A stretch of 64,000 nucleotides of DNA, taken from the NCBI GenBank assembly GCA_021789975.1, contig JAJYIT010000001.1, forward strand, positions 138,247 to 202,246, in the 5' to 3' direction. Shown in pieces: positions 1-64,000 of the stretch. How positions within the stretch are numbered: position 1 is the first letter of the stretch; each line of letters opens with the position of its first letter. The position numbers and the translations under genes were made by a program. The notes under the pieces are model-generated. The model was not told where the DNA came from and did not search any database. It saw only the letters and a program-made list of their open reading frames with translations. Source of the DNA: Bacteroidota bacterium. GTDB taxonomy: Bacteria > Bacteroidota > Ignavibacteria > Kryptoniales > JAKASW01.

Positions 1-467
1 TAGTTGTCATAGATGGTTATGATTTGCTCGACGATCTCCATCCCGTCATGGCTGATATCGTCGAGCCTACCGACAAACGGACTGATGTAAGATGCACCCG
101 CCTTGGCTGCAAGCAATGCCTGCGTGGGAGAAAAGCAGAGCGTAACGTTAGTCTTTATACCTTCATCACTGAGTCGCTTTACGGCTTTGAGGCCCTCTTT
201 TATCAATGGGATTTTTATAACGACGTTATCTGCGATCTTGACAAGTTCTTTTGCTTCTTTGAGCATGCCATCCATGTCCGTGGAAACAACCTCTGCGTTC
301 ACAGGGCCAGGGACAATTTTGCATATTTGCGATATCAGTTCCCTGAACGGAATACTGTACTTCTCTTTTGCGACCAGGCTCGGATTCGTCGTGACGCCAT
401 CCAACACCCCCAGCTCCGCCGCTTCTTTGATTTCGTCGAGATTTGCCGTGTCTATGAAAAACTTCAT
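1..467 (-). CDS. Transaldolase / fructose-6-phosphate aldolase family (TalC/Fsa type), 3' end cut by window edge
   Basis: Class I aldolase that transfers or cleaves a dihydroxyacetone unit through a lysine Schiff base in the cytoplasmic pentose phosphate pathway. The minus strand reads from ATG at 467 without a stop to base 1, giving 155 residues of a family usually near 215, so the C-terminus lies outside the window. Family landmarks seen are the N-terminal [10 protein letters not shown] (Asp6), GVTTNPSLV near residue 24, the Schiff-base lysine in NVVIKIPLI (Lys85), and [20 protein letters not shown] followed by [11 protein letters not shown] good ribosome site (AAGGAGCAAG) precedes the ATG. 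TalC-type transaldolase and fructose-6-phosphate aldolase cannot be separated from this fragment; transaldolase is the commoner activity. Confidence 0.93.
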
Positions 468-779
468 GACTTGCTCCTTAAGATTTGATTGTCAAAAACT
501 CAAACAAAAATATCACTGTTATGGTTTGGGAAAAATAGTAACCTCCGTCGGATGTTAAAATATTAGCTAAAGGAGGGGAAAAATGAAAGGGAGGGTTCCT
601 GAAGTTGGCGGAACTTTGGAGTCGCCCTTCGCTATAAAATCCCGAAAAAGATGCCGGCAGAAAATCAGATGAATATTCTGGGGCAAAAAAACCGTTGAAT
701 CCTTTCTTCCTTGAAAGAATTACGTGACGGTGCGGATCGGCCGCTGAACACTAACGTGGAAATTGTGTCTCGAAACTAC
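468..779. other. Intergenic stretch upstream of the transaldolase
   Basis: These 312 bases lie between the pyrG stop and the transaldolase start, both on the minus strand. I see no coding frame with a convincing start, no tRNA and no terminator with a U-tract. It most likely carries the transaldolase promoter, but I could not pick a credible -35/-10 pair. Confidence 0.5.
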
Positions 780-2393
780 TCAGTCCTTCTTATTTTCCAG
801 TGCCGCTTTCACGAACTCCCTGAACAGCGGGTGAGCCTTCGTGGCGCGCGACTTCAGCTCCGGGTGAAACTGGCATCCTACGAACCAAGGATGGTCCGGC
901 AGTTCCATCATCTCGACCAATTCGCCATCGGGGGAAAGACCGCTGAACTTCATTCCAGCATCAGCGAGTCTCCGCCTGAACTTATTGTTCACTTCAAATC
1001 TATGCCTGTGTCTTTCACTGATCACCTCGGCGCCGTAAGCCTGGTGCGATTTTGTACCCTTCTGGAGCATGCAAATATAAGCTCCGACCCGCATCGTGCC
1101 GCCTTTCTCCTTGATGTTCTTCTGGCCCGGCATTATATCGATAACGTTGTGCACGGTTTTCTTGAACTCAGTTGAGTTCGCATCTTTCCAACCAAGAACA
1201 TGTCTGGCGTATTCAATAATCGCCGTCTGCATTCCGAGACAAATCCCAAAGTAGGGAAGCTTGTTTTCGCGAGCATACTGGATAGCTGTGATCATTCCTT
1301 CTATCCCGCGTTCTCCGAACCCTCCCGGTACCAGCAGGCCATCGATGTCCGATAAGGTGGACTGCGGTCCGTCCTTTTCAACCTGTTCGGCGGCGATCCA
1401 TTTTAGCTCCACGCTCGCATTGTTTTCGGCACCTGCATGGATGAATGCTTCGCGTATACTTTTGTACGCGTCGAGAAGTTCGGTGTACTTTCCGCAGATT
1501 CCAATATTCACAGCGTGCTCTGGATTCTTCACTCGTTCCACCATCTCCTGCCACTCGGCAAGGTCCGGTTCCTTTGCCTGCAGGTTCAGTTTCTGGAGCA
1601 CAATATCGTCGAGCCGCTGCTTCTTCAATATCAGAGGCATCTCGTAAATTGTCTCGACATCCCGCCCTTCGATAACCGAGTCCGCTTCGATGTTTGTGAA
1701 CATGGCGATCTTTTCTTTTACTTCTCGCGTTATCCTTTTAGAAGTTCGGCAAATAAGTACCTCGGGTTGAACTCCGATCTCCAGAAGGCTCTTGACGCTA
1801 TGCTGTGTCGGCTTGGTTTTGATCTCACCTGCAGCTTCTATGTATGGAACGAGAGTGACGTGAATATTGAGCGCGTTCTTCTTCCCTCTCTTGAGCATGA
1901 ATTGTCTCATCGCTTCGAGGAAAGGCAGCCCTTCGATGTCGCCAACAGTACCGCCGATCTCAGTGATTACAATATCGAAGTTGCCGTTTTCATAGGCAGC
2001 AGAGAAGCGGCGCTTGATCTCATCTGTAATGTGCGGAACAACCTGAACACATGCGCCAAGATAGTCCCCCCGCCGTTCCTTTGTAATTACCTCGTAATAA
2101 ACTTGGCCCGTAGTTGTGTTGCTGGCGCGGGTGGTTGTGATATCGAGGAATCGTTCGTAATGTCCAAGATCCAAATCTGCCTCTGCGCCGTCGTCCGTCA
2201 CGTAAACCTCGCCATGCTGAAAGGGGTTCATAGTACCGGCATCGACGTTTATGTATGGATCGAATTTTTGCATCGCCACCCTTAACCCTCTCGACTTCAG
2301 TAAGAGACCTAAAGATGCAGCTGCTATGCCTTTTCCCAGGGATGACACCACCCCACCTGTCACAAAAATATACTTTGTGTTTCTCTTTGCCAA
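780..2393 (-). CDS. pyrG: CTP synthase (glutamine hydrolysing)
   Basis: Makes CTP from UTP, ATP and glutamine, the last step of de novo pyrimidine nucleotide synthesis. The 537 residues match the usual 530-550. The N-terminal synthase domain opens with [16 protein letters not shown] and carries [12 protein letters not shown]. The C-terminal class I glutamine amidotransferase domain has the oxyanion strand [11 protein letters not shown], the nucleophile Cys385 in FGICLGMQ, and His510/Glu512 in QFHPE. The start is TTG at 2393 behind GGGGTGAAAG, seven bases after the kdsB stop; no closer ATG fits the conserved N-terminus. The short gap to kdsB suggests one operon, so CTP is made beside the enzyme that uses it to activate Kdo. 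Confidence 0.97.
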
Positions 2394-2399
2394 TTTCTT

Positions 2400-3170
2400 T
2401 CACCCCATCGATTTCTTAGTCATGATAATTTTTTCAACCGCTTCAATGTCCGCAGGAATATCGACAGAAATCGTATCTTCCAGCGTTACGGCAACTTTAA
2501 TCTTGTATCCATTCTCCAATACGCGCAGCTGTTCCAGCTTCTCGGCTAACTCCAGCGGTGATTCTTTCATCCTGGTCAACTTCTTAAGAAAGCCGGCTGT
2601 GTATCCATAAATGCCGAGATGCTTAAGAAATCTGAAATCCACCAGGTAATTGCGGTTACCCGCATCCCGTATCGAAGGTATCATATTCCGCGAGAAGTAA
2701 AGGGCACAGCCATTCTTGTCTAAAACCACTTTGACGACGTTAGGTGACAAAAGTGATTCCTCGTCTAGAATAGGAACCGCCGCTGTCGACATCACGCAAT
2801 CGCCGGAACCAATCAGCGGAGCAACTACGGCATCAACGGTCGAGGGTGATATTAGCGGTTCGTCTCCCTGAACGTTTATGACTACCTGTGCCCCGGTCTT
2901 TTCCGCGGCTTCGGCACACCTGTCAGTGCCGCTCCGGCAAGAAGGGGAAGTCATGACATATCTCCCGCCGAAACTTTCAACGGCTTCAGCGATTCTGCCG
3001 TCATCTGTTGCAACAAATACTTCCTCGACCTTCCCTGCCTGCTTCACCCGTTCATACACGTGCTGTATCATCGGCTTATCGGCGATCATAGCAAGCGGCT
3101 TTCCGGGAAAGCGCGTGGAGCCATACCTCGCCGGTATAATCGCGGTGATCTTTGAAGAGAGTCCTGTCAT
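2400..3170 (-). CDS. kdsB: 3-deoxy-manno-octulosonate cytidylyltransferase (CMP-Kdo synthetase)
   Basis: Couples CTP to Kdo to give CMP-Kdo, the activated sugar for the LPS inner core. The 256-residue protein is normal length. The nucleotide-binding signature IPARYGSTRFPGKPL lies at residues 12-26, followed by TDDGRIAEAV, the CRSGTDRCAEA segment and the VINVQGDEPL motif of this family. The ATG at 3170 starts directly at the conserved N-terminus. It ends six bases before pyrG, which supplies CTP. The gene implies a Kdo-containing LPS, in line with lptD and lptE elsewhere in the window. Confidence 0.96.
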   Translation of the reverse strand: MTGLSSKITAIIPARYGSTRFPGKPLAMIADKPMIQHVYERVKQAGKVEEVFVATDDGRIAEAVESFGGRYVMTSPSCRSGTDRCAEAAEKTGAQVVINVQGDEPLISPSTVDAVVAPLIGSGDCVMSTAAVPILDEESLLSPNVVKVVLDKNGCALYFSRNMIPSIRDAGNRNYLVDFRFLKHLGIYGYTAGFLKKLTRMKESPLELAEKLEQLRVLENGYKIKVAVTLEDTISVDIPADIEAVEKIIMTKKSMG

Positions 3171-3219
3171 CTAACCTCTTTCCACTTGCCTCATGCTTCT
3201 GAAAGCTTATCTTTGACCT

Positions 3220-3510
3220 CTATCTATCGATTACCTTCGGGACTTTGAAAAACTGTTCCGATTTCGCGGGAGCGTTTTCAAGAGCCTCTCCGGTTGGGAG
3301 AGAGGGTCTCACTACATCCTCTCGAAGTGCATTCTTAAGCTCGATCACGTGCGAGAGAGGCTCAACATTCGAAGTGTCAAGCTCGTTCAGCTTGTCCATG
3401 AAAGAGAGTATCTCGTTGAACTGCTCGGTAAACTCTGCCTTTTCCTCATCAGAAAAGCTGAGCTTTGCAAGTTTGGCTATGTGTTCTACATCCTTTATGG
3501 CTACCGGCAT
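3220..3510 (-). CDS. gatC: Asp-tRNA(Asn)/Glu-tRNA(Gln) amidotransferase subunit C
   Basis: Small subunit of the GatCAB complex, which converts misacylated Glu-tRNA(Gln) or Asp-tRNA(Asn) to the correct amide form in the cytoplasm. I start it at the ATG at 3510, giving 96 residues (family about 95), because AGGAG lies eight bases upstream and the conserved N-terminus VEHIAKLAKLSFSDEE follows. A longer reading from 3534 adds eight unconserved residues. NVEPLSHVIELKNALREDVV is the typical middle part, and the C-terminus EQFFKVPKVI is also typical. GatA and GatB are not in the window. Confidence 0.93.
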   Translation of the reverse strand: MPVAIKDVEHIAKLAKLSFSDEEKAEFTEQFNEILSFMDKLNELDTSNVEPLSHVIELKNALREDVVRPSLPTGEALENAPAKSEQFFKVPKVIDR

Positions 3511-3534
3511 GGTGTCTCCTTTAGCTGTCAGCAA

Positions 3535-4293
3535 TCAGCGGTCGGCATTCAGGTCCTGAAAAAGTTCTTGCTGGTGGCTGAGACCTGGCAGCTGATTGCT
3601 TTTGTAATTTTTCTCAATTATCTCACGTACCCGATTCATCAGCGCAACTGCTCCCTGCTTATCATGGTACTCCGAGGTTTCGACAGGTGAATCGACAATG
3701 ATCGTGATTTCTCCTTTGCGCACATTGAAGCTCCCCTTCTGCATTATGTTGTAGCTACCGAGTATCGTCAGGGGAACGATCGGGACCCCCGCCTGGATCG
3801 CTAGTGAAAATGCTCCGCGCTTGAAGGGCTGCAAGTTGCCGTCTTTGGTCCGCGTGCCTTCGGCAAACAAAATTACGCTCTCGCCAAGTGCGATCCTTCG
3901 AGCGGCTTTCTCCAGACTCCGAATAGAATCTGGACCGCTTTTCCGATCGACCATGATATGAGCTCTTGCGGTGGCCCAGCCGAAGATGGGAATCCTCGTA
4001 ATCTCCTTTTTGGCCAGAAATCTGACATACCTGTTGACGGCGAGGACAACTGCCGTTATGTCGAAGAGGCTGGCATGGTTGGATACATACACGTAAGGTT
4101 TTCGTCTGTCGACCTTTTCAAGTCCTACGGCTCTTACCTTGATGCCCGTGGCGGCAAACACCGCCCTGGACCACCAGTAGGCGACGAACGAGAACGATTT
4201 GTTCTTCCTGTCAAACGGAATCGATAGCAAATAGAAGATTGAAAAGATGATCGTCAAGACGCCTGCAGTTATTGCACCAAAAAGAAATCTCAT
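3535..4293 (-). CDS. plsC: 1-acyl-sn-glycerol-3-phosphate acyltransferase (PlsC family)
   Basis: Adds the second acyl chain to lysophosphatidic acid to make phosphatidic acid at the inner membrane. It has 252 residues with an N-terminal membrane segment (about residues 5-26). The acyltransferase motif NHASLFD (His73, Asp78) and the substrate-binding FAEGTRTKDG (EGTR at 145-148) are present, followed by GVPIVPLTILGS. The ATG start overlaps the end of the upstream M48 protease gene by four bases (ATGA), so the two are translationally coupled. Related acyltransferases for other acceptors share these motifs; the exact acceptor is inferred. Confidence 0.87.
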   Translation of the reverse strand: MRFLFGAITAGVLTIIFSIFYLLSIPFDRKNKSFSFVAYWWSRAVFAATGIKVRAVGLEKVDRRKPYVYVSNHASLFDITAVVLAVNRYVRFLAKKEITRIPIFGWATARAHIMVDRKSGPDSIRSLEKAARRIALGESVILFAEGTRTKDGNLQPFKRGAFSLAIQAGVPIVPLTILGSYNIMQKGSFNVRKGEITIIVDSPVETSEYHDKQGAVALMNRVREIIEKNYKSNQLPGLSHQQELFQDLNADR

Positions 4294-5486
4294 TTTGACG
4301 CTCCCTCCGAGTTGCCGTTACCTTCAAGCGCATACCTGATACGAGCGCCTATCGAAGGGTGATTGAAGAAAATCTTCTCTATCCATGCCGGTGGGTTTTC
4401 CGGCGACAGGTTGAGCCGTCCGAGTTTCCTCATAGTTCCAATAAAATCTTCAACCTTACCGGTGGTGGACAGTGCAAACCGGTCTGCCTCGTGCTCGATC
4501 CTCCGGGAGAAGAAATTACCGATTGGCATGGCGATTATGCCTAAAGCAACGAGAAGCAAAGCGAGGAACGGCAGAGCCGCGAGCCCATAGATCGGAACAC
4601 CGATAGCTCCGGCATATGCGGAGTATAGTCGGGCGACGATAAAGAACCCAACGGTGCTGACAATCCCACTTAATATAATTCCCTTCATCATGTGATGTTT
4701 CACGAGGTGCCCGAGCTCGTGAGCCATGACAACCTCTATTTCGTCGGGTGAAAAGCTCTCTAGAAGCGTGTCGCTGATAATGATTTTTCTCGTTCTTCCG
4801 AGACCAGTCATTGCAGCGTTTGCCTTTTTTGTTTCACGGCTCAGATCGAACGAAAACACCCCGCTCATCCGGTATCCAAATCTTCCGACAAGTTTCTGAA
4901 GCCGGCTCTTTAGCTCTTCTTCGTCCAGCGGCTTCAATTTGTAAAAGAGCGGAAGTATGAGTGCAGGGAAGAGTTGCGCAACGACGACCTGAAAAAGAAA
5001 GAAGAAAACTGCAAACAGCAGCCACCATAATCCTGGGGAATTCACCAGCAAGAAGTAGAATGCCATGAGCACCACCACACCAATGATTCCTCCGACTATC
5101 GCACCTTTCAGCTTTCTCGAGAACCATCTAAGGAATGACTGGTTCGAAAGCGAAAATCGATGTTCCACTACGAAATCCGCATAGTAGTCCATAGGGAACT
5201 TGATTAGTGAAAAGAGTATCTCTACGGAAAAAACAAAAATCAGAAGCGCCAGGTATTGGTTGTGAGAAACGGATGCGAGATGCATGAATGGCTTCCTCAA
5301 GGCCGTAAAGGCAAGAGCCGCAATGTAAATCAGAGTCAGTCCGATACTGATGACGGAGAGAGTTGTCCTTTTCCGGAGATACGAATTAGCAGGGTCGGAG
5401 GGCACTGGAGGAGTTTCTGAGATTTGGGACAGTGGGAGCGTAAAGAAGGAAAACCCTCGAGATTTGAAGATTGGTCCGCTTTGCAC
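4290..5486 (-). CDS. M48 family membrane zinc metalloprotease (Ste24/CAAX protease 1-like)
   Basis: Integral membrane zinc protease of the M48 family. The 398-residue protein has hydrophobic segments around 43-62, 78-97, 130-150 and 155-183 and again after the catalytic region. The zinc motif is HELGH (His256, Glu257, His260) and the third ligand glutamate lies in RRIEHEADRFAL near residue 345. The N-terminal membrane region with the PMDYYADFVVEHRFSLS segment resembles Ste24-type proteases rather than HtpX. The start is a GTG at 5486 with no clear ribosome site and no in-frame ATG nearby, so the N-terminus is uncertain. Substrates in bacteria of this group are unknown; membrane protein quality control is a guess from the family. 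Confidence 0.85.
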   Translation of the reverse strand: MQSGPIFKSRGFSFFTLPLSQISETPPVPSDPANSYLRKRTTLSVISIGLTLIYIAALAFTALRKPFMHLASVSHNQYLALLIFVFSVEILFSLIKFPMDYYADFVVEHRFSLSNQSFLRWFSRKLKGAIVGGIIGVVVLMAFYFLLVNSPGLWWLLFAVFFFLFQVVVAQLFPALILPLFYKLKPLDEEELKSRLQKLVGRFGYRMSGVFSFDLSRETKKANAAMTGLGRTRKIIISDTLLESFSPDEIEVVMAHELGHLVKHHMMKGIILSGIVSTVGFFIVARLYSAYAGAIGVPIYGLAALPFLALLLVALGIIAMPIGNFFSRRIEHEADRFALSTTGKVEDFIGTMRKLGRLNLSPENPPAWIEKIFFNHPSIGARIRYALEGNGNSEGASK

Positions 5487-5774
5487 TTGATAAAATAAAA
5501 ATGAGGGGAGTGAAAAACAAACTCAGAACGTGTAGAAGCTTCAAGATGATCAAAAGGTAACGGAAAGACTCGATGAATATACTGAGGTTCTGCGGCAATG
5601 AGGTCTCGAATTTTTCTTCCCGCAGTTCGGAGTTTTCGGTTCGACGAAAGAATTCAAGCGTTCGTTTGGATCCAGGGTTGAATTCGAAGTCCGGAGACAC
5701 GACTCCCAGTTACCTTGATTGAGGGAAAGGGGATGGCTATATTTTTAATCAATATTTGAATAGGAAGGCTCGAT
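5487..5774. other. Divergent intergenic region between the M48 protease and secA
   Basis: These 288 bases separate a minus-strand operon from the plus-strand secA-porU genes and must hold promoters for both. It is AT-rich near both ends. I found no hairpin with a U-tract and no convincing promoter hexamer pair. Confidence 0.4.
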
Positions 5775-8700
5775 TTGTCAATAATCAAGAGCATTTTTGG
5801 CTCCAAGCATGAGCGGGATGCAAAGAAACTCGAACCCGCCGTCGATGAAATCAACGAAGCTTTTGAAAAGCTACATGATCTTTCAGAAGAGGAGCTGAGA
5901 GGGAAAACCGATCAGTTTCGCTCCCGGATAAAAGAGGAAATCGCCGAAGTTGAGAAGGAAATCTCTGAGCTTAAGGCGAAACTAAAGGAGGACATCCGTG
6001 GGGAAGAACGGAAGAAGACTTACGGACGGCTTGAAGAGGTTGAGGAGGAGCGAGATGAGATAACCGCCGATATCCTCGATGAGATAATGCCGGAGGCATT
6101 TGCGGTTGCGAAGGAGGCATGCCGCAGGATGGTGGGACAGAGCTGGGAAATCACTGGCCATAAGATCGTCTGGGATATGGTTCCCTTCGATGTCCAGCTT
6201 ATGGGTGCGATGGTCCTGCATGACGGCAAGATTGCAGAAATGGCGACCGGTGAAGGGAAAACTCTCGTGGCAGTCATGCCGCTTTACCTTAACGCCCTTC
6301 CCGGCAGGGGCGTTCATCTTGTCACTGTGAACGATTATCTGGCCCGTCGCGACAGCGAATGGATGGGGAGAATACTTGAATCCCTCGGCCTGACAGTGGG
6401 GTGCATTCAGTCGGATATGGACACGAGCCAGCGGAAGAAGATGTACGAGTGCGACGTTACTTACGGCACCAACAATGAATTTGGATTCGATTATCTTCGA
6501 GATAATATGGGCGTTGAAGCAGAAGATATCGTTCAACGCGAACATTACTACGCAATAGTTGATGAGGTCGACTCGGTGCTCATCGACGAGGCGCGTACTC
6601 CTCTTATCATAAGTGGACCGGTCGGGTCCACTGAACACGCATTCGACGATATGAAGCCTCGCGTGGAGCGCCTTGTAAACGAGCAGGTTCGACTTATTAA
6701 CAAATATGCTGCAGATGCGGAGAAATTCCTTTCGGACGGACAACAGAAGGAAGCCGGAGTCCTTCTCCTCAGATCTTACAGGGGTTTCCCAAAGAACAAG
6801 AGGGTTAGCAAGCTTCTCAACGAACCTTCCAATAAACGCCTCATGCAGGAGACGGAACTTGAATATTTGAAGGATCAGGGTTCCCGAATGCATGAGATTG
6901 ACGATGAGCTATATTATGCCGTCGATGAAAAGACTAATGTGATCGATCTGACCGAAAAGGGGCGTGAGTTTCTTGCTTCTACACAGGCTGATAAAGACAT
7001 GTTTGTGCTGCCCGACATCGGCACGGAGGTCGCGTCGATGGAGAACGACAAGTTTCTGACACCGGCCCAGGTTCAGCGGAAGAAGGAAGATATATACAAA
7101 TTGTATGCTGAGCGAAGCGATAGGATTCACATTGTTTCCCAGCTTTTGAGGGCATACACATTATACGAAAAGGACGTGGAATACGTTGTACAGGACGGCA
7201 AAGTCCTGATAGTGGATGAATTTACGGGCAGGATACTGCAGGGACGTCGTTATTCTGAAGGCCTGCACCAGGCGATTGAGGCAAAGGAAAGTGTGAAAGT
7301 CGAGAGGGATACTCAAACCCTTGCAACTATAACCCTTCAGAATTACTTTAGACTCTATAAGAAACTCGCAGGGATGACAGGGACCGCTGAAACGGAGGCT
7401 AAGGAATTCTTCGACATATACAAATTAGACGTCGTCGTCATACCTGCCAACAAACCGGTTGTTAGAGATGATCAGAACGATTTGATTTACCGAACGAAGC
7501 GTGAAAAGTACAATGCGCTTATGAACGAGATTGAGGATCTTCGGAAACAGTCGCGGCCGGTATTGGTTGGAACAACGAACGTCGAGGTAAGTGAAACGCT
7601 GAGCAGGATGTTGAAGCGCCGCGGTATCGGACACGAGGTGCTCAATGCAAAGCAACATCAACGGGAAGCGGAGATTGTGGCACGTGCCGGTACGCCGGGC
7701 GCAATTACCATAGCGACTAACATGGCGGGAAGAGGAACCGACATTAAGCTGGGGCCGGGTGTCGTTGAAAAGGGCGGCTTGCATATAATTGGTACTGAAC
7801 GTCATGAGGCACGAAGGATCGACCGCCAGCTTAGAGGTCGTTCCGGCCGTCAGGGTGATCCGGGCTCTACGAGGTTCTATCTGTCACTTGAAGATGACCT
7901 AATGCGTCTTTTCGGGAGCGATAGAATTGCAAGAGTGATGGACCGATTCGGGATGAAAGAGGGCGACGTCATAGAGCATCCGATGATTACCAGAAGCGTC
8001 GAGAGAGCTCAGAGGAAAGTCGAAGAAAACAACTTCGCCATTCGAAAGAGGCTTCTCGAATATGACAACGTGATGAACCAGCAGCGTGAAGTGGTCTATG
8101 ACCGGAGAAAACATGCACTTGTCGGGGAGAGGCTGAAAGACGAGATTTTTGAGATGACCCGCGAACTCCTGACAGAGATGGTGGACAGTCACTATGATGA
8201 AGGCGATATCGCCGGCATGGTGGATGAGATCCGCAGGAGCTTCCTGGTAGATGTTAATTTTACGCCGGATGAATTCAGGCGTCTGGGCAAGGATGGAGTT
8301 GTCGACAAAGCACTCAATACGGCTATTGATTTCTACAATTCTAAGGAACAGCAGCTAGGAACGGAGATGATGAGTCGTCTCGAAAGAATGGCGACACTTC
8401 AGGTTATCGACGAAAGGTGGAAAGAACATCTTCGTGAGATGGATGACCTGAAGGAGGGAATTAATCTTCGAGCTTATGGCCAGAAGGATCCACTGGTCGA
8501 ATACAAGCGTGAAGCCTTCGATATGTTCGTCGGCATGCTGAAGAATATAAGTCGTGAAGTTATCCAGATCGTATACAGGGCGTTCCCGGCAGCACCGGAA
8601 GAGATACCCCAGCGGCGTGCCGCCAGGGCTCCGAGGAGGGAACAAATGCAGCTGCAGCACGAATCTGCCGTTGGCTTCGGTTTATCCGCCGGCCCTGCCG

Positions 8701-8843
8701 GAGAGGGCAACCGCGGCCCAATGGCGCAAGGTGCTGAAGGTCAGATTAAACGAAAACCAATCAGGGTCGCTGAGAAAGTCGGGCGGAACGATCCCTGCCC
8801 GTGTGGAAGCGGCAAAAAGTACAAGAACTGTCATGGGAAGTGA
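5775..8843 (+). CDS. secA: Preprotein translocase ATPase SecA
   Basis: Motor ATPase that drives proteins through SecYEG at the inner membrane. It has 1022 residues, longer than the roughly 900 of E. coli. The Walker A TGEGKT is at residues 158-163 and the DEAD-type box reads VDEVDSVLIDEARTPL. An acidic, coiled insertion lies around residues 55-100 and another lies in the preprotein-binding region after LIISGPVG; such insertions are known from Bacteroidota/Chlorobiota SecA. The C-terminus carries the zinc-binding SEC-C tail NDPCPCGSGKKYKNCHG. The start is TTG at 5775 behind AGGAAGG at the right distance; it leads straight into the usual SIIKSIFGSKHERDAKKL N-terminus. The stop overlaps the next gene by four bases. 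Confidence 0.97.
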   Translation: MSIIKSIFGSKHERDAKKLEPAVDEINEAFEKLHDLSEEELRGKTDQFRSRIKEEIAEVEKEISELKAKLKEDIRGEERKKTYGRLEEVEEERDEITADILDEIMPEAFAVAKEACRRMVGQSWEITGHKIVWDMVPFDVQLMGAMVLHDGKIAEMATGEGKTLVAVMPLYLNALPGRGVHLVTVNDYLARRDSEWMGRILESLGLTVGCIQSDMDTSQRKKMYECDVTYGTNNEFGFDYLRDNMGVEAEDIVQREHYYAIVDEVDSVLIDEARTPLIISGPVGSTEHAFDDMKPRVERLVNEQVRLINKYAADAEKFLSDGQQKEAGVLLLRSYRGFPKNKRVSKLLNEPSNKRLMQETELEYLKDQGSRMHEIDDELYYAVDEKTNVIDLTEKGREFLASTQADKDMFVLPDIGTEVASMENDKFLTPAQVQRKKEDIYKLYAERSDRIHIVSQLLRAYTLYEKDVEYVVQDGKVLIVDEFTGRILQGRRYSEGLHQAIEAKESVKVERDTQTLATITLQNYFRLYKKLAGMTGTAETEAKEFFDIYKLDVVVIPANKPVVRDDQNDLIYRTKREKYNALMNEIEDLRKQSRPVLVGTTNVEVSETLSRMLKRRGIGHEVLNAKQHQREAEIVARAGTPGAITIATNMAGRGTDIKLGPGVVEKGGLHIIGTERHEARRIDRQLRGRSGRQGDPGSTRFYLSLEDDLMRLFGSDRIARVMDRFGMKEGDVIEHPMITRSVERAQRKVEENNFAIRKRLLEYDNVMNQQREVVYDRRKHALVGERLKDEIFEMTRELLTEMVDSHYDEGDIAGMVDEIRRSFLVDVNFTPDEFRRLGKDGVVDKALNTAIDFYNSKEQQLGTEMMSRLERMATLQVIDERWKEHLREMDDLKEGINLRAYGQKDPLVEYKREAFDMFVGMLKNISREVIQIVYRAFPAAPEEIPQRRAARAPRREQMQLQHESAVGFGLSAGPAGEGNRGPMAQGAEGQIKRKPIRVAEKVGRNDPCPCGSGKKYKNCHGK

Positions 8844-11800
8844 GCATAGCGGGCCGGGCTGTTTCAATCTACATCGTCGCGGGCATCCTCTTTTCCGAAG
8901 CTCTTGCTGCGTCAAAGCGTAAGGTCGGCGTACAAGCGCTTTCGCCCAAGCAGAGATTGCTTACTGTAACTGTCAGCAGGCAACAGATCGCCGATCTGGT
9001 CGCCGGACAAGGTCAATCGGGCTGTATTTCTTTTCCGTTCATATCTCAGGGAAGCGTCAGCTACTCCGTGCAGAAACTGAATCCTGATGTGATGATTCCT
9101 GACAAGCCACCTGTTTCACTAACCGACACGGCCAAGGGAGGACCCGGGAGCGCTAGAGCGAGTCCACCGGGCAGCGGCTCCTCGGGCGGAGTCGTACTAA
9201 AGCAGCTAGGTGTCATGCGGGGCGAGAAACTATACTCACTGATTATTTCTCCTTATGACTACGATCCCTCGACAGGGAAGGTCACGTACTACAGCACGAT
9301 CAAGATAAGCTTGACGTCGGCGCTGCCTTTTCCCGATTATTTTGATAAGCCTGCTCTCAGTTCAGCGAGGAAAATCGTGAACAAAGCGCATGCTTCACCG
9401 GCTGATCCGACAGGGGCATACATAAGAATTGTGGTCAATGAGGACGGGATCTACCACATAACCGGTAGAGATCTTGATACTTCGGGGATCGACATCTCCG
9501 GATTCACGTCTAAGAATCTGACACTTTGGAATAGAGGAAAACAGGTCCCGATCTATGTCTATACCGCCGGAGGGATTCAGTTCACCTCAAAAAGCTACTT
9601 TGAGTTCTACGGATCCGCAAATAGAGTCGACTATTCGGGTGGCAGAAAAGATCTCTACTTGGATCCGTTCACCGATGAGAATGTTTATTTCCTGACGGAC
9701 GACTCGAGTGCTGTACCGCAGAGACTCGTGACAGAAACCGCACCTCCCGAACAAGCCGTCACTCCTATCGATTTGTCCGCATATTCGTTTACCGAGACTG
9801 TGCATCTGGAACAGGACAAGATCTTCGACAGGCTGGATTACGTCGATACTAATAAGACCTATGACGTCCGCGACCATTGGTACTGGTCGGAGGTTTCGAG
9901 CAACCAGATGGCAACCGTTCCATTTTATCTGTCATATCCTGACACGACAAACATCCAGCCTTTGACGCTGGTGGCTGCATTTCAAGGAATCACCCATTTC
10001 GATGGGGAGGGCAACTCTCCGAACGTTCCGAACGAGCACCAGGCCGAACTGTTCATAAATCAAAACCATGTGCTGGGTACAACCTGGGATGATCAAACTA
10101 GTCACATTGTCGCCGTCGGCTCATCTTCAAACATTCCGCAAAATGTGCTTCATAACGGGTACAACTCGTTCCAGGTTTATAATGCTAATCCCGGTACAAT
10201 CGCTGCTGCCACTTTCGCATTGAACTGGGTGGAGCTCAGGTACCAGCGGCTCTACATCGCTGATAAGGACTTCCTTGAGTTTACGATACCTGACAATGCC
10301 CAACCGGGATACTACAGATTCCTCATCCGGAATTTCAGGAGCTCTGCGGTTTCTGTATATAGGCTTTATAACTCGAAGCTCAGCAGTGTGACGATCCGGA
10401 ATCTCAGTACCGCGGATATGCCTTCCGAGTACGCTGTACAATTTCAGGCATTTGTTCAATCGCCGGGCGAGGGGTTCATTGCCGTCAGCGACAGTGGAAA
10501 GTTGAGGCCTATCAGGGTAGAACAAATACCGAACGCCGGTTTGTCGTCACACGATTATTCTGCGGACTATATTATGATCACCAGCCGGAAGATCGACGAT
10601 CTAACAAAGAAGGACCAGGATCCATCAAATCCGGTGAACCAGCTTGCATCATGGTACAACTCCCATGGGACGAAGACGCTTGTCGTCGATGCATCGCAGG
10701 TGTATGACGAGTTTAATAATGGCGTCAAGAGTCCGTATGCGATCAAGTCGTTCATATCATATGCATATCATAATTGGTCGGTCGCTCCCAAATATGTCTT
10801 GCTTGTTGGAACCGGATCCTGGAATACGAAAAACAGAAACGATGCTTCCAACCTGGTGCCGGTCATGATGATGCAGACGTTTGAATTCGGCGCCGCAGCG
10901 TCTGACAACTTCTATGCATGTGTAGATGGGGATGATCCCATACCAGATGTGGCAGTCGGGAGGTTACCTGCCAAAAACCTTGAGCAGGCAAAAATCGCGG
11001 TCGACAAGATTCTTGCATATTACGGCAATACGACCTTTGGGTGGCAGAACAGCGCTCTCCTCATAGCTGGTGAGGAAAACACTTTCCATACGGAGACAAG
11101 TTCTATTGTAACAAACAATCTGCCCGGTGACTTCTTCATAAAACGGCTCTATACAAGTATTCAGAACCCGGCTGAGGATACTAAATACTACGGTGTGACA
11201 CAGACTCTAATCAACTACTTTAACCAAGGTGTTTCAGTAATAAACTATATGGGGCACGGCGGCGGTGCAATTTGGGCTGACAACGGCATTCTCACTAACG
11301 ATGCTGTGGCCAATTTATCCAACAAAGGCAAGTACCCCTTTGTTGCTAGTATGACGTGCTTCGCAGGGGCCTTTGATGGACAGCTAGGTCAGCCTCTTGC
11401 ATCCACCCTCTTGTTCGCGCAAGACAAAGGCGCGGTCGGCATACTTGCTTCGTCGGGACTTGGTTGGTTGCAGAACGACTACTACATGGACACCGAAATA
11501 CTGCCGCTGCTCTTCGATTCAACCTACTCTTCACAGAGTATTGGGTCCGATGTCATGGTGGGCAAGTCGCTATATTATGCATCAAATTTCTTCTGGGACC
11601 AGGCGGTCACCATGCTGAACCAGTATAATCTGTTTGGCGACCCGGCACTAAGGCTTCAACTGCCCGCTCGTAGTTCCGAAGTCAAGCTGAATTCATACAC
11701 AGTATCTCCCGGACAGAATGTCACCGGAAAGGTCTCCAATGGAGTTCGAAACGGGAGGGGATCTGTTCAGGTTACCGATCAAGGCGGCTATATGGTTGCC

Positions 11801-13687
11801 CAGTCCGATTTGTCGCTGGATGCCAGCGGGTCAGGGGCTTTCAATGTTCAGTTTCCCGGTGGCTTCAATGGAAAGGGACTCGTGAAGGTTTATGCGTACG
11901 GCTCTGCTGAGCAGAGCTCCGGAAGCGTAAATTTTTCTACTCAGAATTCCTTTGCTCAAGTAACCAACTTCGGCATCACTCTGGATGGCAACGACTTTCG
12001 CGTAAGCATTGAGGGAGGAGCATCCTCGACATCGACGATTGACTCCCTTAGTTTTATCGGGAAGGTCTATCAGTCGAAGAACAGGGTAGCTGACGTACCG
12101 GTCGTTGATCTGAATATTCCCCTCCTTGCCTACGGGTCAAGTTCATATTTCGGATCCACAACGATTGGTGAAGACTCGTTAAAACCTGGCGATGTAATAA
12201 ACGGGAACCTTAGAGCCGTCTCTTCCGATAGCACGGTATTCTTTAGTGCAAATGTCAATTATACCGTGCCCGGTGCTTCCGATTTGTCTGCTTTCTCCAG
12301 GCAGGGATATACGAACGTGAACTCCTCTGTCAGAGTTGTTGCAGACAGCATCGTAGAGTTAGAAGCTGCTCTTTACGATTGGAATTCGGTACCGGCACAA
12401 AATGTCAGAGTAGATTTCTTTGACGGTCCGAAATCGGCCAGGCAGTATATCGGATCGACCAGGCTGAGTTTCGATACGGCGGCAGTCGCAACCGCCCGCA
12501 CACCTTGCAGCTTGTCAACGGGTGCTCATAGGATACATATGTATTTGGTCTTTGATAGTCTTTCAAGCGGCTACGACCTGAATCCTCTGAACAATTCTGC
12601 TTATGGTGATGTCAATGTGGAATTCTTTGTTGCTGACTCCTCAGGTATAGTGAGGATTGATTCTAGTGCTTGGTTGTCTGGGGTTGCAAGCGGTCATATT
12701 CTCAGGGTTGGCCGAGTTACTCCACATCTCTATCCACAGCCGTTTATAATGCGGGCAAAATCCGTAGATAGTCTGAGCCAGTGTTTCCAATTTCTGCCGG
12801 TAAATGGAAACCCTAGTTCTAACCTCTCAGTCTCGATTAGAGTCTTCAATCCTGACACTGCAACTGGCAGCAACTTGCAGGCGCTCCGGATTTATGTTTT
12901 CGATCCAAGGACCAGCACGATAAACCTTGTGGGTGGAAGCTATGATGGTGAATGTGTCAACGCCCCCATTCCCCAGCCGGGGATCTTTGCTGTTGCCTAT
13001 TCAACTGACCACACGCCGCCTCAGGTCACAGTTTCGGCCGGCGACCAGTTCTTCACTAACGGAGATTATGTGCCGCCCAATCCGCAATTCTCTTTCTTAA
13101 TCCATGATGAAGACGGGGTAGACCTGAATCGCAATAATGTCAGATTGGAGCTGGATGGCCAACCGGTCGATCCGAGTCTAATTGTTGTCCCGGATTCGGT
13201 TCCGAACCCAACTTCAGTCGCCTTGACAGTTCGACTTCCCGTCAAAGAGGGATCTCACACTCTTCAGGCAGCCGCACAAGATGCAGGGGGGAATCAATCA
13301 ATCCCGGTTTCGACCGACTTTGTGGTAAGGTCCGATTTCAGCCTGAGAGTCTATGGGGCTTACCCTGATCCGTTTGTGAGCAATACGTTCATCGCCTTTG
13401 AGGTTACCTCTCCGAACCAGGTAGAGGCCGTCCAGGTCAAGATCTACTCTGTAAGCGGAAGGCTTGTCAAAACAACCAGGTATCCCAGCGGCAATCCTAT
13501 GGAGGAGTCGGGATTGCTACAAGGTGGCACCGGGTCACCGACTGCGGTTGGTTACCACGAGGCATGGTGGGACGGCACGGACAACTATGGGAACCAGGTG
13601 GCAAATGGCGTTTATTTCTATCGAGTTACCGTTACCAGCGGAGGAAAGAAGCTCGAAGAGATAGGCAAAATGGCGAGGTTGAGGTAG
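8840..13687 (+). CDS. porU: Type IX secretion sortase PorU-like, C25 (gingipain) family peptidase
   Basis: Exported C25 cysteine protease, most likely the sortase that cleaves C-terminal sorting domains from type IX secretion cargo at the outer membrane. I start it at GTG 8840, overlapping the secA stop as GTGA, because a signal peptide follows at once (IYIVAGILFSEALA); an in-frame GTG at 8801 would add 13 residues inside secA. About 1615 residues. Catalytic His806 lies in NYMGHGGGAIW and Cys840 in SMTCFAGAFDG, as in gingipains. Immunoglobulin-like segments follow, and the end (YPDPF, VKIYSVSGRLVKT, WWDGTDNYGNQVANGVYFYR) resembles a type IX sorting domain, which known PorU proteins also carry. 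PorV is next. A secreted C25 protease rather than the sortase is the main alternative. Confidence 0.8.
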   Translation: MSIAGRAVSIYIVAGILFSEALAASKRKVGVQALSPKQRLLTVTVSRQQIADLVAGQGQSGCISFPFISQGSVSYSVQKLNPDVMIPDKPPVSLTDTAKGGPGSARASPPGSGSSGGVVLKQLGVMRGEKLYSLIISPYDYDPSTGKVTYYSTIKISLTSALPFPDYFDKPALSSARKIVNKAHASPADPTGAYIRIVVNEDGIYHITGRDLDTSGIDISGFTSKNLTLWNRGKQVPIYVYTAGGIQFTSKSYFEFYGSANRVDYSGGRKDLYLDPFTDENVYFLTDDSSAVPQRLVTETAPPEQAVTPIDLSAYSFTETVHLEQDKIFDRLDYVDTNKTYDVRDHWYWSEVSSNQMATVPFYLSYPDTTNIQPLTLVAAFQGITHFDGEGNSPNVPNEHQAELFINQNHVLGTTWDDQTSHIVAVGSSSNIPQNVLHNGYNSFQVYNANPGTIAAATFALNWVELRYQRLYIADKDFLEFTIPDNAQPGYYRFLIRNFRSSAVSVYRLYNSKLSSVTIRNLSTADMPSEYAVQFQAFVQSPGEGFIAVSDSGKLRPIRVEQIPNAGLSSHDYSADYIMITSRKIDDLTKKDQDPSNPVNQLASWYNSHGTKTLVVDASQVYDEFNNGVKSPYAIKSFISYAYHNWSVAPKYVLLVGTGSWNTKNRNDASNLVPVMMMQTFEFGAAASDNFYACVDGDDPIPDVAVGRLPAKNLEQAKIAVDKILAYYGNTTFGWQNSALLIAGEENTFHTETSSIVTNNLPGDFFIKRLYTSIQNPAEDTKYYGVTQTLINYFNQGVSVINYMGHGGGAIWADNGILTNDAVANLSNKGKYPFVASMTCFAGAFDGQLGQPLASTLLFAQDKGAVGILASSGLGWLQNDYYMDTEILPLLFDSTYSSQSIGSDVMVGKSLYYASNFFWDQAVTMLNQYNLFGDPALRLQLPARSSEVKLNSYTVSPGQNVTGKVSNGVRNGRGSVQVTDQGGYMVAQSDLSLDASGSGAFNVQFPGGFNGKGLVKVYAYGSAEQSSGSVNFSTQNSFAQVTNFGITLDGNDFRVSIEGGASSTSTIDSLSFIGKVYQSKNRVADVPVVDLNIPLLAYGSSSYFGSTTIGEDSLKPGDVINGNLRAVSSDSTVFFSANVNYTVPGASDLSAFSRQGYTNVNSSVRVVADSIVELEAALYDWNSVPAQNVRVDFFDGPKSARQYIGSTRLSFDTAAVATARTPCSLSTGAHRIHMYLVFDSLSSGYDLNPLNNSAYGDVNVEFFVADSSGIVRIDSSAWLSGVASGHILRVGRVTPHLYPQPFIMRAKSVDSLSQCFQFLPVNGNPSSNLSVSIRVFNPDTATGSNLQALRIYVFDPRTSTINLVGGSYDGECVNAPIPQPGIFAVAYSTDHTPPQVTVSAGDQFFTNGDYVPPNPQFSFLIHDEDGVDLNRNNVRLELDGQPVDPSLIVVPDSVPNPTSVALTVRLPVKEGSHTLQAAAQDAGGNQSIPVSTDFVVRSDFSLRVYGAYPDPFVSNTFIAFEVTSPNQVEAVQVKIYSVSGRLVKTTRYPSGNPMEESGLLQGGTGSPTAVGYHEAWWDGTDNYGNQVANGVYFYRVTVTSGGKKLEEIGKMARLR

Positions 13688-13756
13688 ATGACTGATAAGA
13701 ATTTGAAGTTGAGAATATCGGAAATTAAGAACCTCGGAAGATAAGAAAACAACAAT

Positions 13757-14854
13757 ATGATGAGGCAGGCTGAAAGAGTTACCCGGATTTCCAAAAGAGT
13801 CATGTGGACTTCCAAATCTCTTACCTTCATACCTTCTTATCTCACGGTAGTTACGGTTACGTCACTACTTTTGCTAAACGGTGTGCCTAATATACTGGCA
13901 CAGAGCAAATACGTCGCCAGCTTTCTCGAGATCCCTGTCGGTGCGCGCGCGCTGGGTATGGGAGACGCATACGTATCTCTCGCAGACGACGGGACAGCGT
14001 TCCACTACAATCCAGCCGGGACGGCACTGATAAACTCGGATGTTCTGTCGATGATGTATTCGTCCCAGTATGGTTCGTTGCTGACTCCTCTCGCGGACTT
14101 CTACTTCGCTGGTTATGCCCAGAAGATTCAAGATCTAAATGTCTCTGTTGACTGGGTGAGGTTGAGCGTGGATAACATTCCCTCCGAGCCTGATATTTCT
14201 GAATTAGATCCTGCCCAAAGGGAGTATTACGTGAAGCACAGCTCCGATAACGGGACGTTCGGGAGTGCTGATGATGCAATCTACCTTAACATCTCAAGAC
14301 TTTATGATTTCGACATAGATTTTGGGTGGTTATTCTTCAAGATTCCGGTTCAATTCCCTATTGGGATCAACTTCAAATATATCCACCGATTGCTCAGTGG
14401 AAGAGCAGCGTCGGGAATTGGGCTTGATGGTGGTTTCATGCTGAGGTTCCCGATAGGGTCGAAAGAAGGCTCGCATGGCTTCGGGATTCTTTCCTTTGGT
14501 ATGAACGTCCGCGACATAACGAATACAAGAATCGCGTGGGATACACAGACTAACGAGACTATACCGCGGAGCGTTCTCTGGGGATTGTCATATGACCTGC
14601 CGATCTCCTTTCTCCAGGGCGATGCTGTCTTCTCGTTCAACCGCGATTCTCGATATGGCGATTTACTTTTCGGAGGCGAATACATCTACGACAAATTGTT
14701 GTCGGTGAGACTTGGTTCCGATGCCTCTAATCTCACAGCCGGTGCCGGAATCGAGCTAAGCTTCATGCGGGTTGATTATGCCTTTCTTGGGCAGAGCCTG
14801 GGTAACGTGAATAGAGTCAGTGCTTCTTTCTATCTGGACAGGATTCTTAAATGA
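13757..14854 (+). CDS. porV: PorV/PorQ family outer membrane protein of type IX secretion
   Basis: Outer membrane beta-barrel of the UPF0164/PorV-PorQ family. PorV is known to shuttle cargo to the PorU sortase and to form part of the attachment complex. The protein has 365 residues: a signal peptide ending near NILAQ, then the family hallmark FLEIPVGARALGMGDAYVSL followed by YNPAGTALIN, then alternating strands ending in YAFLGQSLGNVNRVSASFYL. The ATG at 13757 gives a long, basic n-region; an in-frame ATG at 13802 would give a more ordinary signal peptide, and neither has a strong ribosome site. It lies 69 bases after porU on the same strand, which supports pairing the two. Confidence 0.83.
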   Translation: MMRQAERVTRISKRVMWTSKSLTFIPSYLTVVTVTSLLLLNGVPNILAQSKYVASFLEIPVGARALGMGDAYVSLADDGTAFHYNPAGTALINSDVLSMMYSSQYGSLLTPLADFYFAGYAQKIQDLNVSVDWVRLSVDNIPSEPDISELDPAQREYYVKHSSDNGTFGSADDAIYLNISRLYDFDIDFGWLFFKIPVQFPIGINFKYIHRLLSGRAASGIGLDGGFMLRFPIGSKEGSHGFGILSFGMNVRDITNTRIAWDTQTNETIPRSVLWGLSYDLPISFLQGDAVFSFNRDSRYGDLLFGGEYIYDKLLSVRLGSDASNLTAGAGIELSFMRVDYAFLGQSLGNVNRVSASFYLDRILK

Positions 14855-15000
14855 TATGTCGATGGAACCGATCAAACCCGTCCGCCCGGTTGCAGGTCAA
14901 TCGCCGCGTCACTCTTTGGGAAGACTTCGATAGACCTGCCGCCCACTTGGTGGTAACGCTAAATTTTACATACGCTTTCGACTAAACTGAAAGGACGAAA

Positions 15001-15516
15001 ATGAAATTAAGCTCAATAGCGATAGCGGCATTGATATTAGGCGCTCTCCTGACAAAGCCGGCTTCTTCGCAGGAGTTGTTCACTCCGCAAACGACTACGA
15101 TTGGATCGAGCGCGCCGTCGTATTACTATATTGGCTCTGGACAGGGACTGACTATCGCTGTGAATTTGTGGGGCTTCGTGAAAAATCCGGGCAGGTACGA
15201 AGTGCCAAGCTCGACTGACCTGGTGCAGCTGATTTCTTTCGGGGGAGGCCCGCTCGAACATGCAGAACTTGATAGAGTGAATATCGTAAGACAGGTATTG
15301 CATTCCGACTCGACTTACGGAACTGAGGTCATCCCGGTCGACCTCCGGGATTTTCAAACGAAAGGTAAAACCACTCCTCTCCTGCTCCCTGGTGATACGA
15401 TAATAGTGCCGGGGTCAACATTCGACGCAATCCAGCAAATTGTAGCGCTGTTCAGAGACGTAGCGCTGATCTTCTCAGGCATCGCGACGTTTATTCTCGT
15501 ATTGCGGAGTCATTGA
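15001..15516 (+). CDS. Small exported SLBB-domain protein with a C-terminal membrane helix
   Basis: A 171-residue protein with a signal peptide (cleavage near PASSQ) and one SLBB domain (LWGFVKNPGRYEVPSSTDLV, then ISFGGGPLEHAELDRVNIVR), ending LLLPGDTIIVPGST. A hydrophobic helix at about 145-168 closes the protein. SLBB domains occur in Wza-type polysaccharide export proteins, but the N-terminal Poly_export domain is absent, as are polysaccharide genes nearby. A role at the envelope, perhaps as an accessory to a capsule or exopolysaccharide exporter, is inference. A good site (AAAGGACG) precedes the ATG. It appears to be transcribed alone, with 146 bases before it and 121 after it. Confidence 0.75.
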   Translation: MKLSSIAIAALILGALLTKPASSQELFTPQTTTIGSSAPSYYYIGSGQGLTIAVNLWGFVKNPGRYEVPSSTDLVQLISFGGGPLEHAELDRVNIVRQVLHSDSTYGTEVIPVDLRDFQTKGKTTPLLLPGDTIIVPGSTFDAIQQIVALFRDVALIFSGIATFILVLRSH

Positions 15517-15637
15517 AATCCAGATTCTTCAGCGCTAACTTTGTTTTCGCGGCGACATTGTGAACGTATGTGACTCCGCTGCGATGATTTGCTAAGATTA
15601 TTGCTTTGAATCCAGTATTTACAAGAGGACGGCGTCT

Positions 15638-16882
15638 ATGATACGCAACCATATAAAATCAGATTTCCCGATTTTTTCGTATTGGGAATCCAGAGGAAAG
15701 CCGCTTGTCTATCTCGATAGTGCGGCAACCACACAAAAGCCCCTGCGAGTGATATCTAAGGTGGAAGAATATTACTCACAATTCAATGCAAACGTTCACC
15801 GAGGGACCTATGAGCTGAGCCAAATCGCAACCGACATCTACGAAGAAGCGCGTTCGAAGGTAGCTCGGTTCATTAACGGACTACAACCAGAGTCGGTGAT
15901 CTTCACCCGAAACGCTACCGAGTCACTTAATCTTGTCGCCTATGCCTGGGGCCTGAACAATCTCAAAGAGGGAGATGAGGTCATCCTCAGCGAGATGGAA
16001 CATCACAGCAATCTGGTTCCGTGGCATATAATTGCCAGGCATACGGGGGCGGTTCTCAAGTTCATTAGGATGAACCACGACTACCAACTCGATCTCGATT
16101 CGCTCAGACAGATTTTGACGGCTAAAACAAAAGCAGTCTCTGTCGTTCACGTCTCGAACGTTCTTGGCACAATTAATCCTGTTAAAGAGATAACTGCTAT
16201 CGCCCACGATGCGGGTGCCATCTCAATAGTAGACGGGGCTCAGAGCGCACCTCATATTCCTGTCGATGTTCAGGATATTGGGTGTGACTTCTACGCCTTC
16301 AGCGGCCACAAGATGTGCGGTCCGACCGGGATAGGCGGGTTATACGGGAAGTACGACCTTCTCGAAAAGATGGAGCCGTTTCTCGGCGGCGGTGAGATGA
16401 TAAATGAAGTTTTCCCGACAACTTCGAATTACGCTAAACCGCCATATAAGTTCGAAGCCGGTACGCCGAACATCTCCGGTGCGATAGGTTTGCAAGCCGC
16501 GATTGAGTACATCGAGGATCTCGGTTTGAAAAATATCGAAGAACACGAAGTAGCTCTTGGAGATTATGCTGCCCAGCGTTTGGCCGAAGTCGAAGGCATC
16601 CGCATTTTTCGGCCGCATGCGACCGGGACAGGCGTAATTTCCTTCACAATAGACAACGTACATCCTCACGACATCTCCACCATCCTCGATGCTGAAGGGA
16701 TAGCGATCCGGGCAGGGCACCACTGTGCTCAGCCGCTTATGCGAAAACTGCAGGTACAGTCAACCGCTCGTGCCAGCTTCTATCTCTACAACGATAGATC
16801 GGACGTCGAGACACTTGCGAGAGCACTCGAGAAAGCGGTCGCCATCTTCAGCCCAAGAAAGAAAGCCAATGTCCTTAAATGA
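15638..16882 (+). CDS. sufS: Cysteine desulfurase SufS (class V aminotransferase fold)
   Basis: PLP enzyme that takes sulfur from cysteine as a persulfide for Fe-S cluster assembly in the cytoplasm. 414 residues, normal for SufS. The N-terminus YLDSAATTQKP is typical; Lys225 in FSGHKMCGPTG binds PLP; the active cysteine is Cys363 in RAGHHCAQPLM, the group II (SufS/CsdA) motif. Thr and His residues in NANVHRGTYELSQIAT match the family. The ATG at 15638 follows AGAGGACGG. Its end overlaps sufU by 14 bases, so the pair is coupled. No sufBCD genes are in the window, although these commonly lie beside sufS. Confidence 0.95.
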   Translation: MIRNHIKSDFPIFSYWESRGKPLVYLDSAATTQKPLRVISKVEEYYSQFNANVHRGTYELSQIATDIYEEARSKVARFINGLQPESVIFTRNATESLNLVAYAWGLNNLKEGDEVILSEMEHHSNLVPWHIIARHTGAVLKFIRMNHDYQLDLDSLRQILTAKTKAVSVVHVSNVLGTINPVKEITAIAHDAGAISIVDGAQSAPHIPVDVQDIGCDFYAFSGHKMCGPTGIGGLYGKYDLLEKMEPFLGGGEMINEVFPTTSNYAKPPYKFEAGTPNISGAIGLQAAIEYIEDLGLKNIEEHEVALGDYAAQRLAEVEGIRIFRPHATGTGVISFTIDNVHPHDISTILDAEGIAIRAGHHCAQPLMRKLQVQSTARASFYLYNDRSDVETLARALEKAVAIFSPRKKANVLK

Positions 16883-17294
16883 TCTCTTCACGGAAATAAT
16901 TCTCGATCACTACCAACATCCACATAACCATGGTCTGATTTCTTCTCCGTCCCATTTTTCAAGAGGGTTCAACGAATCTTGCGGAGACGACATTCAGATT
17001 TCGCTTCTTGTCGAAAAAGACATTATAGTCGATGTAAAATTCTCGGGAGCCGGTTGCTCGATCAGTCAGGCCTCAGCATCCATTATGACAGATATCGTGA
17101 GAGGGAAATCGGTCGACCAGATCAAAACCCTTGCCGGGAAGTTCTACGATATGGTAAAGGGGAATGAGGCAAATCCCGACGAAGATCTCGGTGATGCAGT
17201 TGCACTTCAGGGAGTGGCTAAGTTTCCTGTAAGAGTAAAATGTGCCACCCTTGCCTGGCATACGTTGGAGGAAGCCCTTAAACAACAAAAGTAG
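16869..17294 (+). CDS. sufU: Sulfur acceptor/scaffold SufU (IscU-like NifU-N family)
   Basis: Zinc-bearing sulfurtransferase that accepts persulfide sulfur from SufS. I choose ATG 16869 (AAGAAAG upstream), giving 141 residues starting SLNDLFTEIILDHYQHPHN, exactly the family N-terminus; a longer reading from 16725 only runs antiparallel to family knowledge and lies inside sufS. The three conserved cysteines are Cys38 (ESCGDD, with Asp40), Cys63 (GAGCSISQAS) and Cys125 (VKCATLAWHTL). The insertion between the second and third cysteines (about 60 residues with GKFYDMVKG) is the feature that marks SufU rather than IscU. It overlaps sufS by 14 bases. Confidence 0.94.
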   Translation: MSLNDLFTEIILDHYQHPHNHGLISSPSHFSRGFNESCGDDIQISLLVEKDIIVDVKFSGAGCSISQASASIMTDIVRGKSVDQIKTLAGKFYDMVKGNEANPDEDLGDAVALQGVAKFPVRVKCATLAWHTLEEALKQQK

Positions 17295-17353
17295 GGCGTG
17301 ATCGTGGAATACAGGCAGTAGTCCAGCGGGGATGGTACTGTAATGCCGTCGGT

Positions 17354-17377
17354 ATATTTGCTGCAGCCAGCAAATAT
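17354..17377. promoter_or_regulatory. Perfect 10-bp inverted repeat, candidate operator
   Basis: ATATTTGCTG, four bases (CAGC), then CAGCAAATAT: two perfect 10-base arms. It lies 60 bases after the sufU stop and 92 bases before the next gene. No T-run follows on either strand, so an intrinsic terminator is unlikely. AT-rich outer arms with short spacing suit a dimeric DNA-binding protein, but the binding factor is not identifiable. Confidence 0.5.
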
Positions 17378-17468
17378 TTCAGGAGATCAGATTTCGAATT
17401 GAGCGGAGTCTTTCGTCCGACTGGATTAAGACAAGTCTCTATCGGAATATTCAGCTTATGAGCATAGC

Positions 17469-18128
17469 ATGAAAGACGAGCGAAGTGCGCGCAAACTTAT
17501 CTTCTGGGATGTCGACACGCAGCATGACTTCATGATGCCGGATGGCAAGCTGTATGTCAAAGGGGCTGAGTTGATCCTGGACAATCTAAAGAGGCTTACA
17601 CTACACGCTCGCGAAAACAAAATCCAGGTCTGCGGATCGGTGGATTATCATCTGTTGAGCGACTCTGAAATATCTGACCATCCCGATCTCCACGAGACCT
17701 TTCCTCCACATTGTCTTCAGGGGACACCTGGCCAGGAAAAGGTCCCGGCTACCAAACCTGTGAACCCGCTCTGGATCGACTCACGTGGATACGAACATGG
17801 TGGGCTGGCAGCAATCTTGCGCGGTTACAATGGTGAGATCATCCTCAGAAAACAGAAGTTTGATGTTTTTTCCAACCCGAACGTATTAGCCGTTCTTGAC
17901 TATGTCCACCCGACAGACATTGTGGTATACGGTGTCGCGCTCGATGTATGTGATGCGCATGCGATAGAAGGCTTTCTTCATCGGGGGAGGTACAGGCTTT
18001 ACTTGGTGCTGGACGCCGTCAGGGCGATTTATGAAGACAAAGGAAAAGAACTCATAGAAAATTGGAAAACCCGTGGAGTTCAGATGATAACGACTTACGG
18101 GGCGATAAGCTTATTGCGACATCTCTAA
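17469..18128 (+). CDS. Isochorismatase-like cysteine hydrolase, nicotinamidase-type
   Basis: Cytoplasmic hydrolase of the isochorismatase fold, 219 residues. The catalytic triad can be placed as Asp16 (DVDTQHDFM), Lys130 (LRKQKFDVF) and Cys161 (ALDVCDAHAIEGFL), with the HCLQGTPGQ segment near residue 82 and SVDYH near 57. These match the nicotinamidase branch, which turns nicotinamide into nicotinate for NAD salvage; related ureidoacrylate or other amide hydrolases share the triad. The ATG at 17469 has only a weak ribosome site. The aspartase-type lyase follows after 15 bases, so the two probably share a transcript, perhaps controlled through the inverted repeat upstream. Confidence 0.75.
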   Translation: MKDERSARKLIFWDVDTQHDFMMPDGKLYVKGAELILDNLKRLTLHARENKIQVCGSVDYHLLSDSEISDHPDLHETFPPHCLQGTPGQEKVPATKPVNPLWIDSRGYEHGGLAAILRGYNGEIILRKQKFDVFSNPNVLAVLDYVHPTDIVVYGVALDVCDAHAIEGFLHRGRYRLYLVLDAVRAIYEDKGKELIENWKTRGVQMITTYGAISLLRHL

Positions 18129-18143
18129 TTTGAAAGGTGAAAA

Positions 18144-19535
18144 ATGGAATACCGAATTGAAAAAGACTCTCTTGGTGAATTGAAAGTCCCTTTGAATGCC
18201 TACTACGGCGTACAGACACAGCGTGCGGTTGAGAACTTCCCGATCAGCGGTTTAATGCCGCATCCTGATTGGGTCAAAGCAACTGTGCTGGTCAAGAAGG
18301 CTGCTGCGCTTGTGAACAGCAAACTGGGACTTCTTGACCAAAAGAAAACGGATGCTATCCTTAAAGCCTGTGATGAGGTGCTTGAAGGAAAGCATGCCGA
18401 TCAATTTGTTGTGGACGTATACCAGGCCGGCGCCGGAACCTCGCACAACATGAATACTAACGAAATGCTCGCGAACAGGGCGATTGAAATACTGGGCGGA
18501 AAGAGAGGGGATTATTCAGTCATTAGTGCGAACGATGATGTGAACATGGCGCAGTCCACAAATGATGTTATCCCAGCAGTGATACGTATTTCATCGATAT
18601 TGCTTGTTGACAAGTTTCTACCTGTACTGGATGCTCTCGAGAGATCCTTTGAAAGAAAAGCAAAAGAATTTGATCATGTTATAAAATCCGGACGTACTCA
18701 CCTGCAGGACGCGACGCCTATAAGGCTCGGCCAGGAATTCTCAGGATACGCAGCCTGTGTGCACGGCCATACGGATAGGATCACACAAGTCCGCGAAGAC
18801 TTGACATATCTTGGGATTGGGGGAACGGCGGTCGGAACCGGGGTGAATGCGCATCCCGATTACCGCCAGATGATGGTGAAAGAGTTTACCGCGCTGACCG
18901 GTGTGAACTTCAAGCAAGCAAAGAATTACTTTGAGGCTATGCAGAGCATGAGTAGTGCTGTCGGTCTGAGCGGGGCATTGCGCAACCTCGCACTCGACAT
19001 AACCCGCATAGCAAACGATCTGCGTCTACTGAGCAGCGGGCCGCGAACCGGCTTGGCGGAGATAAAGCTCCCCGCGGTGCAGCCCGGCTCGTCAATCATG
19101 CCCGGGAAGGTAAATCCCAGCATCCTTGAAATGGTCAACATGGTGTCGTACCAGGTAATCGGGCTCGATACGACAGTCGCTTATGCCGCACAGGCTGGTC
19201 AGCTTGAACTCAATGTCATGATGCCCGTGATCGGATTTAATCTGACGTTTGCACTTGAAATTTATCGCAACGCGTTGCACGTCCTGCGTGTCAAGTGTAT
19301 TGAAGGGATCGAGGCGGACGATGCAGTATGCAGAGACTTCGCCGAAAAAAGCGTCAGCATTGTAACGGCGCTTACACCGCACATCGGCTATTTAAAAGCC
19401 GCGGAAGTCGTGAAGGAGGCGGTCGGAAAGAATAAGGCAATTCGAGCTGTGCTTCTTGAGAAGAAACTGGTGGATGAGAAGCTACTAAATGAAATACTCG
19501 ATCCTTACAAATTGACTGAGGTGGGTAGACATTAG
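18144..19535 (+). CDS. aspA: Aspartate ammonia-lyase / class II fumarase superfamily, probably aspartase
   Basis: Homotetrameric lyase of the fumarase/aspartase superfamily, 463 residues. The superfamily signature GSSIMPGKVNP is at 315-325 and the second-region motif GAGTSHNMNTNE begins at residue 96. Aspartases read GTS at that place (Thr99-Ser100) while fumarases usually read GTQ, so reversible deamination of aspartate to fumarate is more likely. The N-terminal YYGVQTQRAVENFPISG is intermediate between the two, so class II fumarase remains possible. The ATG at 18144 follows GAAAGGTGA. It is the second gene after the cysteine hydrolase and is closed by a strong hairpin terminator. Confidence 0.8.
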   Translation: MEYRIEKDSLGELKVPLNAYYGVQTQRAVENFPISGLMPHPDWVKATVLVKKAAALVNSKLGLLDQKKTDAILKACDEVLEGKHADQFVVDVYQAGAGTSHNMNTNEMLANRAIEILGGKRGDYSVISANDDVNMAQSTNDVIPAVIRISSILLVDKFLPVLDALERSFERKAKEFDHVIKSGRTHLQDATPIRLGQEFSGYAACVHGHTDRITQVREDLTYLGIGGTAVGTGVNAHPDYRQMMVKEFTALTGVNFKQAKNYFEAMQSMSSAVGLSGALRNLALDITRIANDLRLLSSGPRTGLAEIKLPAVQPGSSIMPGKVNPSILEMVNMVSYQVIGLDTTVAYAAQAGQLELNVMMPVIGFNLTFALEIYRNALHVLRVKCIEGIEADDAVCRDFAEKSVSIVTALTPHIGYLKAAEVVKEAVGKNKAIRAVLLEKKLVDEKLLNEILDPYKLTEVGRH

Positions 19536-19572
19536 CAGATATCCCTCTCTTTGCTGACAAGATCAATTAATG

Positions 19573-19600
19573 AAAAAGTCCGCCAGATGGCGGACTTTTT
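19573..19600. terminator. Bidirectional intrinsic terminator
   Basis: AAAAAGTCCGCC, loop AGAT, GGCGGACTTTTT: a perfect 12-bp stem ending in T5 on both strands. It sits 37 bases after the plus-strand lyase stop and 50 bases past the end of the minus-strand gene, so it can close both convergent transcripts. Confidence 0.92.
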
Positions 19601-19650
19601 CTAAACGTCCCGATATTACGAGACTCTCTCCCAATCAAGGGCAAGTTTTG

Positions 19651-20019
19651 TTATTTCTTCGTCCCTTTGTTGGTTTTCTTCATCATTGACTTCTTGGAAA
19701 CCATATGCTTTGCGGGGCTGTGCCTTTTCATCATCTTGCTCGATTTCATCATCTTACGCGAAGAAGCAGATCGCTTGGTAATCCGCTTATGTAATACCTT
19801 CTTCGATCTCATCGAACCCTTCGCTTTATAAGACATAGGAACCACGTTTTTCTTACGTATGGTTTTTGCCGTCTTATGGGTCACGCCGACATGGGAAGGT
19901 CCCTTCTTCGACATTTCCGTCTTTGTCATTTTCTTGGTTTTCCCATTGCGAGCCTGGGCATACACCGCGCCCACTGCGAGGAACGATGCTGCAAGCGTCA
20001 TTAGTATGAGCTTTTTCAT
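19651..20019 (-). CDS. Exported Lys/Met-rich basic small protein, unknown function
   Basis: I do not recognise a family. The 122-residue protein begins with a clear signal peptide (KKLILMTLAASFLAVGAVYAQA). The mature 99 residues hold 28 Lys, 11 Met, several Arg and His and a single Glu, with repeated KMMK/SMMKK clusters. The ribosome site AGGAGGTG before the ATG is strong, so it is translated. It is on the same strand and just downstream of a two-component system whose regulator resembles CusR/CopR. Met-rich motifs can bind Cu(I) or Ag(I), and a polybasic exported protein could also bind nucleic acid or LPS; both are only ideas. The protein is predicted disordered from composition. Confidence 0.72.
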   Translation of the reverse strand: MKKLILMTLAASFLAVGAVYAQARNGKTKKMTKTEMSKKGPSHVGVTHKTAKTIRKKNVVPMSYKAKGSMRSKKVLHKRITKRSASSRKMMKSSKMMKRHSPAKHMVSKKSMMKKTNKGTKK

Positions 20020-20110
20020 TGAGTTTCACCTCCTTTTGTGCTTTAGTTTCTGAGGCTGAAAGATAAGGGGTCATCGTGCAACGATGCAATTAAAGGATAG
20101 TTAAAAATTC

Positions 20111-21586
20111 TTAATCTTTTGAGACGGAAATGGCAGGCAGGACGACCGTAAATTTTGTTCCTTTGCCCACGACACTCTCTACCAGAAGACTTCCCCCGTG
20201 CGCTTCTGCTATCCATTTGGAGATTGATAAGCCCAACCCTAATCCATCAGTCTGTCTACTCCTGCTTTTGTCGACGCGGTAGAATCTGTCGAAGATTCGG
20301 CTGAGATCCTTCTCTGGAATACCGATTCCAGTATCCTCGACAGCGAAGTAGGCGCTTCCGTTGGTTCGTGCAAGAGACAACGTTACCTTTCCGCCCTCCG
20401 GTGTATATTTGATCGCATTGTCGACCAAGTTCAGCATCAATTGTCGCAATCTTAAAGCATCACCGTTAACGGTCGCATTGTCGAGTCGGGTCAATCCCAC
20501 CTCAATGTTCTTCCGTTCTGCCAGGACTTCTGCATCTTCCTCGATTTCTCCTACGAGCAGATCGATTCTGGTGGCCTTCAAATCGAGTTTGGCCGAGCCG
20601 CTGTCTGCTTTGGCGAGGAGTATTAGACCTTCTATAATGCTTGTCATGCGAATTACTTCTTCCAGCACGCTTGCAAGCGTCTTCTTGTATGCTGCGGCCG
20701 GTGGATTTCTCTTGAGCGTCAGTTCTATCTCCCCGCGCATGATGGTAAGAGGAGTTCGAAGCTCGTGGGATGCGTCCATCGAGAATTGTTTTACTTGCTC
20801 GAAAGATGTTTCCAGTCTCCTGATCATATCGTTCAGGGTCTCGGAGAGCCTCCCAATCTCGTCCTTAGGGTTGACCACGCTTATGCGCTCGCGAAGATTG
20901 GTCGCCGTAATTTTTCTTGCTGTCTGAGTTATTACATCGACCGGTTTCAGTGATTGTTTCGCCAGGAAGAAGCCACCCACGATTGAAATCATGAGTACGA
21001 TAGGTATTAGGAAAAGGAATATTGAAAAGAGATTCTGAAGAACTTCCGTAATCTGTGCTTCGGGGTATGCAACACGAATGCGGTAGAATTTCGTGTTGAG
21101 GGCAGCGAGCCGGATCTTTTCATTTCCGATTTTGGCGGTTGAAACCGTGACCTGGTACGGTTTGAGATTGGGCACGGAAGGAAGTGTATCCCGCCCCAGG
21201 TTGAATGATCTAAAGAATGTTCTGCCGTGCCTGTCAAAAATGTATACGAACTGTTTCTTAGAATTGACAAGAGTATGCTCGTAGATCTTGTTCCAGATAG
21301 CATAATCGGCGCCGGTCTCGTCTTCCTCATCCTGGGTTGAGTCGGCGTCCTGTGCAGACTGTTGCAACATGCTTAGTTGGGGCCCTCGCAGCCTTTCTCT
21401 GTATGGCACAAGTTTGCCCTCCATTATTTCCTCAAGCCATTCAGCTTCACTCCGCAGTGAAATGTCCAGATTTCGTGAGAGGGTCGCTCCAGTATATAGA
21501 TAAGCAGTGACTCCGAAGGTTGCTAATGCCACCAACAGCACAATCGAATACCATACTGTCAGCTTTAATCTTATGGATTTGAACAT
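20111..21586 (-). CDS. Sensor histidine kinase with HAMP domain, CusS/CopS-like
   Basis: Inner membrane sensor kinase, 491 residues. TM1 is at about 10-30, a periplasmic domain of some 150 residues follows, TM2 is at about 185-208, then HAMP (LKPVDVITQTARKITATNL), the phosphoacceptor His274 in SMDASHELRTPLTIM, the N box NLVDNAIKYTPEGG, and G boxes VEDTGIGIPEKDLSRIFDRF and GLGLGLSISKWIAEAHGG. The order and sequence resemble heavy-metal sensor kinases. The ATG overlaps the stop of the response regulator by one base (TGATG), so the two are co-translated. The periplasmic domain has no metal motif I can recognise, so the signal is unknown. Confidence 0.92.
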   Translation of the reverse strand: MFKSIRLKLTVWYSIVLLVALATFGVTAYLYTGATLSRNLDISLRSEAEWLEEIMEGKLVPYRERLRGPQLSMLQQSAQDADSTQDEEDETGADYAIWNKIYEHTLVNSKKQFVYIFDRHGRTFFRSFNLGRDTLPSVPNLKPYQVTVSTAKIGNEKIRLAALNTKFYRIRVAYPEAQITEVLQNLFSIFLFLIPIVLMISIVGGFFLAKQSLKPVDVITQTARKITATNLRERISVVNPKDEIGRLSETLNDMIRRLETSFEQVKQFSMDASHELRTPLTIMRGEIELTLKRNPPAAAYKKTLASVLEEVIRMTSIIEGLILLAKADSGSAKLDLKATRIDLLVGEIEEDAEVLAERKNIEVGLTRLDNATVNGDALRLRQLMLNLVDNAIKYTPEGGKVTLSLARTNGSAYFAVEDTGIGIPEKDLSRIFDRFYRVDKSRSRQTDGLGLGLSISKWIAEAHGGSLLVESVVGKGTKFTVVLPAISVSKD

Positions 21587-22257
21587 CAGCCCACCTTCAT
21601 CATGTATCCTGCCCCACGCACCGTGTGGATCAGCTTTTGATCGAATCCGGAATCGACCTTGTTCCTCAGGTGGTTTACGTAGACCTCTACGATGTTAGTC
21701 CCAGTGTCGAAGTCATATTCCCAAATATGTTCCGATATAATGGTACGGGTAAGTACCCTGTTCGCATTGCGGACAAAGTATTCGAGGAGTGCATATTCGC
21801 GATTCGTGAGCTCGATCTCTTTCCCGCTGCGCTTTGCTTTTCTACTCATAGTATCCAGCTCCAGGTCGGCAACCTTGAGGATTGTAGATTTATCTGAGCC
21901 GCCTCTCCTTCCCAGAGACCTTATTCTGGCGATTAGCTCTTCGAATGCAAATGGCTTCACCAGGTAATCGTCGGCGCCGGCATCCAAACCCTCAACCTTT
22001 TCTTCGAGTGCACCTCTTGCAGTGAGGATCAGGACGGGGGTGGATTTGCCGCTCGACCTCAGTGATTTAAGCACATCGATTCCATTCTTTCGGGGGAGCA
22101 TAAGGTCAAGAACTATCACATCGAATTCGCCCGCAAATGCTGCTTCCTCTCCTGTCTCGCCATCTCCGGCGGTTTCCACAAAGTGTCCTTCTCCTTCAAG
22201 ACCTGCTTTAAGAAATCTGGCGACTTTCTTTTCGTCCTCGACAACGAGTATTCTCAT
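21586..22257 (-). CDS. OmpR/PhoB-family response regulator, CusR/CopR-like
   Basis: Two-domain DNA-binding regulator of 223 residues. The receiver has the acidic pocket VVEDEKK, the phosphoacceptor Asp51 in VLDLMLPRKNG, Thr in LTARGALEEKV and Lys in YLVKPFAFEEL. The C-terminal winged helix carries LELDTMSRKAKRSGKEIELTN and the stretch ISEHIWEYDFDTGTNIVEVY followed by VNHLRNKVD; the tail HTVRGAGYMM is also usual. The linker and the FDTGTN segment are closest to the heavy-metal regulators CusR/CopR among OmpR proteins. It is directly followed by its sensor kinase. Targets could include the Lys/Met-rich protein downstream, which is inference. Confidence 0.93.
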   Translation of the reverse strand: MRILVVEDEKKVARFLKAGLEGEGHFVETAGDGETGEEAAFAGEFDVIVLDLMLPRKNGIDVLKSLRSSGKSTPVLILTARGALEEKVEGLDAGADDYLVKPFAFEELIARIRSLGRRGGSDKSTILKVADLELDTMSRKAKRSGKEIELTNREYALLEYFVRNANRVLTRTIISEHIWEYDFDTGTNIVEVYVNHLRNKVDSGFDQKLIHTVRGAGYMMKVG

Positions 22258-22432
22258 GTTGGTCCATGTTTACTTGACTAAGAATTCGAATGACATCAAA
22301 CGGCACTCACAATAACAAAGAAGAGCATCAAAGAGTTGAGTCACAGCATTCTCACCTTCTCAGTTTCCAGGGGAAGATTAAAAGGGTGTGGCTGCTCAAT
22401 CAAAACGAAGACTCATAACTAGACAATACAGC

Positions 22433-22459
22433 AATGCCCTGCTTTAGCAGCAGGGCATT
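22433..22459 (-). terminator. Stem-loop after the Trp-rich protein gene, possible terminator
   Basis: AATGCCCTGCT, five-base loop, AGCAGGGCATT: a perfect 11-bp stem beginning 19 bases past the stop of the minus-strand gene at 22478. The following minus-strand bases are not U-rich, so it may be a weak or factor-assisted terminator, or an mRNA 3' stabiliser. Confidence 0.5.
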
Positions 22460-22477
22460 GGAGCAAATCGGCCTCTT

Positions 22478-23497
22478 TCAACGACTTCGACCGGGGCCGT
22501 GGTCGCGCTGTCGGCTGTTATCCTTCTTAGGTTTCTCACTCGGCTTTGGCGCTGCGCGCTCTCTTCCTTTCGGCTGTTCACGGGGCTGCGCGATCGGTGC
22601 CCGTCCGGCAGGCGGTGCAACAGAGGGCCTCTGACTCTCCTGCCTTGATCCGGGTTGCACCTGATTCTCCCTTGCTCTTTGCTGAGGGGGTGGCGTCGGG
22701 TGGAATTGGCGCTCACGCTCAACAGCCCTCTCGCGTACTATGACAGGCTCTTCATTTTTGACTTGTGGTCTGAAACTGGTTGGAGCATATATATGAAATT
22801 GATTTCCAACCATTCTTTCTCTTGCAGGGTCGTGGCCCCTTACGATATTAACGGTTTCAATCCTGGTGCGTGTAACCCGCTCCACTTCTTGTCTTTGTAT
22901 GCCGACATTGTAGACGCCCGCTGCAGTAAACCGGAACCGCGTAACATTCCTTGTCGTTCCCATAATTCTTGGCACTTCTTTCTGACCGATGAAGGCATAC
23001 CTTGCCGCTCCGATTTCTCTTGCCCTGACAAAATTCCATCCTCCGGCGCCGACACCGAAGTCGTCGTCTCTACCGGTGATTATAACATCAACTCTGAAAT
23101 GGAATCCCGGTGGCATTGGTGCCCAACCACAATATCCACCTCCCCATCGCCACTGAACCCATGCCGGGGCCCACACGTAGCCCGGGACCCAAACCCAACC
23201 ATACATTGGGTCAAACATCCACCGGCCGTAATGGAAAACCGCCCAACCCCAAGGGTCCGCAGATACCCATGTCCAGCCGTACTCTGTCCAAACCCAGTGC
23301 CCGTAGGTGTATGGTCTCCAACCGTACGGTACAGATACAGGGTGCCAGCACATTCCGTATGCACCGGCATTGACCCATTCACCGTACGGAGAGAGAGAGC
23401 TATAAAAAACTCCGAACGATATCCCTTGCGCGCGCGACACCTGCGGAACGAATATGAATGCGGCAGCAATTGAAATTGCAAAACTCATCTTTTTCAT
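22478..23497 (-). CDS. Exported Trp/Gly/Tyr-rich protein (DUF6600-like) with a disordered basic tail
   Basis: Exported protein of 339 residues with a signal peptide ending near VSRAQ. Residues 25-140 are packed with aromatic repeats such as SPYGEWV, YGWRPYTYGHWVWTEYGWTW, DPWGWAVFHYGRW and YGWVWVPGYVWAPAWVQWRW, the pattern of the DUF6600/YXWGXW-type proteins found in Bacteroidota and Acidobacteria. A middle domain (150-250) is ordinary. The last 90 residues are Pro, Arg, Gln and Lys rich and surely disordered. AAAGGAGGTTGAG before the ATG is a strong ribosome site. Function is unknown; a surface or periplasmic location follows from the signal peptide. It lies upstream of the two-component genes on the same strand, separated by a hairpin. 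Confidence 0.82.
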   Translation of the reverse strand: MKKMSFAISIAAAFIFVPQVSRAQGISFGVFYSSLSPYGEWVNAGAYGMCWHPVSVPYGWRPYTYGHWVWTEYGWTWVSADPWGWAVFHYGRWMFDPMYGWVWVPGYVWAPAWVQWRWGGGYCGWAPMPPGFHFRVDVIITGRDDDFGVGAGGWNFVRAREIGAARYAFIGQKEVPRIMGTTRNVTRFRFTAAGVYNVGIQRQEVERVTRTRIETVNIVRGHDPARERMVGNQFHIYAPTSFRPQVKNEEPVIVRERAVERERQFHPTPPPQQRARENQVQPGSRQESQRPSVAPPAGRAPIAQPREQPKGRERAAPKPSEKPKKDNSRQRDHGPGRSR

Positions 23498-23657
23498 CTC
23501 AACCTCCTTTTGATGTCATATACAAATATAACGTTCGATCATGGAGGAAGTTTAAGCGAAACTTGAGGCTTAAAATCTTTTAATCTGAAGCGTCATCGAC
23601 TAAAGTCCATGCCTGAAAAGCCGAAAAGAGAGTGAAAACAAAAGGAAGAGGGGATTA

Positions 23658-24512
23658 GTGTTTGTAGTAATTGGAATTGCTGTAGTTCTGGTAGCAGTTT
23701 TAGGAGGCTTTGCAATTGAAGGGGGCCCTTTTCTGGTTTTGATGCAGTATGCCGAGTTTCTCATAATAGTCGGCGCTTCAACCGGCGCTCTTCTTATATC
23801 CACGCCCGGAAAGCTTCTTTCCAAAATTTTCAAAAAACTCTCTGGCGCGTTCAAGCATGGAAAGATCGACCAGCCTTTCTATCTTGACCTCCTTAAGTTG
23901 ATGTATGAGTTATTTCAGGTGGGCCAGAAAGAGGGAGTTATCGGGCTTGAGCAACATGTTGAGAGTCCAGATAAGAGCAAGATCTTTTCCAAATATCCTC
24001 ATCTCCTGGAGGACAAAAACATGCTTCATTTTCTTACGGATACGATGAGACTCCTGATCGTTGGAGGTGCCGAACCGTTCGACCTGGAGGGGCTAATGGA
24101 CGCCGACATTGAGACGCATCACCAGGAAGGATCTAAACCGGGCATGATATTGCAAAAGATCGGTGACTCAATGCCTGGACTCGGTATCGTGGCAGCGGTT
24201 CTTGGGATAGTCATAACTATGCAAGCCATAGATGGTCCACCTCAGGAGATCGGACACAAAGTCGCCGCGGCTCTCGTCGGGACGTTCCTTGGGGTTCTCC
24301 TCTCTTATGGATTCATACAGCCTCTAGCTACCAACCTTGAAATATCTGCTGAAGAGGAGTCCAGGTTGTTCGAAGTGATAAAAGCAGGTGTGGTCGCGTT
24401 TGCCAAAGGAATGCAGCCGCTAATCGCGGTTGAGTTCGCGAGAAGGACCATCTACCACGATCATAGACCGTCATTCAATGAGATGGAGACTACTCTCAAA
24501 GGTGTAAAATAA
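23658..24512 (+). CDS. motA: Flagellar stator protein MotA
   Basis: Proton or sodium channel subunit of the stator that drives the flagellar motor. 284 residues with four membrane segments: two at the N-terminus (2-16 and 32-48) and two late (about 168-190 and 200-222), separated by a large cytoplasmic loop. The loop holds LLEDKNMLHFLTDTMRLLIVGG, and the channel region GDSMPGLGIVAAVLGIVITM followed by ALVGTFLGVLLSYGF is diagnostic. The start is GTG at 23658 behind AGGAAGAGGGG. The stop and the motB start share one base (TAATG). No flagellar structural genes are in the window. Confidence 0.94.
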   Translation: MFVVIGIAVVLVAVLGGFAIEGGPFLVLMQYAEFLIIVGASTGALLISTPGKLLSKIFKKLSGAFKHGKIDQPFYLDLLKLMYELFQVGQKEGVIGLEQHVESPDKSKIFSKYPHLLEDKNMLHFLTDTMRLLIVGGAEPFDLEGLMDADIETHHQEGSKPGMILQKIGDSMPGLGIVAAVLGIVITMQAIDGPPQEIGHKVAAALVGTFLGVLLSYGFIQPLATNLEISAEEESRLFEVIKAGVVAFAKGMQPLIAVEFARRTIYHDHRPSFNEMETTLKGVK

Positions 24513-25342
24513 TGTCGCTTGCGGAGGACAAACGTCCCATAAATATAATTCGAAAAAAGAAGAGGGGAGCCCACGATCATCACGGCGGAGCGTGGAAGGT
24601 TGCATACGCGGATTTTGTTACGGCGATGATGGCACTCTTCATTGTGCTATGGATACTCGGACAGAGCAAGCAAGTGAAGCAGTACGTTGCCGAATACTTT
24701 CGTGATCCGGGTGCATTCAACGAGAAGACGCGAGCAGGTGCCCTTAACGGCGGTCTCTCGCCGGTACAAAACCAGAGTATGAGCAAGATTGGACTTCCTC
24801 TCAAAGGTCAATCAGAAGAGTTGACGTCGCTGACAAATGAAGGGAAGAAACTTGAGCAAAAGATAGCATCCATACCCGAGCTAAGAAAACTGATGGACCA
24901 GATTAAGATCACAGTCTCTAAGGAAGGTCTCAGGATAGAGTTAATAGAGGATTCGAAGGGCTTGTTCTTCTCAGTGGGTAGTGCCTCGCTTAAACCGGAG
25001 ACTGTCGTCCTGTTGGAAATGATCGCAAATGAGCTTTCAAGACTTCCTAACCAGATAATCATCGAAGGTTATACTGACGCGCGTCCTTATGTGAGAAGCA
25101 ACTATTCTAACTGGCAATTGAGCACAGACCGTGCAAATGCGGCCAGAGTAGTTCTTAATGAAAGTGGACTAAACAAAAAACAGATACTTGAAGTGCGCGG
25201 TTACGGGGATAGAAGACTGCGCGATCCGCAGAACCCGTACGACTACTCAAATCGCAGGGTCAGCATAGTGGTTGCTCCGTTCAAGAGCGATACATCGGGC
25301 GTGGACCACTCTCATGTAGACACTTTGAAGCTCGGTGGGTAG
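24512..25342 (+). CDS. motB: Flagellar stator protein MotB with OmpA-like domain
   Basis: Stator subunit that anchors the motor to peptidoglycan. 276 residues. The single membrane helix contains the ion-carrying Asp34 in WKVAYADFVTAMMALFIVLW; the basic N-terminus (RKKKRGAHDHHGGAW) is typical. A plug and linker region leads to the OmpA/MotB peptidoglycan-binding domain near residues 150-260, with IIEGYTDARPY, NWQLSTDRANAARVVL and EVRGYGDRRLRDPQNPYDYS followed by NRRVSIVV. It is co-translated with motA (one-base overlap). Confidence 0.95.
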   Translation: MSLAEDKRPINIIRKKKRGAHDHHGGAWKVAYADFVTAMMALFIVLWILGQSKQVKQYVAEYFRDPGAFNEKTRAGALNGGLSPVQNQSMSKIGLPLKGQSEELTSLTNEGKKLEQKIASIPELRKLMDQIKITVSKEGLRIELIEDSKGLFFSVGSASLKPETVVLLEMIANELSRLPNQIIIEGYTDARPYVRSNYSNWQLSTDRANAARVVLNESGLNKKQILEVRGYGDRRLRDPQNPYDYSNRRVSIVVAPFKSDTSGVDHSHVDTLKLGG

Positions 25343-25498
25343 CTGCACCTACTCCTATCCACTGGTGTCCTTCAGTGGCGCGATGGGTCGGTCGGTGAAT
25401 TGAACTGTCGCAACCCACAGGTTATCCCAACAAACGTCCATACGTTTTTAGAATCGATCTTCCTGAGTTACATTTAGTGTCAAAAAAGGAGAAGAGAG

Positions 25499-27961
25499 AT
25501 GCGAAAATTGTTTCTCGTTACTTTATTCCCTTTCCTGCTCTTCTTTGGCGCTGGGTTTGCACAGACGGGCGAGCAGTCAAAGGTTCCCCCCATTCATCAT
25601 GCCCCCGACAGAGAATTTCATATGGTAAATGTTGGCCTGAATTTCAGGTTCGATATGAAGAAGAAGGAAGTCTTCGGAAAGGCGGTCGAAACGATTGTTC
25701 CGCTTCGTGTTGACTATGATACGGTGCATCTGGAAGCGATTGGGATGACGATCGACAAGGTTACGATGGCAGGAAAGTCGCTCAGTTACAAGTACGATGG
25801 GAAGGTTCTTTCCATAGGGCTTGGAAAAGATTATGGATTGGAAGACACAATTACTTATACGGTTGTCTATAGCACAATTCCAAAGAAAGGCATTTTCTTT
25901 GTTGAGCCTGACAAGGCTTATCCAAAGCGCATCCCTGAAGTGTGGAGTCAGAGCGAGATGGAAGACGCAAGATATTGGTTCCCGTGTCACGACTACCCGG
26001 ATGACTTCATGTCAAGTTCCGTCGCCGCGGCAGTGCCTGAAGATTGGGTAGTGGTATCGAACGGCATCCTGAAGAAAGTGACAACCAACCGTGCCGATAA
26101 GACAAAGACCTTTGATTGGGTTGAAAGTCAACCGCACGTGATCTATCTGATTTCAATCGTTGCCGGCAAATTCGACGTGCTTCACGCCCATTACGGGGAT
26201 ATTCCTATATACTACTATGTTCCTCCGTACGACGCCGCAGATGCAAAGATGGATTTTGCACATACACCCGATATCTTGAAATTTTTCTCGCATGTCACAG
26301 GATATCAATACCCGTGGAAGAAGTTGGCGCTTTCAGCCGTTGCTGATTTTACTTTCGGCGGAATGGAAAATGTGTCTGCGATTACGTTGACCGACAATAC
26401 TATGCACGGCAGGGATGCAGATCCGCAGGTGTCGACAACGAACCTGGTTTCGCATGAGACCGCGCACCAGTGGTTCGGTGACCTCCTGACCTGCAAGACA
26501 TGGTCTAATGCATGGTTGAACGAAGGCTTTGCCACTTACTTCGAAGCCCTTTATGGTAGACATGCCTTCGGAGAGGATCATTTCAGATATGAAATGTACC
26601 ACAACCACGAGCAAGTAACCGGTGCTGATAAAAGGGAGCGTCGCCCGACTGTGTACGACCGCTATTTCAGTACGGTGGATCTCTTCGGCACATACATTTA
26701 CCAGCGCGGAGCCTCGATACTATACATGTTAAGAGGCATAGTCGGGAGGCAGCTATTCTTTAAAGCAATCAGGCACTACGTCCAGGAATTCAAGCATCGA
26801 AACGTAGACTCACATGATTTTGCGAATGCAGTACGAGAAGCAACCGGTTATAATCTCAGTTGGTTTTTCGACGAATGGCTCTACAAAGGTGGACACCCGG
26901 ATTTCGGTGTCAATTACAAATATGATGAGAACACCCATCAACTTGAGCTCCACGTTGCCCAGACCCAGAAGGTTGACAGCATAACACCAGTCTACAAAAT
27001 GCCGGTCGACATTTACATCGTGACACCTACTGAGAAGATCACGAAGAAAATCTGGGTGGATTCACTTACGAACAATTACACGTTCGGTCTCGCCGAAAAG
27101 CCGTTGATGGTGAATTTCGATGAGAGCGATTTCATTCTCAAGGAATTGAACTTCAAAAAGTCGACCGACGAGTTGGCGTACCAGTTGAACAACGATCCCA
27201 ACGTCGTTGGAAGAATTTGGGCGGCGGACCAGCTTGCAAAGGAGAGCGATCGGACTGCTCTTGATGCTCTTGTTCGCGGCGTCAAGGAACAGAAATTTTG
27301 GGGGGTGAGGATGGAATGCGCCACGTTACTTTCCGATTTCAAACAAGACGCTGCCAGGAACGCTTTAGTCGGAGCATTGCAGGACAAGGATCCACGAGTT
27401 GTTGTTGCGGCAATGGACGGTCTCGGCAAATTCTCAAAGGCTTCCTCCGGGGAAGAGTCGAGGACTGCCGGCCTGCTGAGGCAGTTATATGAAAAGAGCA
27501 ATAACTCATTTGTCCGCGCGGCTGCAGTGCGCGCACTGGCGGCAGCGGAAGGGAAGAACGCACTTCCTGTCATAGAAGCTGCTCTCGGACAAGACTCCTA
27601 TGAGCAGGTGATTAGACGTGCAGGCCTCTCTGCACTTGCGACGGTCGATTCTTCTAGGGCTTATGATGAAGCCGTGAAGTTCTCAAGATATGGAGAACCG
27701 CATCCTCTCAGGCTGGAGGGAATCCAGGAGATGGCTTCTCTTGGGGCAAAACGTTTGCAAACCCTCGACCTCCTTAAGTCCTACGTAAGCGATCCTTACA
27801 TTTGGGCCAGGATGGTAGCGGTATATTCGCTGGGCAGGATCGGCAAGGCAGGTGTGATTCCATTGCTTCGGGAACGCGAGCAAATAGAAAACGACGGCAG
27901 GTTGAAAGGGGCAATCCGTCACGCGATAAGCATGATAGAGAGTAGAGAAAAAGCAGGCTGA
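25499..27961 (+). CDS. Exported M1-family zinc aminopeptidase with C-terminal HEAT repeats
   Basis: Zinc aminopeptidase of the gluzincin M1 family, exported by a signal peptide (KLFLVTLFPFLLFFGAGFAQ). The exopeptidase motif is GGMEN (287-291) and the zinc site is HETAH (319-323) with the third ligand Glu342 in WLNEGFATYF, the exact spacing of HEXXH-X18-E. The catalytic domain ends near residue 540. The remaining 270 residues form helical HEAT-like repeats (DALVRGVKEQKFWGVRMECA, ALQDKDPRVVVAAMDGLGKF, SDPYIWARMVAVYSLGRIGK), unlike the ERAP-type C-terminal domain. AGGAG lies just before the ATG. It probably trims peptides in the periplasm or outside the cell. Confidence 0.93.
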   Translation: MRKLFLVTLFPFLLFFGAGFAQTGEQSKVPPIHHAPDREFHMVNVGLNFRFDMKKKEVFGKAVETIVPLRVDYDTVHLEAIGMTIDKVTMAGKSLSYKYDGKVLSIGLGKDYGLEDTITYTVVYSTIPKKGIFFVEPDKAYPKRIPEVWSQSEMEDARYWFPCHDYPDDFMSSSVAAAVPEDWVVVSNGILKKVTTNRADKTKTFDWVESQPHVIYLISIVAGKFDVLHAHYGDIPIYYYVPPYDAADAKMDFAHTPDILKFFSHVTGYQYPWKKLALSAVADFTFGGMENVSAITLTDNTMHGRDADPQVSTTNLVSHETAHQWFGDLLTCKTWSNAWLNEGFATYFEALYGRHAFGEDHFRYEMYHNHEQVTGADKRERRPTVYDRYFSTVDLFGTYIYQRGASILYMLRGIVGRQLFFKAIRHYVQEFKHRNVDSHDFANAVREATGYNLSWFFDEWLYKGGHPDFGVNYKYDENTHQLELHVAQTQKVDSITPVYKMPVDIYIVTPTEKITKKIWVDSLTNNYTFGLAEKPLMVNFDESDFILKELNFKKSTDELAYQLNNDPNVVGRIWAADQLAKESDRTALDALVRGVKEQKFWGVRMECATLLSDFKQDAARNALVGALQDKDPRVVVAAMDGLGKFSKASSGEESRTAGLLRQLYEKSNNSFVRAAAVRALAAAEGKNALPVIEAALGQDSYEQVIRRAGLSALATVDSSRAYDEAVKFSRYGEPHPLRLEGIQEMASLGAKRLQTLDLLKSYVSDPYIWARMVAVYSLGRIGKAGVIPLLREREQIENDGRLKGAIRHAISMIESREKAG

Positions 27962-27971
27962 ACACCCGTCG

Positions 27972-28010
27972 ACCCGTCTGCCTGCCGAATCCTGTGGTCA
28001 GACGGGTTTT
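27972..28010 (+). terminator. Intrinsic terminator after the M1 aminopeptidase
   Basis: ACCCGTCTG and CAGACGGGT form a perfect 9-bp stem around an 18-base loop, followed by TTT, eleven bases after the stop. The next gene converges from the minus strand and its stop lies only seven bases away. Confidence 0.75.
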
Positions 28011-28016
28011 CCACTT

Positions 28017-29036
28017 TCAATTAACGGTTACTACTACCTTACCGGTTGTATTGCCGGATTGAAAAGCTGTCACTGCATCCTTTAGCTTCTCGAAGGGGAA
28101 AGTCATACCGACATAGGGCTTCGCCAGCTGGAACGATTGTATCTCGTCGAGCATGGTCTTGAGCAGGTCCACCCTGTCATAGAGCCAAATCAGGTTGAAA
28201 CCTAAGACACTCTTATTCGACTCGATCAACGTAAGAGTCTGATACCTCGGCATGCGAAGAAAGTTGACCGCTAATTTAAAATAGTTCGGCCTTTTACCTG
28301 GGGAAGCGAACTGCGAAAGACCATATGCGACCAGTCTTCCCGTTGTCGAAAGGAAATCAAAGCTCTCTTTCTGCACTCTTCCTCCGACTGCGTCGAGTAC
28401 GAGGTCGAGCTTCCTGCCGTCGAGCTTTTCAGCGAGGGCTTTCCTGAATTCAGAGTCTCTTACGATAACTGCGTCGTATCCTTCGGACTTGAGCAATGCC
28501 GCCTTGTTCGGTCTTCCAATCGTTCCTATGGTGAAAGCCGAGAACTTCTTCGCGATACGATTTGCATAGATTCCTACCCCGCCTGCTGCGCTGTGGATGA
28601 GGACCGTTTGATTCTTTGTGATGTTGCCCAGCGGGATGAGCGCGTAATAGGCAGTGAGAGCTTGAACTATAAATGCAGCTCCCTCTTCATACGTCCATCC
28701 CTCCGGAATTTCAGTCACATATCTTCGGTCAATGTTCAAATGGGTTGTGTAGGAACCGAATCGTATCGATCCCATAACCCTGTCGCCTGCGGATAAGTCG
28801 GAGACGTTCTTTCCGCAATCTGTTACGACTCCGCTGAATTCCAATCCCGGGATGAAATCTCTCTTCGGTGCTGCTTTGTACAACCCGAAAATTGTGAACA
28901 CATCTGCGAAGTTAAGGCCGATCGCTTTAACCGAGACGCTAACCTCATCTTCTGATGGCGCACCAATCTTCTCGGTGGTCAACACAAGATTATTCAGCGA
29001 ACCGGCATCTGTAATTCTGTATGATCTTCTGTCCAT
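28017..29036 (-). CDS. Zinc-independent quinone oxidoreductase-like protein (MDR superfamily)
   Basis: NAD(P)H-dependent oxidoreductase of the medium-chain dehydrogenase superfamily, 339 residues. The N-terminal GroES-like domain has VKAIGLNFADVFTIFGLY and FIPGLEFSGVV; the Rossmann domain has the nucleotide loop HSAAGGVGIYA. The zinc-binding cysteines of alcohol dehydrogenases are missing, which places it with quinone oxidoreductase/VAT-1-like enzymes. The C-terminal YVGMTFPFEKLKDAVTAFQ followed by SGNTTGKVVV is typical. Natural substrate unknown. The ATG start leads directly into the domain. It is a single gene between a converging terminator and a divergent exported-protein gene. Confidence 0.88.
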   Translation of the reverse strand: MDRRSYRITDAGSLNNLVLTTEKIGAPSEDEVSVSVKAIGLNFADVFTIFGLYKAAPKRDFIPGLEFSGVVTDCGKNVSDLSAGDRVMGSIRFGSYTTHLNIDRRYVTEIPEGWTYEEGAAFIVQALTAYYALIPLGNITKNQTVLIHSAAGGVGIYANRIAKKFSAFTIGTIGRPNKAALLKSEGYDAVIVRDSEFRKALAEKLDGRKLDLVLDAVGGRVQKESFDFLSTTGRLVAYGLSQFASPGKRPNYFKLAVNFLRMPRYQTLTLIESNKSVLGFNLIWLYDRVDLLKTMLDEIQSFQLAKPYVGMTFPFEKLKDAVTAFQSGNTTGKVVVTVN

Positions 29037-29334
29037 TTTTCCCTGACCCTTGTTGTTTAAGCTAATGAGCGATTACCTCAATTCCAATCAACCGACTCAT
29101 TGCATAGACACTTTTGAGGAAGATGGGTTCTCCCATCTTGAGTGAATTGACTGGCCGTTACGCGTAAAGCTGTCGTTGTGAAAGTGTGTATGGGTAATCT
29201 TCCAGGCAAAAGAAACCGTGCAAATGTCCAAACGGATCAAAGTGAAACCTGGGGCGCAGATCTCCGTAGGAGAGAATGTATGCGTAACTCTTTCCAAGAT
29301 TCTATCTATTAAGAATTAATCAAGAGAGGTGGTC

Positions 29335-30057
29335 ATGAATGGGATTGTAATAGCCATCTTGACTCAGGCAGTTCTCTTTTGGGGAACCTCCATTGTTCCG
29401 ATGCCGCTGAACGCGGCGGAGAAATCCGACAATGTCGATGAGGTCAGCACTGAAATAATTCAGAAGAGCATGAAATTAAACCCGGGCGGTCTTGTTCTCC
29501 TTGATACTCAGGTTGGAAACATTACCGTAAATGAGTATGAGGGTGCGGAGATAAGAGTCGAACTGACAATACAGGGCACTCCTGAGAGTATTGGAGCATT
29601 TCGATTCACGCACAACTATTTCGGCAATCAGTTGACTGTATTGGGGTGGTGCGAAAACAATGGGACGGTCGTACAATGCCTGAAGCAAATCGAATTCCGT
29701 GTTCTGATTCCGAAAGGGGCAGGCTTTTCTGTGCGTGTTTCTACGAAGAAAGGAGACATATCGGCATTGATCTCCGATCGGGTAGAGAAGATCGATCTGG
29801 CTACGGACGCCGGTATTATCAGGATTGCACTTCCTTCCGATTACTCTGCACTTTTGGATGTATCGGTTTCAGAATTTGGGACCATCCATACAGGGCGAAA
29901 GAGCGTGTTGCGAGGGCCGAATATAAATGTTGACGTAGACCAGGAACATCACGTGAAGGCAAAGCTGAATGGAGGAAGATCTTTGATCACTGCGCGCTCT
30001 CAAATAGGCAATATCTTCGTCGATTTCCTCGATGTCGTCAAGCGTGCACAGTCCTGA
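29335..30057 (+). CDS. Exported protein resembling DUF4097 beta-repeat proteins
   Basis: Exported protein of about 240 residues. I start it at ATG 29335 because AGAGG lies just upstream; a GTG two codons earlier is possible. The signal peptide ends near PLNAAEK. The mature part has the short alternating strands seen in DUF4097/adhesin-like beta-solenoids: LVLLDTQVGNITVNEYEGAE, VRVSTKKGDISALIS, DLATDAGIIRIALP and ITARSQIGNIFVDFLD. Such proteins are common in Bacteroidota, are often linked to envelope stress or anti-sigma systems, and have no defined biochemical role. It stands alone on the plus strand between two minus-strand genes. Confidence 0.75.
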   Translation: MNGIVIAILTQAVLFWGTSIVPMPLNAAEKSDNVDEVSTEIIQKSMKLNPGGLVLLDTQVGNITVNEYEGAEIRVELTIQGTPESIGAFRFTHNYFGNQLTVLGWCENNGTVVQCLKQIEFRVLIPKGAGFSVRVSTKKGDISALISDRVEKIDLATDAGIIRIALPSDYSALLDVSVSEFGTIHTGRKSVLRGPNINVDVDQEHHVKAKLNGGRSLITARSQIGNIFVDFLDVVKRAQS

Positions 30058-30090
30058 GCTACGCCGACGATATCCTAACGGTCCGAAAAT

Positions 30091-32310
30091 TTAGCTTGCT
30101 TTCAGAAACTCAAAACTTTCGCTGTAGTCTTTCAGGAGCTTGTTGCGAATTGCAGAGTGGCCTTCTTCGCGGAGATGCGGGTCCTGTTCGGCAATTTTGA
30201 AGGCGGATCTTCTAGCTTGAATAATAATATCACGATCTTTGATGAGGTTGGCTAGTTTCAGAGGAGGAATGCCGCTTTGCCTTGTTCCGAAGAACTCACC
30301 CGGACCGCGGAGCATCAGGTCATACTCTGCGATTTTAAACCCATCGGTGGTCGAAGTGAAGAGTTTCAACCGCTGGTGAGCGATCGCTTCCTCTCTTGAC
30401 TGAATCTTGTTTTCCTCCAAATACCCATCCTCAACCATCAGGATACAGTATGATTGGTGGGTCCCTCTGCCAATTCTACCTCGCAACTGATGAAGCTGAC
30501 TCAGACCGAAACGATCTGCCTGTTCAATAAGCATTACCGTGGCATTGGGGACATCGATGCCTACCTCAACGACGGTAGTTGCCACCAAGATGTCGATGGC
30601 TTTGCCTTTGAAAGCGCGCATGACGTCGTCTTTTTCTGCATCCGTCATCTGGCCGTGTATCAATCCGACCTTGAGGCCTCGAAACACCTCGTCTCTCAAT
30701 TTGACAAAGCCCTGCGTTGCGGCTTTCAATGCCTTCCTGGATGCAGACACATTCTGCAACTTCTCAGCATCACTCTGGCGTCGCGATGGCTCTGTGTCAT
30801 TCACCAGAGGATAGACGATGAATGCCTGTCTACCCGCAAGCACCTGGTCATTGATGAATTTGTAGACCTTCGGCCTGTCCGAGTCACCTCGAAGAGCGGT
30901 CTTTACTCTTTTTCTACCCATTGGCATTTCGCTGATAGTTGAAGTGTCCAGATCGCCATAAATCGTCAGAGATAATGTGCGGGGTATCGGAGTCGCGGTC
31001 ATGACAAGAAGGTGCGGACTCTCACCTTTTTCTTGAAGCGCCATTCTTTGCTCGACACCAAAGCGATGCTGTTCGTCGACAACGATCAGTCCGAGCTTAT
31101 CGAATTTCAGCTCCTCCTGGATCAGCGCATGCGTCCCGACCACTACTGAAGTTCTTCCTTCAACAATGTCCGAATATATTTGCGATCGTACCCGCTTTTT
31201 CTGGCCGCCGATTAGAAGCGAGGAGCTTACCCCGAGTTTATCAAAATAATCCCGGATCGTCGCGTATTGCTGTGTCGCGAGGATTTCGGTAGGTGCCATT
31301 AGTGCAGCCTGATAGCCGTTCCCCACCGCAATAAGCATTGCTACCAATGCTACGACAGTTTTTCCGCTGCCGACATCGCCCTGCAGGAGTCTGTGCATAG
31401 GATGATCGGATCTCATGTCGTCTACTATTTCCCGGAGTACAATCTTCTGGGATTCTGTAAACTTGAATGGGATGCAGTTCCTCGCGAAGTTTTCCACTAA
31501 ATCTCCGGATGGATTCATTTTAATTCCGGGCGTATGCTTGATCACATTCCTGCGAATCGCAAGGAGAAGTTCGAGATAGAAAAGCTCCTCAAACTTAAAC
31601 CGCCTGAGCGAATAAGTCAGATGCTTCTGGTCAATAGGGAAGTGTATGGATGCAAGAGCTTCACTGAGTCCCATCAGCGAGTTAGTGACCATCACTTCTG
31701 CAGGAAGCGGATCCGGAGGATATTCGTACCTGTCCGTGGATTCGATCAATTGTTTGAGTATTCTTCGCAGTCGCCGTGACTCAATGCCCGCAATTCTCAG
31801 TTGTTCTGTCATCGGGTAAACGGGAATGATCCCGCCGGTGTTCAACAGCTCTTCGTCGGACTCATCCTCAAGATGGTCATACTCAGGGTGAATCAGACTT
31901 GGCTTGTCATGGTACGAAGTGACTTTACCGGAGAAGGCAATCAGCTCACCTTCTTTGAAAAGATTCGCGAAATAGCTGAGTGCATTGAACCAGACACACC
32001 GCAGTGATGCTGTTCCATCGGAGAGTGTAGCGAACAACATGCGTCTGGGTCCTCTAGTGGAAAGGTAAATCGATTGTATCCTTCCGACAAATGTGACTTC
32101 ATCAGTCATCAGGAGTGCGGTTTGAGCATCCCTGATTTTTAGTATCCTGGTTCTGTCGAGATATTTGCGCGGGAAGTAGTAGAGGAGATCCAGTGCGCTC
32201 TTTATGCCGACAGATGCAAGTGCCTCGGCTCTTCGGGGACCAATCCCCTTTATGTATTGGACTTCTGTCTCTGCCAAGGAGCGCTTTGTCTCAGGAAGCG
32301 GGCTGCCCAA
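30091..32310 (-). CDS. recG: ATP-dependent DNA helicase RecG
   Basis: Remodels stalled replication forks and Holliday junctions. 739 residues, slightly longer than E. coli. The N-terminal wedge begins YIKGIGPRRAEALASVGI; the helicase core has Walker A QGDVGSGKTVVAL, the box VVDEQHRFGVEQR in place of DEAH, VMTATPIPRTL, VGLIHGQM and the RecG stretch ATTVVEVGIDVPNATVMLIE with LHQLRGRIGRG. The reading starts from TTG at 32310, overlapping the upstream amidohydrolase by 20 bases without a good ribosome site; a second in-frame TTG lies 11 codons later, so the exact start is uncertain. Confidence 0.95.
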   Translation of the reverse strand: MGSPLPETKRSLAETEVQYIKGIGPRRAEALASVGIKSALDLLYYFPRKYLDRTRILKIRDAQTALLMTDEVTFVGRIQSIYLSTRGPRRMLFATLSDGTASLRCVWFNALSYFANLFKEGELIAFSGKVTSYHDKPSLIHPEYDHLEDESDEELLNTGGIIPVYPMTEQLRIAGIESRRLRRILKQLIESTDRYEYPPDPLPAEVMVTNSLMGLSEALASIHFPIDQKHLTYSLRRFKFEELFYLELLLAIRRNVIKHTPGIKMNPSGDLVENFARNCIPFKFTESQKIVLREIVDDMRSDHPMHRLLQGDVGSGKTVVALVAMLIAVGNGYQAALMAPTEILATQQYATIRDYFDKLGVSSSLLIGGQKKRVRSQIYSDIVEGRTSVVVGTHALIQEELKFDKLGLIVVDEQHRFGVEQRMALQEKGESPHLLVMTATPIPRTLSLTIYGDLDTSTISEMPMGRKRVKTALRGDSDRPKVYKFINDQVLAGRQAFIVYPLVNDTEPSRRQSDAEKLQNVSASRKALKAATQGFVKLRDEVFRGLKVGLIHGQMTDAEKDDVMRAFKGKAIDILVATTVVEVGIDVPNATVMLIEQADRFGLSQLHQLRGRIGRGTHQSYCILMVEDGYLEENKIQSREEAIAHQRLKLFTSTTDGFKIAEYDLMLRGPGEFFGTRQSGIPPLKLANLIKDRDIIIQARRSAFKIAEQDPHLREEGHSAIRNKLLKDYSESFEFLKAS

Positions 32311-33928
32311 GGTATTCCGAAAACCGACCTTTCCCGAAAACTGTTTTGCCGCCGACGATAGTCAAAACTGTCTCTATATCTTTTAGTCTATCAACCATAA
32401 CTTCAAAAGGATTTTCTGAGAGCACAATTATGTCTGCCAGCTTTCCCGTTTCGATTGTGCCCTTTTCACTTTCGGAGAATGAAGCATATGCCCCGCCAAA
32501 AGTATATGCCCTCAGCGATTCTTCCAGTGTAATTTTCTGTTGTGGTATCCAACCATCCGGGTTCTTTCCATCGATCGTAGCCCTGGTGACGGCCGCGTAG
32601 ATGCCGTAAAGTGGATTCAGTGGAGCAACCGGCCAATCCGTTCCGAATGCAAGGACTATATTTTCGTCGAGCATTTTTCGAAAAGCAAATGCCCTCTCAG
32701 CACGTTGGGCTCCTATCTTGCTCATCGCCCATCGCCCGTCATCTATGCAATGATATGGTTGAACAGAGGCGACGACATGGAATCGACTGAATCTCGAAAA
32801 GTCATCTTCTCTTAGATGTTGTGCGTGTTCGATTCTGACCCTTCTGTCCCAGTCTGGATTTTCCCGTGAGATTCTTTCAAATAGATCGAGTACGTTTGAA
32901 ACCGCCTTATCTCCAATAGCGTGTATCGCGAGCTGGATGTGGTTCCTGTCAGCCTCAAGCGCGAGCTTCTCGAGCTTTCCGCTAGAAAGAAGTTCCGTGC
33001 CGATGCCGTAGTTGGATGGATCGTCATAGTACGGTTCAAAGAAAGATGCGGTTCCCGATCCAAGTGAACCGTCGGCAAATGCTTTGGTCGCCCCAGATTC
33101 GATCCAACTATCCCCACGACAGTTGGAATCCTGCTTCATCCCGTCATCTCTGAGTCCTTGGGATCTGCCAAGCGGCGGGATCGAATAAAGGCGCACTGAC
33201 AATTCACGGCTTTGAAGCAAGCGTTCGTATAGTCTAACATCTGCTTTCGAACTCATGTCGTGTGCCGATGTCACCCCCAGACTGCTTGCATGCCTGACGG
33301 CTGACTTTGCGTCGAGCAAGCGGTCTTCAAAAGAAATTTCCGGGATTACTTTGAGGACGATTTCGCGAGCAGCGTCTTTAACGATGCCGGTCGGTTCCCC
33401 TGACTCGTCACGCACAACGACTCCTCCGGTTGGGTCGGATGTACCCTTGTCAATACCCGCGAGCCGGAGAGCACACGAATTTACCAGCGCCGTATGTGTG
33501 TCGATCCGATCGAGAAACACCGGCGTTCCCGGTGTAAACCGATCTATCCTCTCTTTGGAGGGAAGTGCGCTTCTTTCCCAATTCTCGTTATCCCATTTGT
33601 TTCCGATTATCCATCGGTCCGGAGGTTGAGAGGATGCAAAGGCTCGGACCAGCTCATAGAAATCTTTCTCGTTTCTTGCAGAGTGAAGATCGAGCTGACG
33701 AAGCGACTCTCCACCTTTTCGGAAGTGCGTGTGTGCATCGATAAACCCCGGCATGGCAAATTGGCCCTGGAGATCGATTTCGACGTCCGCAATCAAGGGT
33801 TCATCCGCTTTATCACTGACGAGCGCAATCATTTCTCCAGCGACACCCACTGTTCCTGCAAACGGATGATTTCTAACGCCGGTCCAAAATTTCCCGTTTC
33901 TGAGAATGAGGTCGAGTTTGTCAGTCAT
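32291..33928 (-). CDS. Amidohydrolase of the YtcJ/Amidohydro_3 family
   Basis: Metal-dependent hydrolase with a TIM-barrel, 545 residues, cytoplasmic (no signal peptide). The first metal-binding motif is GFIDAHTHF; later conserved parts are SAHDMSSKADVRLYE, the IHAIGDKAVSNVLDLFE histidine, RIEHAQHL, VASVQPYH, and FGTDWPVAPLNPL. The closing beta-domain reads GTIETGKLADIIVLSENPFE. YtcJ proteins are annotated as N-substituted formamide deformylase-like, but their substrates are mostly unknown, so no specific reaction is claimed. The ATG is at 33928, 12 bases from the deoxynucleoside kinase stop; the end overlaps recG. Confidence 0.9.
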   Translation of the reverse strand: MTDKLDLILRNGKFWTGVRNHPFAGTVGVAGEMIALVSDKADEPLIADVEIDLQGQFAMPGFIDAHTHFRKGGESLRQLDLHSARNEKDFYELVRAFASSQPPDRWIIGNKWDNENWERSALPSKERIDRFTPGTPVFLDRIDTHTALVNSCALRLAGIDKGTSDPTGGVVVRDESGEPTGIVKDAAREIVLKVIPEISFEDRLLDAKSAVRHASSLGVTSAHDMSSKADVRLYERLLQSRELSVRLYSIPPLGRSQGLRDDGMKQDSNCRGDSWIESGATKAFADGSLGSGTASFFEPYYDDPSNYGIGTELLSSGKLEKLALEADRNHIQLAIHAIGDKAVSNVLDLFERISRENPDWDRRVRIEHAQHLREDDFSRFSRFHVVASVQPYHCIDDGRWAMSKIGAQRAERAFAFRKMLDENIVLAFGTDWPVAPLNPLYGIYAAVTRATIDGKNPDGWIPQQKITLEESLRAYTFGGAYASFSESEKGTIETGKLADIIVLSENPFEVMVDRLKDIETVLTIVGGKTVFGKGRFSEYLGQPAS

Positions 33929-33940
33929 GTGGAAACAGCT

Positions 33941-34618
33941 TCAGGCGACTTCCCTGTGTGCGGTTGCCTCCGAATCTATCGCGGCTTCGACCTTCCTGAC
34001 GATCTCATCCAGATGTTTTCTATTGTAGACGAAGTCAAGGTCGTCAGATTCGATAATGAGTAGCTTGTTAAGACTGGCGTCGGAGAGGTCGGTCTCCTCG
34101 TTGTACTTCTCAATCCACTCCTCGTAGCTGGCGTTTAGTCGAACGAGGTAATCCTTAGTGATGCCTTGCTCGAATCCTCTTCCGCGCAGCTTTATTTGTC
34201 GCAGCAATGTTTCGACATTGGCGCGCAAATAGATCAGGATATCCGGACGCCTGAGGTACGGGATCATTACCTTGAAGAGCTCGTTGTAGCTTTCGTAATC
34301 TCGTACGGACATATTGCCCATCTCGTGCAAGTTCCTCGCAAAAATCTCGGCGTCTTCATAAATAGACCTATCCTGAATTACCGACTCGGACATTTCCGAA
34401 ATCTTCTTGTGGTTCTTGAATCTGTTCGACAAGAAGTACACCTGGAGATGGAATGACCATCTTTTCATGTCGGAGTAAAAGTCTTTCAAATAAGGGTTGT
34501 CGTCCACTGACTCAAAAAAGGGGACCCAGTTGAAGTGCTCACTAAGCAGCTTGGTCAGCGAAGATTTCCCGCTCCCGATGTTCCCCGCTATAGATACAAA
34601 TAGTTTCCTGCCTGACAT
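33941..34618 (-). CDS. Deoxynucleoside kinase (dAK/dCK/dGK type)
   Basis: Phosphorylates a deoxynucleoside in nucleotide salvage. 225 residues with the P-loop AGNIGSGKSSL at residues 11-21, the substrate-binding ESVDDNPYL, the DRSIYEDAEIFARNLHEMG motif containing the conserved DRS, and the lid region LRQIKLRGRGFEQGITKDYL. Which base is preferred (deoxyadenosine, deoxyguanosine or deoxycytidine) cannot be told from sequence alone. It is the first gene of a minus-strand run leading into the amidohydrolase and recG. Confidence 0.9.
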   Translation of the reverse strand: MSGRKLFVSIAGNIGSGKSSLTKLLSEHFNWVPFFESVDDNPYLKDFYSDMKRWSFHLQVYFLSNRFKNHKKISEMSESVIQDRSIYEDAEIFARNLHEMGNMSVRDYESYNELFKVMIPYLRRPDILIYLRANVETLLRQIKLRGRGFEQGITKDYLVRLNASYEEWIEKYNEETDLSDASLNKLLIIESDDLDFVYNRKHLDEIVRKVEAAIDSEATAHREVA

Positions 34619-34909
34619 CTGAATTCCGTGTTATTGAAAATACCTGTTGATTTGCTTACGGATTTATCATTTAGATCAATCTCTCGTTTAATTTAGTTTT
34701 GACCTCAGGAAATTGCAATCTGGAGAGAAGGTGATTGGAGTATTGACTTGGTGGCGGACGCCTCATCCAACCGTGCAATTTTTTCATTCACTGCGAACTT
34801 TTTGCAGCCCGTTTGCCTTCTATGAAGGGATAAATCATTCGGCACGCGTGTTGAGATAATAGTTGCGACTTTTTGTTGATTTGACTAAACACCACTGACA
34901 GGAGAGTAC
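34619..34909. other. Divergent intergenic region
   Basis: These 291 bases lie between the minus-strand kinase and the plus-strand lipoprotein. It is AT-rich and should hold promoters for both. I see no RNA-like structure beyond a short CTGC/GCAG dyad around a T-rich loop near 34790, which I do not consider meaningful. Confidence 0.4.
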
Positions 34910-36286
34910 ATGCGCCCCCATATAAGCCGTTCATCGATAGGAAAGTTATACGCAGCAGTTTTGATTTCAGCCATGACATTTTTCGCTGCTGGATGCAGCA
35001 AGAATTCTTCAACCAATCCTATGATCTCGCCCGGTGGGGCGAGTGTGCAAGGCGATGTGATTGGAGGACCGGGATTGATGCGGGCCGGCCATCAGCAATA
35101 CTTTGCACCCAATTCTTCCTCGGTTCCTCATGATCCTCCTGCAGGTGGAGTTGAGGGAGCGACCGTGAGCCTGGCTCAGGTCCAAGTAGATGGATCATTA
35201 AAGACAGTTTCCACCGGTTCGGTCAAAACCGATGCGACAGGCCATTTCTCTATTAACACCGATCTTAACGATGTAAGCGATCTCGTAGCGGTGGCGACCG
35301 AAGGCTCCACCCAGTGGGAAGCTATGATAAGCGGACAAGTGGCATCAGGGAACGCTGTTGAATGTCAGCCACTCACTAATCAGACCACTGTGGCGGCTCA
35401 GGCATATTCACGCATAGTGGCGGATGGAAAGAGCAACGGTCTCACCACGTCCGATTTACAGGTCTTCGTCAGCCCGTCAGTAGCGGCGAGTGTTACCGGG
35501 AATTCAAGTGCGATTGCCAGTCTTGCTGCCGCGATTGAGGACGAAGAGACCGCCCAGTCCACTGCATTCTCTCAATTCAGTATATCTGCGGCCCAGCTTG
35601 CAATGGCGACTACAGCAAGGGAACAAGCTCAAGTCGAGCTGGAGAGCGCGCTCTACTCTGCCGCGGGCGATTCATCTAAAGACAATTCTGCCCTTGGGAC
35701 ATATTCTGCCACCACAATCGGAGCATACATTGCCGCTGCAAACATTCCCGTGGAGGTCCTTGCGAAGACAGAAGAAATCGCGTGCTCCTCACTGGTTAGC
35801 TCTTCTGCCTCTATGTCTGCCGGAGCACAATTCTCCATTGAACAGTCTGCGGATCTAATTAGGGCAGGGCTTATTGGGGAAGTCATTGTGACGGAACTCG
35901 AAGCAGGTGGGGCGACACAGTCAGAGGTTGCATCGGCCGATAGCGCGGACGCTGGACTATTGACGGCAATCAATCTGGCAATCTCTTCCGGGGACCTTGC
36001 AACGGCTTTCGCGAATTATCACTTTGCCATCATGGCACAGTTACAGGCGATGTCGGGGACCGGTGGTTCCGCGGTTGCAAGAGCAGACAATGACCTCAAC
36101 ATTACCGGAGGACCGCACGCCACTCTAGAGAACGCCCTTGTCGCCGCTTCAACGTCGGGAGCCGTGGTGCAGGCGTATATGACATTTTATGCGTCTGTCG
36201 GAACCATGATGCAGGGGGTGGGCGGCATGAGCGGTGCCCAGCTCGATGCAGCGACTCAGATCCTAATGCTTGTCGATTCAAACTGA
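34910..36286 (+). CDS. Ala/Ser-rich lipoprotein with a carboxypeptidase-regulatory-like segment
   Basis: Lipoprotein of 458 residues, function unknown. The lipobox is FAAGC with the lipidated Cys at residue 29. After a flexible Ser/Asn/Gly stretch, residues 80-130 (GGVEGATVSLAQVQVDGSLK, then SVKTDATGHFSINTDL) look like a CarboxypepD_reg-type beta-sandwich. The remaining 320 residues are mostly helical and very rich in Ala, Ser, Thr and Gln with few lysines. I recognise no enzymatic motif. A good ribosome site (CAGGAG) precedes the ATG. It is alone on the plus strand and ends just before a long stem-loop. It could be a surface structural component. Confidence 0.75.
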   Translation: MRPHISRSSIGKLYAAVLISAMTFFAAGCSKNSSTNPMISPGGASVQGDVIGGPGLMRAGHQQYFAPNSSSVPHDPPAGGVEGATVSLAQVQVDGSLKTVSTGSVKTDATGHFSINTDLNDVSDLVAVATEGSTQWEAMISGQVASGNAVECQPLTNQTTVAAQAYSRIVADGKSNGLTTSDLQVFVSPSVAASVTGNSSAIASLAAAIEDEETAQSTAFSQFSISAAQLAMATTAREQAQVELESALYSAAGDSSKDNSALGTYSATTIGAYIAAANIPVEVLAKTEEIACSSLVSSSASMSAGAQFSIEQSADLIRAGLIGEVIVTELEAGGATQSEVASADSADAGLLTAINLAISSGDLATAFANYHFAIMAQLQAMSGTGGSAVARADNDLNITGGPHATLENALVAASTSGAVVQAYMTFYASVGTMMQGVGGMSGAQLDAATQILMLVDSN

Positions 36287-36294
36287 TTGTTCAC

Positions 36295-36346
36295 ATGCCG
36301 CCGCTTCCGACGCGAGTCAGGTCTCTGGCGGAAATGGCGGCGGCAT
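36295..36346. terminator. Long GC-rich stem-loop between convergent genes
   Basis: ATGCCGCCGC (36295-36304) pairs perfectly with GCGGCGGCAT (36337-36346), and the inner TTCCG (36305-36309) pairs with CGGAA (36329-36333) across a three-base bulge, giving a 15-bp hairpin. It starts nine bases after the lipoprotein stop and precedes the end of a converging gene. Neither strand has a U-tract after it, so termination is likely but not canonical. Confidence 0.5.
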
Positions 36347-36410
36347 CAATCATTACGGCTTTGTCCCGGAGTCTGGGCCGAAATCCGGCTGCAGTGTCCG
36401 AAGTGTAGTT

Positions 36411-37109
36411 TCATTTGAGAGACCAAGGTGAGTCTACCGTCAGCCCAACATTGAAGACAAGCCCCCGATCACCCGAGCTACCGCCCATGAGCGAATTGAA
36501 AGTCCCGATCGCGAATCCGACCTTCGGCATCCAGTTTGTTTCGTCGGGTTTCGTTAGAGCTATTTCCACTCCCATGAGCCAGCTGCTTCTTGGGTCTTCC
36601 AAGCTCTGCGGAATAAAATCCTCACTAATCAACTCGTGTCGATAGGTGAGCGTTGGAGTAACATAATCGCTGACACGGACACTTAGCATGATCGGAAGCG
36701 TCGTAATGTGAAACTTGGCCGACTCGTCGTAGACATATCCCTTCATCAATCCCAGCGAAAGAATCGGCTTGCCTATCGAATTGTCAAGGTTCGTGAGTTG
36801 CCATTTCACGTCACCCCATATCGTGGCGAACTTGTTCTCGTTATCTTGAGTGAGATCCCACGTGTGCATAATGCCTCCATCCAGACCTTTCGTAATGCCG
36901 ATGCGGCCGTCAATCGACAGGAGTTGAACGGGTGTCTGGCCGCTCCTTTCGGCGTCTTCAGCTCTCAGATAAGAGGCGCCGATCGAAGCTTGCCCGGCGT
37001 GCAGAGTCTTTGCCGTTCTTACCGAAGAGGCGATGCATCCGAAGAAGAAACCACCAATACAGACAATGACCACGATGTCGCGCCAGTATAGTTCCTTTGT
37101 TCTTTTCAT
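36411..37109 (-). CDS. Predicted lipoprotein with beta-barrel-like strands, unknown function
   Basis: I start this at ATG 37109 because GGAGGTTGAA lies directly upstream; a longer in-frame reading from 37148 adds 13 residues inside the preceding gene. The 232-residue protein has a hydrophobic leader with lipobox FFFGC (Cys near residue 25). The mature part shows alternating aromatic strands (GIMHTWDLTQDNENKFATIW, VTPTLTYRHELI, VGLTVDSPW at the end) that suggest an outer membrane or periplasmic beta structure. I recognise no domain. It begins two bases after the stop of the DUF2085 gene, so the two form an operon. Confidence 0.7.
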   Translation of the reverse strand: MKRTKELYWRDIVVIVCIGGFFFGCIASSVRTAKTLHAGQASIGASYLRAEDAERSGQTPVQLLSIDGRIGITKGLDGGIMHTWDLTQDNENKFATIWGDVKWQLTNLDNSIGKPILSLGLMKGYVYDESAKFHITTLPIMLSVRVSDYVTPTLTYRHELISEDFIPQSLEDPRSSWLMGVEIALTKPDETNWMPKVGFAIGTFNSLMGGSSGDRGLVFNVGLTVDSPWSLK

Positions 37110-37110
37110 T

Positions 37111-37737
37111 TCAACCTCCGTCTGCAATTGTTTTTGATTTTGAACCAAGTATGCCGAGAACGATAATCCAAAGTGTGTGAGCTGCGATGAGACTGTTGCC
37201 CAGGACGCAAATGAACGTTACCAGCGTTAAGACCAGCCAGTTTGTCAGTGACACTAATGCGCTGCCCGTAGTTTCGGCGATAACCAGGATCGCGAGTGCC
37301 GGGATTATCTTCAACCCTAAACGCTCGCTCGGAATCTGTCCGGTTTTGCCAGCGAGGTAAGCGTTAAGCAGTATTGCCATGGCGCCACCGCTTCCCAGTC
37401 CGGTCACCAACCGCATGGTGGAGTCCGGAACGGAAATCCCGTCACGGCAAAGCACCCAGTGAATCGGAGCAAATAGCGCAAAAATGATTGTGATTGCCAG
37501 TGCCGGCTTAGTTATTGAGCTTCGCCGGCCAAATTTCTTCAAGACAGCCACAATAGCGATGGTAATAAGAAAACTAATTTGAAGGCCAATACATCGCGGG
37601 CATAGCGTCACAGCCTTGCCGTCGATGTACAGCAACTCGGTAGGATCCTGGTGGCAGATCAAGCCGAAGACTGAACTCGTTATCCTGTCAAGGATTGATT
37701 CCCAGTTCATTGGCCGAAATCCGGTTGACATTGACAT
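37111..37737 (-). CDS. DUF2085 membrane protein
   Basis: Inner membrane protein of about 208 residues belonging to the DUF2085 family. Its hallmark is seen at the N-terminus: ICHQDPTELLY followed by LCPRCIGLQISF, a His/Cys set that looks suited to metal or heme binding. About five hydrophobic segments follow (near 57-75, 86-103, 120-135, 150-170 and 175-195). The start is uncertain: ATG 37737, a TTG two codons earlier, or ATG 37710 are all in frame and none has a strong ribosome site. Function of the family is unknown. A lipoprotein gene follows directly. Confidence 0.78.
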   Translation of the reverse strand: MSMSTGFRPMNWESILDRITSSVFGLICHQDPTELLYIDGKAVTLCPRCIGLQISFLITIAIVAVLKKFGRRSSITKPALAITIIFALFAPIHWVLCRDGISVPDSTMRLVTGLGSGGAMAILLNAYLAGKTGQIPSERLGLKIIPALAILVIAETTGSALVSLTNWLVLTLVTFICVLGNSLIAAHTLWIIVLGILGSKSKTIADGG

Positions 37738-37900
37738 TCTCAATTATCTCATTCACGAGTTCAACTTATAAAAGATGCGGATGTCGATCGTCAGGAAGTT
37801 GTGTAGGTTTCGTCAAATCTCTGTCACGACGGCAAACAGATCTGACGAAGGCTGACTTGAAGGGAAGGAGCGGGCTTTGAGGATTGTCTATGTCAAGTTG

Positions 37901-38752
37901 CTATTTCATATCCACAAATGGTCGCTCGAGAAAATCGATTATGATTCTATTCGCAAGATTGTGTCTCGCTTGAAGTAGATTATGATGGGCACCCGGGACT
38001 ATGCACAGCTGGGCGTGTGGCAGATTTCTGAAGAGTTTAATTGTGTGCTGAAGCTTTATGAGATCGTGGTCCCCGGCCATGACCAGCGTCGGTGCTTGTA
38101 TGGAGTGAAGCTGCTCCAGTGTGAAATTGGGATGCTTGAGGTCCAATTCATTGAGCTGGTCGAAAATCATTCCGGCGCGCTGCGGGAAGAATGAATGCTT
38201 CCTGATGTTCGCTTGTGCCGCTTTACTAAGCTTTGAGAAAGATGTGGCCGCCATTTCATCAAGCATGCTTTCCGGCAGAGCAGTAGAATCCGCAACGAAG
38301 TTGGCGCCATCTGCAACCAGCTTTGCGACTTTTCGAGGATAGTCGAGTGCCAGCTTCAATCCGATTATCCCGCCGTCGCTCCATCCGACGACGTATGCGC
38401 CGTCAATGTGAAGCGAATCGAGCAGACCTGCCATATCGGAAGCCATCAGAGTAAATGTGAGGGGACTATTTGTGTCAGTCGACATTCCCTGAGCTCTGCT
38501 ATCAACAGCTATAACTTCGAAATGTTTTGCGAGTGCAGGTATCTGGTACCGCATTGAAAGTATCGAGCCGCCGTTTCCGTGCAGGAGAAGAAGCGGATGC
38601 CCCTTCCCGTAGACTTCGTAATATAGTCTGATACCGTTCACAGGGACATAATGGCCTGCTTTCGGATTCGAGCCGTAGAGGACTTGAGCGCCGGCACGGA
38701 GCGGAAGAACGATAGTAAAAATTCCCCATATCATGGCGAGGATTGTGCGCAA
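37901..38752 (-). CDS. Exported alpha/beta hydrolase
   Basis: Hydrolase of the alpha/beta fold, 283 residues, with a signal peptide (ILAMIWGIFTIVLPLRAGAQ). The oxyanion region is LLLLHGNGGS, the nucleophile elbow VVGWSDGGIIG (Ser), the acid most likely the Asp of VMAGDHDLI, and the catalytic His lies in VPGAHHNLLQ, so the triad is complete. The cap is short. The start is TTG 38752 behind AAGGAGA with good spacing, better than any other in-frame start. Substrate unknown; esterase or peptidase activity in the periplasm is plausible. It follows rdgB on the same strand after 71 bases. Confidence 0.86.
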   Translation of the reverse strand: MRTILAMIWGIFTIVLPLRAGAQVLYGSNPKAGHYVPVNGIRLYYEVYGKGHPLLLLHGNGGSILSMRYQIPALAKHFEVIAVDSRAQGMSTDTNSPLTFTLMASDMAGLLDSLHIDGAYVVGWSDGGIIGLKLALDYPRKVAKLVADGANFVADSTALPESMLDEMAATSFSKLSKAAQANIRKHSFFPQRAGMIFDQLNELDLKHPNFTLEQLHSIQAPTLVMAGDHDLIKLQHTIKLFRNLPHAQLCIVPGAHHNLLQARHNLANRIIIDFLERPFVDMK

Positions 38753-38823
38753 AACGAATCTCCTTTTTTTCAGTGAGTAATTACGATAGGTTGAGATCGC
38801 GATCTATCCTAAAGACATTTGAA

Positions 38824-39432
38824 TCAGGACACAAGTTGACGCAATATTGTCTTCGCCTGTTCCAACGCAAGGGACCGATGGCTGATCCTGTTCTTGATTT
38901 TAGATCCGATCTCAGCGTAAGTTATTTCATAGCCATCCGGGATAAATAGCGGATCGTAGCCAAATCCGTTTTCGCCACGCATCTCCGAGCCAATCTTACC
39001 TTTGACTTCACCTACCGCAATCTCATCTATGTTGTCACCGATTATCGAAATTACACATCTGAAGGTTGCGCTCCTTTTACTCGTTGGAACTCCGCTGAGC
39101 TCCTTCAAAAGTTTCTGATTGTTTTTCAGGTAGGATGCACCTTTGCCGGAGTATCTTGCGGAATAAACGCCGGGCCTTCCGCCGAGCGAATCCACCTCCA
39201 GACCTGTGTCATCTGCAAGCGAGACGAGCAAAGTCTTTTCAAAGACTGTCCTTGCTTTTTTCCTGGCGTTCTCCTCAAGTGTTGCACCGTCTTCAATGAT
39301 TTCTCCGATTTCTGGGAAGTCTTCTAATGAAAGAATCTCAAACCGGTCTGTCAAATCGTCGGATGAATCTGCCAATATGGCTCTCATCTCTTCCACTTTA
39401 TGCCGATTGTGAGTCGCTAGGACAATTCTCAT
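38824..39432 (-). CDS. rdgB: Non-canonical purine NTP pyrophosphatase (RdgB/HAM1 family)
   Basis: House-cleaning enzyme that hydrolyses ITP, dITP and XTP to monophosphates, keeping damaged purines out of nucleic acids. 202 residues. Family motifs are the start IVLATHNRHKVEEM, the metal-binding ADDTGLEVDSLGGRPGVYSA and ARYSG segment, FRCVISII, GENGFGYDPLFIP and ISHRSLAL. It lies 12 bases downstream of radA on the same strand, so both may be expressed together as genome maintenance functions. Confidence 0.95.
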   Translation of the reverse strand: MRIVLATHNRHKVEEMRAILADSSDDLTDRFEILSLEDFPEIGEIIEDGATLEENARKKARTVFEKTLLVSLADDTGLEVDSLGGRPGVYSARYSGKGASYLKNNQKLLKELSGVPTSKRSATFRCVISIIGDNIDEIAVGEVKGKIGSEMRGENGFGYDPLFIPDGYEITYAEIGSKIKNRISHRSLALEQAKTILRQLVS

Positions 39433-39444
39433 CAGACAGTATTC

Positions 39445-40821
39445 CTATAGCAGAAGTTTCACTGCTTCCGACATCTTGCGAACCTCCAGCAGCTCGATTT
39501 CCATTTTTTGGCTTGGCGCCTTCCCGTTGGGCTTCGAGGAGAAGTTGGCCTGCGGTACAATTGCCCGTTTGAAACCGAGCTTTGCAGCTTCCAGCACGCG
39601 ACGCTCGATCTGGCTTACGCCTCTGATCTCGCCGGCCAGTCCGACCTCACCAATGACAATTGTACTAGAATCGACAGGGACATCTTTATAGCTGGATATT
39701 ATTGCCACTGCAGATGCGAGATCGATCGCGGGCTCGTCAATCTTTACGCCGCCCGCAATGTTTAGGAAGACATCGAAACTTCCGAGCTTGATTCCCATCC
39801 TTTTCTCGACGACAGCGAGTATTATGCTCAAGCGGCGGTAGTCGATACCGGTAGAAGTTCGCTGGGGAACGGCGTAACTCGTCGGAGTTACGAGTGCCTG
39901 CACTTCGAGGAGAATCGGCCTTGTACCTTCGATTGCGGCAGTAACTGCAGAACCGCTTGCTCCGAAGCTCCTTTCCGACAGAAATATCTCGGATGGATTC
40001 TCAACTTCCGTCAATCCGCTTTCGTGCATCTCGAATATTCCAATCTCGTTTGTTGACCCGAAACGGTTCTTGTAAGCGCGAAGTATTCTGAAGGTGTAGT
40101 GCCGTTCCCCTTCGAGTTGGAGGGCAGCATCGACGATGTGTTCGAGAACCTTGGGCCCCGCGGCGACTCCATCTTTCGTGACGTGTCCGATTATGAATAT
40201 CGTTGTCCCTGACAGCTTCGCGATCTGCGCCAGTTTTGCAGAACACTCCCTGACTTGGCTTACGCTTCCAGGCGCGGAAATGATTTCGGGGTGGTAAATG
40301 GTTTGTATGGAATCCACAATGAGCACGGCGGGATTCAGATCGGAAACTGATTTGGTGATCGCTTCGAGGTCTGTTTCCGCCAGAACGAACAACTTGTCGA
40401 GACGCTTTATGCCGAGTCGTTGCGCCCGAACTCTGATCTGTGCGCGCGACTCTTCGCCCGTCACGTATAGTATTTTTCCGAGTCGTTCGTCTCTGGCAAG
40501 CTGCATCATCAGGGTCGACTTGCCGACTCCCGGGTCGCCCGCGATCAAAACCACAGACCCCGGCATCATTCCACCGCCCAATACCCTGTCGAATTCCTCG
40601 ATGCCGGTGGAGACTCGATTGCCCTCTGTTACTTCCACTTCGCTCAAAGGTATAATTTCAACCTCCGACTTCCGACCCTTGACTTCTGTCTTCGTGCGTC
40701 GTTCGTCTATCAGCTCCTCGACAAACGAATTCCATTCCCCGCATTCCGGGCACCGTCCGGTCCAGCGCGGAGAAATGTAACCGCAGTTCTGACATGCGAA
40801 ACGAATTGTTTGTTTGGACAT
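39445..40821 (-). CDS. radA: DNA repair protein RadA (Sms)
   Basis: RecA-like motor that assists branch migration in recombination. 458 residues. The N-terminal zinc finger has Cys10, Cys13, Cys24 and Cys27 (CQNCGY, CPECGEWN); the Walker A GDPGVGKST is at 95-103; the RadA signature KNRFGS starts at 251; the C-terminal Lon-protease-like domain (lacking the catalytic serine and lysine of Lon) runs to the end with VIGEVGLAGEIRGVSQIERR. The ATG at 40821 directly begins the finger. rdgB follows after 12 bases. Confidence 0.96.
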   Translation of the reverse strand: MSKQTIRFACQNCGYISPRWTGRCPECGEWNSFVEELIDERRTKTEVKGRKSEVEIIPLSEVEVTEGNRVSTGIEEFDRVLGGGMMPGSVVLIAGDPGVGKSTLMMQLARDERLGKILYVTGEESRAQIRVRAQRLGIKRLDKLFVLAETDLEAITKSVSDLNPAVLIVDSIQTIYHPEIISAPGSVSQVRECSAKLAQIAKLSGTTIFIIGHVTKDGVAAGPKVLEHIVDAALQLEGERHYTFRILRAYKNRFGSTNEIGIFEMHESGLTEVENPSEIFLSERSFGASGSAVTAAIEGTRPILLEVQALVTPTSYAVPQRTSTGIDYRRLSIILAVVEKRMGIKLGSFDVFLNIAGGVKIDEPAIDLASAVAIISSYKDVPVDSSTIVIGEVGLAGEIRGVSQIERRVLEAAKLGFKRAIVPQANFSSKPNGKAPSQKMEIELLEVRKMSEAVKLLL

Positions 40822-41107
40822 TACCAGTCAATTTAACAGGCACATGGGAAAAGATGAAAAGGCAAAGCTCGAAAGTCGAAACGAAAAATTGAAATGTAAA
40901 GAATCAAAAGCCTACACCGAAGTGACGGCAGTATTCAGATGGCCCAAAATTAAGAGCCTTCGTTCTCGTTATCCCCTGAGGTACCGACTTGACCAGCAGG
41001 CTGTTGAAAAGTGCGGAGCCACAACCCAGCCATCACGGGAAGGTTGTTTACTGTTTGTGCCCTCAGGCGGTTACCTTAAGAAAGTAAAGGTGGCTTTCAA
41101 GACGCGC
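40822..41107. other. Intergenic region upstream of radA
   Basis: These 286 bases lie between the M24 peptidase stop and the radA start, both minus strand. It should contain the radA promoter. A plus-strand open frame of about 100 codons crosses it but has no ribosome site or protein-like composition. Confidence 0.4.
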
Positions 41108-42286
41108 CTAATGAATTAGAACCAGCTCCTCTTGTTCTCTCCCGGTTATTGATGCTTTGTCGGGACCTTTGATATAAACATTCAATTCGGATCTGACTCC
41201 CATTTTCCCTTCGATATAAATTCCTGGTTCCAGTGAGAAGAGGCAGCCGGGGACAAGAAGCCGAGTATCCTGGGTTTCAAAATTGTCTATATTTCCGCCG
41301 TTTCCGTGCACTTCCTCGCCGATGGAATGTCCTGTCCGATGGGTGAAAAATTCTCCGTAGCCGGCGTCTCTGACAACGTTACGGCAAACGTCGTCGACCT
41401 CAAATCCCGCCACCTGTTGACCCGCGCTCAGCCTTTTATTCAAGAATTCAAATCCGGCACGCCTCGCATCGCACACGGTATGAAAAGCGTTCACATATTC
41501 ATTCGGGGGATCATCGCCGACAAATGCGCTCCATGTTATGTCATAATATATTGCCCCGGGCTTATCCAGCTTTGCCCAAAGGTCTATTAACAATTTGTCC
41601 CCGGGCTTGATCTTCCTTGACCCCTTAGATGTCGGGGCGAAGTGGGGGTTTGCGGGGTGGTCGTTCGTTCCAACTATCGGAAGGTCATCATAAACGAGCC
41701 CATTGCTCCTGAATCGCTTTCCAATGAACTGCTGAATTTCGTATTCGGTTTTGTACTTTTTGTTCTTGAGAGTCTTGCGTACTTCATTAAACGCTTCATC
41801 GAGTATCTGGTCGATTATTTTTCCTGCTTTCACGTGAGACTTGAAAGCTTTCTCGTCAAGCACTGCTTCGAACTGCTGAACGAGGTCCGCTGACGAGACA
41901 ATCTGATGTCCCATCCCCTGGATCAGTTCGAGGGTTCCACCATCCACAATTGACACGTAAGGGACCGCATTCTTTGGAGAGTATTGCATGGCGATCTTCG
42001 ATGGGTTGCCGAGCATCGCCTTTAAGCCTGCGTGCAGCTCCTGCCAGGTTGAATACATCGTTTTCCTGCCGGGGAGCGAATCGAGCTTTGTCGGTTCAAC
42101 TCTATGGGCAAGTTTAACAGGTTCTCCGATTGCCGGCACATAATAATACCAACGACGCGTCGCCATTGCTTTGGGATCGAGTCCCAGGATCTTCAAACCC
42201 AGATGATCGCGGTTGTGGAAGTCGAAGAAGAGCCAGCCGTCGAGGCCAAGAGAACTTAATGCGGTTTGAATTTTTTCAAGATCCAT
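41108..42286 (-). CDS. M24 family aminopeptidase (Xaa-Pro peptidase-like)
   Basis: Pita-bread fold metallopeptidase, 392 residues, cytoplasmic. The five metal ligands can be placed: Asp in LLIDLWAKL, Asp in IYYDITWSAF, His in HRTGHSIGEEVHG, Glu in FSLEPGIYIEG and Glu in GVRSELNVYI. The N-terminal half is the creatinase-like domain. The family includes Xaa-Pro aminopeptidases and dipeptidases; the sequence does not settle which. AACAGGAGCAACG before the ATG is a strong ribosome site. About 105 bases upstream on the same strand ends the candidate small RNA or attenuator, which could therefore lie in this gene's leader. Confidence 0.88.
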   Translation of the reverse strand: MDLEKIQTALSSLGLDGWLFFDFHNRDHLGLKILGLDPKAMATRRWYYYVPAIGEPVKLAHRVEPTKLDSLPGRKTMYSTWQELHAGLKAMLGNPSKIAMQYSPKNAVPYVSIVDGGTLELIQGMGHQIVSSADLVQQFEAVLDEKAFKSHVKAGKIIDQILDEAFNEVRKTLKNKKYKTEYEIQQFIGKRFRSNGLVYDDLPIVGTNDHPANPHFAPTSKGSRKIKPGDKLLIDLWAKLDKPGAIYYDITWSAFVGDDPPNEYVNAFHTVCDARRAGFEFLNKRLSAGQQVAGFEVDDVCRNVVRDAGYGEFFTHRTGHSIGEEVHGNGGNIDNFETQDTRLLVPGCLFSLEPGIYIEGKMGVRSELNVYIKGPDKASITGREQEELVLIH

Positions 42287-42390
42287 CGTTGCTCCTGTTT
42301 TTGGTCAAGTTATCGAGTGCCGCCCGCAAAAGCTATGCTCTAAATTTGAAACTGGAATCGCAAAGTCTTCTCAAAAATTTAGGACGGTGG

Positions 42391-42432
42391 CAATAAAAAA
42401 CCGACCCGCAGTGGGGTAGCCTGCAGGTCGGT
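42391..42432 (-). terminator. Intrinsic terminator of the candidate small RNA
   Basis: On the minus strand, ACCGACC (42432-42426) and GGTCGGT (42406-42400) form the outer stem and GCAG/CTGC the inner stem with one mismatch between, followed by T6 (42400-42395). The stem, loop and U-tract fit an intrinsic terminator reading leftwards. Confidence 0.88.
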
Positions 42433-42493
42433 ACGGATAGTCCGAGGATTCTTGGGGTAGGGTGGGATCCTCGTCGAAACTCATTCTTAAACC
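42391..42493 (-). ncRNA. Candidate small RNA or transcription attenuator with two C-rich hairpin loops
   Basis: A predicted minus-strand transcript of about 100 nt runs from just below the promoter at 42500-42528 to a U6 terminator. It has two stem-loops. The first has a 7-bp stem (CGAGGAT/ATCCTCG, 42443-42449 with 42467-42473); the second is the terminator. Read on the minus strand, both loops contain CTACCCCA, a C-rich word that could pair with G-rich ribosome sites. No coding frame is apparent. It could be a free regulatory RNA, or the attenuated leader of the M24 peptidase gene 105 bases further on. I cannot match it to a known family. Confidence 0.5.
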
Positions 42494-42499
42494 CGACCT

Positions 42500-42528
42500 A
42501 ATATAGGTGCGCAATTTTGTTAATGCAA
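42500..42528 (-). promoter_or_regulatory. Sigma70-like promoter on the minus strand
   Basis: TTGCAT (42528-42523) and TATATT (42505-42500) on the minus strand are separated by exactly 17 bases. They resemble TTGACA and TATAAT. Transcription would start near 42493, just before the two stem-loops. Bacteroidota often use a different core promoter, so this match needs transcript evidence. Confidence 0.55.
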
Positions 42529-42639
42529 GTGAAAAAAGTTGATTCATGATCGCTGTCCAGATATCGAAAGAGCATTAGAAATGCAAAAGAGCACGCAAAC
42601 ACTTATATTGACCCATACCGATGGTTGAATTAACACGGG

Positions 42640-43734
42640 TTGAGCTTGTTCAAGATCTTAGGGACTAGACCGACACGCATCCTCGTTGTGAGACCGGATA
42701 GAGTCGGTGATGTCGTCCTATCGACACCGATCTACCACACTTTGAAGATTTCCTTTCCCGGCTCCTATGTGGGAGCTCTGGTTTCTTCATACACCGCTCC
42801 CCTTCTGATGAATAATCCATTTATCGATGCCGTCATAACTGATGATCCTCCCAAAGGCGGAAGTGAAAGGGGGAATTTTTGGAAGAAGGTGGCTGAGATT
42901 AAGACCCATCGATTCGATACGTCTCTTCTTCTATTGCCCACGCAGCGGCTTGCGTACATGCTCTTCTTTTCCAGAATACGTCGGCGTGTCGGAGTTGGAC
43001 ATATCCTCTACGAAGTAATCACGTTAATGGACGGAGTTTCCCGTCGCAAGTACAATCCGCTGCGCCACGAATCTGACTATGTGCTCGACCTTGCCAGAAG
43101 GATAGGTGCGAGAAATATTTGGACGAGTCCTGAAATATTTATCGAAGGCGAGGAAAGAGAACAGGCTCGTAAGTTTCTTGACAGAAAAGGGTTGGCTACA
43201 AACGGGCAGATTGTTCTAGTACATCCCGGGAGCGGACATTCGTCGCCGAACTGGAAGGTTGAAAGATATATAGAGTTGGCGCGCCTACTTTCCGAAGCGG
43301 GTCCCTCAGTACTTGTTACCGGTGGAGGTAATGAGAAAGACCTGGAGTTGTCATTCAGGCAAATGTATAGCCGGCAAGTTGCTACCTCTTTCGGAGAGCT
43401 TACGCTGCGGGAACTTGCCTCTGTAATCTCATTGGTAAATCTCCATATATCTTCGAGCACCGGCCCGATGCACATTGCGGGCGCGGTGGGAACGCCTACA
43501 CTCTCTATGTTTTGTCCGATGGATGCATGTTCTCCAAAACTCTGGGGACCCATCGGAAATGAGTCGGAGATAATACTCCCCCCTCAAAGCTTTTGTGAAG
43601 TCAAATGTCCGGGCGATCCTCATGTTTGTACTTTTGGGGATGGGAATGACGGAATAACTGTGGATGCGGTCTTCCGGGCTGCTATGAATTTCTTAAAGGG
43701 ACGAGAAGTCCTATCTGAAGGAATCAAACAATGA
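42640..43734 (+). CDS. Glycosyltransferase family 9 (heptosyltransferase-like)
   Basis: GT-B glycosyltransferase of family 9, the family of ADP-heptose:LPS heptosyltransferases that build the LPS inner core on the cytoplasmic face. 364 residues. The N-terminal domain begins ILVVRPDRVGDVVLSTPIY; the nucleotide-sugar domain has LVHPGSGHSSPNWKVERYIE, LVTGGGNEKDL and the GT9 signature ISSSTGPMHIAGAVGTPTLS. The start is TTG 42640 with a poor ribosome site; another in-frame TTG follows two codons later. The end overlaps the acetyltransferase gene by four bases. The acceptor and donor sugar are inferred from family only. Confidence 0.85.
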   Translation: MSLFKILGTRPTRILVVRPDRVGDVVLSTPIYHTLKISFPGSYVGALVSSYTAPLLMNNPFIDAVITDDPPKGGSERGNFWKKVAEIKTHRFDTSLLLLPTQRLAYMLFFSRIRRRVGVGHILYEVITLMDGVSRRKYNPLRHESDYVLDLARRIGARNIWTSPEIFIEGEEREQARKFLDRKGLATNGQIVLVHPGSGHSSPNWKVERYIELARLLSEAGPSVLVTGGGNEKDLELSFRQMYSRQVATSFGELTLRELASVISLVNLHISSSTGPMHIAGAVGTPTLSMFCPMDACSPKLWGPIGNESEIILPPQSFCEVKCPGDPHVCTFGDGNDGITVDAVFRAAMNFLKGREVLSEGIKQ

Positions 43735-44969
43735 TAATCAGGCAGGCGACGAGCGGGGACGCCGATGGCATAGCGGCACTTCTGTCAAAATCATTCCTTG
43801 AAGACACGGCGGTAATTCGTGTAAGTATCGAGAACAATCCACGCTATTCCATTTCCAATATGTACGTACTCGAAGACAAGAGTCTATTTCCAGGCATTGC
43901 CGGATGTCTAAGGATAACGCCGTTCGAAGTTTTCTCGCGTGGAGTCAAGATGCCGATGGCGGGGATTGCCGCTGTCGCTGTTCAACCGAACCTGCGAAAG
44001 AGAGGAATCGCAGATGCGCTCATGAATGACGCATTGAGAAGAATGTATGAGATGGAATACCCGGTGTCCATGCTCTTTCCTTTCCGGCACAGTTTTTATA
44101 AGAGATTCGGCTATGGGTATGTCGGCAACGTGGTCCAGTATAGAGTTTCCCCGGGAAATTTATCGACGTTTCCGGAGCGAGTTAACGTTCGAGGAATCAA
44201 CAAGACCGACAGGCCGAAACTTAAGCGAATGCTTCTGGAGGACCTTGTGGTTCACGGTGCATTCACTCCGGTGCGGAACGACAGCTTTTGGGAGCTGGTG
44301 GTGTTCCCAAAACTTAAGGACACTTATGTCTATGACGATGGCGAGACAAAAGGCTACATCGCATTCGATTTATCGAAAGACTTGACAGTAGGCAACGAGA
44401 CCTCGGGGCAATCTGTTTTGAACATAAGGGAATTTGTGGCGCTAGACGAGGCCGCTCACAGAGGACTATGGGGTTTCGTTGGCGCCCTTGCCGATCAAGT
44501 TACTGTGGCGAAATACCTTGCGCCAGCCGACTATCCGCTACATTTGTTCTTGAAAGAGCCGAGGGAATTTTCGTTCGAGCGGTTGTTCTTTGAATACAAG
44601 ACGTTATCTACACTAGCCTCGGGTTTCATGCTTAGGGTCGTGGATGTAATGAAATCGCTCGTAATGCTGGGACAGAGCGTTGAAACTCAGATGGATGTAT
44701 CTCTAAGGATCAACGATGGAAATCTCCCTCAGAACTCGAGGGCATTCAATCTCCATCTTCATAAGGGAGAGGCGACGATTGATGAGACTAAGCTGGCTCC
44801 TCAATTTGAAACAGACATTGAGATCTTCTCACAGATCTATTCTGGATTGTTAAAACCGAGCGACGCGATGAAATACGGCTTCGCGGTATCGGATGAAAGA
44901 ACCGCTCGCAAACTGGATGATGTCTTTCTGGCACCGGCTCCGTTTGTGCATCAATTTGACATCTTCTGA
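43731..44969 (+). CDS. Eis-like GNAT acetyltransferase
   Basis: Acetyl-CoA-dependent N-acetyltransferase, 412 residues, built like the Eis family: two GNAT-type domains and a C-terminal SCP2-like sterol-carrier fold. The acetyl-CoA site is AGIAAVAVQPNLRKRGIADA followed by LMNDALRRMYEMEYPVSMLF, then FRHSFYKRFGYGYVGN; the last 110 residues (SGFMLRVVDV to AFNLHLHKGE) form the SCP2-like part. Eis in mycobacteria acetylates aminoglycosides and other amines, but the natural substrate of such bacterial homologues is usually unknown. The ATG overlaps the GT9 stop by four bases, so translation is coupled; that might link it to envelope glycan work. Confidence 0.85.
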   Translation: MIIRQATSGDADGIAALLSKSFLEDTAVIRVSIENNPRYSISNMYVLEDKSLFPGIAGCLRITPFEVFSRGVKMPMAGIAAVAVQPNLRKRGIADALMNDALRRMYEMEYPVSMLFPFRHSFYKRFGYGYVGNVVQYRVSPGNLSTFPERVNVRGINKTDRPKLKRMLLEDLVVHGAFTPVRNDSFWELVVFPKLKDTYVYDDGETKGYIAFDLSKDLTVGNETSGQSVLNIREFVALDEAAHRGLWGFVGALADQVTVAKYLAPADYPLHLFLKEPREFSFERLFFEYKTLSTLASGFMLRVVDVMKSLVMLGQSVETQMDVSLRINDGNLPQNSRAFNLHLHKGEATIDETKLAPQFETDIEIFSQIYSGLLKPSDAMKYGFAVSDERTARKLDDVFLAPAPFVHQFDIF

Positions 44970-45170
44970 TTTTTTTTGAGCTTCCACATACTCTGAAGAC
45001 GATACAGCCTCCACTAATATATTTGTTCGATTCTGTTTTACTTCTTCTCGCCTCAGGCGTCTGACATTGAAGTGAAAAATCGGCATTCATATATTATTAA
45101 GCTGTTTGGGTATGATTCCGCAGAATGACGATTTCACAATTATTTTTTAGGTCAAGAATTCAAAGTAAAG

Positions 45171-46286
45171 ATGGAAAACAAGAATAGATTGGTTTTGCTT
45201 GACATATTGCGCGCGATCGGTGTGATGCTTATGATCGAAGGGCACACTATTGATGCTGTTATGAGTCCTATCTATAAAGACGGCTCGAGCATACTTTTTC
45301 AATTCTGGACTTTCTTCCGTGGATTGACAGCACCCTTCTTTTTTTTCTCAGCCGGATTTGCATTTGTAATTGCGACTGTGAAGGACAAAGGAGAAGTGCT
45401 CACCGTTCCCGCCAGGGCGATGAAGCGCAGGCTCCGCAGGATCATCGTTCTTCTTCTTATCGGCTATGGATTGCATATGCCGCTTCAGATGTTCTACGAC
45501 CCGTCTGCAGTCCCGCAAAGCGCATGGGATATTTTCTTCATTGCCGACGCCCTCCAGATAATTTCGCTTTCTCTTCTGGTGATCCTCCTGATCGCATTAT
45601 TTACTAAGAAGAAGGAGAACCTGCTGAAGTCATATATTATCGCGGCATCGTTGTCTCTAATAATTGCTCCTCTGACCGAACCGATAAAGTGGGAAACGTA
45701 CTTGCCTCATCTGGTGTATCCATATCTTACCTTCAGAGCAGGGTCGTTCTTCACGTTCTTTCCGTTCTCCGGCTATCTTTTTGCCGGTGCCGCGTTCAGC
45801 GCTGCGGCACTTTCTTTCCCCGCGAATGACAGGGCCAGGCTGTTGTCGAAGAATTTCAAGCGGGCGTCGATGGTTTCGCTCATCCTTTTCGTCTTGTTCT
45901 TTCCGATTCAGCTCCTGTTCGTTTCTCCCTACGTAGATTATTGGCGCGCACTTCCCGCAGTTAACTTCCTTCGGTTCGGGCTCGTTACGTCGATTGCAGC
46001 CCTTGTCGGATATCTTAGCCTTCAAGTAACTCGGTTCCCGAAGATACTTCCGGCAATAGGAAAGAGTTCGCTTACGATATACGTCGTCCACCTGATGATA
46101 GTGTACGGATCTCCGGTGAATATAGGACTTGCCCAACTTCTGCCTGGCGGAGTACATCCGATAGTTGCAGTGCTCATCGCAGTGGTGGTCATGACGCTGA
46201 TGTTCGGGATGGTCTACGCGATAGAGGTATACAGGTCACGAAGGAGGAGACTCGCTGCAATCATAATTGGCGATGTGACAAAGTAA
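45171..46286 (+). CDS. Membrane acyltransferase, heparan-glucosaminide N-acetyltransferase/DUF1624-like
   Basis: Polytopic membrane protein of 371 residues with about ten hydrophobic segments. The N-terminus LVLLDILRAIGVMLMIEGHT, with Arg and His in the spacing of the HGSNAT/DUF1624 group, is the clearest family mark; FFRGLTAPFFFFSAGFAF and GKSSLTIYVVHLMIVYG near the end resemble the same superfamily and acyltransferase 3. Such proteins pass acyl groups across the membrane to extracytoplasmic sugars. The acceptor is unknown; LPS or exopolysaccharide modification is inferred from its place after a GT9 gene. The ATG has a purine-rich AAAGTAAAG before it. Confidence 0.75.
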   Translation: MENKNRLVLLDILRAIGVMLMIEGHTIDAVMSPIYKDGSSILFQFWTFFRGLTAPFFFFSAGFAFVIATVKDKGEVLTVPARAMKRRLRRIIVLLLIGYGLHMPLQMFYDPSAVPQSAWDIFFIADALQIISLSLLVILLIALFTKKKENLLKSYIIAASLSLIIAPLTEPIKWETYLPHLVYPYLTFRAGSFFTFFPFSGYLFAGAAFSAAALSFPANDRARLLSKNFKRASMVSLILFVLFFPIQLLFVSPYVDYWRALPAVNFLRFGLVTSIAALVGYLSLQVTRFPKILPAIGKSSLTIYVVHLMIVYGSPVNIGLAQLLPGGVHPIVAVLIAVVVMTLMFGMVYAIEVYRSRRRRLAAIIIGDVTK

Positions 46287-46513
46287 AATGAGAGTATGCG
46301 GGGTCCGTCACACCGTACGTACCAAGGCAGTTTCACTTGGAAATCCGGTTTATTGAAGGCTTATCCGCCTGATCGCGGAGAAGCACGGAGAATCCATTGG
46401 AGAGATTTGAGGCCTTGATGCCTATCTTAGGAAAAATAATTCACCAGCGATGTCGGTAAGCAATGGGTAGGAAGCAGCTTTGGCGGGGGAACTGCCGGTG
46501 TGTCCGCATGCGC

Positions 46514-47047
46514 TTATTCGGATTTTAGTAGTTCCGCTCTTCTCTTCACCCAATCGTCAACCTCGATCTGCATTGCTACCTCGTCACATACGGGGAATTT
46601 AAGGCAGTCTATGCATATGCTCCAGACTTTGTGAGGTAATTGCTGCTTGTCGATTATCTTAAACCCGAGCTTTTCAAAAAAGTGCGGCTTATAAGTGAGC
46701 GCGAATACGTATTTCAACCCGATTTCGGCTGCGTCATCCATGAGAGCTTCGACGACAAACGTCCCGAGTCCTTTCCCTTGCATGTCCTGCCGGACGGCAA
46801 GCGAACGAAGCTCGGCGAGGTCGTTCCAAGTTATATCAAGAGAGCCGCAAGCAAGTATTCTATCGGAGGAGGATCCGTTCAACTCTTCGCTATGGTCCGC
46901 AGCGACAAAATAATCCCGGACTTGCTGAAGCACCTGGCTCTGCGATCTGTAGAGCATTTCCCCTTTTTCAGCGTAAGAATTTATCAGCGAAACAATTTGA
47001 TGAACATCTCCGACCCTTGCTCTTCGTACTCTTAAATCAGTATCCAA
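46514..47047 (-). CDS. Short ArgA-like GNAT N-acetyltransferase
   Basis: Stand-alone GNAT protein of 177 residues that matches the C-terminal acetyltransferase domain of N-acetylglutamate synthase: VRRARVGDVHQIVSLINSYA, LACGSLDITWNDLAELRSLAV followed by RQDMQGKGLGTFVV, VFALTYKPHFFEKLGF, and LPHKVWSICIDC with a second Cys in KFPVC. The amino-acid-kinase domain of long ArgA is missing, as in short NAGS proteins. Glutamate acetylation for arginine synthesis is the likely role, but no arg genes lie nearby. The start is TTG 47047, overlapping the lptD stop by 11 bases; no better in-frame start exists before the conserved domain. Confidence 0.82.
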   Translation of the reverse strand: MDTDLRVRRARVGDVHQIVSLINSYAEKGEMLYRSQSQVLQQVRDYFVAADHSEELNGSSSDRILACGSLDITWNDLAELRSLAVRQDMQGKGLGTFVVEALMDDAAEIGLKYVFALTYKPHFFEKLGFKIIDKQQLPHKVWSICIDCLKFPVCDEVAMQIEVDDWVKRRAELLKSE

Positions 47048-49685
47048 CTATTGCATCCTCTCTCTTTGTAATCTTGATGTCCTGGAGTTGCGGCGCCTTT
47101 ATCCTTATCTCAAAGTTAAAACCGCGGTAGTACCCGATTGGGTTCCACAATAAATTCATTTCCCAGCAGTGAAGGTCACGATATACTGTCACCGTAGGCA
47201 CCACGATCTGGTGCTGGATGAAATCATAGCCGCCGGTGAATCCAATCTTCCAGTTCTTCGTAAGATTGAATCCTAAATTGAACTGGAGATTGGCATACTT
47301 GCTAACTGCGGTCGGGATCTCTTTCGAAATACCCATGGCGAAGCTCAGGCTCAGGTTCCACGGTATGTTGAGGTTCGGGGTCGTCATCTGGTTGTAGAAC
47401 GTATTGTACTGCTGAAGTGACTTCACCGAGTCCTCCTTCTGGAGCTTGTTGCGATTCGATTCCTTTTCGGTGGATGCTCCGCTCAACGAGGTGGACACGC
47501 TCAACTGGAAATTTGTCATATCTGGAAGTTTCCCTTCGGCTGGAAGGAAACGGTTGATTCTCGTGTTCCATGGCGCGTAGTACTGGTAGAAATTCCAAGT
47601 GTTGCTCCCGCCAATATCGAATTTTCCACCGATGTTGGTACGGTAATTCACGCTGAGCTCCGAAAGGCCCATCGAATCCGCCGCGAAGTTGTATCCCATG
47701 TTCATGCTCAAGTTCAGGAGTTGTACTTTGTTCTCAGGTTTGGAGGTGTCGGAAGACTCCGTCTTCATCTCGAAGTTGTTGTTAATTCCAACTCCTACTG
47801 ATGCGACGGTCCCCGTCGGAGCCGTACCGAAAATTCCGTTCTGGTAGTAGCTGTAGCGGCTGACACCTCCGTAGATGTTTCGATATTGTCCGTAATACCC
47901 CCAGTAGCCTTTTGAGAAGTCGGGCTGGTAAGTAAAAGTCACTGATGGTTGTAACGTGTGTCTGAAGGCAGTTATTCCAAAAATGTTCGGCTGCATCAAT
48001 CCGAACAGTCGAGTGCTGGCAGTAAGACCGGTATTGAAATAACCGACATTATAGAAGCCGTGCTCAGTCATGTACGAAACGCTATCCTGATTCTGCGAGC
48101 TGAGGTAGTCCCCCATTGCGATCTGGCGAGAAGTGTACATGTTATCGTTGATCGAAACGAAAGGCGAGAGAGTTATGTATCCGATTTTCGGCGCCGCGCT
48201 TATGGAAATGCTGTGGTGCAATCCGTACAAATTAGATCTCGCAACAGATGTATCGGTGGTTGTCGGAAGCTGGATGATGTTGACTGTTTTGTTAACGGTA
48301 TTCCGGAATTGCCCGCTATAGGAGTAGCCTATAAGTGCGTACCATGGCAGCTTATCGAACGGCTTGTTGGCATCGCTGGCGCTTTTAAAAGGATAACTCT
48401 GGCTGTGGGTAAATGAAATGTTCGGCAGATTTGCGGAAATGGAGCCGGTCTGGAGATTCTGGTCGCGGTGAATGTTCAAAGAAAGGCTGTTGCCTGAGCC
48501 TTCCCATGTTTTAAAGAGAGTCGCATCGGAAACCAGATTCTGTTGGAGTATCTGTCCGTAGTTGATGCTCGTCTGCCGGAAATAGTTGTTGGAGCTCATA
48601 GCCATGTTGGCGACGATTCTGGTGCTCGGATCGATGGTCTGGTCATGTGTAAACTGGAAGTCCCAATTTGTCTGGACTGTCCTCCCGGGATATTGTGCGT
48701 TGAAGTACGGATCGCCGGGTTCGCCGGTGTATCTGTAGCTGTACGCACCGTAGATGCTCCCATTGAAATGATAGCGCCACGCATACCTGAATCCTGCTCT
48801 AAGGTTATATCCACCCCGCGTATACCAATCAAGTGTCGTTGTCAAGTCCGAGTAATCATTTATTGCCCAGAAGTAACCCAGGTGTGAAAAGTATCTTCCA
48901 CCGTTCGCACTCTCGCCGAATGCCGGAGTTATGATTCCGCTTCTTCGTCCGGATTTGCTCGGAAAAACACCGAAGGGAAGGGCAAAGATAGGGACGCCGT
49001 CAAGATAAAAAATTATCGGTTCCGCAATAATTTGGTGGTTCAGGACCAGCTTCATGCGTGAGCTCTGGAAGTAGTAGTCGGGATTTTTGTTGCCACACGT
49101 AGTGAAAGTCCCGTTCGCAATGTACATCGAGTTCTTTGCGAATTTTTTTATCAGCTCACCATGGTAGTAACTGTTGTCGATATCCGTGCTAGCGACGTTT
49201 ACTCTACCCTTCTGAGTTTTGAAATCGTAATCCATCTTGGAACCGTTATAGGTTTCTCCTTCCTGGGTAAAAACCGGCTCCTGTACCACCTTATCGGAAG
49301 TGTCTTTCACTCCTTTCGCAGTGAGGATGGAAGTATCCCAGTTGATTACAACATGACCTGCATCGAGTTTGAAATCCCTGTACTTCAGCTGTCCTTTGTT
49401 AAACAGAGTCATCTCCCGATTAGCGAGCGAGTATACGATGGAGTCTGCCGCGCTGTAGGTCACTACGGTGTCGATAGAGGAAGACGATTTTGTGCTATCT
49501 GTGGCGGGTTTTACCCTGGTCCCCGTTGAGTCTAAATGGGAATTGCTCCCTGACCTAATGGAGTCCGCGGGGAAGTGAGTCAGTGGCTTCGTCGAATTCT
49601 GTGCGCGCACTTCCGCAGAAGCAATCAGCGTTATCAGAATGAACGAAGCTATCGGGATCCATCGCGGTCCGGGAGAGAAAGCCAT
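47037..49685 (-). CDS. lptD: LPS-assembly outer membrane protein LptD (OstA/Imp family)
   Basis: Outer membrane beta-barrel that, with LptE, inserts LPS into the outer leaflet. 882 residues: signal peptide (IPIASFILITLIASAEVRAQ), a periplasmic OstA-type jellyroll (DSIVYSLANREMTLFNKGQL, LTAKGVKDTSDKVVQEPVFT, YYHGELIKKFAKNSMYIANG, FTTCGNKNPDYYFQSSRM), then IIFYLDGVPIFALPFGVFPS and a long barrel with many aromatic strands ending in a terminal Tyr. The layout is that of Bacteroidota LptD. The ATG lies 17 bases after the ROK kinase stop. lptE lies about 8 kb away on the other strand, which shows that the pair is not in one operon here. Confidence 0.9.
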   Translation of the reverse strand: MAFSPGPRWIPIASFILITLIASAEVRAQNSTKPLTHFPADSIRSGSNSHLDSTGTRVKPATDSTKSSSSIDTVVTYSAADSIVYSLANREMTLFNKGQLKYRDFKLDAGHVVINWDTSILTAKGVKDTSDKVVQEPVFTQEGETYNGSKMDYDFKTQKGRVNVASTDIDNSYYHGELIKKFAKNSMYIANGTFTTCGNKNPDYYFQSSRMKLVLNHQIIAEPIIFYLDGVPIFALPFGVFPSKSGRRSGIITPAFGESANGGRYFSHLGYFWAINDYSDLTTTLDWYTRGGYNLRAGFRYAWRYHFNGSIYGAYSYRYTGEPGDPYFNAQYPGRTVQTNWDFQFTHDQTIDPSTRIVANMAMSSNNYFRQTSINYGQILQQNLVSDATLFKTWEGSGNSLSLNIHRDQNLQTGSISANLPNISFTHSQSYPFKSASDANKPFDKLPWYALIGYSYSGQFRNTVNKTVNIIQLPTTTDTSVARSNLYGLHHSISISAAPKIGYITLSPFVSINDNMYTSRQIAMGDYLSSQNQDSVSYMTEHGFYNVGYFNTGLTASTRLFGLMQPNIFGITAFRHTLQPSVTFTYQPDFSKGYWGYYGQYRNIYGGVSRYSYYQNGIFGTAPTGTVASVGVGINNNFEMKTESSDTSKPENKVQLLNLSMNMGYNFAADSMGLSELSVNYRTNIGGKFDIGGSNTWNFYQYYAPWNTRINRFLPAEGKLPDMTNFQLSVSTSLSGASTEKESNRNKLQKEDSVKSLQQYNTFYNQMTTPNLNIPWNLSLSFAMGISKEIPTAVSKYANLQFNLGFNLTKNWKIGFTGGYDFIQHQIVVPTVTVYRDLHCWEMNLLWNPIGYYRGFNFEIRIKAPQLQDIKITKREDAIVGY

Positions 49686-49702
49686 TTCGGAATCAAGAGT
49701 AG

Positions 49703-50647
49703 CTACTCTGCGATCAGAGCCGCAGCTCCGAGAATCCCGGAATTTTCGAGAGCTGCCGGAACAACTTTAACCATCGGTCTGAGCGGTGACAGCACGCGTA
49801 ACTTGACTGTCTCCGTGATGGCATCGAATAGAGGCTTGCCTGCCTTCGCGACACCGCCCCCGATCACCGCGGTGGAAATGTCGAAAAGGTTGAACGCCGA
49901 CGCGATTGCAACGCCGACATACATACCGGTTTCCTTCCAGACTTCGAGAGCAAAGCTGTCTCCCTGCTCGGCGGCCTGACTTATGATCTTCGGCTCAAGG
50001 TGTTCAACCCCGCTGTCGATCAGTCTATTTATCAGTGAATCGTGGTGAAAGATCAGTTGGTCGGACACGCGCTGGGATAGATATCGCTGGCCGACGTAAG
50101 CTTCTACACAGCCGCGATTGCCGCAATTGCATTGTGGTCCTTCGAAGTTGATCGTGATATGTCCGATTTCGCCCGCGCCACCGCTTTGACCGCGAAACAC
50201 TTTGCCGCCGATAACCACGCCTCCGCCTACCCCCGTACCTAAAGTCACCATAATGAAATCCGGAAAACTTCTTGCCGCCCCGAACTTCAGTTCTCCCACC
50301 GCCGCCGCGTTGGCATCGTTCTCCACCTCCACACGGACGCCGGTAGACTTTGACGTCTCATCACCGAGTCGAAAGACAGTCCAGTTCTTGAAATTGGGAG
50401 GGTATTTCACTGTTCCCCCGTCGAGGTCCACCAACCCTGGTGAACCAACTCCCACTCCAAGCAGTTTGTCGTGCGGATACTTGCTTGTAATGGTCTTGAC
50501 CGCCTTCGTTATCTGTGACACTACGGACTCAGGACTGACTTCGGCCTGTGACGGAATGGATATTTCGTACAGAAGATTGCCCTGCTTTGAAACCGGACCG
50601 GCTTTTATGAAAGTCCCGCCGAGGTCAACTCCGATGATATATTCCAT
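49703..50647 (-). CDS. ROK-family sugar kinase, glucokinase-type
   Basis: Cytoplasmic sugar kinase of 314 residues. The phosphate motif is IIGVDLGGTFIKAGPV, the catalytic Asp lies in VENDANAAAVGELKFG, adenosine-binding VTLGTGVGGGVVIGG, and the ROK zinc site GHITINF plus CNCGNRGCVEAY. Glucokinase is the default activity of this subgroup; N-acetyl-sugar kinases are alternatives. GCGAAAGGAAG upstream of the ATG is a strong ribosome site. It is co-directional with rarA (24 bases) and lptD. Confidence 0.88.
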   Translation of the reverse strand: MEYIIGVDLGGTFIKAGPVSKQGNLLYEISIPSQAEVSPESVVSQITKAVKTITSKYPHDKLLGVGVGSPGLVDLDGGTVKYPPNFKNWTVFRLGDETSKSTGVRVEVENDANAAAVGELKFGAARSFPDFIMVTLGTGVGGGVVIGGKVFRGQSGGAGEIGHITINFEGPQCNCGNRGCVEAYVGQRYLSQRVSDQLIFHHDSLINRLIDSGVEHLEPKIISQAAEQGDSFALEVWKETGMYVGVAIASAFNLFDISTAVIGGGVAKAGKPLFDAITETVKLRVLSPLRPMVKVVPAALENSGILGAAALIAE

Positions 50648-50671
50648 TGATTCTTCCTTTCGCAGTGCGAG

Positions 50672-52057
50672 CTACTTTTTCCTTTTTTTCCAAATTGAAT
50701 CCAGATATTTTTTTAAAACGGCTTCTCTACCGATCTCAGTAGGTTCATAGTAGATCCTTTCCCTAAGTACGTCCGGCAGGTATTGTTGTTCCACGAAGTG
50801 ATCATTGAAATCGTGCGCGTATTTGTAGTCTTTATGATAGCCGAGTTGTTTCATCAATTGGGTGGGCGCATTTCTAAGGTGTAGAGGAACCGGTAAATAT
50901 GGTTGTTCGCGGACATCCGCCGCGGCCTTTTCAAGCGAGATATAGGAGGCATTGCTCTTCGGACAGCTTGCCAGATATGTTGTTGCCTGCGCAAGGATAA
51001 TTCTGGCCTCAGGCATGCCGACGTAGTCGACCGCAGTGAAACAAGCGGCAGCAAGAGAGATGGCATACGGCTCTGCGTTTCCTATGTCCTCCGATGCAAG
51101 GATAATCAGCCTTCTCGCGACGAACTTCGGATCTTCACCTGCCTCAAGCATTCTCGCGAGATAGTAGACAGCTGCATCAGGATCACTCCCCCGGACGCTC
51201 TTTATGAATGCAGAAATAGAATTGTAGTGCTCTTCACCGGACCGGTCATATTTGAAATGCCTCGTCTGGTATGCCTCACGGATTATATCACGCGTTATTT
51301 CTCCATGTGCTTTCTTGCCTGTCAAATCGAGAGCAATTTCAAGTGCATTCAACATAACCCTTGCGTCGCCGCCACTTAAACGTATGATTTCACTTTCAGC
51401 CTCCTCTGAAAGCAGCGCCGTTCCGTCGGCACCCGACAACTTGTGCCTGACTGTTTCGTCATCCTTCACCGCGTTGGTTAGAATTCCGCGGAGTGATTTT
51501 TCATCGAGAGTGTCAAGTACGTATACCTGACTCCGTGACAAGAGTGGTGCGATTACCTCGAAAGAAGGATTTTCCGTCGTAGCCCCGATAAGAATTATAG
51601 AACCGTTTTCGACGCTTTCGAGGAGTGCATCCTGCTGTGCCTTATTGAACCGGTGGATCTCGTCGATGAATAGGATAGTTCGCCGCCCGACTTCAAGGGA
51701 CTTTTGCGCGGTGGCGATGATCTCTCTTATTTCTTGTACGCCTGACGAAACTGCGTTTATTTGAAAGAAGTCTGCCTGCAATTTGCCAGCGACCAATCGG
51801 GCAAGTGTGGTCTTCCCCGTTCCCGGTGGACCCCAAAAAATCATTGAGCGTAGACTGCCTGCGTCGAGCATCTTCCGAAGGGTCCCATTCTCTCCGACGA
51901 GATGATCCTGTCCCACGAACTCATCAAAGCTTTGTGGTCTGACTCTCTCGGCCAACGGAATAGCAGAATTGGGAGGTTTGAACAGACCTTGCGGTTGCCC
52001 TGTCACTGAGGAAGAACTTATTCTACCTCGGCTCGATCTTGATGATCTTTTCACCAT
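50672..52057 (-). CDS. rarA: Replication-associated recombination protein RarA (MgsA/WRNIP1 family AAA ATPase)
   Basis: Clamp-loader-like AAA+ ATPase that acts at stalled replication forks. 461 residues. After a Ser/Arg-rich tail the core has PQSFDEFVGQDHLV, Walker A GPPGTGKTTLA, LFIDEIHRFNKAQQDALLES (Walker B), sensor IIILIGATTENPSFEV, and the C-terminal part KSVRGSDPDAAVYYLARMLE, typical of the tetramerisation domain. The ATG at 52057 lies inside the end of the ftsB-like gene (35-base overlap), so the two are closely coupled. ROK kinase follows. Confidence 0.95.
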   Translation of the reverse strand: MVKRSSRSSRGRISSSSVTGQPQGLFKPPNSAIPLAERVRPQSFDEFVGQDHLVGENGTLRKMLDAGSLRSMIFWGPPGTGKTTLARLVAGKLQADFFQINAVSSGVQEIREIIATAQKSLEVGRRTILFIDEIHRFNKAQQDALLESVENGSIILIGATTENPSFEVIAPLLSRSQVYVLDTLDEKSLRGILTNAVKDDETVRHKLSGADGTALLSEEAESEIIRLSGGDARVMLNALEIALDLTGKKAHGEITRDIIREAYQTRHFKYDRSGEEHYNSISAFIKSVRGSDPDAAVYYLARMLEAGEDPKFVARRLIILASEDIGNAEPYAISLAAACFTAVDYVGMPEARIILAQATTYLASCPKSNASYISLEKAAADVREQPYLPVPLHLRNAPTQLMKQLGYHKDYKYAHDFNDHFVEQQYLPDVLRERIYYEPTEIGREAVLKKYLDSIWKKRKK

Positions 52058-52316
52058 TTCTATGCATAAAATACTTCTCTCTTGCTATCCGTTCAATTTC
52101 CTTGTCGCTCGTTTGTAGCTTGACTATCTCTTTCTGGATAGATGTGTTTTGCTCACGCAGCAACGCAATCTTATTCTGAAGGGAAGTCTTCTCCATGGAA
52201 AGACTCAGGCGCGGCACAAGGCCTCTCGTATCAAACAAGGTGTATGCCAGCGTAACCGCGGCGATAATCAAAATAATCGCTCTTCTCTTGTCTATCTTTT
52301 CACGGGATGACGGCAT
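52023..52316 (-). CDS. Septum formation initiator family protein (FtsB/DivIC)
   Basis: Small bitopic membrane protein of the divisome, 97 residues. A basic N-terminus (SSREKIDKRR) leads into one membrane helix (AIILIIAAVTLAYTLFDT) and a periplasmic coiled coil (EKTSLQNKIALLREQNTSIQ), ending with the family motif IERIAREKYFMHRNGEKII. FtsB and DivIC form a trimer with FtsL and FtsQ/DivIB in other bacteria. It starts ten bases after the ddl stop. Placing it between ddl and rarA links peptidoglycan synthesis to division. Confidence 0.9.
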   Translation of the reverse strand: MPSSREKIDKRRAIILIIAAVTLAYTLFDTRGLVPRLSLSMEKTSLQNKIALLREQNTSIQKEIVKLQTSDKEIERIAREKYFMHRNGEKIIKIEPR

Positions 52317-52326
52317 TTACTCTATC

Positions 52327-53346
52327 TCACTTTCCTTCGATACTGAGCCTTACAATCTTCTCAACAAGCCTGGTGAAAGTGATGCCCGCTGCGGCGGCTG
52401 CCTTCGGGACCAGGCTTGTCTCGGTCATTCCGGGAATTGTGTTCACTTCCAGACAGTATGGAACGCCGTCATCTCCTATCCGAAAATCGACACGTCCGAA
52501 CGTTTTGCATCCTAGAGAAGTGAAAGCGTTTATCGCGGTCTCCTGCAGTCTGAGTGAAAATGAAGAATCTATTGGTGCAGGAACGAGATATTCCGTCATT
52601 CCTTTTGTATACTTATGTCTGTAGTCATAGAAACCTTCATGCGGCCTAATCTCAATGACTGGTAACGGCTCCCCTCCCAGGATTCCTACGGTGAGTTCAG
52701 CGCCCGGAATATATTTCTCAACTAGTACGGTATCGGAAATCTTTTCGGCCTCATCAAGCGCGCCGTCAAGTTCTGATTCTGTCCGTACAATGTTAATGGC
52801 AATAGAAGATCCCTGATCGTTCGGCTTTACAACAACTGGATACCCGATTCCCGAAATATTTGATTTCACGCTGGCAGATCGCGGCAATGAGTCTTTCCGG
52901 TAATCATACCACTCAATAGTAGGTATTCCGTGATGAATGAACAACTTCTTAGACATTACTTTGTCCATTGCAATAGCACTTGCCATTACGCCGGAGCCCG
53001 TGAATTTAACTGAACGTAATTCGAGCAATGACTGCGCTGTCCCGTCCTCGCCCCATTTTCCATGAAGTATGATGAAAGCGAGGTCGATATCGTCGAAGAG
53101 GTGCGAATCGATTGATGACAAATAATTCTTAGGCGAAAGTGAAGATAAAAATTCTGGGGAGGGAGGTCTTTCTCCAACGCCCTGCGATAAGAGTTCAGTC
53201 TCTGTAATCTGGTTTCTACCGAGCGCCGGATCAACGGCAACGACATCGTGGCCTGCCTCGCGAAGCGCATTGATTATTCCTTTGCCGGATGAAATGGAGA
53301 CGTAGCGCTCCGGCGAACTTCCTCCCAACAAAACCGCGATCTTCAC
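52327..53346 (-). CDS. ddl: D-alanine--D-alanine ligase
   Basis: ATP-grasp ligase that makes D-Ala-D-Ala for peptidoglycan precursors. 339 residues. N-terminal VLLGGSSPERYVSISSGKGI; IILHGKWGEDGTAQSLLEL; ATP-binding YPVVVKPNDQGSSIAINIV and VLVEKYIPGAELTVGILGG; C-terminal FGRVDFRIGDDGVPYCLEVN followed by TIPGMTETSLVPKAA. The start is GTG 53346 with GGAGAG five bases upstream. It begins the minus-strand run with ftsB, rarA, the ROK kinase, lptD and the short ArgA-like gene. Confidence 0.96.
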   Translation of the reverse strand: MKIAVLLGGSSPERYVSISSGKGIINALREAGHDVVAVDPALGRNQITETELLSQGVGERPPSPEFLSSLSPKNYLSSIDSHLFDDIDLAFIILHGKWGEDGTAQSLLELRSVKFTGSGVMASAIAMDKVMSKKLFIHHGIPTIEWYDYRKDSLPRSASVKSNISGIGYPVVVKPNDQGSSIAINIVRTESELDGALDEAEKISDTVLVEKYIPGAELTVGILGGEPLPVIEIRPHEGFYDYRHKYTKGMTEYLVPAPIDSSFSLRLQETAINAFTSLGCKTFGRVDFRIGDDGVPYCLEVNTIPGMTETSLVPKAAAAAGITFTRLVEKIVRLSIEGK

Positions 53347-53417
53347 CTGCTCTCCGAAAATTTAGACCCGGGGATTAATAACTCTCGTTCTACAGCGTTC
53401 CTGTGATAACAACTTAT

Positions 53418-53740
53418 GGGGTGCCTTGCCTGAAGTCCCTGTTTGGATCAATTCCCAACGATGGTCGGTTTCCGATCCTGTCCCGACAAGTTATCCAACA
53501 GTTGTGCAAAATACAAACTTCCGAGGTCGTCAGGCGCTGCGGGCGAGACAAATAGTAGACCAAATGGAACGATCTTATGTGCGAAATGTCAATGCCAAGC
53601 CGCGGAGAGGGTGATTATATTCCAACCAGTTAGGGGAAATTTACAGCCCTACTACCAACGGGAAAGTGGTTCGACCTCTCGTTGACAGAGAGGGCAGAGC
53701 GACTTGAGGTGCCTGTTGCCAGCCGGCAGGCACCTTTTTG
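53418..53740 (+). ncRNA. Candidate structured RNA of about 320 nt upstream of miaB
   Basis: This gene-free plus-strand stretch ends in a strong terminator, so something is transcribed and stopped before miaB. The 5' part, 53420-53430, pairs with 53725-53734 over ten base pairs with one bulged U, which would close the whole element. Inside are TAGGG/CCCTA (53631-53635 with 53647-53651) and CCTCTC/GAGAGG (53675-53680 with 53688-53693) hairpins. A weak extended -10 (TGTGATAAC at 53402-53410) would start transcription near 53417. I compared it by eye with RNase P RNA, tmRNA, SRP RNA, 6S RNA and common riboswitches and found no signature. It may be a non-coding RNA or a miaB leader. Confidence 0.42.
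53707..53739 (+). terminator. Intrinsic terminator before miaB
   Basis: AGGTGCCTG (53707-53715) and CAGGCACCT (53727-53735) form a perfect 9-bp GC-rich stem followed by T5, reading on the plus strand. It sits 55 bases before the miaB start. Confidence 0.88.
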
Positions 53741-53793
53741 TGTGGATTGCATATTCAGCCCGCCGCGCCTAAATTATTGCCGAAAATTTACAT

Positions 53794-55158
53794 GTGGATG
53801 CCAAAATGGCGCATTTTAATGATAACGATAAATCGAGTGCGAACTCCCGGGCATTGAAGGTCTATGTAGAGACCTACGGTTGTCAAATGAATCTTGCGGA
53901 TTCCGAGATAGTTCTATCCATCATGAACAAGTCGGGGTACGTGCCCACCGAGGTTTTGGAAGATGCCGATGTGGTTCTTCTAAACACTTGTAGCATCCGG
54001 GAACATGCGGAAGAAAAGATTCACCAAAGGCTCCATACTATTCGGAAAGAACTGAACGCTAAGCCGGAATTGGTTGTCGGAGTACTCGGTTGTATGGCGG
54101 AGAGACTTCGCACGAAGCTCATGGAAAAACATAAGGTGGATGTGGTGGTCGGACCGGACGACTACCGGAGATTGCCGCAGCTCGTGGAAGGTGCCTTTTC
54201 TGGAGTGCAGGGTATCGGGGTACGTCTGTCTCGTACTGAAACCTATGACGACGTCATTCCCTTCAGGGCCGAAGGAGTTTCTGCCTGGTTATCCGTTATG
54301 AGAGGCTGCGACAAGTTCTGCACTTTCTGTGTCGTACCATTTACGCGCGGCCGCGAGAGGAGTCGCACACTCTCGAGTGTAGTGAAAGAGGTGGAAGGGC
54401 TAGTGAAGCGAGGTTTCAGAGAGGTCACCCTTCTTGGCCAGAATGTCAATTCGTACCTCGATGGCACTAGAGATTTTGCAGATCTTCTTAACTCCGTCGC
54501 CGACGTCGACCCAACTCTTCGCGTTAGGTTCACCACCTCCCACCCGCAGGATTTGTCCGATAAACTAATCGATACCATTGCTGGCATACCCAACTTGTGC
54601 AAGTATATTCATCTGCCGGTTCAATCAGGATCGGATCGAATTCTAAAGGCTATGAACAGGACATATACTAGAAGTGAGTACCTTGATCTTGTGAGCAGAA
54701 TCCGAACGAAGATCCCGGACGTATCGCTATCGACCGACATCATTGTCGCTTTCCCGACGGAGGCGGAGCAGGATCACAAAGAAACGCTGAGTCTCATGGC
54801 TGAAGTGAAGTATGATGGGGCGTATATGTTTAAGTATTCTCCCAGGGAAGGGACTCCTGCATTCAACTTGGGAGACGACGTATCTGATAAAGTCAAGACG
54901 GATCGTCTGAACGAGATAATTTCCCTTCAGCAGCGGATCTCCTTCGACTTGAACCAGAAGGTCATTGGCAAAACGGTGGACGTAATGGTTGACGGGCATA
55001 GCAAGAGATCCGATGCTCAGCTCAGCGGAAGAACAAGCAGCAACAAAACTGTTGTGTTTCCTGCAGGCGCCTTCAGACCCGGCGACATCGTGAATGTCAG
55101 AATCATCAGGGCGTCATCGGCTACCCTTTTTGGAGAGGTCGTAACGCGCGTCAATTAA
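53794..55158 (+). CDS. miaB: tRNA-2-methylthio-N6-dimethylallyladenosine synthase MiaB
   Basis: Radical SAM methylthiotransferase that adds a methylthio group to i6A37 of tRNAs. 454 residues. The N-terminal UPF0004 domain holds cluster cysteines Cys30 (ETYGCQMNLADSE), Cys66 (LNTCSIREHAEEK) and Cys100 (GVLGCMAERL). The radical SAM cysteines are Cys172, Cys176 and Cys179 (CDKFCTFC), followed by VVPFTRGRERSR, the MiaB signature. A TRAM domain ends the protein. The start may be GTG 53794 or ATG 53806; neither has a clear ribosome site. A terminator just upstream means either a private promoter between them or read-through control. Confidence 0.95.
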   Translation: MDAKMAHFNDNDKSSANSRALKVYVETYGCQMNLADSEIVLSIMNKSGYVPTEVLEDADVVLLNTCSIREHAEEKIHQRLHTIRKELNAKPELVVGVLGCMAERLRTKLMEKHKVDVVVGPDDYRRLPQLVEGAFSGVQGIGVRLSRTETYDDVIPFRAEGVSAWLSVMRGCDKFCTFCVVPFTRGRERSRTLSSVVKEVEGLVKRGFREVTLLGQNVNSYLDGTRDFADLLNSVADVDPTLRVRFTTSHPQDLSDKLIDTIAGIPNLCKYIHLPVQSGSDRILKAMNRTYTRSEYLDLVSRIRTKIPDVSLSTDIIVAFPTEAEQDHKETLSLMAEVKYDGAYMFKYSPREGTPAFNLGDDVSDKVKTDRLNEIISLQQRISFDLNQKVIGKTVDVMVDGHSKRSDAQLSGRTSSNKTVVFPAGAFRPGDIVNVRIIRASSATLFGEVVTRVN

Positions 55159-55159
55159 T

Positions 55160-55915
55160 ATGAGACTAGTGGGGCTCTTATCTATATTGCTCATGTCGCT
55201 TTCGCCATTTCTATTTATTACCTGTGTCGGTGCACGTAATCTATCGTGGAACGATGGAACAGGAAGTGAAAAGAAAACCCTTGATTCCCTCGGATTTGGT
55301 TACAAGTCCTATGAAGCGCTCAAGCAGGGGGAACTGAGCGAAGCCAAAAGGTATCTCGCAAAGGCTAACACATCAGACCCTTTTGCGATGTACGTTCGCG
55401 CACGATTGACGCCTGACGCTGTTAGTGCGTCTGATATATACAAGGAGATAGTCGCAGAAGCTCCGGGGACACCTGTCGCGGTTGCTGCGTTGAAGCAGCT
55501 TTATGATTTCCATTATGCGGCAGGGGATTATGTCGCAGCAAGGACAGATTCCATTGAAATGCAGAAGCTGCTCGGCAGAAGTAGTGCTGCCGGTACGAAG
55601 CCGATCGGCGAACGAGCGAATGAAGAATCGGTACCCACGATGCGAAGTGATGCGACGCCTCAGTCAAGCGTTGTCGATTCGAAGCCGGTCTCCTATGCGG
55701 TTCAGCTGGGCGCGTTTTCGTCGACTGCTAACGCTAAAAGATACATCGTCAGCTTGCGACGCAAAGGCGTCGATGGGAAAATACACATCATACACGGGAG
55801 AGCCAGGACCCTCTATGCCGTCGATGCCGGAGAATTTCAGACAAGAGAATTGGCTCAGAGATTTGCCAATGAGCTCAGGCGGAAGTCTATAGATTGCATG
55901 GTGGTGGGAAGATGA
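55160..55915 (+). CDS. SPOR-domain protein with a TPR-like middle
   Basis: Exported protein of 251 residues. A hydrophobic leader (LVGLLSILLMSLSPFLFITC) may be a signal peptide or a membrane anchor, with a Cys that could be a lipobox. The middle (GELSEAKRYLAKANTSDPFA, EIVAEAPGTPVAVAALKQLY) looks like TPR-type helices. The last 75 residues are a SPOR domain (YAVQLGAFSSTANAKRYIVS, TLYAVDAGEFQTRELAQRFA), which binds denuded septal peptidoglycan. A cell division or envelope role is likely. It starts one base after the miaB stop and overlaps the next gene by four bases. Confidence 0.83.
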   Translation: MRLVGLLSILLMSLSPFLFITCVGARNLSWNDGTGSEKKTLDSLGFGYKSYEALKQGELSEAKRYLAKANTSDPFAMYVRARLTPDAVSASDIYKEIVAEAPGTPVAVAALKQLYDFHYAAGDYVAARTDSIEMQKLLGRSSAAGTKPIGERANEESVPTMRSDATPQSSVVDSKPVSYAVQLGAFSSTANAKRYIVSLRRKGVDGKIHIIHGRARTLYAVDAGEFQTRELAQRFANELRRKSIDCMVVGR

Positions 55916-56670
55916 TACTCACTGTTTTGGGATCGGGATCCGCATTTTCTGCGCCACATCGGTACAACAGCTGCTGCCTGCTCGAAGCCGGTGAAACGAA
56001 GATAATGATCGACTGCGGCTCTGACGCTTTGAGGGCGGTACAGAAAGCCGGCGTAGACCTTTCTCAAATTCAGGCGATTTTTATCACTCATATGCATGCC
56101 GACCATTGTGGAGGGTTGCCGGCTGTTGTCACCGCGATGCATGTTGCCGATAGAGATGCCCCGATCGAAGTCTTTGTCCCTCATACTCACATGGAATTTG
56201 TCAGAACATGGTTTGCTCACTTATTTCTCTATTCAGAAAGGTTGGCTTTTCCAATGGCAGTGCGGGCGATATATCCGGGAAAAGTGAAACTTGAGAATGG
56301 GACGGACCTGGAGTTCATCGAAAATTCACATTTGCAGAAGTACCATCAGTTCTCCGGCCCTATCGGGATAGGTACTGCAAGTTTTTCTTTGGTAGCGCGG
56401 AACGGCGGGGCTAATTTTTTCTACAGCGGCGATATTGATCACGTGGAAGATGTCAGGTCATATCTTGATGACACGCTCTCTCTTGTGGAAGCTACCCATC
56501 CTTCGCTTGATGAGCTCGCAGCGCTGGCGAATGAAGGTAAAGAGAGTGTTTACTTTACCCATATTCCACAGGAATTGGAAGACGGTGGAGAATGGAAGAG
56601 AGAGCTTGAACATCGGTTTGGAATCACAAATCTGAACGTGGTCCACGACGGCCAGGTATTAGTAGTTTGA
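55912..56670 (+). CDS. MBL-fold metallo-hydrolase (RNase Z/PqsE-like group)
   Basis: Metallo-beta-lactamase fold hydrolase of 252 residues. I use ATG 55912, since GGTGGGA precedes it, it overlaps the SPOR stop as ATGA, and the conserved ILTVLGSGSAFSAPHRYNSC follows at once; a start six codons earlier is possible. Metal motifs are ITHMHADHCGGLPAVV, a later His (ENSHLQKYHQF), SGDIDHVED and a final His in YFTHIPQEL. RNase Z and other phosphodiesterases share this N-terminus, but RNase Z hallmarks further on are weak, so no substrate is claimed. Confidence 0.82.
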   Translation: MILTVLGSGSAFSAPHRYNSCCLLEAGETKIMIDCGSDALRAVQKAGVDLSQIQAIFITHMHADHCGGLPAVVTAMHVADRDAPIEVFVPHTHMEFVRTWFAHLFLYSERLAFPMAVRAIYPGKVKLENGTDLEFIENSHLQKYHQFSGPIGIGTASFSLVARNGGANFFYSGDIDHVEDVRSYLDDTLSLVEATHPSLDELAALANEGKESVYFTHIPQELEDGGEWKRELEHRFGITNLNVVHDGQVLVV

Positions 56671-56682
56671 AGAGTATTTGAT

Positions 56683-57849
56683 ATGACGGCAGAAGAGTTC
56701 CAGCAGAAATTCGGTATAGTCGGATCGTCATCGGCGATGAAGGAAATAGTATCCGCTATAATGCGTGTTGCGCCGACGGAAGTGACCGTACTGATCAGTG
56801 GTGAAAGCGGTGTGGGAAAGGAAGTCGTTGCGAGGGCGATACACGGGCTGAGCGCGAGAGCAGACACGACGATCGTAGCGGTGAACTGCGGAGCCATACC
56901 TGAAGGCATACTGGAGTCCGAGCTTTTCGGTCACCAGCGAGGCGCTTTTACCGGTGCAGTAGAATCACGGAAAGGATACTTTGAAATCGCCGATGGTGGT
57001 ACGCTTTTCCTGGATGAGATTGGCGACATGCCGATGCCCACACAAGTCAAACTCCTCAGGGTGATCGAGACCGGAGAATTTATGAGGGTAGGATCTTCCT
57101 CAACCCAGAGAGTTGACGTCAGAGTGATTGCTGCTTCGAACAAATCACTCGAAGAGGAAGTGGCGAAAGGATATTTTCGGCAGGATTTATATTTTAGACT
57201 CAGGTCTGTTGGGATATTTATACCTCCTTTGAGGGATAGGAGGGAGGACATACCACTCTTCGTTGAAAAATTCTCACGGGAATTCGCCGAGAGGAATAGG
57301 ATAGAATTTGGCGGATTCACGCGCGATGCAGTAGAGGCTTTGATGGGGCTTGAGTGGCCGGGGAATGTGCGCGAGCTGAAGAACCTAGTTGAGAGCATCA
57401 TAGTGCTTGAGCGAGGTAACGAGGTCGGTATGCCGGCGCTGGAGAAGTACTTGCCCAAACAGGGAGTCCTGTATACTCCTGAACAGACCAACAGGTTTCT
57501 ACCAGTGAGGGTTGATCGCACTCCGGAAGAATCGGAGCGGGATCTGATTCTCCGGGCTCTCTGGGAGATAAAGAATGATGTGGTTGATCTGAAGAATTTC
57601 TTTGTCACTCGTGCAATGGACAAGAAACTGGCTTTACCCTTCCCTGAGGGAGCGGGCGAAGTGAACGGCAACGGAAGTGAGACGACAGAAGGAAGGGGGC
57701 TTAATTTGGAGGATATGGAAAGACGTCTGATTCTGAGAGCGATAGAAAAGTTTCACGGGAATAAGAAAATGGCGGCAAGAGCTCTTGGAATTAGCATGCG
57801 CTCTTTGTATCGCAAGCTTCAAGAGTATAAATTACGTGATGCCGGATGA
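56683..57849 (+). CDS. Sigma-54-dependent transcriptional activator without a receiver domain
   Basis: Bacterial enhancer-binding protein of 388 residues. It starts directly with the AAA+ core: Walker A SGESGVGKEVVARAIH, the sigma-54 contact loop ELFGHQRGAFTGAVESRKGY, Walker B GGTLFLDEIGDM, VRVIAASNKSLEEEV, and LRDRREDIPLFVEKFSREFA, ending the core with WPGNVRELKNLVES. A Fis-type helix-turn-helix closes the protein (GNKKMAARALGISMRSLYRK). No receiver, GAF or PAS domain precedes the core, so it must be controlled by abundance or by a partner protein. The stop overlaps lptE by four bases. Confidence 0.93.
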   Translation: MTAEEFQQKFGIVGSSSAMKEIVSAIMRVAPTEVTVLISGESGVGKEVVARAIHGLSARADTTIVAVNCGAIPEGILESELFGHQRGAFTGAVESRKGYFEIADGGTLFLDEIGDMPMPTQVKLLRVIETGEFMRVGSSSTQRVDVRVIAASNKSLEEEVAKGYFRQDLYFRLRSVGIFIPPLRDRREDIPLFVEKFSREFAERNRIEFGGFTRDAVEALMGLEWPGNVRELKNLVESIIVLERGNEVGMPALEKYLPKQGVLYTPEQTNRFLPVRVDRTPEESERDLILRALWEIKNDVVDLKNFFVTRAMDKKLALPFPEGAGEVNGNGSETTEGRGLNLEDMERRLILRAIEKFHGNKKMAARALGISMRSLYRKLQEYKLRDAG

Positions 57850-58337
57850 AATATCTTACGTTTCTGACGGTTTTGTTGGCTTTTGGCGGCTGTACCTACT
57901 CTTTTCGAGGAGCTTCGTTGCCGCCCGGTGTCCACACAGTTGCTGTGCAGACTTTTGATGACAGAAGCGGGTTCGGAGATCCGAGCCTGCGTACCAACCT
58001 GACGAATCTATTGACTCAGAAGCTTGTCACCGACAACACGTATCAAGTCACAAATATGTCTACGGCAGACGCTGCGGTCATCGGCGTTATAAACAGCGTC
58101 TCCACTCAACCTGCTGCAGTCTCAGGTAATGAATCAGTTGGGAAGTGGAGGATTACCATCAATGTAAGCGTGAAATTCCAGAACTTGAAGACTCAAAAGG
58201 TCATCTGGACTAAGGACTTCTCGGATTGGGGTGAATACGATCCCAGCGGAGGTCCGTCAAACAGGGACATCGGTCTAAATCAAGCTGAAGACAAAATCAC
58301 CGATGATGTCCTGCTGGCACTTGTAACAAATTGGTAA
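57846..58337 (+). CDS. lptE: LPS assembly lipoprotein LptE family
   Basis: Outer membrane lipoprotein of 163 residues, the partner that plugs the LptD barrel. Signal peptide with lipobox AFGGC (Cys16), then TYSFRGASLPPGVHTVAVQT and FDDRS, RTNLTNLLTQKLVTDNTYQV, and WTKDFSDWGEYDPSGG, the pattern of Bacteroidota LptE (DUF4136-like strands). The ATG overlaps the sigma-54 activator stop by four bases (ATGA), so it is translated from that mRNA. LptD lies near 47-49.7 kb on the opposite strand. Confidence 0.88.
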   Translation: MKYLTFLTVLLAFGGCTYSFRGASLPPGVHTVAVQTFDDRSGFGDPSLRTNLTNLLTQKLVTDNTYQVTNMSTADAAVIGVINSVSTQPAAVSGNESVGKWRITINVSVKFQNLKTQKVIWTKDFSDWGEYDPSGGPSNRDIGLNQAEDKITDDVLLALVTNW

Positions 58338-58361
58338 AAACAACAGAAGGAAAAATCATAA

Positions 58362-59882
58362 ATGTCGCCTCGCATTGAAGATGCGTTACTGATACTGTAT
58401 GTGGTCGTTTTGAGTTTCCCGTTTGTTTTCGGATCAAACGGGTTTCTAATGATTTTCTATTATTTCAAATATCGGAATAATGAAGTGGTTCATCCGGGAG
58501 CATTGGCCGAACTGCCGATTGTGACGGTTCAATTGCCAGTGTACAACGAGCTCTATGTTGTGAATCGTGCTATCGATGCGGTCTGCTCGCTGGATTATCC
58601 GAAGGAGAAGATGGAGATACAGGTCCTTGATGACTCCACGGATGAAACGACGTCAATAATCGCACAAAGAGTCATTGAAAAATCCGCCCAAGGTTTCGAT
58701 ATCACCCATGTGCGCAGAGGCAACCGGCAAGGGTTCAAGGCGGGTGCGCTAAAGTACGGTCTGTCTAAGGCAAAGGGAAGTTTTGTGGCAATATTCGATG
58801 CGGACTTCATTCCGCGAAAAGATTTCCTGAAAAGAACTCTCCCTTATTTCTCTCAACCGCAAGTAGGATTGGTCCAGACGAGGTGGGAGCACATAAATAG
58901 TGAGTACTCGCTGCTCACGCGTGCTCAAGCTATCGCACTCGACGGGCATTTCGTGATAGAGCAGCAAGTGCGCAACAAGGCAGGGTTCTTCATAAACTTC
59001 AACGGGACTGCGGGCATTTGGCGGCGTACTTGCATCGAAGACGCAGGCAATTGGGAAGCGGACACACTGGCTGAAGACTTAGATCTTAGTTATCGTGCCC
59101 AGTTGAAAGGTTGGCAATTCGTATTTATGAAGGAATATACCTCTCCAGCGGAGCTGCCTGCCGATGTCAACGGTCTTAGGTCTCAGCAGTTCAGATGGAC
59201 CAAGGGCGCCATAGAGGCATCGAAGAAACTTCTCCCGCGGGTATGGAAGTCCGAACTTCCTCTTAGAGTGAAGATTCATTCCACGATCCACCTCTGTGCC
59301 AGCATGGTTTATCCTTTTGTGCTTCTCATCGGTATTCTACAGGTACCCGTCGTTTTCATCAAGCACACCGGCAGGTTTGATACAGCTTTTCTTCTGATGA
59401 GTGGTTTCATATTTGCATTCTTCGGATCGTTTATGTTCTACCTCTACAGCCAGAAGGATGTGTATAAAGACTGGCGGCGGAGGATCTATCTCTTCCCGGT
59501 ATTTATGGCCGGGAGCATGGGACTTTCTGTTAACAACACTAAAGCGGTCATCGAGGGGCTTATCAATAAGAAATCCGAATTTGTCAGGACTCCCAAGTAT
59601 GGAGTCACGGGGAAGAAGGATTCATGGGCAGACAAGAAGTATACACAGCGCAAGGTGAATTGGGTTTCGATTGCCGAGTTCGCACTTGCGGTTTATTGTT
59701 TCGCAGGAATTGTTTTTTCAATAATTGATCTTGAGATTGCTGCGGTTCCTTTCCAGATGTTGTATTTCACCGGCTTCGGCACCATTTCCTATCTTTCCAT
59801 ACGGCAAGCACTTCTTGCTCGGAAAAATGGAGTCAGGCGCGTACCGAACGGCGCACCGGCAGTGGAACAGGTAATCAAGTGA
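58362..59882 (+). CDS. Processive family 2 glycosyltransferase (cellulose synthase-like)
   Basis: Membrane glycosyltransferase of 506 residues. One N-terminal membrane helix, then a GT2 catalytic domain with PIVTVQLPVYNELYVV, first Asp in VLDDSTDETT, FDADFIPRKDF, the acceptor-site ED in LAEDLDLSYR and the QFRWTKGA form of the QxxRW motif, then four or five C-terminal helices. The order fits processive or lipid-linked synthases such as cellulose- or glucomannan-synthase-like proteins and ceramide glucosyltransferases; the product is unknown. The gene lies 24 bases after lptE, so it may build an envelope glycan. Confidence 0.87.
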   Translation: MSPRIEDALLILYVVVLSFPFVFGSNGFLMIFYYFKYRNNEVVHPGALAELPIVTVQLPVYNELYVVNRAIDAVCSLDYPKEKMEIQVLDDSTDETTSIIAQRVIEKSAQGFDITHVRRGNRQGFKAGALKYGLSKAKGSFVAIFDADFIPRKDFLKRTLPYFSQPQVGLVQTRWEHINSEYSLLTRAQAIALDGHFVIEQQVRNKAGFFINFNGTAGIWRRTCIEDAGNWEADTLAEDLDLSYRAQLKGWQFVFMKEYTSPAELPADVNGLRSQQFRWTKGAIEASKKLLPRVWKSELPLRVKIHSTIHLCASMVYPFVLLIGILQVPVVFIKHTGRFDTAFLLMSGFIFAFFGSFMFYLYSQKDVYKDWRRRIYLFPVFMAGSMGLSVNNTKAVIEGLINKKSEFVRTPKYGVTGKKDSWADKKYTQRKVNWVSIAEFALAVYCFAGIVFSIIDLEIAAVPFQMLYFTGFGTISYLSIRQALLARKNGVRRVPNGAPAVEQVIK

Positions 59883-59951
59883 TCCCGGCACGCCCAGAGT
59901 CCACAATTTCCCCTTCCTGCAGCGTTCGCTTATTTGGGGATCGATAAGACT

Positions 59952-60755
59952 ATGTCCTTTGATTTCAAGTATGGCGGAAGAGACGCTTCATTGATAAAGT
60001 ATCTTGAGGATAGAGTAGGATCAGATCCTACATCATGTTTTTTCGCGATGCTTGCTTTCCATTATATCCAGGACGGAAGGATAGAGGAGGCGCTCTCTAT
60101 TGCGCGGGAGGGAGTCGCAGCACATCCTGGTTACTCAACAGGCTACGCTGTCCTTTCAATGTCTCTTTATCGGTCCGGTTTGCTCGCAGAAGCCAGGGAA
60201 GCATTGGCGAGTGCGGCAGCTCTGAGACCGGATTCTTCATTGGTTGAATCATACCGCGTCCTTTTTCAAGAAGCCGAGGCATCCACCAAGACTGTAGAAA
60301 CTACCGAAGCCGCGGAGGCGCAAAACAGTCCAGCGGTAGACGCCGAGATCGAAATTCAAATGAAAAGTCCGGAGGAGATCAGGAGGGGAGCTGAGAAGGA
60401 TTCACAGACCGAGCCACTTACGAGCGACGATGTCAAGAGCAATATAGAGGAAGACATTCAGTCGCCGGGTGGCGGTGGGGATTCGCTCGACTTTGATGCC
60501 ATAGCTCGTGAATTGGATTCGGCCGGCCCTATCAGACCACCTGTCGGTTCCTCACAGGAGGGAAGCAGCGGCGAAGGAATCGAACTTACACAAGACATCG
60601 TTACCGACACGCTTGCCTCAATCCTTGAACAACAAGGGAAGTACGATTCTGCTATTCGAGCTTACAAAATGCTTGCGGAAAAAAAACCCGAAAACGCCGG
60701 ATACTACCGCCAAAAGATTTCTGACCTGTCTTCGAGAGCAGATGCCTACCGTTGA
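59952..60755 (+). CDS. TPR-containing protein with an acidic low-complexity linker
   Basis: A 267-residue protein with no signal peptide. The first 115 residues hold TPR helices (CFFAMLAFHYIQDGRIEEAL, GYSTGYAVLSMSLYRSGLLA). An acidic, Glu/Ser/Pro-rich linker follows, and a single TPR (DTLASILEQQGKYDSAIRAY) closes the protein. This mix suggests a protein-protein adaptor. I start at ATG 59952 (GGGGA eleven bases upstream); an in-frame TTG at 59934 would add six residues. It overlaps ubiE/menG by 14 bases. Role unknown. Confidence 0.75.
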   Translation: MSFDFKYGGRDASLIKYLEDRVGSDPTSCFFAMLAFHYIQDGRIEEALSIAREGVAAHPGYSTGYAVLSMSLYRSGLLAEAREALASAAALRPDSSLVESYRVLFQEAEASTKTVETTEAAEAQNSPAVDAEIEIQMKSPEEIRRGAEKDSQTEPLTSDDVKSNIEEDIQSPGGGGDSLDFDAIARELDSAGPIRPPVGSSQEGSSGEGIELTQDIVTDTLASILEQQGKYDSAIRAYKMLAEKKPENAGYYRQKISDLSSRADAYR

Positions 60756-61464
60756 GGAACAGTTACAGGTAGAGCAGAAACACCAATATGTAAGGGGAAT
60801 GTTCAACAATATTTCCCCGAGATATGATTTCCTCAACCACTTCCTGAGTGCCGGGGCAGACCGATATTGGAGGAGGCGGGCGATCAAGATGTCCGGACTG
60901 GAAAAAGATAGCCTCTTCCTGGATGTAGCTTGCGGGACGGGTGACTTATCTATGGAAGCATCGAAGCGGAACCCGGCGGGTATAGTTGCAGTCGATTTTT
61001 CCGAAAATATGTTGCGACGCTTCCAGACTAAGTGTGCCTCGTCCTCCTCCAACGGCAGAACAAGAATGATCCAGGCAAATGCAGAAATGCTGCCTTTTGC
61101 CGACAACGTGTTCGATGTCATTGGGGTTGCGTTCGGTGTCAGGAATTTCGGAGACCTTGAGAGAGGTCTTTCCGAGATGCGGCGCGTACTCAAAGTTGGG
61201 GGAAATGTTGTGATTCTTGAGTTCTCAAAGCCGAAGCGCTTCCCGGTGAAGCAGATATACTTTTACTATTTTCAGAAGATTCTGCCCACGATAGGCAAGC
61301 TAGTCTCCGGGGATGGAGGTGCGTACAATTATCTCCCGAGGTCGGTCTCTTCTTTTCCCGACGGAGTCGACTTCGAAAAGCTGATGCTCGGCGTGAAGTT
61401 CACTCGTGTAGAATCTGTCTCACTGACGTTCGGTATTGCCACGGCATATCTTGGGAGCAAGTGA
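60742..61464 (+). CDS. ubiE: Demethylmenaquinone/2-octaprenyl-benzoquinol C-methyltransferase
   Basis: SAM-dependent methyltransferase that makes the last methylation of menaquinone (MenG) or a ubiquinone step. I use ATG 60742, giving 240 residues that open VEEQLQVEQKHQYVRGMFNN, the family N-terminus; the longer frame upstream lies inside the TPR gene. Landmarks are ISPRYDFLNHFLSAGADRYW, the SAM motif FLDVACGTGDLSMEA, VDFSENMLRRF, GVAFGVRNFGDLERGL and LEFSKPK, then YNYLPRSVSSFPDG. Menaquinone methylation is more likely in this phylum. Confidence 0.94.
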   Translation: MPTVEEQLQVEQKHQYVRGMFNNISPRYDFLNHFLSAGADRYWRRRAIKMSGLEKDSLFLDVACGTGDLSMEASKRNPAGIVAVDFSENMLRRFQTKCASSSSNGRTRMIQANAEMLPFADNVFDVIGVAFGVRNFGDLERGLSEMRRVLKVGGNVVILEFSKPKRFPVKQIYFYYFQKILPTIGKLVSGDGGAYNYLPRSVSSFPDGVDFEKLMLGVKFTRVESVSLTFGIATAYLGSK

Positions 61465-61504
61465 CGAAACGGCCGAGACAGCGGTCGTTGGAGCCTCTTT
61501 GATC

Positions 61505-63508
61505 ATGGATGAACTGATCCAGATAGTCACCGACAACTTCGAGACGATCACAAACCGCTGGGTCGAATCGATAAAGACTATTCCGAAGTATCTCGGCAGC
61601 AGTCATATTGCGTTTTATCGGAGTCAGTTGACGGAGCTTTTGAACTGCATTCTCGACCTGCTCGGGAAGCGAGGTCCGTCCCGACTTATCAAGTACACCG
61701 AACGAATAGTAAAGCCGCCGTACAACGGCCTCCTCACTTTGACAACCGTCCATGAGATTTTTCTGTTGGGAGAAGATGCAATAATCTCTGTCCTCAAACA
61801 GAAGATCAAGAGTGAGAAAGATATTTTCCCATACTCGCGTCGAGTCGATTCGTGTTTTCACGAAATCATCTACCAGTACGCAAGCTTCTACCAAGCGTAT
61901 CAGAGCGAAGTAAGCGCCTCCAGGCGAAAGGTTGTCGAGCGTCAGCGGGAGACGCTGCTGACGTTCACCAACGCGATCGGGTCTGCATCTTCGTACGACC
62001 AGGCGCTTGGCGCCGCTGCCGGAATAATCAAGTATGAATCACGAGCGAGCTCGGTAGAGTTCTTCGCGTATGATCAGCCCAACGGAAAACTGGTCTTCAG
62101 ATATGCGATCCCGGAAGGGATACCGACAGCTTCCGGCCCGTTCCTCGAAGCACTCGGGCAGCAATTTGGGATCGAGTCTGTTGCAAGAAGAAGCTACTCG
62201 TTGGCACAGGAAGTCTTCGGACACAGACGCGTACTCCTGATGCTCCCTGTATCTGCAGGGGATTCCCTTATCGGACTTCTGTTGTTAGCCTTTCCGTCGG
62301 CTCCCTTGAGAGAGAGTTCGGTGTCAGACTTGCAGGATGAGAACCTTGATATTCTTCTGGCCATGGCGGATCAACTCGGATATGGTCTGAAGAGATTCCT
62401 TCTCGAAGAAGAAGTGACTTCGAAAGCTCATTATATATCAATTCTTACCGACAACTCCGCCGATGCGATAATCGGGCTCGACGTTCAGGGCATGATAGTT
62501 TCCTGGAACAAAGGGGGAGCCCTTCTATTTGGGTATCAGGCTGGTGAAGTGCTTGGCCAGCCGTTTTCTGTCCTACTACCGCAAGAAAAGAGACTTATAG
62601 GGGACGATGAAGTCATTCTCAAGAGAATTAAGGACGAGGGAATACTTCGAAATTTCGAGCTGGACGCTTCCACAATGTCGGACCAAAGGATAATAGTGAG
62701 TTTGACAGGCAGTGTCCTGAGAGACGAACAGGGTACTTTTATCGGCACGGCTTTGATAATGCGTGACGTCACGCAGATAAAGCAGTACGAGATGGAATTG
62801 CGCCAGACCGAGAAGCTTTCGTTCATAGGTCAGATCTCTGCCGGGATCGCACATGAGATCGGAACGCCTCTCAATATCATACTCGGTAATGCCGAGTATC
62901 TTATGATGGATTTGAAAGCGGGCGAAAAATACTACGACGAGCTGAAGATGATTATCGGCGAGACAAATATGATCGCGAGGCTCATTCAACAGTTGCTCGA
63001 TTTCGCCAGACCGAAAAAAATGAGGTCCAGAACTGTTATACTCAATACTGAGATAGAAAACGTCCTTCAGTTGTTGAAGAATCAGATAGAGAAGTCCTCT
63101 GTAAAGTTGCAGCTCGATCTCGAAGAAAATCTCTCTCCCGTATTCGGTGACGCTGCTCAACTTCAGGAAGTTTTCGTAAATTTAATAGTAAACGCAATCC
63201 ACTCTATGGAAAAGGGAGGGCGGTTGACGATTTCAACCGCGGAGAAGAAGTCGCGTGACGAAGATGCTATTGAAGTAACGATAGCAGATACAGGATGTGG
63301 AATTCCTGAAGACAATCTTCAGAAAATTTTCAACCCCTTTTTCACTACGAAGGAGGTCGGCAAAGGAACCGGACTTGGTCTGGCGATCACCCAGCGAATT
63401 GTGCAGGACCATAAGGGTGCCATATCGGTGGAAAGCGTTCTGAACGAAGGAACGACCTTTAAGCTCAGCTTTCCCGCCAACACGGGCAAAACTGTCGCCG
63501 TAAGCTAA
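61505..63508 (+). CDS. GAF/PAS sensor histidine kinase, NtrB-like
   Basis: Soluble sensor kinase of about 667 residues. The N-terminal 170 residues resemble RsbT co-antagonist-like helical domains (DELIQIVTDNFETITNRWVE), then a GAF-type region (200-330), a PAS domain (ILTDNSADAIIGLDVQGMIV, followed by SWNKGGALLFGYQAGEVLGQ), the phosphoacceptor His450 in SAGIAHEIGTPLNI, the N box NLIVNAIHSMEKGG and G boxes ADTGCGIPEDNLQKIFNPFF and GTGLGLAITQRIV. The start is uncertain: ATG 61505, TTG 61499 or TTG 61436 in the ubiE end. The response regulator about 230 bases on is its likely partner. Confidence 0.9.
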   Translation: MDELIQIVTDNFETITNRWVESIKTIPKYLGSSHIAFYRSQLTELLNCILDLLGKRGPSRLIKYTERIVKPPYNGLLTLTTVHEIFLLGEDAIISVLKQKIKSEKDIFPYSRRVDSCFHEIIYQYASFYQAYQSEVSASRRKVVERQRETLLTFTNAIGSASSYDQALGAAAGIIKYESRASSVEFFAYDQPNGKLVFRYAIPEGIPTASGPFLEALGQQFGIESVARRSYSLAQEVFGHRRVLLMLPVSAGDSLIGLLLLAFPSAPLRESSVSDLQDENLDILLAMADQLGYGLKRFLLEEEVTSKAHYISILTDNSADAIIGLDVQGMIVSWNKGGALLFGYQAGEVLGQPFSVLLPQEKRLIGDDEVILKRIKDEGILRNFELDASTMSDQRIIVSLTGSVLRDEQGTFIGTALIMRDVTQIKQYEMELRQTEKLSFIGQISAGIAHEIGTPLNIILGNAEYLMMDLKAGEKYYDELKMIIGETNMIARLIQQLLDFARPKKMRSRTVILNTEIENVLQLLKNQIEKSSVKLQLDLEENLSPVFGDAAQLQEVFVNLIVNAIHSMEKGGRLTISTAEKKSRDEDAIEVTIADTGCGIPEDNLQKIFNPFFTTKEVGKGTGLGLAITQRIVQDHKGAISVESVLNEGTTFKLSFPANTGKTVAVS

Positions 63509-63533
63509 GTGTGAAGATTTTAATGGGAGGTCT

Positions 63534-63734
63534 TTGAAGAGAGCAGGCGATAAATACGAGGCCGATCTCAACGCTCGGCATTCTTACTTCGATTGTGTGC
63601 GATGTGTGTCGCGGAAATCCGGGTTGGACGCAATCAAGTTTGCTTCTTCTGATCGCAACAGTATCGGTTTAAATAGAACCCGGCGGTGCCCCGACGTATT
63701 TCCGGGGTCACGAATTCTTGGACTAATCCAGTAA
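63534..63734 (+). CDS. Possible small ORF between kinase and regulator
   Basis: A TTG start at 63534 follows GGGAGG with good spacing and opens 66 codons ending four bases before the next gene. The protein is rich in Arg and Ser and has a CVRC pair, but it resembles nothing I know and could be chance. Coding status is doubtful. Confidence 0.25.
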   Translation: MKRAGDKYEADLNARHSYFDCVRCVSRKSGLDAIKFASSDRNSIGLNRTRRCPDVFPGSRILGLIQ

Positions 63735-63738
63735 GAAT

Positions 63739-64000
63739 ATGAGAGCTGACATTTCAATCTTGGCAGTAGACGATGACGTCAACATGCTGGCTATGTTGGA
63801 GAAATTTCTGAGGAGAGCCGGCTACACTATTGAGACCACCCCTGACAGTATCAAGGCGATGTCACTGGTGGAAGACAAGAACTATGACATCGTGATTACA
63901 GATATCCAGATGCCGCGGGCCTCCGGGATGGATTTGCTGAAGCGAGTCCGGGACCTTCAGAAGGATACTATGGTTGTGATGATAACTGCCTTCGGCTCAG
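63739..64000 (+). CDS. Response regulator, C-terminus cut by window edge
   Basis: The ATG at 63739 opens 87 codons with no stop before the right edge. It is a receiver domain: ILAVDDDVNMLAMLEKFLRR with the acidic Asp cluster, phosphoacceptor Asp55 in VITDIQMPRASGMDLL, and the Thr of VVMITAFGS. The shape and the NtrB-like kinase upstream suggest an NtrC-type regulator, which would need an AAA+ and a DNA-binding domain after the edge. Output domain unknown from this window. Confidence 0.9.
   Translation, partial: MRADISILAVDDDVNMLAMLEKFLRRAGYTIETTPDSIKAMSLVEDKNYDIVITDIQMPRASGMDLLKRVRDLQKDTMVVMITAFGS

Follow-up and report, generated by a model that had tools for sequence, protein, structure and literature searches.

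CsrB/RsmZ carry a repeated loop motif acting on protein, and 6S RNA, a highly conserved free RNA, likewise acts on protein. If it binds protein, the element described here would resemble these RNAs in manner, not in family, as it combines a repeated loop motif with high conservation as a free RNA, whereas GGA loop motifs, a 6S bubble and a match to Rfam are missing. To our knowledge, regulatory RNAs are almost undescribed in Kryptoniota-type lineages, and a literature search for both topics together found no papers. These bacteria are largely uncultured, and the genus considered here is devoid of Hfq.

In Xanthomonas, the 4C/5C loops of sX13 act on targets with 4G motifs without Hfq; this RNA is confined to Xanthomonadaceae and always adjoins polA, while its flanks are variable (PMC3771888). 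LhrC of Listeria exposes UCCC words redundantly, in one loop as well as in that of the terminator, and binds its targets without the need for Hfq; it is present in five copies, bears the word CUCCC...UUUU, has a third, single-stranded site and binds Shine-Dalgarno regions (PMC4132741). As summarized in the LhrC study, the Staphylococcus aureus RNAs RsaE, RNAIII and SprD employ UCCC loops as seeds fitting the Shine-Dalgarno sequence GGGA (cited in PMC4132741).

The locus presented here was found in the window, i.e., the whole analyzed stretch of 64,000 nucleotides from a 4.7-Mb metagenome-assembled genome (MAG) whose relatives are Kryptoniota-type Bacteroidota. With sX13 it shares an apparently stand-alone nature, high conservation within a narrow taxon, a constant neighbor, variable flanks and CCCC loops, here in an Hfq-less genus. 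In contrast to sX13, it comprises two stem-loops instead of three, its sequence and phylum are different, and M24 and a Kryptoniota-type genome take the place of polA and Xanthomonadaceae, which, with no homologue detected outside the genus, sets it apart from the sX13 sequence family; moreover, the 4G targets of sX13 have been shown, whereas pairing is predicted here. Like LhrC, it bears a C-rich word twice, once in an internal loop and once in that of the terminator, but the word is UACCCCA, only two sites are present and no sequence similarity was noted. C-rich loops are also common to RsaE, RNAIII and SprD, whereas UACCCCA misfits GGAG(G), the Shine-Dalgarno sequence of the genus.

Promoter and Structure of the Predicted RNA

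A first-pass annotation had proposed a promoter TTGCAT-17-TATATT on the minus strand, followed by two stem-loops, the second being a terminator with U-tract, and by the word CUACCCCA in each loop. Direct reading bears out all of these elements (Table 1), and in the case of the promoter they are corroborated by conservation of hexamers and spacing. The -35 box is changed to TTGCGT in the second copy found in genome G002 (copy 2) and the -10 box to TAAATT in three relatives, while each of the 13 copies has exactly 17 nt between both, with drifting spacer and 5' leader sequences. A consensus scanner called neither promoter nor terminator at the locus, the former because TTGCAT matches TTGACA at only three of six positions, the latter because a 9-nt loop exceeds the scanner limit. 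Judging from the promoter, transcription would start at about 42492-42495. G008 and copy 2 lack the 5' leader and have just 8 nt between the -10 box and the core, hence the minimal transcript probably begins at the core. The predicted product is an RNA of 87-107 nt, presumably transcribed from its own sigma-70-type promoter.

Hairpin 1 encloses a 17-nt loop, CCCACCCUACCCCAAGA, and is invariant over the 13 copies except for a one-base loop insertion in copy 2, whereas the loop of hairpin 2 consists of 9 nt, GCUACCCCA. As loop 2 of copy 2 carries AUACCCCA in place of CUACCCCA, the invariant word is UACCCCA. Folding of the 88-nt core resulted in a z-score of -3.8, with 0 of 200 shuffles being as good, and values of -3.5 and -3.8 were obtained for the core in two relatives. 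The 113-nt span of the first-pass annotation, which includes the variable leader, folds only modestly better than its shuffles (z of -1.6). In the minimum-energy structures, both UACCCCA words are unpaired, leaving the C-rich word free in two loops. A small open reading frame can be dismissed for the core, as its RNA strand contains zero start codons and all codon positions are invariant.

Table 1. Features of the RNA locus and its downstream neighbor (window positions unless a contig is given).
Feature	Position	Strand	Basis or details
-35 box, TTGCAT	42523..42528	-	Read directly; kept in 12/12 orthologues
-10 box, TATATT	42500..42505	-	Read directly and compared across 13 copies
Variable 5' leader	42480..42494	-	Inferred from promoter position
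Invariant core, 85 nt	42395..42479	-	Identical in 11 other species of the genus
Hairpin 1, CGAGGAU/AUCCUCG	42443..42473	-	Arms 42473-42467 and 42449-42443
First CUACCCCA, loop 1	42453..42460	-	Direct reading
Hairpin 2, intrinsic terminator stem, 12 pairs	42400..42432	-	Arms 42432-42421 and 42411-42400
Second CUACCCCA, loop 2	42412..42419	-	Direct reading
Terminator U-tract	42395..42400	-	Direct reading and comparison
-10-like box ATAACT, putative M24 promoter	42308..42313	-	Inferred; kept beside the ATG in relatives
M24 peptidase (PF00557), downstream neighbor	41108..42286	-	Syntenic; outside the RNA gene
Second RNA copy	G002, L103:3429-3514		Promoter, both hairpins and terminator present

Conservation and Distribution

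By blastn against 61 relatives, the element was found in 12 of the 13 genomes of the genus. In the remaining genome, G005, residue 174 of M24 is the first one on the contig (L083), with the contig end 7 bases away; since the contig ends inside M24, the RNA site was not assembled and the absence represents an assembly gap. All 11 other species with an intact locus have the same core, TTTCGACGAGGATCCCACCCTACCCCAAGAATCCTCGGACTATCCGTACCGACCTGC[T]GGCTACCCCAC[A]GCGGGTCGGTTTTTT, and the only departures from it in the window copy are an A and a T, respectively, in place of the two bracketed bases. These two positions form a base pair of the terminator stem, hence the change is compensatory (U-A to A-U). 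Since only one such event was observed and stem 1 is without any variation, support from covariation is confined to the terminator stem. Past the U-tract, the sequences are no longer similar.

The mean identity of the core, computed from exact comparison, is about 0.996. Two yardsticks were taken from the same genomes, M24 with a mean identity at 4-fold sites of 0.37 (synonymous-saturated) and an amino-acid identity of 0.82, and the signal recognition particle (SRP) RNA with a mean pairwise identity of 0.960, which is below that of the core. The identity across 11 other species places the element beyond chance, and stricter conservation than that of SRP RNA, in genomes with saturated synonymous sites, is the mark of an important function. 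Retention of the loop word and the stems in relatives, the check proposed along with the first-pass annotation, was observed for both loops as well as for the stems.

Conservation of this grade would also be expected from a known housekeeping RNA such as SRP or 6S RNA in disguise. This explanation is extremely improbable, as a threshold as lax as E 5 produced no Rfam match, and as separate loci carry SRP RNA in 13/13 genomes and a 6S-like RNA in six. The 6S-like RNA (L221-L226), present in 6 of the 13 genus genomes, scores above the gathering threshold in two of them, and the 6S RNA of the lineage seems to be divergent, with poor coverage by the Rfam model.

Searching Rfam 15 from the gathering threshold up to E 5 resulted in zero family matches at the locus. 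A covariance model of the element matched 12 of the 13 genus genomes but gave no credible score in 232 other genomes of the class and none in 293 out-of-genus genomes from across the phylum, a sample partly overlapping the class set; because the model was built from nearly identical sequences and is weak for remote relatives, genus-specific here means undetectable beyond the genus. Weak matches (E between 0.008 and 0.98 per genome, among 245 genomes) were obtained in G053, G202, G110 and G031. The one in G202 lies inside a coding sequence on the opposite strand and that in G053 is without a U-tract, and both were taken as chance. In the sister family (G013-G019), the element was not found upstream of M24, nor was the model matched. 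Likewise, the core was unmatched in phage and plasmid collections, and viral contigs gave zero matches to a 20-mer of the core. The 16-mer CCCACCCTACCCCAAG had 11 matches in viral contigs, of which the one inspected is a C-rich repeat.

Relation to the M24 Gene

The RNA is flanked by a divergent glycosyltransferase-9 (GT9) gene on one side and by M24 and a RadA-like gene on the other, and the order GT9 - RNA - M24 - RadA is conserved in most loci whose flanks allow comparison. As this gene order is shared, an inherited neighborhood is the best explanation for the link to M24. Alternatively, the element might be a cis-acting leader controlling M24 by terminator read-through, the attenuator considered in the first-pass annotation. 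The position directly upstream of M24 in 12 orthologous loci would be in favor of this, as would the 5' sequence GGTCGG (42498-42493), which in the window is indeed equal to part of the 3' terminator arm and able to match it. However, conservation does not extend to the GGTCGG arm, which G008 and copy 2 lack altogether, so that the suggested competition with the terminator does not hold up across the genus. In addition, the M24 start codon (ATG at 42286) is 108 nt past the U-tract in the window, and between 47 and 223 nt of unrelated sequence separate both across the genomes.

Close to the start codon, M24 has a -10-like box, and a TTGAA/C box is located 17 nt upstream of it in 9 of 12 genomes; in the window, the -10-like box is kept and the -35 is poor. 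This arrangement is suggestive of a short leader and a promoter of M24's own. The box, ATAACT(T), is situated about 20-30 nt before the ATG (window 42300-42336 and relatives).

Copy 2 in G002 has neither M24 nor GT9 nor RadA on its 5.8-kb stretch. With an estimated contamination of G002 of 5%, the contig could be from another species, but whichever species owns it, the contig still speaks for an existence of the RNA without M24. The element stays beside M24 at the 12 orthologous loci but not at copy 2. Considering the variable arm, the unrelated gap, the apparent separate promoter and this M24-less copy, an attenuator is very unlikely.

Copy 2 is located between imperfect 50-nt direct repeats (L103:3293-3342 and L103:3546-3595, 88% alike), which gives the impression of an insertion or duplication of the whole unit. 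Such repeats, together with conservation of the whole 85 bp, could also be explained by an element working at the DNA level, e.g., a protein-binding or recombination site. Such an element is highly improbable in view of the fixed promoter spacing, the compensated base pair of the terminator stem, a U-tract confined to one strand and the single orthologous locus with conserved orientation.

The first-pass proposal of a new small RNA is thus substantiated by the conserved promoter, core, loops and terminator, by the second copy and by the missing Rfam match, and a stand-alone functional RNA is very likely. Gene, predicted promoter and structure as well as independence from M24 are demonstrated by comparison of the genomes, and the existence of a strongly selected small RNA gene of its own is well supported. 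It represents a new family of a known kind, intergenic structured small RNAs, with unusually extreme conservation. This implies an important function outside every current RNA family, and the exact sequence, the promoter and two candidate seed loops are now available for tests.

Possible Mode of Action

Two or three C-rich loops are an established layout of Hfq-independent small RNAs, as in sX13 and LhrC, and by analogy the stand-alone RNA most likely acts in trans and independently of Hfq, which is absent from 13/13 genus genomes in a search that was positive in five control genomes. Offering UACCCCA in two loops, it would pair with G-rich (UGGGGUA-like) sites in a few specific mRNAs and alter translation or stability of those mRNAs. 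For a functional stand-alone RNA together with this base-pairing mechanism, we estimate a probability of about 0.5, the pairing mode and the mRNA targets being the presumptive part. Pairing of the C-rich word with ribosome sites, as envisaged in the first-pass annotation, is a plausible analogy, but translation starts show no enrichment of GGGGUA. Among 906 predicted genes (1.18 Mb), GGGGTA, TGGGGTA and GGGGTAG near the starts tend to be rarer than permuted words, and the duplex energies of both loops with the translation-initiation regions of the 906 starts are no better than those of shuffled loops, in a target screen that is coarse because a simple script supplied the gene calls, which cover a quarter of the genome. 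Since UACCCCA is not complementary to GGAG(G), broad masking of ribosome sites is unlikely, while a few specific mRNA targets are possible.

Besides the loops, the stems are frozen as well, which pairing via the loops only would not require. A protein-binding role is therefore a strong rival, in which the twin UACCCCA loops would dock an RNA-binding protein that is sequestered, scaffolded or activated by the RNA. Invariance of stems, linker and loops fits recognition of the whole shape, and repetition of the same word in both loops, the lack of enriched pairing sites at translation starts and a genus without Hfq point in the same direction. On the other hand, the loops are without the GGA word of CsrA sites and no partner protein is known; overall, we consider this role possible, albeit rather unlikely. 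Slightly more doubtful is a genus-specific RNA of housekeeping grade, with conservation above that of SRP RNA, whose twin UACCCCA loops dock a protein or a ribosomal component, not mRNAs. If true, a deep-branching lineage without Hfq would possess a new class of RNA that binds protein or acts on the ribosome.

Returning to base pairing with mRNAs, the best candidate target was the early coding sequence of mnmE (-28.6 kcal/mol), which was rejected as the interaction is not conserved, with values from -12.8 to -28.9 in relatives. In G000, mnmE (L260:12371-13762, apparent GTG start) is complementary to loop 1 at 14/15 positions within its G-rich early codons; this complementarity is similarly strong in G001 and lost in several relatives. 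With seven tRNAs, pairing of loop 1 was near the level of shuffles and that of loop 2 was 1.5 sd below it. Avoidance of the complementary word was also discarded, as its rarity is accounted for by its sub-words. For the exact word TGGGGTAG, no convincing start-site target was found among the sites inspected. Many of the TGGGGTAG sites (L149, L153, L175, L187 and L194, and further ones at L201, L204, L205 and L206) are the reverse complement of AAC TAC CCC AAC CCG, reminiscent of the NYPNPFNP motif in the C-terminal sorting domains of type IX secretion. The likeness, in sense orientation, of the RNA loop to this coding sequence is probably due to chance.
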